Shown piece by piece: positions 1 to 40,022 of a stretch of 40,022 nucleotides of DNA. Source of the DNA: Thermoplasmata archaeon (GTDB lineage Archaea > Thermoplasmatota > Thermoplasmata > Thermoplasmatales > GCA-001856825). Under the pieces are notes generated by a model, which worked only from the letters and a program-made list of their open reading frames with translations, was not told where the DNA came from and did no database searches. Position numbers and translations under genes: made by a program. The DNA is taken from NCBI GenBank assembly GCA_021787125.1, contig JAJYMI010000078.1:1-40022 (forward strand). Reading direction: 5' to 3'. Position 1 is the stretch's first letter. Each line of letters begins with the position of its first letter.

Positions 1-37
1 GGTATACAAGCATCTGATAAAATTTAAAAGAAAAAAA

Positions 38-2932
38 TCAGACCTTTAACTGCTTCTTGGGAGGTTTGATTTCCTTGGGTCTCTTTCTCCTGACCGTCAC
101 ATCGTAGTAGATGAACGACAGTACTCCTATTGCTACCACTATACCACCGACGAGTGCTGGAAGTTTCCAGGCCGCCTGTGAGACCGTTATGGCCTCTACC
201 TTGGTGATACCGGTGTTAAAGAATTTCGGTTGTCCAACTGCGTGGATGGTTATGTTCATCGAGTAGCTTCCGGAGGTCGGAGGTACGACCGACAGTGTCA
301 CATTCGCTGACTGATTTGAGGACAGGTTTGTGAATGTCTCGTTCTTCACGAGTTTGCTTCCTATCTTCACTGTCACGTAGTAGGTGGCCGCTGTTGTGAG
401 ACCAACATTCTTGAGATCAAGCTTCAGTACCGAAGATGATCCCTCTACGTAGCTCGTGGGATATGTGACGTTCATTATCTCTACCTCGGGCCCGATCGCG
501 ATCACGCTCAGGCTCTGGGAGTTGGTGCCGTGGTTGCTTGACTGATCGGTCACATTGAGCTTCACGTCGAATACTCCGTTCTGAATGAACGAAAGCGTGA
601 CTGAAGAATTGTTCGATGAAGCGCTGTAAACCTTGTAATCCACATTTGGTTTGGCTACCGTTCCGTTGGAATATGTGAATGACCAGGTGTAAGAAACTAT
701 GTGTCCTCCATTCGGCGCATAAGACTTGGCCCCGTTGACCGTTACGTTCTGATCCTGTTTGATGGACGAGATCACTGCGTGTGACGTCGCGTTGGTTATC
801 TGTACTGTAGCTACTGGAGGAGTTGTGTCATTCACGTGGATTGTAAGGTTGACTGTAAAGGTGTTGCCCACGCCATTCATTACTGTAGCGTATGCATAAT
901 CCAGAGTAGATGTGAGAGTCGGATGACCGAATGTGAAAGATACGTTCGTTCCCGTCTCGCTCGTTCCATTTATGTTCCAGCTGACAGAGATTGGTATGCC
1001 CGTGGCCTGTCCGGATGGGAGAAGATCCTTGGATCCTATAGAGTTGAAGTATACCGTCTGTGTCTGATTGACCCACAGAGTGTACGAAGCTGAAGATGAT
1101 GTTGTGACGTTCATCCTTGCCCCTCCATTCTGTATCACTTTCAGGTTGAATTGCGGGCTGAGAGAGTCTCCGATTATCGTAAAGTTCGTCTGATTGGTGA
1201 CTCCGCTGGAGCTAGTTACCCTGAGTGAAACCGAGTGTGAACCAGAAGTAAAGATGTCCGATATGTTGTAACCATACATCGCATTGCCTGCAATCGACCA
1301 GCTGAAATTCATCTCCTGGTAGTTGTCCATTCCGAGCACGCTGTCGAATGGTATGCTGCTAGCGTTTATGGTGACAGTCTTGCCGACAGGCACAACGAGA
1401 GTGAAGTTTGAAGTCGTGTTTGACGAAATCGTTGACTCAAAAGAACCGCTCCAAGTTGCGGATATCTGGTTCATTCTGAGCAGCGGTTTTTCCTGGGGTG
1501 CGATGTTTATTGTCAGGAATCCGTTTGTGCTGCTATTGGTAATCTCCATAGTTCCTGAGTATCCAGTTACGGTCGCCGTGCTTGAGTCGATGATGTTGGA
1601 TCTCTGATAGGGTGCGGGAATGCTCAACTCGGTCACATAGGTAGTGGCCGTTGTGTTGTCGTTATTCTCGTTTACATAAACACTGATGCTGCTATCGCTC
1701 TTAGCTACCACTTTGGACTGATAATAAGTCGCGGTGTAGCCGAAAACGAACGTGTAACCTGAGCTCGCTGTAAAGTGTGTAGTCGTTCCAGTTGAATTGT
1801 ATGAATAATTGTTGTAAAGCACAGTATTCGCAGTGTTGTACGGAACCGTCACGTTGAGAATCGCCCATAAGTCCGAAGAGGTGATTCCATCCATGTGCAG
1901 CTGGTTGTATAGCGATCCAGCATTGGAGTTAGGAAGGAATGGAAGAACAGTTGCATTCGTCAGAGTAACTCCGCCTGTGATAGTGACATTCTGGAAACCC
2001 GACCCAAACGTTATTGTCTGCGTCTCGACGACGCTAGATGGAGTCAGTGCAACTGCTTGATAGGAAGCTGAACTGCCTGTGGTGACAGGTATAACGTATG
2101 GAAGGTATCCGGGCGAAGATACAACGAGGCTGTAAGTGCCTGCTGCGAGTGAGAGATAATAGTACCCGTTGGTAAATTCGTCAGATCCGAGCAACGTGCC
2201 ACTCTGGTATACTGAGACTTGTACTCTGTTTACAGAGGAGCCCGTAGTGGAAGAAACGGTTCCTTGAACATTGTCCAGGGAAGAAACGTTTGCCACGATA
2301 CTATTGTTGGAATTGCTTGATGTTACAGAGATTGATTCTGAGTAAAATGCCTTCGAAGTAGAGTTGTACTCAACCGTCAGTGTCTGAGAACCCGAAACTG
2401 TTGTGACTGCATATCCAGAGTTGGCGTTGGAGGAGTTAACCTTCGACGCGGTCATTTCAAGTCCGTTTGGCAAAGTGAGATATACGGACGCAACCTGTGA
2501 ATATGAAATTCCTTTCACGGTCACATAGACATAAGTTGACGCATCCGAATAGCTCAGACTCACATCCTTCAGAACTGAACTACCAACATAGGCAGTCCCA
2601 TTGTCCTTGACATTTATGCTTGTGTGATTCGCACTATAGACAATGGAAGAAGAGGAAACATACTGGCTAGGTGCATAAATTATGTAACTTCCGGGATATA
2701 CCGAAAATCCAACCTTTGGATTCGATGTGCCGCTAGCTAGAACAACTCCGTTCACGTTCTCGAGCTGAATTTTTACTCCACTCGCTGGAGATATTCCATT
2801 CCCCAGCACATTAAAGTTAAATGTTACCTTATCCGCTCCCTGTACTTGGCCGAGTGCCGCTCCCAAGAGTCCTCCCATCACCATTATGGTGATGACGAAC
2901 AGAGCTGCTATTTTAATTGGTTTCTTAAGCAT
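38..2932 (-). CDS. Large secreted/cell-surface protein with beta-sandwich (PKD/CARDB/carboxypeptidase-regulatory-like) repeats and C-terminal TM anchor
   Basis: 964-aa ORF; N-terminal signal/TM (IAALFVITIMVMGGLLGAALG), many N-x-S/T sequons, PKD-like segments (YTWSFTYSNG, FDVKLNVTDQSSNHG), C-terminal TM (LPALVGGIVVAIGVLSFIYY) followed by a Lys/Arg-rich tail. SD-like AGGGGGT upstream of ATG. Confidence 0.85.
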   Translation of the reverse strand: MLKKPIKIAALFVITIMVMGGLLGAALGQVQGADKVTFNFNVLGNGISPASGVKIQLENVNGVVLASGTSNPKVGFSVYPGSYIIYAPSQYVSSSSIVYSANHTSINVKDNGTAYVGSSVLKDVSLSYSDASTYVYVTVKGISYSQVASVYLTLPNGLEMTASKVNSSNANSGYAVTTVSGSQTLTVEYNSTSKAFYSESISVTSSNSNNSIVANVSSLDNVQGTVSSTTGSSVNRVQVSVYQSGTLLGSDEFTNGYYYLSLAAGTYSLVVSSPGYLPYVIPVTTGSSASYQAVALTPSSVVETQTITFGSGFQNVTITGGVTLTNATVLPFLPNSNAGSLYNQLHMDGITSSDLWAILNVTVPYNTANTVLYNNYSYNSTGTTTHFTASSGYTFVFGYTATYYQSKVVAKSDSSISVYVNENNDNTTATTYVTELSIPAPYQRSNIIDSSTATVTGYSGTMEITNSSTNGFLTINIAPQEKPLLRMNQISATWSGSFESTISSNTTSNFTLVVPVGKTVTINASSIPFDSVLGMDNYQEMNFSWSIAGNAMYGYNISDIFTSGSHSVSLRVTSSSGVTNQTNFTIIGDSLSPQFNLKVIQNGGARMNVTTSSSASYTLWVNQTQTVYFNSIGSKDLLPSGQATGIPISVSWNINGTSETGTNVSFTFGHPTLTSTLDYAYATVMNGVGNTFTVNLTIHVNDTTPPVATVQITNATSHAVISSIKQDQNVTVNGAKSYAPNGGHIVSYTWSFTYSNGTVAKPNVDYKVYSASSNNSSVTLSFIQNGVFDVKLNVTDQSSNHGTNSQSLSVIAIGPEVEIMNVTYPTSYVEGSSSVLKLDLKNVGLTTAATYYVTVKIGSKLVKNETFTNLSSNQSANVTLSVVPPTSGSYSMNITIHAVGQPKFFNTGITKVEAITVSQAAWKLPALVGGIVVAIGVLSFIYYDVTVRRKRPKEIKPPKKQLKV

Positions 2933-3047
2933 CTTGGTATTACCCCCTAAAGATGTCTGGTAATTATAATTACTATTAAACAGTTGTTATGATTTTTCCT
3001 TGCTCTAAAATTTATATTTACTATAAATTATGTTTTATATCCATAAT

Positions 3048-3935
3048 ATGTCGAAAACGATTAAATTTGAGATTCGTCTTTGGCATCCCGTGAGCAGACT
3101 TAGGTTAGTGGTAGCATTCATCTTCCTCTTCTCAATCTTCGCAATAGCTGGATTGATCATTGGATATCTGGTAGGAAACGTCGTAGACCTTCTGATTATC
3201 TTTGTGGCATTCGCGGCCCTGATGAATTTGTTTTCCTATTTCTTTTCCTACAAGTTGGTCATGTGGAGTTACCACGCGAGAATCATACAGGAAAACGAAG
3301 ATCCGAGACTCTTCGCAATGGTAAGAGATGTTGCCCAAAATGCCGGCATTCCCGCCCCGCAGATCGCTATCGCAAACCTTCCGGTCCCTAATGCATTCGC
3401 GACAGGTCGAAGCAAGAAAAAGGCCTACATTGTCTTCACGAGAACTATACTAGACGGTCTGAACGAGAGAGAACTGAGGGGAGTCATAGGGCACGAGTTA
3501 GGACACATCAAGCACAATGACATACTGGTGGTGACCGTTGCTGCGACGATTGCGTCAGCACTCATGATCGGAGCCAGGATATTCGGATTCAATGCCTTGT
3601 TCGGTGGAAGAAGAAGTGGACAGGACCTGATTGTAATGGTCGTACTACTCATCGCAGCGGTGGGTGCGATGATGCTGCAACTAGCGATCTCAAGACAGAG
3701 AGAACTCTACGCAGACGAACACGGGGCAAGGGTCAATAATACTTCTGAGGGATTGATTAGTGCACTGATGAAGCTGGAAAACTGGAACAGTAGAAATCCA
3801 ATGCGGAGCGGTAATCCCGCAACTTCGAGCCTATTCATTGTCAACCCGCTCGGCGGATCGACCGTAAAGAGACTGTTTTCCACTCACCCATCCACCGAAG
3901 TCAGGATCAAGAAGTTGAGAGAACTAGGAATCTGA
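3048..3935 (+). CDS. htpX: HtpX-like M48 family membrane zinc metalloprotease
   Basis: HExxH motif VIGHELGHIKHND, downstream SRQRELYADEHGARV, several TM segments. ORF track starts at 3030; ATG at 3048 (MSKTIKFE) is equally plausible. Confidence 0.93.
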   Translation: MSKTIKFEIRLWHPVSRLRLVVAFIFLFSIFAIAGLIIGYLVGNVVDLLIIFVAFAALMNLFSYFFSYKLVMWSYHARIIQENEDPRLFAMVRDVAQNAGIPAPQIAIANLPVPNAFATGRSKKKAYIVFTRTILDGLNERELRGVIGHELGHIKHNDILVVTVAATIASALMIGARIFGFNALFGGRRSGQDLIVMVVLLIAAVGAMMLQLAISRQRELYADEHGARVNNTSEGLISALMKLENWNSRNPMRSGNPATSSLFIVNPLGGSTVKRLFSTHPSTEVRIKKLRELGI

Positions 3936-4880
3936 TCAGTCCGTCTGTTTCGAATCGGATGACCTCTCTTCTGCCTCGACATAGATTCTCTCCACGAATG
4001 GAACGGATGACTTTATCGATTGCTCTATCTCATCGATGGCCCTCTCAATTTCGCCAGTGCTCATTCCATCTTTGAAGTTCAGATCCATTGCCAACAGCAC
4101 CTTTTCAGGACCTTGGTAGATCGCCTTGATGTCCAGAATCTTGTTCACCGATCTGTTCGAGTTGAGAATTGCCTCAATCTTCTTTTGGTCCGTCGCAGAA
4201 ATTCCTTCCCCTATTAGTAGATCCTTGCTCTTTTTCGAAAGATACACTCCGGACGTCATCATTATGATGCCTATTACGATCGAAGAGGATGCGTCGTATA
4301 CGTTGTTCCTCGTGATGAGAGATAGACTGATGCCAAGGAAAGCAGTTACCACCCCTGCTAGCGCTGCAGTGTCTTCAATGAGAGCTGTCAGGAGTACCGG
4401 ATCTCTGAAGTCCTTCATGAATGAGAATGCATCTTGATAACCTTGCCTGCGGTACCTGGAGATAAAAATTCGAGTGGATATCAGGAGGACATATCCATCC
4501 ACTGCAAACGAAAAGGCGAGAACAAGATATGCGTAGGTCGGATCTGTAATCCTGTAGGTTGTCGTCAGCTTTATTACGCCCTCCACGAATGTCAATACCC
4601 CAGAAATCCCGAAAACGAGGATCGCCACAACAAATGACCAGAAGAACTGTTCCCTCCCCCTTCCGAACGGGAACTTGGATGCATCCTTCTTTGAGCTCAG
4701 GTTGTAACCAAGCAACAGGAGGAACTGGTTTACTGTATCAGAAGTTGAGTGGATGGCCTCTGCCAGAATGGCAGCACTCCCGCTAAATATCGCTGCGATG
4801 TATTTTGAGACAGCTATCAGCAAATCTCCAAGAAGCGCCCGAATGACTACGCTTCTGGTCGTGGTCTTTTCTAGAGCCAT
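3936..4880 (-). CDS. Cation diffusion facilitator family transporter
   Basis: CDF signature AAILAEAIHSTSDTVNQFLLLLG with multiple TM helices and a C-terminal cytoplasmic domain. Confidence 0.92.
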   Translation of the reverse strand: MALEKTTTRSVVIRALLGDLLIAVSKYIAAIFSGSAAILAEAIHSTSDTVNQFLLLLGYNLSSKKDASKFPFGRGREQFFWSFVVAILVFGISGVLTFVEGVIKLTTTYRITDPTYAYLVLAFSFAVDGYVLLISTRIFISRYRRQGYQDAFSFMKDFRDPVLLTALIEDTAALAGVVTAFLGISLSLITRNNVYDASSSIVIGIIMMTSGVYLSKKSKDLLIGEGISATDQKKIEAILNSNRSVNKILDIKAIYQGPEKVLLAMDLNFKDGMSTGEIERAIDEIEQSIKSSVPFVERIYVEAEERSSDSKQTD

Positions 4881-4938
4881 CTTTGATTTCTTCTATTGAG
4901 TATTAAGAATTCCATTATTAAAATTAAAGGTTGTCTGG

Positions 4939-5208
4939 CTAAGAAATTAGTGAAACTTCCTCTACTTCCACTTCGCCAATGTCTTGGAAAGAACGGATTC
5001 TTTGCTCGACGCTATCGACGAGCCCACCCTCGTCGCCCATGATTACTATGATCTTCAGGACCTTTATGCCAAATGCGAGTTCTTCGATGCTGCTCTTGCC
5101 TAGAGCAAAGTTCCTGGAGAGATCAGTCTTGAGGCTCTTTTCAATGCTTGATAGATCCTTGGTCTCATCTGAAGGCATTATCTTAAATGATACTGCGACC
5201 TTGCCCAA
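4939..5208 (-). CDS. ef1b: Translation elongation factor aEF-1 beta
   Basis: 89 aa; MGKVAVSFKIMPSD...ELAFGIKVLKIIVIMGDEGG matches the archaeal EF-1beta pattern. TTG start 3 nt after the upstream zinc-ribbon gene. Confidence 0.92.
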   Translation of the reverse strand: MGKVAVSFKIMPSDETKDLSSIEKSLKTDLSRNFALGKSSIEELAFGIKVLKIIVIMGDEGGLVDSVEQRIRSFQDIGEVEVEEVSLIS

Positions 5209-5210
5209 AA

Positions 5211-5384
5211 CTACGGCCCCCTAAAACCGCACTTGGGGCATGTGTACTGGACGGACAGTTCCCTACAGTTGTTGCATCTGCTTATCGTATCCTGACCACA
5301 AGAGGGGCACTTGAAAGCGGTCGCTCCTCTTTCCTGTAGACCAGTACCACACGATGTACAGAACTCAGTTGCATTGATTTCCAT
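5211..5384 (-). CDS. Small zinc-ribbon protein (four CxxC-type knuckles), next to aEF-1 beta
   Basis: Not in ORF track (57 aa). Hand translation: MEINATEFCTSCGTGLQERGATAFKCPSCGQDTISRCNNCRELSVQYTCPKCGFRGP. Four CxxC motifs; contiguous with aEF-1beta as is common in archaea. Confidence 0.88.
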   Translation of the reverse strand: MEINATEFCTSCGTGLQERGATAFKCPSCGQDTISRCNNCRELSVQYTCPKCGFRGP

Positions 5385-5436
5385 GAGGCATGCGTATGCC
5401 TTTAGGCATAAAAAGGATGCTGGTTTCTCTCTCTTC

Positions 5437-7167
5437 TCAGCTTCCCCAGAACGGACTCGTCTTCCGTCTGAGATTCCTTATATCATCCATGATCATTTTC
5501 TCGTCGATGGTCAGTTCCTCTTCCTTGAGGATTCTGAAGTCACGTTCGTTGATGTCAGAGTAGAGAATGTCTCCCTCCTTGAGCTGTCTTCCTATCGTTA
5601 TGCCGTCCATTGCTATCGCGACCTCATCCCCCTGCTTGGCTTCATCAAGTGATTGCTCTCCCGTTCTGATACTCTTGACGGGCCCCACATTTGAGCCCTC
5701 TATCTTCATGAGTTGAGTCTTCACCCTCAGTTTACCGCCGATGATCCTTACTCCGAATATTGCAGGTTTCGATATTCTGAAGACGTTCCCCTCCATGATA
5801 AGAAGTTTACAGGGGAATGTCATCGCCTTCCTCTTTTCTTCCAGCTCTCTCTGCCTGATCTCTTCTCTTGCCTTGACGAGGTCGTCCTTTATGGAGTAGA
5901 TGATCCTGTTTTCTATGACCTTCACGTCCGAGACGTCCTTTACCTCGACTGGGACGTTGAATGCTATTATGATCTTGTTTTCCCGGGAAGAATTGGTACT
6001 AGCCTCCGTGAAATCTCTCTTAGAAACGGGTCCAACCTCTGCCTTCTTTATTGGTACGCTGATTCTGCCAAGCTCGTACACAAGCGCTTCAAGACCCCCT
6101 ACCGTGTCTGCCTTCGCCACGATGCCTTCTGAAGAGGGCTTGAACGTGCTCTTGATCGCATCTTCTATCGACTTTTTCAGCAGTATGAGATCTCCAGAAG
6201 CTTCCTTGAATGGACTACCTGGAATGACTCCGCCTTCTCCCTGGAACAGCACCCTTATACCAGACGCAGCTCTAACTTCTGATACTGGAAGGAATCTATC
6301 TCTAGGGTCCCTTATCTCGTCCAGAGGCTTTGGTTTGAATATTCCCTTCACCTTCAGTGCCCTTATTCCATCGACCGTTCCGGTGAAGACCGTTTCGCCT
6401 CTCTTTATGATTCCGCTGTAGAGTATCGCGTCAGATACCTCCCCCATCCCCTTCTCTTCTCTGACTTCTAGGATCGTCCCCTCAGCTGTCTCGTCCTCGT
6501 TTCTGAGCTGTGATTCCAGAAAAGTCTGAGCCAAACCGGAGAGCACCATCAGAAGATCAGGTACACCGTAACCCGACTTTGCCGATAGGGGCACTATCGC
6601 GATGTTTCTCGTGAAGTCCGAAATTCTGTCGTACCTGTCAGCACTGAATCCCTCCCTGTAGAGCTGGGAGGATAGCTGGAAGATCTTGTTGTCCAGTTCC
6701 TCTAGCTTTGATGATTCCAGGTTTTTGGTGGAGGGAATGAAAGCTCCCTTCATACCAGAGAATCCCTCGAGGAGATCAACCTTGTTCGCGGCAACGACGA
6801 AAGGCGTCTTGAACCTCTTGAGGACTTCAAGAGATTCTCTCGTCTGAGGCATGATTCCCTCTCTGACATCTATGACCAGCACAGCTATGTCAGCAATAGA
6901 TCCTCCCCTTATCCTCAAACTCGAAAATGATTCGTGCCCGGGAGTGTCTATGAAGAGCAGTCCTGGAATCTTGAAACCTCTTTCGCCTATAATGTCCTTG
7001 CAGATCCGCACGATTTCCTGAATCGGGACCTCAGTGGCTCCGATGTGCTGGGTGATTCCGCCCGCCTCTCGGGCCGCAACCACTCCCCCCCTTATGTTAT
7101 CCAGGAGCGAAGTCTTGCCATGGTCCACATGGCCCAGAACCCCTACTATCGGTTGCCTTACCCACAT
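5437..7167 (-). CDS. infB: Translation initiation factor aIF5B (IF-2 family GTPase)
   Basis: GTPase motifs [31 protein letters not shown]; 576-aa IF2/eIF5B architecture. Confidence 0.95.
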
Positions 7168-7173
7168 TAGAAA

Positions 7174-7635
7174 TCACAGCCAATCTTTATCTGCCCTCTC
7201 GTAGCTAAGTATCTCTTTCTCTTCGAAGAAGATGGGAATTTCGTAATTGGCTGATTCCTCGGAGTCGCTCGCGTGAATGAGATTGAAGTCGATCCCCGTG
7301 GAGTAGTCGCCCCTGATAGTGCCCGGTTCTGCCTTTGCACCGTTTGTAGCTCCCACCAGCTTTCTCACGATCTCTATGCTGTTGTTACCTTCGACAACCA
7401 TAGCAACAAGTGGACTTGAAGTGATATAGTTTAACAGGGAATCGTAGAAAGGCTTTCCCTTGTGCACTGCGTAGTGTCTCTCTGCCCTGGGCCTGTCCAA
7501 CCTCATGAGCTTCATCGCAACTACCTTGAGTCCCTTGTCTTCAAATCTTGAAATTATCTGGCCGACCTTTGATCTGGCGACACCATCTGGTTTTATCAAA
7601 ACTAGAGTTCTCAAGGAATCCACCGCCGCCACTAA
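7174..7635 (-). CDS. ndk: Nucleoside diphosphate kinase
   Basis: [43 protein letters not shown]. The 214-aa ORF is over-extended; a GTG start overlapping the eL24 stop (TAGTG) near 7635 is likely. Confidence 0.92.
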
Positions 7636-7931
7636 TTCTCTTTCGGAGCTTCCACAGCTCCTTGGTCTTCTTCCTTCTTTTCTGGCTCTGCTGGAGCAGC
7701 TGGCTTCTGAGGTATATCCTTTGAATACTTTATCCTCTGTGCCTTTTCCTCTCTTCCCTCTTCGGTCCACCTCACCCGTCTGGGTTCCCGGCGGAGCTTG
7801 AGGAAGTTCTTCTCGCACTTTGAGTTGTCAAAATAAAGTACGGACCCATCTCGCTTGATGTACATCTTCCCGGTTCCGTGTTCTATCTTAGATCCGCAGA
7901 ATGAACAGTACCTAGTTTCCATGGGTATCAC
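7632..7931 (-). CDS. rpl24e: Ribosomal protein eL24
   Basis: [53 protein letters not shown]; eL24 zinc-binding core, Ala/Pro/Glu/Lys-rich tail. Confidence 0.95.
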
Positions 7932-8140
7932 CTCACCGACAGTTTCCTTGCTTCTCTGGCAGTTTCTTTAAGCATCAATATGTCTCCGATCCTGACGGGA
8001 CCCATAACGTTTCTCGTGAGAACTCTTCCCTGGTCTCCGCCCGCCAGTACCTTTATCTTGACCTGAGTGGCTTCCCCTGCCATTCCCGTCCTGCCGACGA
8101 GTTCCACAACCTCGCATGGAATGGCGTCGTTCTCTGCCAT
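7928..8140 (-). CDS. rps28e: Ribosomal protein eS28
   Basis: 70 aa; [57 protein letters not shown]. Confidence 0.96.
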
Positions 8141-8153
8141 GTTTTATCACTCT

Positions 8154-8522
8154 TTATTTCTTGATTTCCTTGAACTTGTCCGTCAACTCAGTGAGGAGCT
8201 GCTTCCCATTGCCTGGTTCCACTATGGCAACGGTAGCGGAGCTCTTGAGCTTGACCTTCTGTCCAAGGTCCTCTTTCTTTTGAACGTAGAAATATGGTAT
8301 TCCTTTCTCTTCGCAAAGCAGCGGGATATGGAGCACAACCTCTGGCGGTTGTATGTCTTCTGCTATAACAACTATCTTTGCCTCTCCCCTCTCGACAACC
8401 TTTGTTACTTCGTTCGTTCCTTTCCTGATCTTCCCAGTTTCTGAAGAAATCTCTACGAGTTGTAGTGCTTTCGTCCTTACATCATCCGGGGTCTGGAATC
8501 TAACATAACTAGTTTCTGCCAT
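8154..8522 (-). CDS. rpl7ae: Ribosomal protein L7Ae (kink-turn-binding)
   Basis: GTNEVTKVVERGEAKIVVIAEDIQPPEVVLHIPLLCEEKGIPYFYV; strong SD GGAGGT and upstream TATA-like box on the minus strand. Confidence 0.96.
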   Translation of the reverse strand: MAETSYVRFQTPDDVRTKALQLVEISSETGKIRKGTNEVTKVVERGEAKIVVIAEDIQPPEVVLHIPLLCEEKGIPYFYVQKKEDLGQKVKLKSSATVAIVEPGNGKQLLTELTDKFKEIKK

Positions 8523-8575
8523 TATTTTACCTCCTTCACTATTTCAGTCATTGGTCTTTGGGTAATTTGAGAGAA

Positions 8576-8584
8576 TATAAAAAG
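8576..8584 (-). promoter_or_regulatory. TATA-like promoter of the L7Ae-S28e-L24e-ndk-infB cluster
   Basis: CTTTTTATA on the minus strand, about 55-60 nt upstream of the L7Ae ATG, leaving a short leader with SD GAAGGAGGT. Confidence 0.5.
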
Positions 8585-8728
8585 TTTGGGCGATATCTAG
8601 CCATTGATGATACCCAAATCTTCACTCCATCTCATTCAGCGGGGATTCCCTTTCGGGAGATTGCGGCCTGAGCTGTGTGACTCTGATTCTCATCTTACTC
8701 ACATCTTAGCGGGGGACTAGTTGAACGG

Positions 8729-8758
8729 GTGACATTCTGAGGTCCCGTCTCTTGTCAC
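8729..8758 (-). terminator. Inverted repeat directly downstream of the 305-aa surface protein gene (possible terminator or RNA hairpin)
   Basis: GTGACA...TGTCAC 6-bp arms with an inner GAG/CTC pairing, 2 nt past the stop codon at 8760. Confidence 0.35.
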
Positions 8759-8759
8759 A

Positions 8760-9677
8760 TTATGCAGTCACCGAGACGAGCGTGTTGTCGATCCTCAGAT
8801 CTATCTTGTAAGACTTCTCAAGATTGGAGTTGACGAGATACATCGTGTAGTTGCCCTTCATAAGATTGATCGAATACTGACCGTTTCCAGGTATCGTGAT
8901 GTTAAGGTCCGAGATTATCAGATTCGCGCCTGAAGAGAGATTCTGGACATTGATCTTCAGAGTCAGTGGCGGGGAGTTGTATATGTTTACGGTATCTGAC
9001 TTCATGTAGACGTAGGAGGTGTAATTAGACACGTTATGGGAGAACAGGTACCAGTTGGTTATGTAGCCGGTGGAATTCGACGCACGATACTGTATGTCAG
9101 AAAAGTTGTAAGCGATGCTTGGAAACTCATTGGTGAAATTGTATATCTCTTCGTAGACCGTAAGACCAGCGTATGAATGGTTTCCAATCGCTTCGTTCGG
9201 AGCCATTGAAAAATAGTTCCCTCCCGTGTCTGCCGTGAAGGAGGTGTTGTCAAACGTGAAGGTGACAGCCCCCTTGCTTGCAGACATGGAGAGCAGATAA
9301 TCGCCCGGAGTTATGGGAAACCATCCTCTCTTTATGTAATGGTACTGGATGGACCCGTTGACCAGCGTGGTGTACGAATATGTCGAGTAGAAAGAGCCGT
9401 AAAGTGAAGCGATTCCCAGCTGATCGTAGCTCTGGTTGCTGTCCCATATCGAGAGTATGACATAGTAGACGTTGCCTCTTAGGTTTGCACCGCTCTGGAA
9501 TGAAACCTTTGCAGATACGTAGTTGACGTGCTTGGTTGTCCCGCCATAAAAGGCCCCGAGGTATATGTGATTTCCAGTCTGTGTCTTGTGATCTGCCTGA
9601 TTCTCGTAGAATATGTAGAATCCTGAAGCTGCGACGACGACTACTATCGCTACGAGAATGACAGCGTAGTACTTCAT
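8760..9677 (-). CDS. Secreted/membrane-anchored protein of unknown function, sequon-rich
   Basis: N-terminal TM (YYAVILVAIVVVVAASGFYIFY), many N-x-S/T. TATA-like TTTTTAAG about 20 nt upstream suggests a leaderless transcript. Confidence 0.8.
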   Translation of the reverse strand: MKYYAVILVAIVVVVAASGFYIFYENQADHKTQTGNHIYLGAFYGGTTKHVNYVSAKVSFQSGANLRGNVYYVILSIWDSNQSYDQLGIASLYGSFYSTYSYTTLVNGSIQYHYIKRGWFPITPGDYLLSMSASKGAVTFTFDNTSFTADTGGNYFSMAPNEAIGNHSYAGLTVYEEIYNFTNEFPSIAYNFSDIQYRASNSTGYITNWYLFSHNVSNYTSYVYMKSDTVNIYNSPPLTLKINVQNLSSGANLIISDLNITIPGNGQYSINLMKGNYTMYLVNSNLEKSYKIDLRIDNTLVSVTA

Positions 9678-9765
9678 TGCGTTGGGAACGATAGGTCTTA
9701 AAAATAGTTTTGGTAATTGGTAGGAGGCAAGGAATGTTGATTTAGATGTTCATGATACCTTCAGA

Positions 9766-10158
9766 GTGTCTGAATACGAAGACTTGCAGAGGGAGATAAA
9801 GGGTCTGGACTTGGGAAAGATCGACTCTGTCCATTTCTCCTTCAACGAAAGTGCAACTCACATCACGATAGAGACTGATGAATTCACCTCGATCTGTCCC
9901 AGAACGGGAATGCCAGATTTTGGGAAGATCATCGTCCAGTACCTCCCAGACGAGAAGATCATAGAACTGAAATCGTTCAAGCTCTACCTTCACAGGTACA
10001 GGAACGTCGGAATCTTTCAGGAAAATGCAGTCAACAAGATACTGGAGGATCTTGTTGCCAGCTGTTCACCGAAATTCATGGTGGTCACCGGGGAATTCAA
10101 AGCGAGAGGGGGACTCAGGACGAGGGTAAGCGCAAGATTCGAAAGGCTTAAGAATTGA
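9766..10158 (+). CDS. queF: QueF-family enzyme (preQ0 nitrile reductase QueF or QueF-like archaeosine amidinotransferase)
   Basis: FTSICPRTGMPDFGKIIVQYLPDEKIIELKSFKLYLHRYRNVGIFQENAVNKILEDL contains the QueF Cys/Asp active site (CPxTGxPD) and an E(L)KSxKLY motif. GTG start. Confidence 0.88.
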   Translation: MSEYEDLQREIKGLDLGKIDSVHFSFNESATHITIETDEFTSICPRTGMPDFGKIIVQYLPDEKIIELKSFKLYLHRYRNVGIFQENAVNKILEDLVASCSPKFMVVTGEFKARGGLRTRVSARFERLKN

Positions 10159-10186
10159 AGTTTTATTTTAGTTCGTTCCCTATGGA

Positions 10187-10360
10187 ATAGCGCTCGATTG
10201 GTGAGAGACGCTGGACGACGGGGAACTATAGGGATTTTTGGGCCCCTTGGTGAGTTATGGCGTGTCGCCTATCAGTGATCCCAAGGCCAGAAAAAGTCCC
10301 ACATCCCCGGATAGGTCAGAGGGGATGATAATGACTCTCCTAGTTAACTCCGGGGAATAC
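10187..10360 (+). ncRNA. Candidate structured RNA in a convergent intergenic region
   Basis: Nested inverted repeats: TCCCTAT/ATAGGGA (10177/10228), CCTTGG/CCAAGG (10245/10281) enclosing GGCG/CGCC, and TCCCCGGA/TCCGGGGA (10304/10349). TATA-like TTTTATTTTA at 10161. No ORF. Confidence 0.35.
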
Positions 10361-11599
10361 TCAGAATCTTGCCCCCCTTATGTTCACTATTCTGAATCCG
10401 AGGGCGTCAAAAGTCTTCCTGATCTTTGACAGGTCTTCATTTCCATATATCTTCAGTTTGACCGTGATCTTCTGCATCCCAATTCCTATGTCATCCCCAA
10501 ACAGTTCGGTGTGGAGTTCCTCAACGTTCAGCCTCATCTCTGAAAACAGCTCTACGGCCTTCTTCATCTCGGATGGTATGTTTTTCACTATGAAGCTCAG
10601 GATGAATTCCCTACCATTCTCGATGAGGTTCTTTTCTATAATCTGTGATAGGAGAGGCATATCCACGTTTCCTCCAGATATCAGTGCCACTACCTTCTTT
10701 CCCTTGACCCTGACCTTCCCACTCGTGAGGGCTGCGACCGAGGCTGCTCCCGCTGGTTCCGATACTATTTTACCCCTCTCCAGCAGCGTAAACATGGCGG
10801 CAGATATTTCCTCATCGCTGACCGTCACAACCTGATCGACGTACTTCCTGGCAATATTCACGGTGAGCTCGGATGGGGACTTTACTGCGATACCGTCAGC
10901 AATCGTGGCGACTGAGTCCAGTTTTATGGGTCTGCCTACCCTGAGAGAGCCCTTCATTGCGGCCGCATTCTCGGCCTCAACTCCGATCACTTTCCCCCCG
11001 TATCCCCTCTCCTTGAGATAAGTGGCGATTCCTCCTATCAGTCCTCCCCCTCCTATTGCGACAAGGATGTAATCGAAATCGTCCATTTCCTGAAGAATCT
11101 CTAGACCGATCGTGCCCTGTCCAGAGATCACGTACTTGTTGTCGAAGGCGTGTGCAAAAGTCCTTCCTTCTTTTTTTGCAATCGTTTTCGCCTTCTCCGT
11201 TGCTTCGTCGAAGCTGTTTCCGTAGAGGAGAACTTCCCCGCCGTATCTCTGGGTGGCGATCATCTTCACAGGTGGAGCGAACTGGGGCATGACCACCAGA
11301 GATTTCAGCCCGAGCAGGGAAGATGCAAGCGCAACTCCCTGGGCGTGATTTCCGGCACTAGCCGCTACGACATCCTTCCTGGTCCTGCTCAGCAGGTTGT
11401 ATGCCCCCCTTATCTTGAACGACCCGCCCTTCTGAAGGTTTTCCAGTTTGAGATATACGTCTGCACCGCTCAGATCGCTTATGGAGCTGGAGCGCTCGAG
11501 CGGCGTGTTCTTTATAACCCCTTTTACCCGCTCGTAAGCTTCCTCGATGTCCTTCCACGTGACCGTATCAGAGTAATCCGGTGATGTTCCCCCTTTCAT
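10361..11599 (-). CDS. ilvA: Threonine dehydratase (PLP-dependent, C-terminal ACT-like domain)
   Basis: KLENLQKGGSFKIRGAYN (PLP lysine), AIGGGGLIGGIATYLK, ISGGNVD; about 412 aa. Confidence 0.93.
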   Translation of the reverse strand: MKGGTSPDYSDTVTWKDIEEAYERVKGVIKNTPLERSSSISDLSGADVYLKLENLQKGGSFKIRGAYNLLSRTRKDVVAASAGNHAQGVALASSLLGLKSLVVMPQFAPPVKMIATQRYGGEVLLYGNSFDEATEKAKTIAKKEGRTFAHAFDNKYVISGQGTIGLEILQEMDDFDYILVAIGGGGLIGGIATYLKERGYGGKVIGVEAENAAAMKGSLRVGRPIKLDSVATIADGIAVKSPSELTVNIARKYVDQVVTVSDEEISAAMFTLLERGKIVSEPAGAASVAALTSGKVRVKGKKVVALISGGNVDMPLLSQIIEKNLIENGREFILSFIVKNIPSEMKKAVELFSEMRLNVEELHTELFGDDIGIGMQKITVKLKIYGNEDLSKIRKTFDALGFRIVNIRGARF

Positions 11600-13226
11600 C
11601 TATATTGACTTCCTCAGAGATGGGATGCTTTGGAAGACCTGGCATTGTCATTATCTCTCCAAGCAGTGGTACGGCAAACCCGACTCCCGTTGAGAGCATT
11701 ATGTCTTCGATGGATATCGTGAAGTCCTTTGGCCAGCCAAGCTTGTTCTGGTCGTCTGTGATCGAATACTGTGTCTTCGCCATGCAGACGTCCAGGAAGT
11801 CCAACTTTTCATCCTTCACTCTCTTCAGGACCCTCATCGCTTTCTTAGAATATTCAATTTTTGAAGCTCCATAAACTTTCGATGCCACTTTGTCTATTTT
11901 CGTCTTGACGGGTTCGTCTCTCTGGTATGTGAAATTGATCTTCGGTACCGACTGAGCGCCGTTCAGCTTTTCAACCGCAGCCCTCGCAAGCTCTGCCGCA
12001 CCGTCCCCTCCATTCGAATAGCCCTCGTTCAGCACCATCCTGTAGCCCTTCTTCTCTGTCTCCGTCCTCAGGAACTCTATCTCTTCTTCCTTGTCGTCCT
12101 TGAACCTGTTGAGGGAGACCAAGAGGGGAAGTCCGTACCTCTCTATGTTAGCGAAGTGATAGAACAAGTTATCTATTCCCTTCTTGAGGAATTCTATTCC
12201 GCCATTATCCGTCGGCTTCATTCCTCCATTGTGCTTGAGCGCCTTTACAGAAACTACGAGAACGACCAGGTCCAGGTCATACCCAGCCCTCCTCAGGACT
12301 ATGTCCACGAATTTCTGGGCCCCTAGGTCCGAACCGAACCCCGCTTCTGTGATTACGTAATCGGCGAGCTTGAGGGCAATCTTGTCTGCGAGAACACTGT
12401 TGTGTCCATGGGCTATGTTTCCGAACGGCCCAATGTGAACAAAACCTGGTACTCCTTCTGTGGTCTGGACCAGGTTTGGTTTTATCGTATTCTTGAGAAG
12501 GGCTGCCATCGCGCCCTGAGCCTTCAGGTCTCCAGCCGTCAGTCTCTTCCCCTCCTTCGTGTATCCGACCGTGATCTTCGAGAGCATGTCCTTTAGCATT
12601 TCGTAATTCTCTGCGAAACCCATAATTGCCATTATCTCGGAAGCCGGAGTTATGAGGAAAGTATCCTCCACCAGAGCTCCTCCCTGGTCTCCTATTCCCA
12701 CGAGTATCTGCCTCAGAGAACGGTCGTTCATATCTATAGTCCTCTTCCACGATATCTTCTTCAGGTCGAACCCGAGCTCGTTTCCCTGGAAGATGTGGTT
12801 GTTCACTATCGCAGAGAGAAGATTGTGTGCAGCCGAGATCGCGGGGAAATCACCTGTAAAATTGAGGTTGATTTCGTCCGCAGGCAAGAGCTGGCACTTC
12901 CCTCCTCCTGTTCCCCCGCCCTTTATTCCGAAGTTTGGCCCAAGGGATGGCTCCCTTATAGTGACCATCACTCTCTTGCCAATCTTTCTCAACCCCTGGG
13001 AGAGAGCGATTGTCGTCGTTGTCTTGCCCTCTCCGGCGGACGTCGGATTGATGGCCGTCACCAGAATCAGCTTCCCATTCTTCTTTCCGGCCATTCTTTC
13101 AAGGATGCTAGGATTCACCTTTGCCATGTACTTTCCATAGAGCTCCAACTCGTCTTCCGTTATCCCTAATTCCTTTGCTATCTCACTCACAAATTTCATT
13201 AGATCACCATTCGAGATTAGTTCCAC
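11568..13226 (-). CDS. fhs: Formate--tetrahydrofolate ligase
   Basis: LILVTAINPTSAGEGKTTTTIALSQGL, GGGTGGGKCQLLPADEINLNFTGDFPAISAAHNLL. Start at 13226 or internal ATG (MKFVSEIAKELG) at 13199. Confidence 0.96.
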   Translation of the reverse strand: MELISNGDLMKFVSEIAKELGITEDELELYGKYMAKVNPSILERMAGKKNGKLILVTAINPTSAGEGKTTTTIALSQGLRKIGKRVMVTIREPSLGPNFGIKGGGTGGGKCQLLPADEINLNFTGDFPAISAAHNLLSAIVNNHIFQGNELGFDLKKISWKRTIDMNDRSLRQILVGIGDQGGALVEDTFLITPASEIMAIMGFAENYEMLKDMLSKITVGYTKEGKRLTAGDLKAQGAMAALLKNTIKPNLVQTTEGVPGFVHIGPFGNIAHGHNSVLADKIALKLADYVITEAGFGSDLGAQKFVDIVLRRAGYDLDLVVLVVSVKALKHNGGMKPTDNGGIEFLKKGIDNLFYHFANIERYGLPLLVSLNRFKDDKEEEIEFLRTETEKKGYRMVLNEGYSNGGDGAAELARAAVEKLNGAQSVPKINFTYQRDEPVKTKIDKVASKVYGASKIEYSKKAMRVLKRVKDEKLDFLDVCMAKTQYSITDDQNKLGWPKDFTISIEDIMLSTGVGFAVPLLGEIMTMPGLPKHPISEEVNIDERGNITGLL

Positions 13227-14728
13227 ATATTTCCCAGTATTTGTTCTGTCTTCTTCTTGGTATCTTCTGCAAGGTCCATCATTTTTTTCCTGTACTCTTC
13301 AACAAATGATGTGTCCTTTATCAGTCCTAGGTTGATTTTCACGTTCTGCATGGACCCATACACAGAAGAAGATATGAAGAGCGCTGCACAGTAGACATCA
13401 GAAGCCGCATTCTTGTTCCCCCTCTCTATGAGCAGTGGAAGGTGTTCGAGCATTGACGATGCGAGTTTTCCAGTTGCGTATGGGACCTGTGTAGCCTCCT
13501 TCAACCTCTCCTGAATTATTTTCGTCCTTGCATCTTTCTCTTCCTGCGTCCCCTTGGGTAGCGAGAGCGACTTGGAGAGATTGTCATAGGCCTTTGTGTC
13601 TCTGTCGGCCTGATTGTATAGACGCCACACAACCTCGCCCGCGTCCTTCTGTATTCCCTTCATTTTTTCTTGGACTTCCTCATAACCCTTCTTTCCAATC
13701 GTGAGTCCAGCCACCATAGCGACCAGGGCCGCTCCCATCGATCCGACCATGGCGCTTGCTGATCCCCCACCCGGGGCTGGCTTGTCGCTCGCCAGTTCCC
13801 CTATGTACCCCCTGATGCTGTCCCTGGAGAATATCTCGAGGAGTCTCTTCTCAAGGATCTGGTCCTGAGAAAAATCACGGTTCATCAGGTAGAACCTGTA
13901 AATCTCCTCAAGGGCCTGGAGGGGTATCATGCCCACGAGTTCGGATCTGCTCACGGATAACCCTCTAGACTCTGCCTCCCTCCTGACGAATTCAAACACC
14001 TCCGGTACCGGAGTCTCCTTGTGATTCACGAGGTTCATCGAGACCTGAGTCTCCTTTGTTTCGCCTAGATTGAAACCGAGCGCCCTCACATTCTTGAGTC
14101 CGCCAGTCCTCTCCCTGGTTCTCTTTGCGATGTCCTTTGTTGACTTTATGTCATCAGATCTCATGTCTACATTGAACGCTATCAGGAATTCTCTCGCTCC
14201 GATGATTGTCGCACCGGCCTTCCCGACTGTTCTCGGTCCAAAGTCCGGCGAATATTTACCGTCAGTCGATATCGCTGTCTTCAGCTGTTCGTACTGGAAT
14301 TTCTCGCTCCTTATGTCGGGAAGTTCCCTCCTCGCCGGTAGATTTGCAGCCTCACCGTAGAGGAAGACTGGTATTCCCAGTTCGCCTCCTACTCTCTCTG
14401 CAAGCCGTCTTGCGAGTTCAACGCAGTACTCCTTGGTCGTGCCAAGCATTGGGACGAAAGGCACCACGTCCGTAGCTCCAAATCTAGGGTGTTCTCCCCT
14501 GTGTGTATCGAGATCGATCAGCTCGCTTGCTCTCTTGATCGACTCGAACATCGCGTTCAGCATTGATTCGCCTTCGCCAACAACTGTGACAACCGACCTG
14601 TTGTGGTCGCCATTCATTTCGACGTCTATCACATCGACCGGATATTTCTTGATCGAGTCAATGATAGAATCGATCTTGCTCCTGTCCTTCCCCTCACTGT
14701 AGTTAGGTACGCATTCTACGTAGTTCAT
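13217..14728 (-). CDS. ftcD: Glutamate formiminotransferase / formimidoyltetrahydrofolate cyclodeaminase fusion
   Basis: N-terminal VECVPNYSEGKDRSKID, HRGEHPRFGATDVVPFVP; C-terminal cyclodeaminase SDKPAPGGGSASAMVGSMGAALVAMVAGLT. Confidence 0.95.
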   Translation of the reverse strand: MNYVECVPNYSEGKDRSKIDSIIDSIKKYPVDVIDVEMNGDHNRSVVTVVGEGESMLNAMFESIKRASELIDLDTHRGEHPRFGATDVVPFVPMLGTTKEYCVELARRLAERVGGELGIPVFLYGEAANLPARRELPDIRSEKFQYEQLKTAISTDGKYSPDFGPRTVGKAGATIIGAREFLIAFNVDMRSDDIKSTKDIAKRTRERTGGLKNVRALGFNLGETKETQVSMNLVNHKETPVPEVFEFVRREAESRGLSVSRSELVGMIPLQALEEIYRFYLMNRDFSQDQILEKRLLEIFSRDSIRGYIGELASDKPAPGGGSASAMVGSMGAALVAMVAGLTIGKKGYEEVQEKMKGIQKDAGEVVWRLYNQADRDTKAYDNLSKSLSLPKGTQEEKDARTKIIQERLKEATQVPYATGKLASSMLEHLPLLIERGNKNAASDVYCAALFISSSVYGSMQNVKINLGLIKDTSFVEEYRKKMMDLAEDTKKKTEQILGNMWN

Positions 14729-14744
14729 ACATTCGCCCTCTGAA

Positions 14745-15944
14745 TCAAATCAGCTTCATTCTCTTTCCGACTTCTTCGAATTTATCTCCCGCGAATTTCA
14801 GGTCTTCCCTCGAGTGGACCGCCGAAGGCATCAGCCTGATTCTCGCGGTTCCCTTTGCAACCGTTGGGTAAACTATCGGTGATGCAAACACTCCGTCGTC
14901 ATAGAGCGCCCTGCTCAGATCGATAGTCTCCTTCTCTCCCCCGATGATCACCGGTGTTATCGGTGTCTTGCTCTTCCCCGTGTTGTAGCCAAGGTTTCTG
15001 AGTTTTTCCTTGAGGAAATCGGAGTTGTTCCAGAGCTTCTTGAGAAGGGAGTCGTCCCTGTCCATTATCTCTATACTCTTCATTATTGCAGCGGCCTCTC
15101 CCGGGTTCAGCGCAGAACTGAACAGGAATGGCCTGGCCTTCTGTTTCAGGTAGTCGATCAGCTCCCTCTTTCCGGCCACGAAGCCGCCCATGACCCCGAC
15201 CGCTTTTGAAAAGGTTCCCATCTCAATGTCCACCTTTCCCCCTATCTTGAAATGATCGACTATCCCTCTTCCGTGGTCCCCCAGAACTCCCTCTCCGTGA
15301 GCATCGTCCACATAGACCATTGAGTCGTACTTCTCTCCCAGTTCAGCCTCCTCGTTCAGTGGCGCTATGTCACCATCCATGCTGAACACACCGTCCGTAA
15401 CTATCAGCGCCTTCTTTCCCTTCGATCTTTCTGTCTTCAGTTTTTCCTCAAGGTCTGCAGAGGAGACGTGAGAGAATACCACCCTCTGTGCTGAGCTGAG
15501 CCGCACTCCATCTATTATGCTTGCGTGATTTAGCTCTTCGCTGAAAACCAGGTCGTCCTTTCCGACGAGCGCTGGAATAGTTCCGAGATTTGCGAGAAGG
15601 CCACCCTGGTACACAAGTGAGGATTCCATGTGCTTGAACTGAGCGATCTTCTCTTCGAGTCTGATGTGAATTTCCATGGTACCCGCGATGCTTCTTACCG
15701 CACCCGCTCCTACCCCGTAGGTATCAATGGCTTCGTGCATCGCTTTCTTGACTTCTGGATTGTTTGCAAGACCCAGATAGTTGTTGGAACATAAATTGAG
15801 CAACTTCCTCCCATCGATCTTGACCCATGCCCCTTGAGAGGTTTGAAGAGTCCTAATGGGAACGTAACGGCCGGTCTCTTTCAGAACTCTAATCTCTTCA
15901 TCCGCCCAGTCCATTTTTCCCATGCCCCGAGATGGTTTCTGCAA
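14745..15944 (-). CDS. kbl: Glycine C-acetyltransferase (2-amino-3-ketobutyrate CoA ligase)
   Basis: alpha-oxoamine synthase motifs LCSNNYLGLANNPEVK, YVDDAHGEGVLGDHGRG, GTFSKAVGVMGGFVAG. True start probably an internal ATG near 15923 (MGKMDWADEE). Confidence 0.92.
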   Translation of the reverse strand: MQKPSRGMGKMDWADEEIRVLKETGRYVPIRTLQTSQGAWVKIDGRKLLNLCSNNYLGLANNPEVKKAMHEAIDTYGVGAGAVRSIAGTMEIHIRLEEKIAQFKHMESSLVYQGGLLANLGTIPALVGKDDLVFSEELNHASIIDGVRLSSAQRVVFSHVSSADLEEKLKTERSKGKKALIVTDGVFSMDGDIAPLNEEAELGEKYDSMVYVDDAHGEGVLGDHGRGIVDHFKIGGKVDIEMGTFSKAVGVMGGFVAGKRELIDYLKQKARPFLFSSALNPGEAAAIMKSIEIMDRDDSLLKKLWNNSDFLKEKLRNLGYNTGKSKTPITPVIIGGEKETIDLSRALYDDGVFASPIVYPTVAKGTARIRLMPSAVHSREDLKFAGDKFEEVGKRMKLI

Positions 15945-16023
15945 TCATATAGTTTGCTCAGAATCCGATAATTCAAGAACTTTTAAGTATGGTGATTTCG
16001 CTCTGGGATACAGGGAGTTTCGC

Positions 16024-16818
16024 TTGATCAACTCGAATAGATTGGTGGCAACAGTATTGATTCTTTTCATTGCTCTTCTGGCATTCTCACCACTCTCTGG
16101 GGCGAGCTCAGCCCACGTAGCTGGTCAGAACTGGATGTTCGCGGGTTCGGAGTTCAATTATTCTCAGAGGACCGTCATTAGGGAACCTACTTATGACAAT
16201 GTCACAGTTTTCGTTGATTATTTTGAAGTAACTTCCGTCAGCGGTCAACAGTTCAATTTTACCATCACGGAGAAAAACTATAACCATTTAGGTTTGCCAC
16301 AGAATAGGACTCTGCCTGTCAATGCTTCAATCGTTGTCTCTAAGACCAACGTGACCGGTTCGTTCCCGGGGAACTCATTCTTTGTGGTGAACGGCACAAT
16401 CCTGAAACAGATCTCCAGGAATGCAACCCTCTACTTCAATTACAAGAATGCCACTGCTCCTCTCAATATCTCAAGTGCAAACTATAGTTATGGATCGATG
16501 GAGATTCCATCCTACAGGCTGACAGCACTTGAGCCCAGGTACACCTACGCAGCACCCGGACAAAGTCAGAGCTATGTCTATGTCAACATCACTCTCCTGG
16601 TAGATGCATCAAATGGAATTGTCCTGTACGAAAACGAGAACCAGTCCTATGCCGAAACCACATCGTACGACACCGTCTACACCATCGAGGGAGCGAATTT
16701 CCAGATGATATACTCGGGTCAAACCACACATTACGATTGGACTTCTATAATAATAGGAGCTTCCATCCTGGCAGTGGTATTTGTCCTCGGGTACGTAGTA
16801 AGAACAAGGAGAAGGTAG
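16024..16818 (+). CDS. Secreted/membrane protein with N-terminal signal and C-terminal TM, unknown function
   Basis: TTG start gives (M)INSNRLVATVLILFIALLAFSPLSGASSA; C-terminal IIIGASILAVVFVLGYVVRTRRR; many sequons. The track's 15922 start runs into kbl antisense. Confidence 0.75.
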   Translation: MINSNRLVATVLILFIALLAFSPLSGASSAHVAGQNWMFAGSEFNYSQRTVIREPTYDNVTVFVDYFEVTSVSGQQFNFTITEKNYNHLGLPQNRTLPVNASIVVSKTNVTGSFPGNSFFVVNGTILKQISRNATLYFNYKNATAPLNISSANYSYGSMEIPSYRLTALEPRYTYAAPGQSQSYVYVNITLLVDASNGIVLYENENQSYAETTSYDTVYTIEGANFQMIYSGQTTHYDWTSIIIGASILAVVFVLGYVVRTRRR

Positions 16819-16952
16819 GATAGGGACTATTGCATCTATCCGAGTTGGGCCTTTAGGTCCATTGATCAGACTAAGAATCAGTATGGGTCGGCAATCAAAT
16901 TCGGACCATTCCATACGAAATATTTTTTATTTCAGCGTAACTCATTGGAAGA

Positions 16953-17930
16953 ATGACATTTGAAAAGATCCTTGTAACCGGCGCCGGCGGACAGATAGGC
17001 AGTGAACTGGTGCCTTATCTCTCTGAAGTTTTCGGAAATGACAGAGTGATTCCCTCAGATGTCCGATCCAACTCTAGTGATAATAGATTCATCAGCCTTG
17101 ACGTGACAGACAGGGCGGCCGTCGATTTAGCCATGGACAAGTACAAGATAGATACCGTTTTCCATCTTGCTGCAATTCTTTCTGCCAGCGGAGAGAAGAA
17201 CCCTGAACTAGCCTACAGAGTCAACATCGCCGGTCTCTACAACATTTTTGAATCGGCACTTAAGAACAGGTCGAAGCTTGTCATGACTCCGAGCTCGATA
17301 GGGGTATTCGGACCAGACACTCCAAGGGAGAACGTTCCGATAGAGACCATAACAAGACCCGTTACGATGTACGGAATAACGAAACTCATGGCAGAGTACC
17401 TCGGTAATTATTATCACGCCAGGTTTGGACTGAATGCCAGAGGGCTGAGATTTCCTGGATTGATCTCTTACAAGACTCCCCCTGGCGGAGGAACCACGGA
17501 CTATTCTATTGAGATGATCAGAGAGGCCGTGAAAGGGAAGAATTATGTTTGTTTCCTGAAAGAGGATTCAAAGCTCCCTATGATGTACATGCCTGATGCC
17601 CTACAATCGCTCCTCAAATTGGCTGAGGCCGATGACTCCAGACTCAAGCACAGAACGGACTTCAATATTACATCCTTTTCAATTACACCAAAGCAGCTGG
17701 AAGCAGAGCTGAGAAAACACTACAAGTCTTTCGAGGTGACCTACAGTCCGGACTTCAGGCAAAGAATAGCCGATTCATGGCCCGGCTCTCTGGATGTTTC
17801 AGCCGCAGTACAAGAATGGGATTTCCATCCGAATTACGATCTTCGAGCAACGACTGAAGATATGATCGTCAATCTCGGGGGCAAAATTCGGACGAGAGAA
17901 AGCAACTTTCTAGAGGCGGCAAACAGGTGA
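16953..17930 (+). CDS. tdh: L-threonine 3-dehydrogenase, SDR/UDP-glucose-4-epimerase-like type
   Basis: ILVTGAGGQIGSELVPYLS, TPSSIGVFGPDTP, YGITKLMAEYLGNYYHARFGLNARGLRFPGLISYKTPPGGGTTDYSIEMI. Confidence 0.93.
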   Translation: MTFEKILVTGAGGQIGSELVPYLSEVFGNDRVIPSDVRSNSSDNRFISLDVTDRAAVDLAMDKYKIDTVFHLAAILSASGEKNPELAYRVNIAGLYNIFESALKNRSKLVMTPSSIGVFGPDTPRENVPIETITRPVTMYGITKLMAEYLGNYYHARFGLNARGLRFPGLISYKTPPGGGTTDYSIEMIREAVKGKNYVCFLKEDSKLPMMYMPDALQSLLKLAEADDSRLKHRTDFNITSFSITPKQLEAELRKHYKSFEVTYSPDFRQRIADSWPGSLDVSAAVQEWDFHPNYDLRATTEDMIVNLGGKIRTRESNFLEAANR

Positions 17931-17987
17931 AATGCCACTGTCATGACTCGTAGGTCCAACTACGGATTTGTTCTAAAAGGGTGAGAG

Positions 17988-18890
17988 ATGCAAGAAGAAA
18001 TTGCTCAGGTTCAAGATCTAGAGACGCTTCAGACAAGAGCCCCGTTCCTTATACACCTACCAGACAAGTTTGAACTGAAGAAGGTGACGTACAGGAATGA
18101 GGGACGAAAGTGGGCGACTCTGCGATTTGAGTGCAGAATTGGTGAAGAGAAACTCAGGGTGAAGGAATTCTTTCTAGACTGGTTCTATCCAGGTTTCCCC
18201 AAGAGTTTGATGGATTCCTTTGTCTCGTCCTATTCGAGCGTTAGCAGTGCGACCGTTAAAGAGAGAGTGATATTCTATGGAAAAAACTACAAGGGTAAAG
18301 GAGCCTCTTCTTCTTACTCCCTAGGCACGCAGATCGAGGTCGAGGGTGAAACGGCGGAGAATGTGAAGGAGCTGAGCGAGAGCATGGTTGTTCCATTTAT
18401 CAGCGAAAGGTTCAGAGATTTCCCATTCCATAAACGCTCCTTCTTTGTGAATGGAGGGAAGCCCGAATGGTTTGAGGAAGAGCGCATCTCAAGTCTTTCA
18501 TGGAAGGAGCCGTCAGAGAAGCTGCGCGTGGGCAGTCTCCGTTTGGAATCTGTTGGGTTCTTCAAGGGAGAGAGTCCCACCATCAGAACCATTCTGGTGT
18601 TTTCGGAGGAGTACTACCGTAGGGCCGCGTGGGTGGAGATCGCTTCTACAAATGACCAGACTGACCACTTTGTCTATGACCTCAGGAGGGGAGGAAACTT
18701 TTTCGATCAATATTTTGAGGGAAACCCTGTTGTGGCCTTTAGAAGAGACAGTGGGCCTACTATCGCGAGGTTCAAGGAAGGAAACTTGTTTGTTACCATC
18801 TCACTTTCGCCCATCTTCCAGTATTCTCAAGCCAGAGCCCTGATTGAAGAGCTCAGGAATGCCACAAAGAATCAAGAAAGATTTATCTAA
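17988..18890 (+). CDS. Hypothetical protein, 300 aa
   Basis: Long ORF with ATG and upstream GTGAGAG; no family recognised; no TM segments evident. Confidence 0.75.
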   Translation: MQEEIAQVQDLETLQTRAPFLIHLPDKFELKKVTYRNEGRKWATLRFECRIGEEKLRVKEFFLDWFYPGFPKSLMDSFVSSYSSVSSATVKERVIFYGKNYKGKGASSSYSLGTQIEVEGETAENVKELSESMVVPFISERFRDFPFHKRSFFVNGGKPEWFEEERISSLSWKEPSEKLRVGSLRLESVGFFKGESPTIRTILVFSEEYYRRAAWVEIASTNDQTDHFVYDLRRGGNFFDQYFEGNPVVAFRRDSGPTIARFKEGNLFVTISLSPIFQYSQARALIEELRNATKNQERFI

Positions 18891-18910
18891 AATTTTTCAC
18901 TACGCATTTG

Positions 18911-19327
18911 ATGATTCTTGATAAGCCAGCCATGATAAAGGATCTACTGGACAAAAGCAAGAATATCGCCGTGGTGGGGATGTCTCCCAACCCAGAACGA
19001 GATTCTAACAAGGTGGGAAAGTACCTGATAGACAAGGGATACAACGTCATTCCGGTAAATCCTACGGTCACTGAAATATACGGGAAGAAAGCATACCCCA
19101 CGATCCTTGAGATTCCAAAAGACATAAAGATAGACATCGTTGATATATTCAGAAATCCCGAGGCTTCCAAGGAAGTGGTGCTGCAGGCTCAGAGTATTGG
19201 TCCCAGAGCCGTCTGGCTCCAGCTTGGAGCGGAGAGCCCCGATGTCATCAAGACCGCACTGTCAAAAAATCTCGATGTAGTCTATGGGATCTGCATAATG
19301 GTCACCCACCAAAAGATGTCAAATTAG
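18911..19327 (+). CDS. CoA-binding domain protein (YccU-like)
   Basis: KNIAVVGMSPNPERDSNKVGKYLIDKGYNVIPVNPTVTEIYGKKAYPTILEIP, AVWLQLGAES. Confidence 0.9.
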   Translation: MILDKPAMIKDLLDKSKNIAVVGMSPNPERDSNKVGKYLIDKGYNVIPVNPTVTEIYGKKAYPTILEIPKDIKIDIVDIFRNPEASKEVVLQAQSIGPRAVWLQLGAESPDVIKTALSKNLDVVYGICIMVTHQKMSN

Positions 19328-19437
19328 GTGCACTTCACTATTTAAACATTAGTAATATTATTCAATATTTTCTATAAGATATTTGTTATAATAAGCATAT
19401 TCCTCACGCCAGCCGTAATTTTAAAAATAGCACTAAC

Positions 19438-19447
19438 TTTATATATT
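19438..19447 (+). promoter_or_regulatory. TATA-like promoter of the HU/HTa gene
   Basis: TTTATATATT 20-29 nt before ATG at 19467, within a strongly AT-rich 19330-19466 region. Confidence 0.55.
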
Positions 19448-19466
19448 AAATGTAGATAATCTCAAT

Positions 19467-19736
19467 ATGGTCGGAATAAACGAGATTGCCAGAGACATCG
19501 CCAAGAGTTCCGGCGTATCTGTCAGAAGCGCTGAGTCAGTAATTAGAGGAACCTTCAAGGCTATTGTGACGAACATAAACAAGGGACAGAAGGTAAGAAT
19601 CGCAGGATTCGGAATCTTCTCTAGGAAGCAAACAAAGGCAAGGAATGCAAAGAATCCTAGAACAAAGCAAATCATAAAGGTCCCCTCTAAGAACAAAGTG
19701 CACTTCAGTGCATCTTCGAAAATAAAGTACAAGTGA
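19467..19736 (+). CDS. HU/HTa family histone-like DNA-binding protein
   Basis: 89 aa; GVSVRSAESVIRGTFKAIVTNINKGQKVRIAGFGIFSRKQTKARNAKNPRTKQIIKVPSKNKVHFSASSKIK matches the HU/IHF fold. TATA-like TTTATATATT 20-29 nt upstream suggests a leaderless transcript. Confidence 0.95.
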   Translation: MVGINEIARDIAKSSGVSVRSAESVIRGTFKAIVTNINKGQKVRIAGFGIFSRKQTKARNAKNPRTKQIIKVPSKNKVHFSASSKIKYK

Positions 19737-20040
19737 CCTTCTTTTAATTTTTATTTTTTTATTTCCTTCCCTTCTAGGATTTTCTCATAATCTGCTCTGA
19801 ATATCAATGCATGCAGTCACGGAGCTTTGACTGATCAAGCTTTGCCCGAATCCAAGTCTCTCTCAAAATTTAAATACCGCCATCTCATCCAAACATGCAA
19901 GCCATTTTCGTGTATAGGACAGAGATTTTGAAACAAAGCGGTGCGTAATGCCTGCTTAAGAATAGAGTCTTCTTTATAAGGATATATCCGCATTTTTCAG
20001 GACGGCAATCGCACAAAGCAAGATCAAGCAGTAAGCGAAA

Positions 20041-20208
20041 ATGGTTGTGGGTGTTTTTATGAAAACAATAGAGAGTTTGACGGATTTTTTAGTAGGAATC
20101 TTTGTCACGTCCTACTATAGTATCTGCGGAAAAATTGGAGATTGTTCAGACAGGTCTGCTGTATCTTTGGCATTCTCTAACTTCGGAAAAACAGGAGGTG
20201 AAATCTGA
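20041..20208 (+). CDS. Candidate small protein, 55 aa, translationally coupled to the next gene
   Basis: Not in ORF track. Hand translation: MVVGVFMKTIESLTDFLVGIFVTSYYSICGKIGDCSDRSAVSLAFSNFGKTGGEI*. Stop overlaps the next start (TGATG). TATA-like TTTATAAGG at 19973. Confidence 0.45.
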   Translation: MVVGVFMKTIESLTDFLVGIFVTSYYSICGKIGDCSDRSAVSLAFSNFGKTGGEI

Positions 20209-20765
20209 TGGTTTCGAAGTGGAAGATTTATGTCAAAGATAGGGAAAATCTGAGGACCCTCCTCAACCTTCTGATGGCAAACAGAGAAACCGAGGTAACA
20301 ATAAGAAGGAATGAGGGATTGGTTTTATACGTGAGTGATGACGGAACTGTAGGGGAAATTATCCTGTACGCTCGTGAAGAACTAGGCAACAAAATTGAGC
20401 GTGTTTCTCTCGATTCTGATTGGAGGGAGAATGTGTTCCTGTTCAACAAACCGAGACACGTCTTGGATTCTGTATTCCCCTTCTTGCTGGAGACGGCCTT
20501 TGTTTTGATAAAGGGGGATGCAATACACCTGAAAGTTGAGAGGTACCACACCTTCAATCCCTTTAAGAAAAAACGACTCGGTTCCAAGAGCAAGAGAGTG
20601 CTGTACAGAGTAAAGCTGTTCGTTCCAATATTGGTCAGAGACTATTCAAGTAGGAACGGGCGACAGTGTTTAACGTTTGAAAGAAAGAACCACTTGGTAT
20701 TGACAAGCTTTGAGCTGTCATCACTGATAAATGGAGGTGGCACGGATGGATTACTGGCCATATGA
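20208..20765 (+). CDS. Hypothetical protein, 185 aa, partner of HerA-like ATPase
   Basis: ATG preceded by GGAGGTGAAATCTG; 3' end overlaps start of the ATPase gene; no family recognised. Confidence 0.8.
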   Translation: MVSKWKIYVKDRENLRTLLNLLMANRETEVTIRRNEGLVLYVSDDGTVGEIILYAREELGNKIERVSLDSDWRENVFLFNKPRHVLDSVFPFLLETAFVLIKGDAIHLKVERYHTFNPFKKKRLGSKSKRVLYRVKLFVPILVRDYSSRNGRQCLTFERKNHLVLTSFELSSLINGGGTDGLLAI

Positions 20766-22395
20766 AAATGGTCTTCCTTTCCCACTGAGAGAGAAGAGAA
20801 TACGCTTCCCGCCCGAATTCCTGGAAAACCACTCACTCGTTCTCGGAAAGACCGGGACGGGAAAATCAAATCTGCTGGTGCAGCTAATTCGTTTGTACGA
20901 AGAGGCAGGGAAGACCGTCGTGGTGTTTGATCCCCACGGTGAACTGTGGAGGTACGGAAGCCCCGACTCTTCCATCATCACCCTTTCGCCCTATTCCGGT
21001 GAGGACGTTGGCTACCTCAAATTTAACATGATGTCAGTTCTCCCCTACCAGAGCGAGAGAGAAAAGCTGATCAACGAAGAGCTTGTCGTTCAGACTCTAA
21101 AGGACATATTCTCAAACGAATCTGCTTTTTCGATAGGCACCTGGGGACCAAGGATAGAACTGATATTTACGGTAATGACAAGGCTACTGCTGAAATACAA
21201 GATCAGTCCAACCATCCAGGATCTCTCAGATCTACTCTTGAACTTCTACAAGAGGAAGGATTTCGCCTCTTCCCTTGAACCAGAGGAAAAGACTGAGTTC
21301 TTCTCCATCTTCAATCAGGGATATGACTTCATTTCCTCCACCGTCAACAAGATACTGCCACTGATTTCAAACGAAGTTTCGAAGAACCTTTTTTCATCAA
21401 GAGATGACTTCTTCGATATATCCAAATTGAGGAATACTGTCTATGTAGAGCTATCGGGTGAACATTCGCCTTCTTCTCTTTCTAAGCCATTTTCAATTAT
21501 GCTCCTGTACAAGATCTGGAACAATGTAATACTCAAGAGGATGAGAGACATTGTTCTCGTTATGGACGAGTTTCAGATGGTATCCCCTCACATCTCCCAG
21601 AGGATAGTTGCTGAAGGGAGGAAGTTCTCGCTCTGGACGGTTATGGCGACACAATCACTCTTCGGGCTGGATCCCGTCCTTGCATCCAGCATAAAAACCA
21701 ACGTTCACAATTTCTTTCTCTTTCAGCTATCAAATGAGGATGCAAACTTGTTTAGACACGACGGCAGGACGATGAGAAATCCAGACTTCCATCGCTTCAA
21801 TTGTCTTGTCCCCAGAACCGACAGTTTATTCTCCGGAACGACAATTCTGGCCGCCCAGACAAAGGAATTCTCGGTTGACAGGGAGTTTTATGATTTTGAA
21901 ACCGGCAAAGAATGCATTGATCAGGAAGTTCCAGAGAATATAGACCCCGCAAGGTTGAGTCACCTTATCTCACTGGGACTTGCAACCGTTGTGGATGGAA
22001 ACGTTCACTTGGAGCAAGAGTACTTTGAGAAGATAGGTTCAAGACACAAGAGAGGAAGCGAGTCCATGTTTCATAGATACCTTGTGACGAGGTCATACTT
22101 CTTCTTCAAGAAGAGGGGATACGAGGTGTACGAAGGAATAGATTATGACGGGCACAGACCAGACCTGGTGGTGATGAAAGATGACGAGAAGATACCGGTA
22201 GAATGTGAATATTCAGATTTCGAAAAGAAGGGAAGAATAAGAGAGAAGATGAGTTTCTACCCGAATGTGATATTTTCTGCCTTCAGGGAAAGAAAAGGAG
22301 AGTTACCACCCGGTATGGGTCTCCTGTTGATTCCGCCGATAGGCGATCAATCGGAGCCGGAATTTATAGAACCTCAGAAAGAGATGGGTGTGTAG
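20746..22395 (+). CDS. HerA/VirB4-TraG-like P-loop ATPase with C-terminal PD-(D/E)XK-like extension
   Basis: Walker A LGKTGTGKSNLLVQL, Walker B DIVLVMDEFQMV, sensor-like MATQSLFGL; C-terminal HRPDLVVMKDDEKIPVECEYSDFEKKGR. Start at 20746 chosen from SD GGAGGTG (track start 20731). Confidence 0.88.
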   Translation: MDYWPYENGLPFPLREKRIRFPPEFLENHSLVLGKTGTGKSNLLVQLIRLYEEAGKTVVVFDPHGELWRYGSPDSSIITLSPYSGEDVGYLKFNMMSVLPYQSEREKLINEELVVQTLKDIFSNESAFSIGTWGPRIELIFTVMTRLLLKYKISPTIQDLSDLLLNFYKRKDFASSLEPEEKTEFFSIFNQGYDFISSTVNKILPLISNEVSKNLFSSRDDFFDISKLRNTVYVELSGEHSPSSLSKPFSIMLLYKIWNNVILKRMRDIVLVMDEFQMVSPHISQRIVAEGRKFSLWTVMATQSLFGLDPVLASSIKTNVHNFFLFQLSNEDANLFRHDGRTMRNPDFHRFNCLVPRTDSLFSGTTILAAQTKEFSVDREFYDFETGKECIDQEVPENIDPARLSHLISLGLATVVDGNVHLEQEYFEKIGSRHKRGSESMFHRYLVTRSYFFFKKRGYEVYEGIDYDGHRPDLVVMKDDEKIPVECEYSDFEKKGRIREKMSFYPNVIFSAFRERKGELPPGMGLLLIPPIGDQSEPEFIEPQKEMGV

Positions 22396-22733
22396 CCCTC
22401 GCCGAGAAGGGCTACCATTCTACCCGAGTATGCTTCCAGATTTATCCCTTGGAGCTTGAGTTCTGTGTCTATCTTTGCATTCTGAGCGATGAATATACAT
22501 GCGGAGTCAACAACACCGTACCCTACCAGTTTCTTGATCTTTTCAGCCCTCTCTCCGGTGGCACTTGCAAGAAGCAACTCGCTTGGTCCGAAGAAAAGCA
22601 GCTTTACCTTTTCAACCATCTTGTTTTCGGTCATCCTGAGTGCCGAAGTGATCGCCATATCGAATCTCTGCTCGGCCTCTTTTCCACTCATAACGATGTA
22701 GAGTACTTTGGTCATGCTGACTTCATCAAGTAT
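22374..22733 (-). CDS. DsrE/DsrF-like family protein
   Basis: TKVLYIVMSGKEAEQRFDMAITSALRM...VKLLFFGPSELLLA...GVVDSACIFIAQNAKIDTELKLQGINLEAYSGRMVALLGEGYTPISF. Start probably at an internal ATG/GTG of the 22374-22763 ORF. Confidence 0.7.
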   Translation of the reverse strand: MLDEVSMTKVLYIVMSGKEAEQRFDMAITSALRMTENKMVEKVKLLFFGPSELLLASATGERAEKIKKLVGYGVVDSACIFIAQNAKIDTELKLQGINLEAYSGRMVALLGEGYTPISF

Positions 22734-22795
22734 GTGAGAATAATTTTTTCTGTCCTTTTTCAAAAGGATTTTTGTGCAAATCCTGATACAGTTCT

Positions 22796-23272
22796 GTGGA
22801 AATATTCATAGATGGGAACTATTCGAACATTCGGTTCTCTTCAGCTCACTTCATCCCTGGTGACTGGAAGTGTTCGAGGATACACGGCCATGACTACTCA
22901 ATATCGGTAAGAATTGTTGGATCGATGGATGACAAGTCGTATTTTCTAGATTTCTCTAAGGCAAAATCAAATCTGAAGGAAATTGCGGACTTTCTGGATC
23001 ACGGAGTTCTCATTCCGGAGAAGAGAAAGGGGATTATTCTTGAAGAGAAGGAAGAGAATCTGAACGTGAAACTCGAGGGCAAGATTTATAGCTTCCCACA
23101 GGAGGAGTGCAGAGTCATACCTGTGAAGGACACCACAGCGGAATGCCTGAGCGAGTACATACTCGATAAGTTTGTCAAATCACTGGAACAAAGAGTTGAA
23201 GAGATAGAGATTGAAGTTCACGAAGGACCTGGCCAGTATGCAAAATCGAAATGGAAACATGAGGGCCGTTAG
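22796..23272 (+). CDS. queD: 6-carboxy-tetrahydropterin synthase (QueD/PTPS family)
   Basis: FSSAHFIPGDWKCSRIHGHDYSISVRIVG, LDFSKAKSNLKEIADFLDHGVLIP, TTAECLSEYI, VHEGPGQYA; GTG start. Confidence 0.92.
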   Translation: MEIFIDGNYSNIRFSSAHFIPGDWKCSRIHGHDYSISVRIVGSMDDKSYFLDFSKAKSNLKEIADFLDHGVLIPEKRKGIILEEKEENLNVKLEGKIYSFPQEECRVIPVKDTTAECLSEYILDKFVKSLEQRVEEIEIEVHEGPGQYAKSKWKHEGR

Positions 23273-23966
23273 CCTTCTGTCAGGAGGACTGGATAGCTCT
23301 ACCCTCCTATCCCTTGTTGTCTCTAGGGGTTACGAAGTTGTAGCACTATCGTTTGATTATGGACAGAGACACAGCAGAGAACTTGATTCCGCAAGAAAGA
23401 TTGCAGAGTATTACAAGGTGGAACACAAGATAATGAAAATAGACCTGAGACCTATCGGAGGAAGCGCGCTTACAGAAAATATCTCAGTTCCTGATGTCGA
23501 TCTTGAGAACATAGGTAAGGATATCCCGGTCACCTACGTCCCTGCAAGGAATACCATATTGCTATCCATTGCACTTGGTCTGGCTGAGGTTACTGATTCT
23601 TCCAAGATATTCATAGGAGCGAATGCCTTGGATTACTCGGGATACCCGGACTGCAGGCCGGAGTATTTTGATTCAATTAACGAAACGTTCAGTCTCGCCA
23701 CCAAGAAAACAGTAGAGGGAGGGCACATCGAGGTCGAGGCGCCACTTTTGAAGTACTCGAAGGCCGATATTGTGAGGCTTGCCGTCAAACTTGAGACACC
23801 ACTCGGTCTGACTTGGTCGTGCTATAAGGGAGGGAAAAAGGCGTGCGGAGTGTGCGATTCCTGCAAACTCAGGTTAAAGGGCTTCATGGAGGCTGGTTCT
23901 GAAGACCCCATAGAATACGAAACCGTTCCCGCATTCTACAAGAAATACTTGAATACGAGAGAGTAG
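23259..23966 (+). CDS. queC: 7-cyano-7-deazaguanine synthase
   Basis: VSLLSGGLDSSTLLSLV (PP-loop), YVPARNTILLSIALG, GANALDYSGYPDCRPEYF, SCYKGGKKACGVCDSCKLRLKGF. Start probably 23259 (MRAVSLLSGG), overlapping queD. Confidence 0.94.
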   Translation: MRAVSLLSGGLDSSTLLSLVVSRGYEVVALSFDYGQRHSRELDSARKIAEYYKVEHKIMKIDLRPIGGSALTENISVPDVDLENIGKDIPVTYVPARNTILLSIALGLAEVTDSSKIFIGANALDYSGYPDCRPEYFDSINETFSLATKKTVEGGHIEVEAPLLKYSKADIVRLAVKLETPLGLTWSCYKGGKKACGVCDSCKLRLKGFMEAGSEDPIEYETVPAFYKKYLNTRE

Positions 23967-24045
23967 AAGACCGAAGCGGTAAATCGCCGACTGAGTGATG
24001 CAACTCTTTAGGAAAAGGAATTAATCCAAATTACACTGACGGAAC

Positions 24046-24441
24046 GTGATTAAGGATCTTGAGATCACTTCGATAGAGGGGAGGAGATATGCTCCTATCG
24101 ATACTAGACCACAGGAAGTTAGAATAGACCAGAATCTCACTATAGTAGACGTAAAGCGGGAAAATGAGTTCTCAAGGATAGTCTACAAATTCACTTCGTC
24201 ATTTTCGACTCTTGGGACAATTTCCCTTGAGGGTACTTTGCTTTACCAGGGAACTGACGAAATTGACGTCAAGTGGAGAAAGGATAAGTCACTTCCAGAC
24301 AACGTAGCCAACGAAGTACAAACTGCGATATTCTCTTCGTCTGTCATAGAGACGATACTGATAGCAAGGGACCTGCGCCTCCCGCCTCCAATTCCAATGC
24401 CTACATTACAAAAGAAGAAAGACGTAGTGGGATTTGGCTGA
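24046..24441 (+). CDS. Conserved-looking hypothetical protein ending in a LPPPIPMP segment
   Basis: 131-aa ORF, GTG start; C-terminal ARDLRLPPPIPMPTLQKKKD. Confidence 0.65.
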   Translation: MIKDLEITSIEGRRYAPIDTRPQEVRIDQNLTIVDVKRENEFSRIVYKFTSSFSTLGTISLEGTLLYQGTDEIDVKWRKDKSLPDNVANEVQTAIFSSSVIETILIARDLRLPPPIPMPTLQKKKDVVGFG

Positions 24442-24471
24442 TTTTTAAGAAATAGGAAAGATGGGTCGACC

Positions 24472-24777
24472 TTAGTACTCTCTCCACCTGTGTCCGCAGT
24501 GGGTACAGGTATAGAATCTGGTTTCAGGTTCGTCCGCAGCCCTGGTTTGCATGGCCTCCCAGTAGACACCAAACTCCTTGCACTTAGGACACTGGACCGT
24601 CTTGTCTATTGGCAGGTTAATCTCCTCCTTTTCAACAACAATTGTTTCCTTCTTCTTCCCCTTCTCTACAATTCCCTTCTTTTCCTCTTCCTTGATCGCT
24701 AGAGTGTTACCACACTTCTTGCATACCCAAACTTCGCCTTTTGGGAACATCATAGATCCACATTTAGGACAGAACAC
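24472..24777 (-). CDS. tfs: Archaeal transcription factor S (TFIIS/RpoM-like)
   Basis: Two zinc ribbons: MFCPKCGSMMFPKGEVWVCKKCG and CPKCKEFGVYWEAMQTRAADEPETRFYTCTHCGHRWREY, with the conserved acidic DE tip. Confidence 0.96.
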   Translation of the reverse strand: MFCPKCGSMMFPKGEVWVCKKCGNTLAIKEEEKKGIVEKGKKKETIVVEKEEINLPIDKTVQCPKCKEFGVYWEAMQTRAADEPETRFYTCTHCGHRWREY

Positions 24778-24817
24778 AATTTCACAAAGTTATATTAAAT
24801 AAATACATTTTCCTGAG

Positions 24818-25711
24818 TTGAGAGTTCCATACTTAAGAATTCGCCAGAAAGATGCAGAGAAAGAAATCGATAGACTGAAGGCAAGCGGCGAGATGCTAAG
24901 GGATTTCAGGATCAGGAGAGAGGGCGAATGGGTGCTCGTTCCGGTCAAGCACTCTGAAGAAACTAGCGATTTTGAGGAGAACCCAAGGATAAGGATGGAC
25001 CACGTTGGAAGCTTCGAGAGGGTTGCTGATTTTTTTGTCATTAAGGAGAGAGAGGGATGGCAAGAGATCATCAAAGAAATTGAGAAGAAACAATCACCAA
25101 GGGCGATCTTCCTAGACAGTGGCGTGGAGGGGACATTCAGGATCAGGAAACTCCAAAGAGTGTACGGTACTGGCCAACCGGCTGGCATTCATAAGGAGAA
25201 CGGACTAAGATACCACATCGACCTGGAACGGGCATATTTCTCCCCTCGATTGGCCTCACTGAGGACGGAGATCGCTGAGAGCTGCACTCGGCTGACAAAA
25301 TCGGGACTGATAGTAGATATGTACGCAGGAGTGGGACCGATATCGATTCCGCTTCTTAAGAGAGGCCTGAGAGTCCTTTCCATAGACGTCAATCCCGCTG
25401 CAGTGGAACTGCTGGGCCAGAATATGAGGTTGAACAAAGTGAAAGGGAATGCAATCATCGCAGATTCCAACGGAGTATACGACTGCTTAAGAGGAGTTGA
25501 ACAGGTAATAATGAATCATCCGACCCAGTCGCTACCTGTGACCCAGGGAATAATAGGGAAAATGAAGCGAGGGACGTACATCCATACGACCTATATATCC
25601 AACAGGATGGATAGGATAGAATTCGATGGAGTCGAAGTCCTGGAGAGGAAGACGGTCCATGGTTATTCTCCATCATCTTCGCTGTTCTATTTCCTGCTTG
25701 AAAAGAAGTAA
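24818..25711 (+). CDS. Trm5/Taw2-family tRNA methyltransferase-like SAM enzyme
   Basis: RAYFSPRLASLRTEIAESCTR, VDMYAGVGPISIPLLKRGLRVLSIDVNPAAVELLGQNMRLNKV, NHP; TTG start. Confidence 0.82.
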   Translation: MRVPYLRIRQKDAEKEIDRLKASGEMLRDFRIRREGEWVLVPVKHSEETSDFEENPRIRMDHVGSFERVADFFVIKEREGWQEIIKEIEKKQSPRAIFLDSGVEGTFRIRKLQRVYGTGQPAGIHKENGLRYHIDLERAYFSPRLASLRTEIAESCTRLTKSGLIVDMYAGVGPISIPLLKRGLRVLSIDVNPAAVELLGQNMRLNKVKGNAIIADSNGVYDCLRGVEQVIMNHPTQSLPVTQGIIGKMKRGTYIHTTYISNRMDRIEFDGVEVLERKTVHGYSPSSSLFYFLLEKK

Positions 25712-25743
25712 ACGATTTATTCTCTTTAACCATTTGAGCAAAC

Positions 25744-26529
25744 ATGCCTAAGCAGGGATTCTTCAATTCTGTTCTATCCGGGATAAGGGAGAGGTATGAG
25801 CAGAGTCTCCTAGAGGACATCAAGAAGGACCCACTGCCCAAGCACATCGCAGTCATAATGGATGGCAACAGAAGATTTGCCAGACAGCTAAAGGTGCCTA
25901 GCGACAGAGGACACCTGCTCGGCAAGGAGCGACTTGAAGAATTCCTGGACTGGGCCTACGATATTGGGATAAGAATAGTGACCGTATTTGCATTTTCGAC
26001 TGAGAATTTCAAGAGAGATTCATCAGAGATAGAATATCTGATGAATCTCTACGCAAACAGTTTCAACGATCTCGTTCTTGATGAAAGGATAACCAAGAAC
26101 AAGATCAAAGTAAGACTGATCGGCAAGACTGACCTTCTCCCAGAAGCTCTGAGGTTGGCAGCAAGAAGGGCAGAGGAATATACGAAAAATTTTGACAAAT
26201 ATCTGCTAAATGTGGCCATTGCTTATGGTGGAAGAGAAGAGATCCTGGACGCCATAAAGAACATCTCAAAGGAGGTAAAGAACGGTACGCTCAACCCGGA
26301 AAACATCGATGAGAAGCTCATTGAAAAATACCTCTACACTGGGGAAATCGAAGATCCGGACCTCATAATCAGAACGTCCGGAGAGGAAAGAATCAGCAAT
26401 TTCCTCTTGTGGCAGTCTGCGTATTCCGAACTCTATTTTACCGACGTGTACTGGCCGGACATAACGAAACTTGACCTCCTGAAGGCGGTAAGGGATTATC
26501 AGAAGAGGCAGAGGAGGTATGGGAAATAG
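25744..26529 (+). CDS. uppS: cis-prenyltransferase (undecaprenyl/dolichyl diphosphate synthase family)
   Basis: HIAVIMDGNRRFARQLKVPSDRGHLLGKERL, VTVFAFSTENFKR, DLIIRTSGEERISNFLLWQSAYSELYFTDVYWPD. Confidence 0.96.
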   Translation: MPKQGFFNSVLSGIRERYEQSLLEDIKKDPLPKHIAVIMDGNRRFARQLKVPSDRGHLLGKERLEEFLDWAYDIGIRIVTVFAFSTENFKRDSSEIEYLMNLYANSFNDLVLDERITKNKIKVRLIGKTDLLPEALRLAARRAEEYTKNFDKYLLNVAIAYGGREEILDAIKNISKEVKNGTLNPENIDEKLIEKYLYTGEIEDPDLIIRTSGEERISNFLLWQSAYSELYFTDVYWPDITKLDLLKAVRDYQKRQRRYGK

Positions 26530-27800
26530 TGCCGATCCTCGGAATCGACGATACTGACTCTCGTAGTGAGATGTGTACTACCTATCTCACTATTGAAATT
26601 CTTAAGAGTTCAAATCTGGACTTGATCGGTTATCCAAAACTGGTTAGATTGAACCCCAACATCCCCCTAAAGACTCGGGGAAATGCGGCCATATCACTGA
26701 CCCTAGGAAGGGGCGAGGGAAGAAGCACAGCTATAGGGAAGATTGATGGCGAACAGATCCTGTCCTATCCCCGATACAGAAACGAAAAGATGGACATAGA
26801 TGTCATGTCCATAATTGAGAGATTCTCTCCAAGTGAAAAGGACACGAACCCGGCCCTGATAATATCGGGGGAGGAAAATAGTGAAAATTTCTACTGGGAC
26901 GCAGTGAGAGAATTCGTCGATTACAGGAAAGTTCTGGAGAAAGCCAAGGGGGACTTCAGTTCTATAAACGGACAGATAGGAATAGTGGGGGCAAATGCGG
27001 CCATTTCTTGGCCCAGAAGAAACACAACTTATGAGTTGATCGCATATCTTGAAAAGAACAAATGGACGGGTCGCCATTATGTGGACGATTCAAGCTCGAT
27101 GCTCATTGAGAGATCATTTCCAGATACTTTCGACAATTTTGATTTCAAGAACAAATACAATGCAATTAGACCCACGACAAAGACTCCTATTCTGTTCGGA
27201 ATCAGGGGGGTTGATCCAGACAGGTTGATCCAGTACGAGGGGTATGTGAAGAGTGAGCCCTACACCTCTTCCATAATCTACGAAACGAACCAAGCCACCG
27301 ACGACCACTTGGTTGAGAGGTCCATAGCGGAATCTCAACTGTACTTCTCAGCCATAATCAGAGGATTTGTCAGCTCGGAACCGGCTTGGTCCAGGGGTGG
27401 AATCCTTGGCTTGGACGTAGAAATGAATGGTGAAAAGATAAGAGCTGTTGCGATGGAACCGACGAAGGAGTTCAGAACCCTGCTAGCAAAACTGAGAAGA
27501 GGCGATGAGGTGAGGGTTTACGGCGGGATAACAAAGATCGGGATAATCAATATTGAGAAAATAGAGGTGGTTTCTGTTTCCAGAGTCACCCAGATCAGAC
27601 CTCCCCTTTGCCATACTTGTAAGACAAGGATGGAGAGCGTTGGGAGGGGGGGAGGTTTCAGGTGCAGGAAGTGCGGGACAAGGAGCAAGACGGGAGAGGA
27701 GTCCATCGAGAAGAGAGAGATTGCTCCTGGTTTCTATGAGGTGCCCATCGTTGCGAGAAGACATCTCGCGAGACCGATCAAGCTGGGGATCGTAAAATGA
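26529..27800 (+). CDS. tiaS: tRNA(Ile2) 2-agmatinylcytidine synthetase TiaS
   Basis: ILGIDDTDSRSEMCTTYL N-terminus, RTHR-like regions, C-terminal zinc ribbon CHTCKTRMESVGRGGGFRCRKCG. GTG start overlapping the uppS stop. Confidence 0.94.
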   Translation: MPILGIDDTDSRSEMCTTYLTIEILKSSNLDLIGYPKLVRLNPNIPLKTRGNAAISLTLGRGEGRSTAIGKIDGEQILSYPRYRNEKMDIDVMSIIERFSPSEKDTNPALIISGEENSENFYWDAVREFVDYRKVLEKAKGDFSSINGQIGIVGANAAISWPRRNTTYELIAYLEKNKWTGRHYVDDSSSMLIERSFPDTFDNFDFKNKYNAIRPTTKTPILFGIRGVDPDRLIQYEGYVKSEPYTSSIIYETNQATDDHLVERSIAESQLYFSAIIRGFVSSEPAWSRGGILGLDVEMNGEKIRAVAMEPTKEFRTLLAKLRRGDEVRVYGGITKIGIINIEKIEVVSVSRVTQIRPPLCHTCKTRMESVGRGGGFRCRKCGTRSKTGEESIEKREIAPGFYEVPIVARRHLARPIKLGIVK

Positions 27801-28282
27801 TATGCGTAACTGGAACTCCCGGGGTCGGAAAGTCTGCGGCAATGAAAGAACTGCTGAACCGTGGGTGCGCCGCATCCGAATTCGATGGTCTTATTGACGA
27901 ATGCGTCCTCGAAGTGAAGGATGATGAGAGGATCGTAGATCAGAATTGCTTGAGAAGAATCAGAAGGGACGGAACTTACTTCGGTCATCTATCCCACTAT
28001 GCAAGATGTGATAAGGTCGTCGTGATTCGGGCTCATCTGAAGGATATTGAAATCCGACTGAGTAAGCGAGGCTATTCAAGATCGAAAATCATGGACAACG
28101 TTGAGAGCGAGGCCATTGACCTCATAGGGTTCGAAGCAGAGAAAATGCACTCGGGAAACACTTTCGAAGTGTTGAATTTGAGTGTTGAAGAAACTGCCGA
28201 TTTTATAGAAAATGTAATTAAAGGGAAAAATTCTACGAGTGTGAAAATCGATCTCTTGGAGGAGATACTGGATTGGTATTAG
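27797..28282 (+). CDS. Fap7/adenylate kinase 6-like P-loop NTPase
   Basis: MICVTGTPGVGKSAAMKELLNRG, DGTYFGHLSHYARCDKVVVIRAHLKDIEIRLSKRGYSRSKIMDNVESEAIDL. Confidence 0.87.
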   Translation: MICVTGTPGVGKSAAMKELLNRGCAASEFDGLIDECVLEVKDDERIVDQNCLRRIRRDGTYFGHLSHYARCDKVVVIRAHLKDIEIRLSKRGYSRSKIMDNVESEAIDLIGFEAEKMHSGNTFEVLNLSVEETADFIENVIKGKNSTSVKIDLLEEILDWY

Positions 28283-28881
28283 ACAAATCGAGAAAGAATG
28301 CAGGTTTCCTGGTTGACGGAGTTGCCTCAAGACTTGAACACGTCAATCCGAACTCCATCACCATAATATCATTCTTCCTAGCAATATTGTTTGCCGTCTT
28401 TTACTACCTGGGTCGCTTCAGTTTTTTGTACCTGGTCATAGCATTTTTCCTTCTCTCTGGCTCATCGTATCTTGACGCGCTCGACGGAGCCGTTGCAAGA
28501 CGGTTTAACAAGTCTTCAAAGAGGGGAGATTTCCTAGACCATCTCCTGGATCGATACTCTGATTTTGTCATCCTTTTCGGATTGACGGTCAGTCTGTTCG
28601 GTAACCTATATTTCGGAATAATCGCGATCGCTGGCACCTTTCTGAGCAGCTATGTGGGCACCCAATCGCAAGCGGTCGGATTGAATAGAATATACGGAGG
28701 TTTTCCAGGAAGGGCCGATAGATTAGTGATCGTAATGATAGTGACGATCGTACAGATCTTCACGACAGGCATTCCTATATTCGGGTACTACATAACTTCG
28801 TGGGCGCTACTGTTTCTGGGGGTTGCGGGATTTATCAACTCTGTCTACAGAGCCTCCCTTGCCTATAGATCTATTTCCTAG
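28273..28881 (+). CDS. CDP-alcohol phosphatidyltransferase (archaetidylinositol-phosphate-synthase-like)
   Basis: LDALDGAVARRFNKSSKRGDFLDHLLDRYSDF fits DxxDGxxAR...GxxxDxxxD; multiple TM helices. Confidence 0.92.
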   Translation: MVLDKSRKNAGFLVDGVASRLEHVNPNSITIISFFLAILFAVFYYLGRFSFLYLVIAFFLLSGSSYLDALDGAVARRFNKSSKRGDFLDHLLDRYSDFVILFGLTVSLFGNLYFGIIAIAGTFLSSYVGTQSQAVGLNRIYGGFPGRADRLVIVMIVTIVQIFTTGIPIFGYYITSWALLFLGVAGFINSVYRASLAYRSIS

Positions 28882-29871
28882 ATTCCTTGTCCGGTAAAAG
28901 CCAAGAGGATGGGACACTTTGCCTGAGGCACAGAGAGGGTCTCTCTCCTTGTAACAGAGTCCCAGAGAGCCCAGAGTCTGACAGGAAGGAACGCTGTATT
29001 CCCTCCCTCTCCCTGTCCCAGTTATGTGCTCGATCTGATATTTCGTCACCTTTTCTGCAAAGTCTGGAACTTCGCCAAAATACTTCAGGATCTCGTCGTT
29101 AGGAAGACCTATCCTGTGAAGAAAGGTCACCAGGAAGAAGCGACCAGCGTGGGAGACATTTGCTCCTTTTTTCATCTGATCTATTATCTCCGCAAGACAG
29201 GGAGGAAAAGACTTTTCGTTAAGAGGACCGAGGTTTGCCCTCTCCTGCCTGATCTCCTGCCCCCTGGATATTATCTCCGCGACTGATGGTCTCAGAATCT
29301 TGTCGACTTCGGGGGGAAATTCGACGACCTCATTGACCTCCTGCATGTATTTTCTGTAGAATGCCTCTCTCAATATTTTTGCCAGTACGTTCTGTGATGC
29401 AATCACATTTCCGTCCCGTAGCTCCTGGTTGCAGAGCTTCAGGTCTTTGTCGTTGAATACCACTGCATTCTTCAGGAATGACGATATGGGAATGAGGTAC
29501 CTCTCGTCCTGCTTCTCTATTTCTACGTTCAGCTCCTGTGAAACTAGTTTCAAGATTCTGGGTTCCTTTTCCCTCTTCAGATTTTCGTAGAGGGCATTCC
29601 TCTCCTTTATTGCATATCTTGCAGAAATGAAATAGTCTCTAATGTAGGTAAGAACAATCTTGGTGACAATGTAGTCTATGACTCTGTCATCTGACCTTGT
29701 GGAGAATGTGGCTTCTTCTCCGTTCGTTATGCTGGTCAGCTGATTCACTGATTGCTTGATGTTGGTCTCGTTGCTCTCCAGAAAAGATTGTAATGAGGTT
29801 CCTTGGTGAAAGTATCCCTTGAGCGCTCTCCTCAGGAACGGATAAACTCCCACCATTTCCTCAGTGTTCAT
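28807..29871 (-). CDS. priL: DNA primase large subunit PriL
   Basis: [73 protein letters not shown] (Fe-S cysteines), HPLGFYR. Confidence 0.93.
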
Positions 29872-30944
29872 ACGATTTGTAACTCTCTAGGAGCAGAGGT
29901 AATCACTTGGCCCCCGTTCTTGGTTACCACAACGTCGTCTTCTATCCTGACTCCACCCTTCTTCGGGATGTATACTCCAGGCTCGACCGTAACAACCATG
30001 TTCTCCCTCAGATAGAAATCCGTAAGAGGGCTGAGGGCTGGATGGTCGTGAACATTCAATCCAATGCCATGTCCGAGTCCGTGTATGAATTTCCCCTTGA
30101 ATTTTGATGAGTCTATGACTTTCCTCGAAGCACCATCTACCACCTTGCCGTTCTGTCCGCTCTTTATGGCTTTGATTCCTGCACTCTGAGCTTCTAAGAC
30201 TGTCTCATACATATCGTGCATTTCCTTGTCTGGTTTGCCGAAAAAGTATGTTCTTGTCATATCTGAACAGTACCTCTCATACTTCGCTCCGAAGTCTACC
30301 AGCACCACATCTCCTCGTTTCAGTTTCCTGTTCCCTCCGGAGAAGTGAGGCTCTGCTGCGTCTGGTCCAAAAGCTGCGATTGTATCGAAACTGGGTGACG
30401 ATGCACCGTTCTTCATCATCTCATAATTGACCCTTGCCGCAAGTTCGCCCTCGGTCAACCCTTCCTTTAGCATTCCCGGAATCTCCTCTCCAGCCTTAGA
30501 TACGATCCTTGCTGCTTCTTTTAGCTTAGTGATTTCCCTCTCCGACTTGATCTGCCTGAGACTGGCGATGGACTCGCCTACGTCCACGAGCTCCTTGTCA
30601 GGCAGTTTGTCCTTCAGGGAGAGATAATCTGTATGGGATAGCCCTGAGAAATTTATTCCCAGGAAGGTAATGCCTTTCGTAAACTCTTTTAGAAGTTGGT
30701 CCCTTTCTTTCCCAGAGCTGAACACCTCCACATCAAGGTCCTCAGACCTTGCCGTTTCTTCCTCGAGTTGGCTCGTGATGACCTTGAGATTCTTCCTTGT
30801 GACAAAGGCGTATGAGCCCTCGAACAATCCCCTGGTGAGCTGGGTAAAATAGAAGAATGAAGGGTCGTTCGAGCTTTCTCCACCGTTGTAAATTAAAATT
30901 CCTTCGACGTTCTGGTTAAGGTCAAACAGCTTCTCTACGTCCAT
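29868..30944 (-). CDS. pepQ: Xaa-Pro aminopeptidase/dipeptidase (M24 family)
   Basis: [74 protein letters not shown]. Confidence 0.95.
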
Positions 30945-31001
30945 AAGTCCTGAGACTTAATTGATTAATCTAATTTTCTTAGGGCAGATGGCTCACTCCG
31001 A

Positions 31002-31562
31002 TCAATCCTTGAACGTGACGGCAAATATTTCCCCTAGGTCAGGAGACACGATGTGACCCGCCTGATATTTTGAAAATGAGAATACTTCCTCCTTGCCAGG
31101 TGCGTACCACGGATTGGTTCGGACTGCTTCGATTGTTGTGAAGGGATCGAGTTTGATTTTTGCATAACTCATTCCGACGGCTTCCCTGCCGAGAAACAGT
31201 GACTGTCTCTGCGAATAAGCCAGGTGGAGCAGGTAGATTATGTGTTCTCTGAATTCGACCAACTTTGAGAACGCAAAACTTGGAAACTTTCTCATATCGT
31301 CGTCATAGAGAACCAACTTTGAGTGTCTTCTCTCCATCCTTGTGAGTATTCCTTGGCTCTGGATTACATTCTCTGAGAATTCTACCCCCATTGGAAACAG
31401 CAAGATGAGGAAGTTGTTCATTGATTCTATCAGGAAGTTTTCTTCCTCCCCCGATATCTCTGGCAGGAAGCAGAGATACATGTCCTTATCGGGAAATGAG
31501 CCGTAGACTGTCGGGTCCTTCGTAACGATCTCTTTGGCTCGCCTCCCGACGGGTCGAATCAT
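31002..31562 (-). CDS. Hypothetical protein, 186 aa
   Basis: Long ORF downstream of the HD-domain gene, same strand; no family recognised. Confidence 0.7.
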   Translation of the reverse strand: MIRPVGRRAKEIVTKDPTVYGSFPDKDMYLCFLPEISGEEENFLIESMNNFLILLFPMGVEFSENVIQSQGILTRMERRHSKLVLYDDDMRKFPSFAFSKLVEFREHIIYLLHLAYSQRQSLFLGREAVGMSYAKIKLDPFTTIEAVRTNPWYAPGKEEVFSFSKYQAGHIVSPDLGEIFAVTFKD

Positions 31563-31594
31563 AGTGATAGATGCTGATGTTCTATAATTGTTTG

Positions 31595-32698
31595 CTACTG
31601 GCTGGAGATCTTCAGTTGTCTGAGAGTGTCCTTGATGTGTTCCTCATTTTCGTTTTCGAAAACGAGGAGACCCATTCCCTCCAGCTCCCTCTCCAGAAAT
31701 TGCATTATGGAAGAAAAGTCGGTCATGGGTTTTATCTCTCCCTCTGACAAAACATTGAGGACCTCTCTCTTGAACGGGGACTTGAAGTATTGGAATGAGA
31801 TTATTTTCTTCTGCAATCTGTCCACGAGTCTGGCGAATTCTTCTTGACTCTCCTTGACCAGTAATCCCTTTGGAATCCTTCTGTGCTTGATCGCTTCGTA
31901 CGTCTTCGGGATCTTGGTCTTCAGTCCTGACATAAAGTCACAGTCATTCCAACCCACGAATTCTTCTAGGTCTGGATTCAGAAGCTCAAGTGCGTCGTTT
32001 GCGAGCGAGGCAGTGATAAGGGCAGTCTTGTGCCTATAAACCGTCCTGTACATTAACATTCTTGCGACCATCAATCCCTCGAACGATGGAAGTCCTTTCT
32101 CCTCTACGCAAAACTCGCCCTGGAAAATAGAGAGTACCCTCAGTATCCTCGGAATGTCGACAGCTCCCAGCGCGACACCAGTGTAGTGGGAATCCCTTGC
32201 AAGATAGTCAATCTGGTCAACATCACCGTTACCAGAGATCAGTCTGCTAAGCACCCCTCGCTTTCCTCTCAGTATGTCGACCACTGCCTTCCTATGACTT
32301 CCAAGAATATCGCTCACTTCGTTATCCGGGGTCTTTCCTTCGATGATATCCACAGTGATGTCCAGATGATCTTTACCATACAGCTTGATCATTGAGTCCT
32401 CAAGAGCGTGCGAGAACGGTGAGTGTCCTATGTCGTGGAGCAGGCCGGCAAGAGAGACTTCCATTACATCCCTCCTTTCCAGATCTAGTCTGCTAGAAGC
32501 TTCCCTGGCAAGATAGTGTGTGCCTAGCGAGTGTTCAAACCTGGAGTGTGTTGCGCCTGGAAAAACTAGATAGGTGAAACCAAGTTGCTTGATTGAGTTC
32601 AATCTCTGAAACTCGTTCGTTTCGATTATCTTTGAAGCAGTCTCTTCAAGCTCTATAGATCCGTAAATCGAATCGTGAATTGTCTTCTTATTGATCAA
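31595..32698 (-). CDS. HD-domain phosphohydrolase (dNTPase/SAMHD1-like family)
   Basis: RLNSIKQLGFTYLVFPGATHSRFEHSLGTHYLA, LAGLLHDIGHSPFSHALED, DVDQIDYLARDSHYTGV. Confidence 0.93.
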   Translation of the reverse strand: MINKKTIHDSIYGSIELEETASKIIETNEFQRLNSIKQLGFTYLVFPGATHSRFEHSLGTHYLAREASSRLDLERRDVMEVSLAGLLHDIGHSPFSHALEDSMIKLYGKDHLDITVDIIEGKTPDNEVSDILGSHRKAVVDILRGKRGVLSRLISGNGDVDQIDYLARDSHYTGVALGAVDIPRILRVLSIFQGEFCVEEKGLPSFEGLMVARMLMYRTVYRHKTALITASLANDALELLNPDLEEFVGWNDCDFMSGLKTKIPKTYEAIKHRRIPKGLLVKESQEEFARLVDRLQKKIISFQYFKSPFKREVLNVLSEGEIKPMTDFSSIMQFLERELEGMGLLVFENENEEHIKDTLRQLKISSQ

Positions 32699-32850
32699 CG
32701 AGTCACAATTTTCAATGAATATATAACACTTGAGCTACCGTTTCCAGCAATTTTCAGCGCTCAGAGACTCATCGAGAAAATCATCTTGTGAAAATCAGGA
32801 GAAAATCCTTGGTCTCATCTTTCAGATACAACCGATCGCCTGAGTGTCGA

Positions 32851-33160
32851 AAAGCCGGGCCACCGACACCAAAGGGCGATAGTAGGATATGGCTACCCCA
32901 TCAATTCTCCGCTCCGTGCCCCCACCGGCATCCGCGGTCCACGTAACCGTTGCTCCCTTCCGGTCCTGGCGGGATTCCCGTGATGACGCATACCGCTCTC
33001 CCCTCCGGGTGAGATGTATACAACCTGGATCTGATGGGACAGAGTTTCGCCGAACATCAAGGGCTCACACCCTCAAGGTTGCCTTCTATATCGGCTGTCG
33101 CCCTCGCGTATAGACGGTTTCGAGTAACAGGAGACGCCTACCCTCCCGGCCAGCCCGGCG
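32851..33160 (-). ncRNA. ffs: Signal recognition particle RNA (7S, archaeal)
   Basis: Minus strand: 5' GCCGGGCTGGCCGGGAGGGTAGGCGTCTCCTGTTACTCGAAACCG (archaeal SRP 5' domain), helix-8 core GCCAGGACCGGAAGGGAGCAAC, ends GCCCGGCTTTT. Terminal GCCGGGC/GCCCGGC pairing; TATA-like CATTTTAAT about 25 nt upstream. Confidence 0.96.
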
Positions 33161-33218
33161 TACTGTCAATCAATCTTCCGATTAAAATGTTTGTCTGAAC
33201 TAGAAAAAAATCGGTAAA

Positions 33219-33938
33219 TCATTCTCTCCATCTTATGAATTTTCTTCCCAGAAGCGTGAGAACTACTGTTTCCACGAGCAGTATGACTATCATCGAGTAC
33301 TGCATCTTTTCCAGTCCCACAATCCCTTGTAGAAGCACGGCCGCAGGTGTGACTGGCGAGATTGACAGAATGTACAATACCCCATTTGGAAGGTAGCTAT
33401 AGGGGTAGAATGTCGGTGGCAGTACCGTCATGATTATGGACAGTATCGCAGTTATTCCCCACACGTTTCTGATGTGCTTCAGCAGACCAGCAATTATGAA
33501 CGAGAGATTGGAGATAGTAAGGGTCAGTAGGACAAGGACCCCAATTATCCACGGAGCAGAAGCTAGTGAAAATACCTTGAAGTACGCACCCAGGATTCCA
33601 TACAATACGATTCCTGGAAGGGAGAAGACGAGGTAGCTCAGTGAAAGGGCTAACATGTAGTTTTGAGGTGTGATACTGGTCGCAACGAACAGATCCTGTA
33701 TCCTTATCTGTATCCTGAAGAATGCGGCATCTGCCGCTCCGTTGATGCTGTTGGCAGCGACGATTGCTATAGGTCCTCCTGCTATGGCAAACGCTATGAG
33801 GGTACCGTGGGTGAAGATTGTGACCATGAATAACAGGGTAAGCGGAAGAGAGAGTGATGCAAGCAGATATGATGGCCCTCTGAGGACCACGTAGAACCCG
33901 TAATACCAGGCAAAGTACAGAATGAACTTAGGATTCAA
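33219..33938 (-). CDS. ABC transporter permease (ABC-2 type)
   Basis: 239 aa, about six TM segments; overlaps the ATPase gene start-to-stop. Confidence 0.85.
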   Translation of the reverse strand: MNPKFILYFAWYYGFYVVLRGPSYLLASLSLPLTLLFMVTIFTHGTLIAFAIAGGPIAIVAANSINGAADAAFFRIQIRIQDLFVATSITPQNYMLALSLSYLVFSLPGIVLYGILGAYFKVFSLASAPWIIGVLVLLTLTISNLSFIIAGLLKHIRNVWGITAILSIIMTVLPPTFYPYSYLPNGVLYILSISPVTPAAVLLQGIVGLEKMQYSMIVILLVETVVLTLLGRKFIRWRE

Positions 33939-34767
33939 GACTTACCCCCTTTGACAAAAATATGTCGTCGAGGTTGATCCTCTTGATATCATACCCTTTC
34001 TTCAGGAATTCGTCGACTCTGTCCTGCTCAATGTACTTGATTGCGACATTTGCAATCTTAATGTCGAACTCTTCCCCATCCAGCTTCTCAGCCCTCATCC
34101 TTCCATTAAAGGTCGAAAGGAGACTGCTGACCGACCCGTGAGTTATTATGTTCCCCTGATCGATTACCATCACTTCGTTAGAAAGCTCCTGCGCTTCTTC
34201 CATATAGTGGGTCGTGAGTATTATCTTGGATGACAATCTCTTGATGGCAGACCAGACCTCAATTCTAGAAAGAGGATCAAGACCTGTTGTCGGCTCATCT
34301 AGGAATATCACTGGTGCTTTTGCTGCAAGAGCCATTGCGACAAAGACCTTTCTCTTCATTCCTCCTGACAGGGTATCTGACGGAGCATTTCTGAAGTCAT
34401 AGAGCTCCAGTTCGTCCAGTGCATACTTTGCTTCCTCCTTTGCCTGCGACGGGGAGAACCCTCTGGCCATCAGGTAGAGCTGCATCTGCTCCAGGGGAGA
34501 CAGGATTCCTATCAGCTGCGCTTCTTGAGGGATACTACTGATCAGCTGCCTCACTTTCTTGGTGTCCTTCAGGATGTCATATCCCTCTATGAGAGCCGTC
34601 CCCGATGAGGGAGACAACTGAGTCGAAAGTATCCTGATCAGAGTGGTTTTTCCTGCGCCATTTCTGCCTATTACGGTGGTCACTCTTTCCTTAAGAGATG
34701 CATCAATTCCCTTCAATGCAAAGAGGTTTCTACCGTATCTCTTTGCGACCCCTTTTATCTCGATCAT
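33928..34767 (-). CDS. ABC transporter ATP-binding protein
   Basis: Walker A GRNGAGKTTLIRIL, signature TLSGGMKRKVFVAMAL, Walker B VIFLDEPTTGLDP. Confidence 0.95.
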   Translation of the reverse strand: MIEIKGVAKRYGRNLFALKGIDASLKERVTTVIGRNGAGKTTLIRILSTQLSPSSGTALIEGYDILKDTKKVRQLISSIPQEAQLIGILSPLEQMQLYLMARGFSPSQAKEEAKYALDELELYDFRNAPSDTLSGGMKRKVFVAMALAAKAPVIFLDEPTTGLDPLSRIEVWSAIKRLSSKIILTTHYMEEAQELSNEVMVIDQGNIITHGSVSSLLSTFNGRMRAEKLDGEEFDIKIANVAIKYIEQDRVDEFLKKGYDIKRINLDDIFLSKGVSLES

Positions 34768-35232
34768 CTATGCTCTAAGCTTGACAGAGAACTCTTCCTT
34801 GAAAACTCCTAGACTCAGGGTTGTTCCAACCGCCCGAATGCCCTTGATCGCGCCAACCTTTTCTACTTCGAAATCCTTCAACTCGTTGCTGTCCCTCACC
34901 TTGATCTTGAGGAGAATGTCGCTATCGCCCGATGTGTGATGAACGTCCAGAACCTCGTCGAACCGGGATAGCTCCTTAGCTATCCTGTCGAGTTCCTTGA
35001 TGTCGCTTATGGAGACCGTCACGAACGCGGTAAGCCTGTAATCGAGCTTATCATGATCAATCAACGGAACCACTTTCTTGATAATCTCGCGGTCCTTCAT
35101 CCTCTTGACTCTCTGAAAAACCGTCGTGGGGGGAGACTTGACCCTCCTAGATATCTCGTTGTACCCTACTGTAGCGTCTTCTCGCAAAACGTTTAGGATT
35201 CTAATGTCCAGAGAATCGTATTCCCCTTTCAT
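34768..35232 (-). CDS. Lrp/AsnC family transcriptional regulator
   Basis: LDIRILNVLREDATVGYNEISRRVKSPPTTVFQRVKRMKDREIIKKVVPLIDHDKLDYRLTAFV; HTH plus ligand-binding domain. Confidence 0.93.
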   Translation of the reverse strand: MKGEYDSLDIRILNVLREDATVGYNEISRRVKSPPTTVFQRVKRMKDREIIKKVVPLIDHDKLDYRLTAFVTVSISDIKELDRIAKELSRFDEVLDVHHTSGDSDILLKIKVRDSNELKDFEVEKVGAIKGIRAVGTTLSLGVFKEEFSVKLRA

Positions 35233-35322
35233 TGTAAGCGATTTTTAAAAGGTATTTAGAAATTTTGTGAGGGGGTCTAATCGAACATTTATTAGGAAAG
35301 TACTCAATCAGCTTTGAGGATA

Positions 35323-35988
35323 ATGGCTGAACTGTCTGCTTCGATACTTGCCGCAGATCTCTTGAATCTCGAGAGAGATATAGGAAAGGCAATCCATTCG
35401 GGAGTCAAGTGGATTCACCTAGATGTCATGGATGGACACTTCGTTCCTAATCTCACTATGGGAATACCCTTTGGAGATGCGATAAGGAAAAAATTCGATG
35501 TGAATATTGAGAGCCACATGATGGTAGACAATCCAGACATGTATCTTGAAAAGTACTGTTCATTCTCAAAGCTGGTCACGATTCACTATGAGGCTCCTGT
35601 CCAGACAGTGAGGGTGCTGAAGGAGATTGAAAACAGAGGATCGATGCCTGGAATTTCTATAAATCCGAAGACACCTGTTTCCAGCATTGAAAGCCTACTG
35701 CCCTCCGTCAAATATGTACTCGTCATGACCGTAGAACCTGGGTTTTCTGGTCAAGGACTGATAGAGGAAGCTGCTCAGAAAATTCCCTTGCTCTCTGAAT
35801 ACAGAATGAGAAACAATCTGGATTTCCTAATAGGAATAGATGGAGGAATAAAGAGAGACAACATTTCGCACATAGCTTCTCTCGGTCCAGACATAATAGT
35901 CAGCGCGTCCGCAATCTTCTCCGGAAACGTTGAGGAAAATATTAATTCACTAAGAAGTTGTATAAAGGAGAACAGAAATGGACAATGA
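35323..35988 (+). CDS. rpe: Ribulose-phosphate 3-epimerase
   Basis: ELSASILAADLLNLERDI, WIHLDVMDGHFVPNLTMG, HMMVDNPDMYL, VLVMTVEPGFSGQ, IGIDGGIKRDN. Confidence 0.94.
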   Translation: MAELSASILAADLLNLERDIGKAIHSGVKWIHLDVMDGHFVPNLTMGIPFGDAIRKKFDVNIESHMMVDNPDMYLEKYCSFSKLVTIHYEAPVQTVRVLKEIENRGSMPGISINPKTPVSSIESLLPSVKYVLVMTVEPGFSGQGLIEEAAQKIPLLSEYRMRNNLDFLIGIDGGIKRDNISHIASLGPDIIVSASAIFSGNVEENINSLRSCIKENRNGQ

Positions 35989-36709
35989 AATAGTTGAGAA
36001 AGCAAGGGAACTTGAAGATAACGGGGACCTGAAGGAGTGCATAAAATACATAGATGAAAATATGAACTCCATCCAGGATGAGCTTACAAGGACAGACGTC
36101 CTGAGAATCAAATCGGAATGCTTTCTCTACCAAGAAGTTCCTGACGCAGAAACGGCGAAGAAGTACGCAGAGGAAGCCCTAAAAATTTCATCGGAGAAGG
36201 GCGATCAGAAGAGAATTGCCGAGACCAATCTCCTCCTCTCTCAGATTCTGGTGCTCGATGACACAAAGAAGGCAATAGAATATGGGAGGAAGGCACTGGA
36301 GCTCTACCAAAAGATCAATGACAAGAATGAGTACATCTATTCGATGATCTCGCTCGCGACAATCCTTGAGGATTTCAACGAAGCCTCTCCCCTCTTCGAG
36401 AGGGCACTGCAAGAGGCGACAAATGCCAATAATCTTGACATGCTCGCTCAGGCTGCAGTCAACTACGCCTATCTACTCGTAGAGCAGAAGGGCGGAGATG
36501 CACCACTCAACACGCTCGATAAGGTCATCAAGAAAATACTCGGAGAGGCAGCGAAGCTTAAAAGAAAGGAAGAGAGAATTCGTGCAGTCACGAACTATTC
36601 TGAAATCTTTGACGCCGCTTCAGACATTGCGATGGAACTGGATGCTTACGATCAAGCCACAAAGTACGCCGCTTATCTAAACAGGGACCCTCAGGAATTC
36701 GTCAAGTAG
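35978..36709 (+). CDS. TPR-like helical repeat protein
   Basis: Repeated helical units such as AKKYAEEALKISSEKGDQKRIAETNLLLSQILVLDDTKKAIEYGRKALELYQKINDKNEYIYSMISLATI. Confidence 0.8.
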   Translation: MDNEIVEKARELEDNGDLKECIKYIDENMNSIQDELTRTDVLRIKSECFLYQEVPDAETAKKYAEEALKISSEKGDQKRIAETNLLLSQILVLDDTKKAIEYGRKALELYQKINDKNEYIYSMISLATILEDFNEASPLFERALQEATNANNLDMLAQAAVNYAYLLVEQKGGDAPLNTLDKVIKKILGEAAKLKRKEERIRAVTNYSEIFDAASDIAMELDAYDQATKYAAYLNRDPQEFVK

Positions 36710-36714
36710 TCAGA

Positions 36715-37173
36715 TCAGCGGAGAGAGAGAAACTTCTCGACATCCACACCATTCAATCTGGCGAAGACGAGTGAGGCCACCCTGGTGCTCATGAATGGAT
36801 TCTTTTCTCTCAGCTTGTTTACTTCAGAAATGACGTCTCTCTTGTTCATCCCGGTCTTCTTAGTGATTAAGGCTATGACCGTTTCGGTCACGTCTTCAAC
36901 ATCCCTCTCGTTCATTATTGCGTCGAAGTTTGGCTTATAATCCAGGCCTATCTCTATCCCGTTGATCGAGCAGGTAATCGCGTACCCACTCTCAGTCTGT
37001 TTCAGACATCTCTCTTCAAGTCCTATTCTCAGGAACTCTTTGACCTGGTCTGGCGTGAGGTATCTCGTCTTTATTGCCAGTATCGTGAGTATTTCGGCTT
37101 CCGTAAACTCATACTTCCCCGTAGTCTTCCTAAGGTAGAGAAGGAGCTTCCTTATCTCTTCGACCATCCAGAC
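36715..37173 (-). CDS. DUF2240-like archaeal protein
   Basis: VEEIRKLLLYLRKTTGKYEFTEAEILTILAIKTRYLTPDQVKEFLRIGLEERCL. Start probably internal Met near 37173 rather than 37230. Confidence 0.7.
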   Translation of the reverse strand, partial: VWMVEEIRKLLLYLRKTTGKYEFTEAEILTILAIKTRYLTPDQVKEFLRIGLEERCLKQTESGYAITCSINGIEIGLDYKPNFDAIMNERDVEDVTETVIALITKKTGMNKRDVISEVNKLREKNPFMSTRVASLVFARLNGVDVEKFLSLR

Positions 37174-37624
37174 CTCCAATCGGGACGACAATGTTGCACT
37201 TGCCACATGCAAGTCTTGAGGTAAATTCAATCACATTTCCATCAAACAACTGGGTATCCGAGTAAATGCGGCTCCCCCCGTTCTCGATGAAGAAGTCAGC
37301 TATCTCTGATCTGTTCCTTACGTAAAGGATCAGGGAGTCTGTGTAAAAAAGCGCCCTCTTCAGTTTCTCTTTCTCTATATTCTCAGATACTGTGACCATA
37401 GTCGATCCGCCCGTTATAGCGTCGGCAATGTCATCGACCTGAGTGATCTCCGCGTCGAGATAGAGCTCGTACAGCCCAGAAAGGTCATCATATCTCTTGA
37501 AGTTGAGCTCCCTTCCACTCTTGTAGTCCTCGTCTACCAGCCACAGTGGACCTGATTCGTACCCCTCAAGGGCTTCGGCTTCCACTATCTTTCTTTTACG
37601 GAGCGTGACTGAAGGAATTATCAT
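37130..37624 (-). CDS. Hypothetical protein, possibly HisA/HisF-like partial TIM-barrel
   Basis: 164-aa ORF with patterns resembling HisA-like beta/alpha units (LYELYLDAEITQVDDIADAITGGSTMVTVSENI); weak. Confidence 0.55.
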   Translation of the reverse strand: MIIPSVTLRKRKIVEAEALEGYESGPLWLVDEDYKSGRELNFKRYDDLSGLYELYLDAEITQVDDIADAITGGSTMVTVSENIEKEKLKRALFYTDSLILYVRNRSEIADFFIENGGSRIYSDTQLFDGNVIEFTSRLACGKCNIVVPIGGLDGRRDKEAPSLP

Positions 37625-38724
37625 ATGTATTCTTTAGAAGTGTTAGCCACGATGAGATTAAAAATATTCTCTTGCACGAGTACTATAGTTCCCGACTGGT
37701 TGAAAGAGTGTATGTAATCGATCTCCTGCTGGGACAGATTGATTCCAGAGGGTGTCTCAAGTTCGGTGTGGAAAAAAACCATTGCGGAGGAGTTCCCGTT
37801 GTCGGTCCATTCGACTAGCGAGAAAGGGTACTTCACCAAGAAACCTCTTCCAAGATCCTTTCCTCCAACCTCAACCGTCAGATCGATGTTGACATATGTT
37901 CCATTTCCGCTGGAAGATGGAATGTATGTCTGGACCCACGCGTGCTCCCCGAGACTCGCTTGGCCATTAGTTTCCTGGATCAGAAGACCGTACTGCGTCC
38001 AGGCAGGTATTCCGATGCTCCTGCTCATGGACTCGAAGAGATAGGAAAGTTCCTCGCAGTCTCCTTCCCTCTGCTGGTAGACCTGTTGGGCCGATAAGGG
38101 AACATTACCCAGGTTGTAGGATATATTGTATCTGTAATTCTGGACTATGTAGTTATAGATCGCATCGAGTTTACCGACTACCGTGGTCTCGTTCTTCGTC
38201 AGGTTCAAAGTAAGCTTCGTGAAGAACGAAGGATTGATCACTTCAAGATTCGTGCTTGAATAATTGAAGTATTCCGCATGGTCGTATTCGGTCTTCAGAT
38301 ACGATGGGATCTGAGAAGGAACTCCTGTGGAATTATTCAAATTCTGCCACGTCTTGCCATACGAACTCACGTTGTATGTTATGTTGATGTACGAGCTTCC
38401 TGGATTGATCTGCATCTGCCAGTAAGTCCTGTTCTGAGAGTTTCTAGACGTTCCGTTCACATTGGGAGAGTGTGAAATGGATATGGAACTCCGCTGAAGA
38501 GAGTTGGTGACCGTCGGAGTAAAGTAAAAGGTGAATGCCATATCGGAGGTGAAGCTAAGATTTCTGGAAAATTGAGTGGAGAGCTCGGATGGCATCTGAT
38601 AGGAAGTCGTGGTTATGTTTCCAACCCCGTTGAGCAGATTAGTGTCTTCAGCGATGTAGTACACAGCGGTTAAAGCTATGATAACGACTATAACAACGGC
38701 TATTCCTTTTATTGCGGCCCCCAT
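37621..38724 (-). CDS. Membrane-anchored extracellular transglutaminase-like (TGc) domain protein
   Basis: N-terminal TM; Cys-His-Asp triad in REGDCEELSYLFESMSRSIGIPAW, GEHAWVQTYI, VNIDLTVEVGG; sequon-rich. Confidence 0.85.
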   Translation of the reverse strand: MGAAIKGIAVVIVVIIALTAVYYIAEDTNLLNGVGNITTTSYQMPSELSTQFSRNLSFTSDMAFTFYFTPTVTNSLQRSSISISHSPNVNGTSRNSQNRTYWQMQINPGSSYINITYNVSSYGKTWQNLNNSTGVPSQIPSYLKTEYDHAEYFNYSSTNLEVINPSFFTKLTLNLTKNETTVVGKLDAIYNYIVQNYRYNISYNLGNVPLSAQQVYQQREGDCEELSYLFESMSRSIGIPAWTQYGLLIQETNGQASLGEHAWVQTYIPSSSGNGTYVNIDLTVEVGGKDLGRGFLVKYPFSLVEWTDNGNSSAMVFFHTELETPSGINLSQQEIDYIHSFNQSGTIVLVQENIFNLIVANTSKEYI

Positions 38725-39357
38725 TTAATTAGACCCGAGCCTGACATGGAAAAATTTTATATATAACAGTATCGCAACTGCTATTTCTGGAATTATCGTG
38801 GAAAGAGCATATGGCCCGTGAAGATACTCCACGAATATGGAAGAAGAAAATAGCATCTGAACGAGGAGTGCAAAGTTGTAATAGAGCAGTACCCTGTTCT
38901 TTGATGCACCAATTGAAAGAAGCGCAGCCGACATGACATTGGTCAGAAATGCAAGCAGTGCCACCATCGCTACGAAGACGTAATTCAACATCGAGGTGCT
39001 AGTGACGATTGCGATTGCAAACGCGACAGGGAATGAGAATGCCCCTCCCATTGAAGAAGAGAGTTGAACGAGATCCTCTCTTTTCCTGTACTTCCCCGTG
39101 ACCATGAACAGCTGTTCGCCCGTGGAAAGAATGGGAAGGAAGAGCATTATCGCAAAAAGGGTCAGATCGATGTACTGCTTGAGGGTAGAGAGAGAATAAA
39201 CGAACATTGCTGCATACAAAATTCCCAAGAGCAACCCGAAAAAGAGAAAACGTGCGAACAGAGACTCATCGACCAGCTTGTCTATCCTGTTCCAGTTCAA
39301 GTAGAACAGCGGAGTGAATATCGCCAGAGGAATCAGGATCGCAGGATAGAAATTCAT
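38725..39357 (-). CDS. Polytopic membrane protein, unknown function
   Basis: 210 aa with about six hydrophobic helices; its stop abuts the TGc-protein start (no gap). Confidence 0.75.
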   Translation of the reverse strand: MNFYPAILIPLAIFTPLFYLNWNRIDKLVDESLFARFLFFGLLLGILYAAMFVYSLSTLKQYIDLTLFAIMLFLPILSTGEQLFMVTGKYRKREDLVQLSSSMGGAFSFPVAFAIAIVTSTSMLNYVFVAMVALLAFLTNVMSAALLSIGASKNRVLLYYNFALLVQMLFSSSIFVEYLHGPYALSTIIPEIAVAILLYIKFFHVRLGSN

Positions 39358-39401
39358 CTTCCGAGGTGATAAAATAAATAGTAATTATAATTTCTGACAT
39401 A

Positions 39402-39737
39402 GTGAAGATGGCTATAGCCGTCAGAAAGGATCTCTCAATGGGTAAGGGAAAGATTGCAGCACAGGTAGCCCACGCTGCGGTCGAATGCTCCATGCACGCC
39501 TCTGAAAAGAGGACAGAATGGATTTCACAGGGGCAGAAGAAGATTGTTGTTTGGGTGAGAGATGAAAAGGAACTCCAGGAATTGATCGCCAAGGCAAGAT
39601 CGATTGGAGTAAATTGCTGCCCCATAAGGGATGCAGGACTGACTCAACTGGAACCGGACACTCTTACCTGCTCTGGATTTGGGCCTGATGAGGACTCAGT
39701 GATAGATTCAATAACTGGAAAGTTCAAGCTGGTCTGA
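39402..39737 (+). CDS. pth2: Peptidyl-tRNA hydrolase, Pth2 type
   Basis: MAIAVRKDLSMGKGKIAAQVAHAAVECS, IRDAGLTQLEPDTLTCSGFGPDEDSVIDSITGKFKLV. Confidence 0.96.
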   Translation: MKMAIAVRKDLSMGKGKIAAQVAHAAVECSMHASEKRTEWISQGQKKIVVWVRDEKELQELIAKARSIGVNCCPIRDAGLTQLEPDTLTCSGFGPDEDSVIDSITGKFKLV

Positions 39738-39786
39738 TTTTTTGGAAAGGCAGTTAACTTTATATTAACTTTAAGACTTGGCAGAT

Positions 39787-40022
39787 GTGGTCGATCAACC
39801 TGGCAATCCAGATTTCAGTCAGCCATTTTTGGACGCTCCTGAGAAGACAACCATAAAGGACATGCTGACGATAGCCTGGATTCTTTCACTTGTAATTGGC
39901 ATTATTCTTTTGATCACAGGACTGATATCGTTCGGGATAACCGCAATAGTGGGAGTAGTCGACATCGTAGTCTTTTATGAGTGTAGGGAAATTATCAAAC
40001 TTACGAATCAGAGGCAGCTCTC
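39787..40022 (+). CDS. Membrane protein, unknown function (truncated by window end)
   Basis: Open frame VVDQPGNPDFSQPFLDAPEKTTIKDMLTIAWILSLVIGIILLITGLISFGITAIVGVVDIVVFYECREIIKLTNQRQL; TATA-like TTTATATTA at about 39759. TTG at 39778 is an alternative start. Confidence 0.6.
   Translation, partial: MVDQPGNPDFSQPFLDAPEKTTIKDMLTIAWILSLVIGIILLITGLISFGITAIVGVVDIVVFYECREIIKLTNQRQL

Follow-up and report, generated by a model that had tools for sequence, protein, structure and literature searches.

The window (the whole stretch of 40,022 nucleotides analysed here, which is one entire contig of a draft genome from an order that includes Cuniculiplasma) contains a three-gene locus which we interpret, with a probability of roughly 0.55, as encoding a DNA translocase-nuclease that resembles the coupling proteins of type IV secretion systems (T4SS) and would act in chromosomal DNA exchange or processing. 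It is an ordinary-looking core region holding an unusual version of a known machine. Chromosomal DNA exchange and processing in wall-less acidophilic archaea are largely unknown, and the locus offers a small gene set: a predicted pump to which a nuclease-like domain is fused, a probable separate N-subunit and a strictly co-occurring partner. The features are as follows.

17988–18890, forward strand: gene for a 300-aa protein of probable RseB/MucB fold, the order-wide companion of the ATPase
19869–19876, forward strand: TATA-like box TTTAAATA, aligned in congeners, ahead of the non-coding element
about 19901–19965, forward strand: conserved non-coding element, possibly a small RNA or leader
20059–20208, forward strand: smORF of 49 aa, a probable translated leader coupled through TGATG to the 185-aa gene
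20208–20765, forward strand: gene for the 185-aa protein, probably the ATPase's N-terminal domain as a separate polypeptide, in 14/15 family genomes
20746–22395, forward strand: ATPase of 549 aa (554 aa from 20731), a VirD4/TraG-like FtsK-HerA pump with a PD-(D/E)XK-like C-terminal domain
22039–22365, forward strand: nuclease-like tail domain (aa 437–545 in 554-aa numbering), with invariant residues and profile matches

The three overlapping ORFs of the initial annotation are all present (20041–20208, 55 aa; 20208–20765, 185 aa; 20731–22395, 554 aa), as is the TGATG at 20206–20210, which joins the smORF stop with the start codon of the 185-aa gene. The longest-ORF start of the ATPase at 20731 gives a 35-nt overlap with the 185-aa gene, while a start at 20746 gives 549 aa and the 20-nt overlap originally described, preceded by GGAGGTG at 20733–20739 inside the upstream gene. 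The latter start is likely the true one, because relatives begin with MD[YF]W and the upstream gene ends immediately ahead of it in two genomes (G029 and G034); ATPase residue numbers follow the 554-aa form throughout. The pairing of the 185-aa gene with the ATPase, on which the initial annotation had made its reading depend, recurs in 14 of the 15 family genomes; all 15 have the ATPase, and in the remaining genome the contig ends within that gene. Intact copies of the two genes always overlap, the called ORFs sharing 8 to 38 nt. In one close pair, substitutions at codon positions 1/2/3 number 5/5/19 in the 185-aa gene and 13/11/94 in the ATPase, and this third-position bias, together with recurrence wherever the sequence of a family genome is intact, places both genes beyond chance. 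The 3' end of the ATPase is overlapped by 22 nt by a convergent gene (22374–22763, reverse strand), whose conserved product, ~113 aa long in relatives, has no credible match in Pfam; this gene is found in most family genomes.

The ATPase family is present in 78 of the 117 genomes of the order. In a diverse alignment, all 16 members match the Pfam families DUF87 (best 2.8e-18) and TrwB_AAD_bind (best 1.6e-14), with TraG-D_C matching 11/16 (3.6e-9) and T4SS-DNA_transf 9/16; the best E-value of each of these four betters that of the VirB4-type model AAA_10 (1.8e-4). Profile matches in the PDB are to HerA and TrwB, and the Walker A and B residues, the TWGPR and EGRK motifs and Q308 are invariant or nearly so across 63 homologues. 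Judged by these profiles, the protein is placed in the VirD4/TraG-like branch of the FtsK-HerA pumps. It is neither CedB nor CedD, scoring 22.6 bits against the CedD equivalog cut-off of 600. Hydropathy reveals no transmembrane segment in the ATPase, the 185-aa protein or the smORF, and since an N-terminal transmembrane anchor is absent the ATPase is better described as working like a type IV coupling protein than as a classical VirD4. Cuniculiplasma divulgatum S5 (1,938,699 bases, 2,016 genes) has a homologue at 757 kb, where gene 791 is expected; equated by position and gene number, it is expected to be CSP5_0791, which appears in the relevant section of the S5 genome paper as a TraG/TraD/VirD4 ATPase of type IV secretion, arCOG04816 (PMC5155288). 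In genus g16, judging from the start sequences read, an ATPase homologue lies 39 nt downstream of an apparent archaellum or type IV pilus operon (L067), and a gene of similar size is found at the same 39-nt distance in L150.

The C-terminal tail of the ATPase contains five residues (H448, D478, E491, E493 and D496) that are invariant in 63/63 homologues, and a sixth, K506, that is kept in 60/63. Its order of elements as predicted from sequence, helix-strand-strand(PD)-strand(ExE)-helix-strand, reads as the core order of PD-(D/E)XK nucleases. Scans with single members gave weak matches to MTES_1575 (4 members, best 0.0067), the CoiA nuclease (4 members, 0.071) and Hjc (1 member, 0.15), all three being nuclease families of the PD-(D/E)XK type, while the tail profile had nothing significant in the PDB. 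The usual catalytic Lys is replaced by Glu in the ExE motif. BamHI likewise has Glu in place of the usual Lys, and the replacement therefore does not imply lost activity. The DNA translocation or processing function originally suggested is well supported, by the HerA/TrwB-type motifs and by the invariant PD-(D/E)XK-like site.

With moderate confidence, we regard the 185-aa protein as an N-terminal domain that has become detached from the ATPase. Bacterial relatives of the ATPase, mainly from Patescibacteria, share a WGPRLE motif and mostly have ~330–440 aa before Walker A, and the segment that ends their N-domain is resembled by LTSFELSSLI near the C-terminus of the 185-aa protein. Direct comparison of the 185-aa profile with the bacterial N-domain was not significant (P=0.037). 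Despite this, the identification is favoured by a two-link profile chain through family f2, in which 218–221-aa genes overlap the ATPase from upstream: the 185-aa family matches these genes (P=1.9e-4, 0/200 shuffles), and a 143-column match (P=0.0028, 0/200 shuffles) links them in turn to the bacterial N-domain. The final ~8 residues of the 185-aa ORF overlie the ATPase start and are missing in two congeners, and are therefore probably not functional. AlphaFold2 models the protein with a pTM of 0.78, as a first domain of b-a-b-b-a-b (ferredoxin-like) order and a mixed second domain, and Foldseek of this model returned generic ferredoxin-like matches, none under 0.001. Weak PDB profile matches to archaeal uL23 (E=0.005) were taken to reflect the common ferredoxin-like fold, and uL23 was rejected as a homologue. 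In most genera of family f6 no comparable N-domain gene adjoins the ATPase. The Thermoplasma-like genus g29 (L070, L136, L149) has 206–208-aa genes whose profile score was not above shuffles, and these were rejected as the same N-domain; the gene there overlaps the ATPase start, and a replacement N-domain subunit is possible. A bacterial precedent for a split N-domain, in L099, was checked and found to be unsupported.

An ORF does run from 20041, as first annotated, but the conserved start of the smORF lies at 20059 (49 aa), with GAGGTGTTTTTATG in congeners. An ORF of 42–51 codons with a conserved start context occurs in nine congeners and two other genera; the frame is open up to the stop/start junction in 10 of these 11 genomes, the eleventh sequence being cut before the stop, and in uncut relatives it ends at or near the first codon of the 185-aa gene, with stops interrupting the other frames. 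In two close pairs, substitutions by codon position number 9/9/6 (17 nonsynonymous versus 3 synonymous codons), with neither codon-position bias nor a purifying signal at amino acids, unlike both larger genes. The smORF resembles either a translated leader or a small protein that evolves fast; its translation seems to be kept, though not the peptide itself, and the simplest interpretation is that of a leader ORF serving translational coupling. Further upstream, a TATA-like signal does occur near 19973, as reported, but lacks conservation; the box kept in congeners is TTTAAATA at 19869–19876. Between this box and a T-run lies the non-coding element (CCATTTTCGTGTATAGGAC...GCGGTGCGTAATGCCTGCTT.AGAATAG), which is kept across the genus, with its core retained in two other genera, has one copy in the genome and is without an Rfam match; it is a possible small RNA or leader.

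The picture of a self-contained three-gene module misplaces the emphasis, as the sequences of the smORF and the 185-aa gene are specific to the family and the order-wide companion of the ATPase is the RseB-fold gene 1.8 kb upstream, which the initial annotation had overlooked. Homologues of this gene occur in 54 of the 117 order genomes, every one of which also has the ATPase (Fisher p=1.5e-14, a value that ignores relatedness and is therefore indicative only). The two genes lie within 4 kb on the same strand in 35 genomes, and the RseB-fold gene is directly upstream of the ATPase in genera g17 and g19 and directly downstream in g22, g24, g30 and g31. AlphaFold2 models the protein with a pLDDT of 91.9, and RseB/MucB entries lead the Foldseek matches (best E=1e-4, prob 0.95) with whole-chain TM-scores of just ~0.17–0.25; no match under 0.001 was found in a viral fold library, nor a consistent one among defence profiles.

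Housekeeping genes lie on both sides of the locus, as originally noted: formate-tetrahydrofolate ligase, formiminotransferase, aminotransferase, epimerase, CoA-binding protein and HU genes upstream, and PTPS/QueD, QueC, TFS-like zinc ribbon, Trm5-like, prenyltransferase and TiaS genes downstream. The neighbourhood is syntenic within the genus, and its downstream half is syntenic across the family. The G+C content does not shift at the three genes, with no composition break. The conserved pair, the synteny and the flat G+C together indicate that the locus is core, vertically inherited DNA. The HU-type bacterial DNA-binding protein gene (19467–19736; PF00216, 3.6e-21) adjoins the locus and is conserved in congeners, and an archaeal SRP RNA is found at 32852–33161 on the reverse strand (RF01857, 162 bits). 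The initial annotation had allowed that the ATPase might prove to be a universal single-copy housekeeping gene of known function; it is widely conserved and mostly single-copy, but its function is unproven.

A role in DNA exchange is our best single guess, with DNA repair as the main rival and defence or recent mobility unlikely. In repair or end-processing of the HerA-NurA kind, the pump would supply its own fused nuclease with chromosomal ends or stalled forks, with no DNA exchange involved, and such a role would accord with the HerA-like motifs, with a nuclease-like domain in cis, and with a core-genome, vertically inherited and mostly single-copy gene that is unlinked to secretion genes. 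We nevertheless consider it rather unlikely, since the TrwB/TraG models fit better than the HerA equivalogs (25 bits against a cut-off of 970 for the full-length NCBIfam model), the genome has other HerA-size DUF87 proteins (485 and 498 aa), and rad50, mre11 and nurA were not found among the neighbours examined.

That the locus is instead a domesticated remnant of an integrated conjugative element, in which the coupling ATPase survives without its transfer apparatus, was suggested by the initial annotation and is improbable on present evidence. The VirD4-like family itself, with haloarchaeal plasmid relatives at 24–26% identity, is compatible with such an origin, as is the large number in Patescibacteria of VirD4 homologues that are not near virB4 and may have been exapted (PMC12102498). 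Against it, the neighbours examined include no integrase or relaxase, no mobile genes lie beside the locus, the window contains no tRNA integration target, the G+C is neutral, and no relative of the locus was found in phage records or viral contigs; presence in 78/117 genomes also points to long vertical inheritance. Any domestication must be ancient, so this explanation concerns origin rather than present function. The defence module also suggested there, here an anti-phage translocase-nuclease like HerA or mad8 of the MADS system, is very unlikely even though the PADLOC mad8 profile matches the ATPase (E=3e-14) and pump-plus-nuclease architectures are known in defence systems. The PADLOC matches are confined to the common motor, while credible defence matches are lacking for the 185-aa protein and smORF, as are consistent ones for the RseB-fold partner. 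No defence genes lie beside the locus and, beyond the mad8 match, the neighbours examined include no methyltransferase, kinase or other gene of the mad1–mad8 set; the locus is moreover syntenic in genus and family rather than variable.

Under the preferred reading of DNA exchange, the 185-aa protein and the ATPase would form two halves of one VirD4/TraG-branch (type IV coupling protein-like) DNA pump. A ring of ATPase subunits, as expected from the superfamily, would hydrolyse ATP and move DNA, and the 185-aa protein would supply the N-terminal domain that in bacterial relatives is fused before Walker A, with co-translation through the overlapping start keeping the two in step. The PD-(D/E)XK-like domain (D478/E491/E493, with H448, D496 and K506 nearby) would cut or trim the moved DNA, and the RseB-fold protein may be a regulatory or substrate-handling partner. 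The complex would most likely handle DNA for a chromosomal DNA-exchange machine, type-IV-secretion-like and of the Ced/Ted kind, that the organism encodes at another place in its genome. On contig 73 of that genome (G000; L156:8673–14894) there is a run of genes for pilin-like, 8-TM, 2-TM, VirB4-like ATPase (NCBIfam 4e-23), CedB-like ATPase and Gins23-like proteins, and an orthologous cluster is present in G036 and G038, where the G038 pilin orthologue matches T4SS_pilin (5.6e-5). The window ATPase is not physically linked to this cluster, the two being on separate contigs, and VirB4-like ATPases also occur where the window ATPase is missing (genus g18 and parts of family f3); a tie between the two is plausible. 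More tentatively, the Thermoplasmatales may possess an undescribed chromosomal DNA-exchange system, made up of a Ced/Ted-like cluster and an unlinked translocase-nuclease with a separate co-translated N-subunit under the control of the RseB-fold protein. If true, one protein of this system would both pump and cut DNA. With its N-domain probably divided between genes, the motor would also join CedB/CedD as a second archaeal example of such a split among VirB4/VirD4-type motors.

Each of the known systems that the locus resembles differs from it in identifiable ways. HerA-NurA also combines an FtsK-HerA ATPase with a nuclease, but the nuclease-like domain here is fused and of the PD-(D/E)XK type with ExE, and the N-terminal barrel of HerA is unmatched. 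CoiA and MTES_1575 domains share with the tail a common PD ... [IV]xExExSD ... R..K..Y arrangement and weak profile matches, whereas the tail here is fused to a predicted DNA pump and its nuclease role in archaea is putative. The VirD4/TraG-like ATPases of Patescibacteria have the same Walker A/B and WGPRLE motifs and pump fold, and an N-domain that the profile chain suggests is related, but in them the N-domain is fused, often after a hydrophobic segment, and no PD-(D/E)XK tail was seen in the proteins inspected. CSP5_0791 of arCOG04816 belongs to the same order, with the S5 homologue at the matching position, and is described as a type IV secretion component (PMC5155288); the section concerned gives it an annotation line, which does not extend to a nuclease tail, split N-domain or RseB-fold partner. 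Finally, the genome has a cluster, from pilin to CedB-like ATPase, similar to those of the Ced (Sulfolobales) and Ted (Thermoproteales) DNA import systems (PMC9905601, PMC11868833), and in CedB and CedD, too, VirB4 N-domain features are shared out over a pair of proteins (PMC11868833), whereas the window ATPase corresponds to neither and is located elsewhere in the genome.
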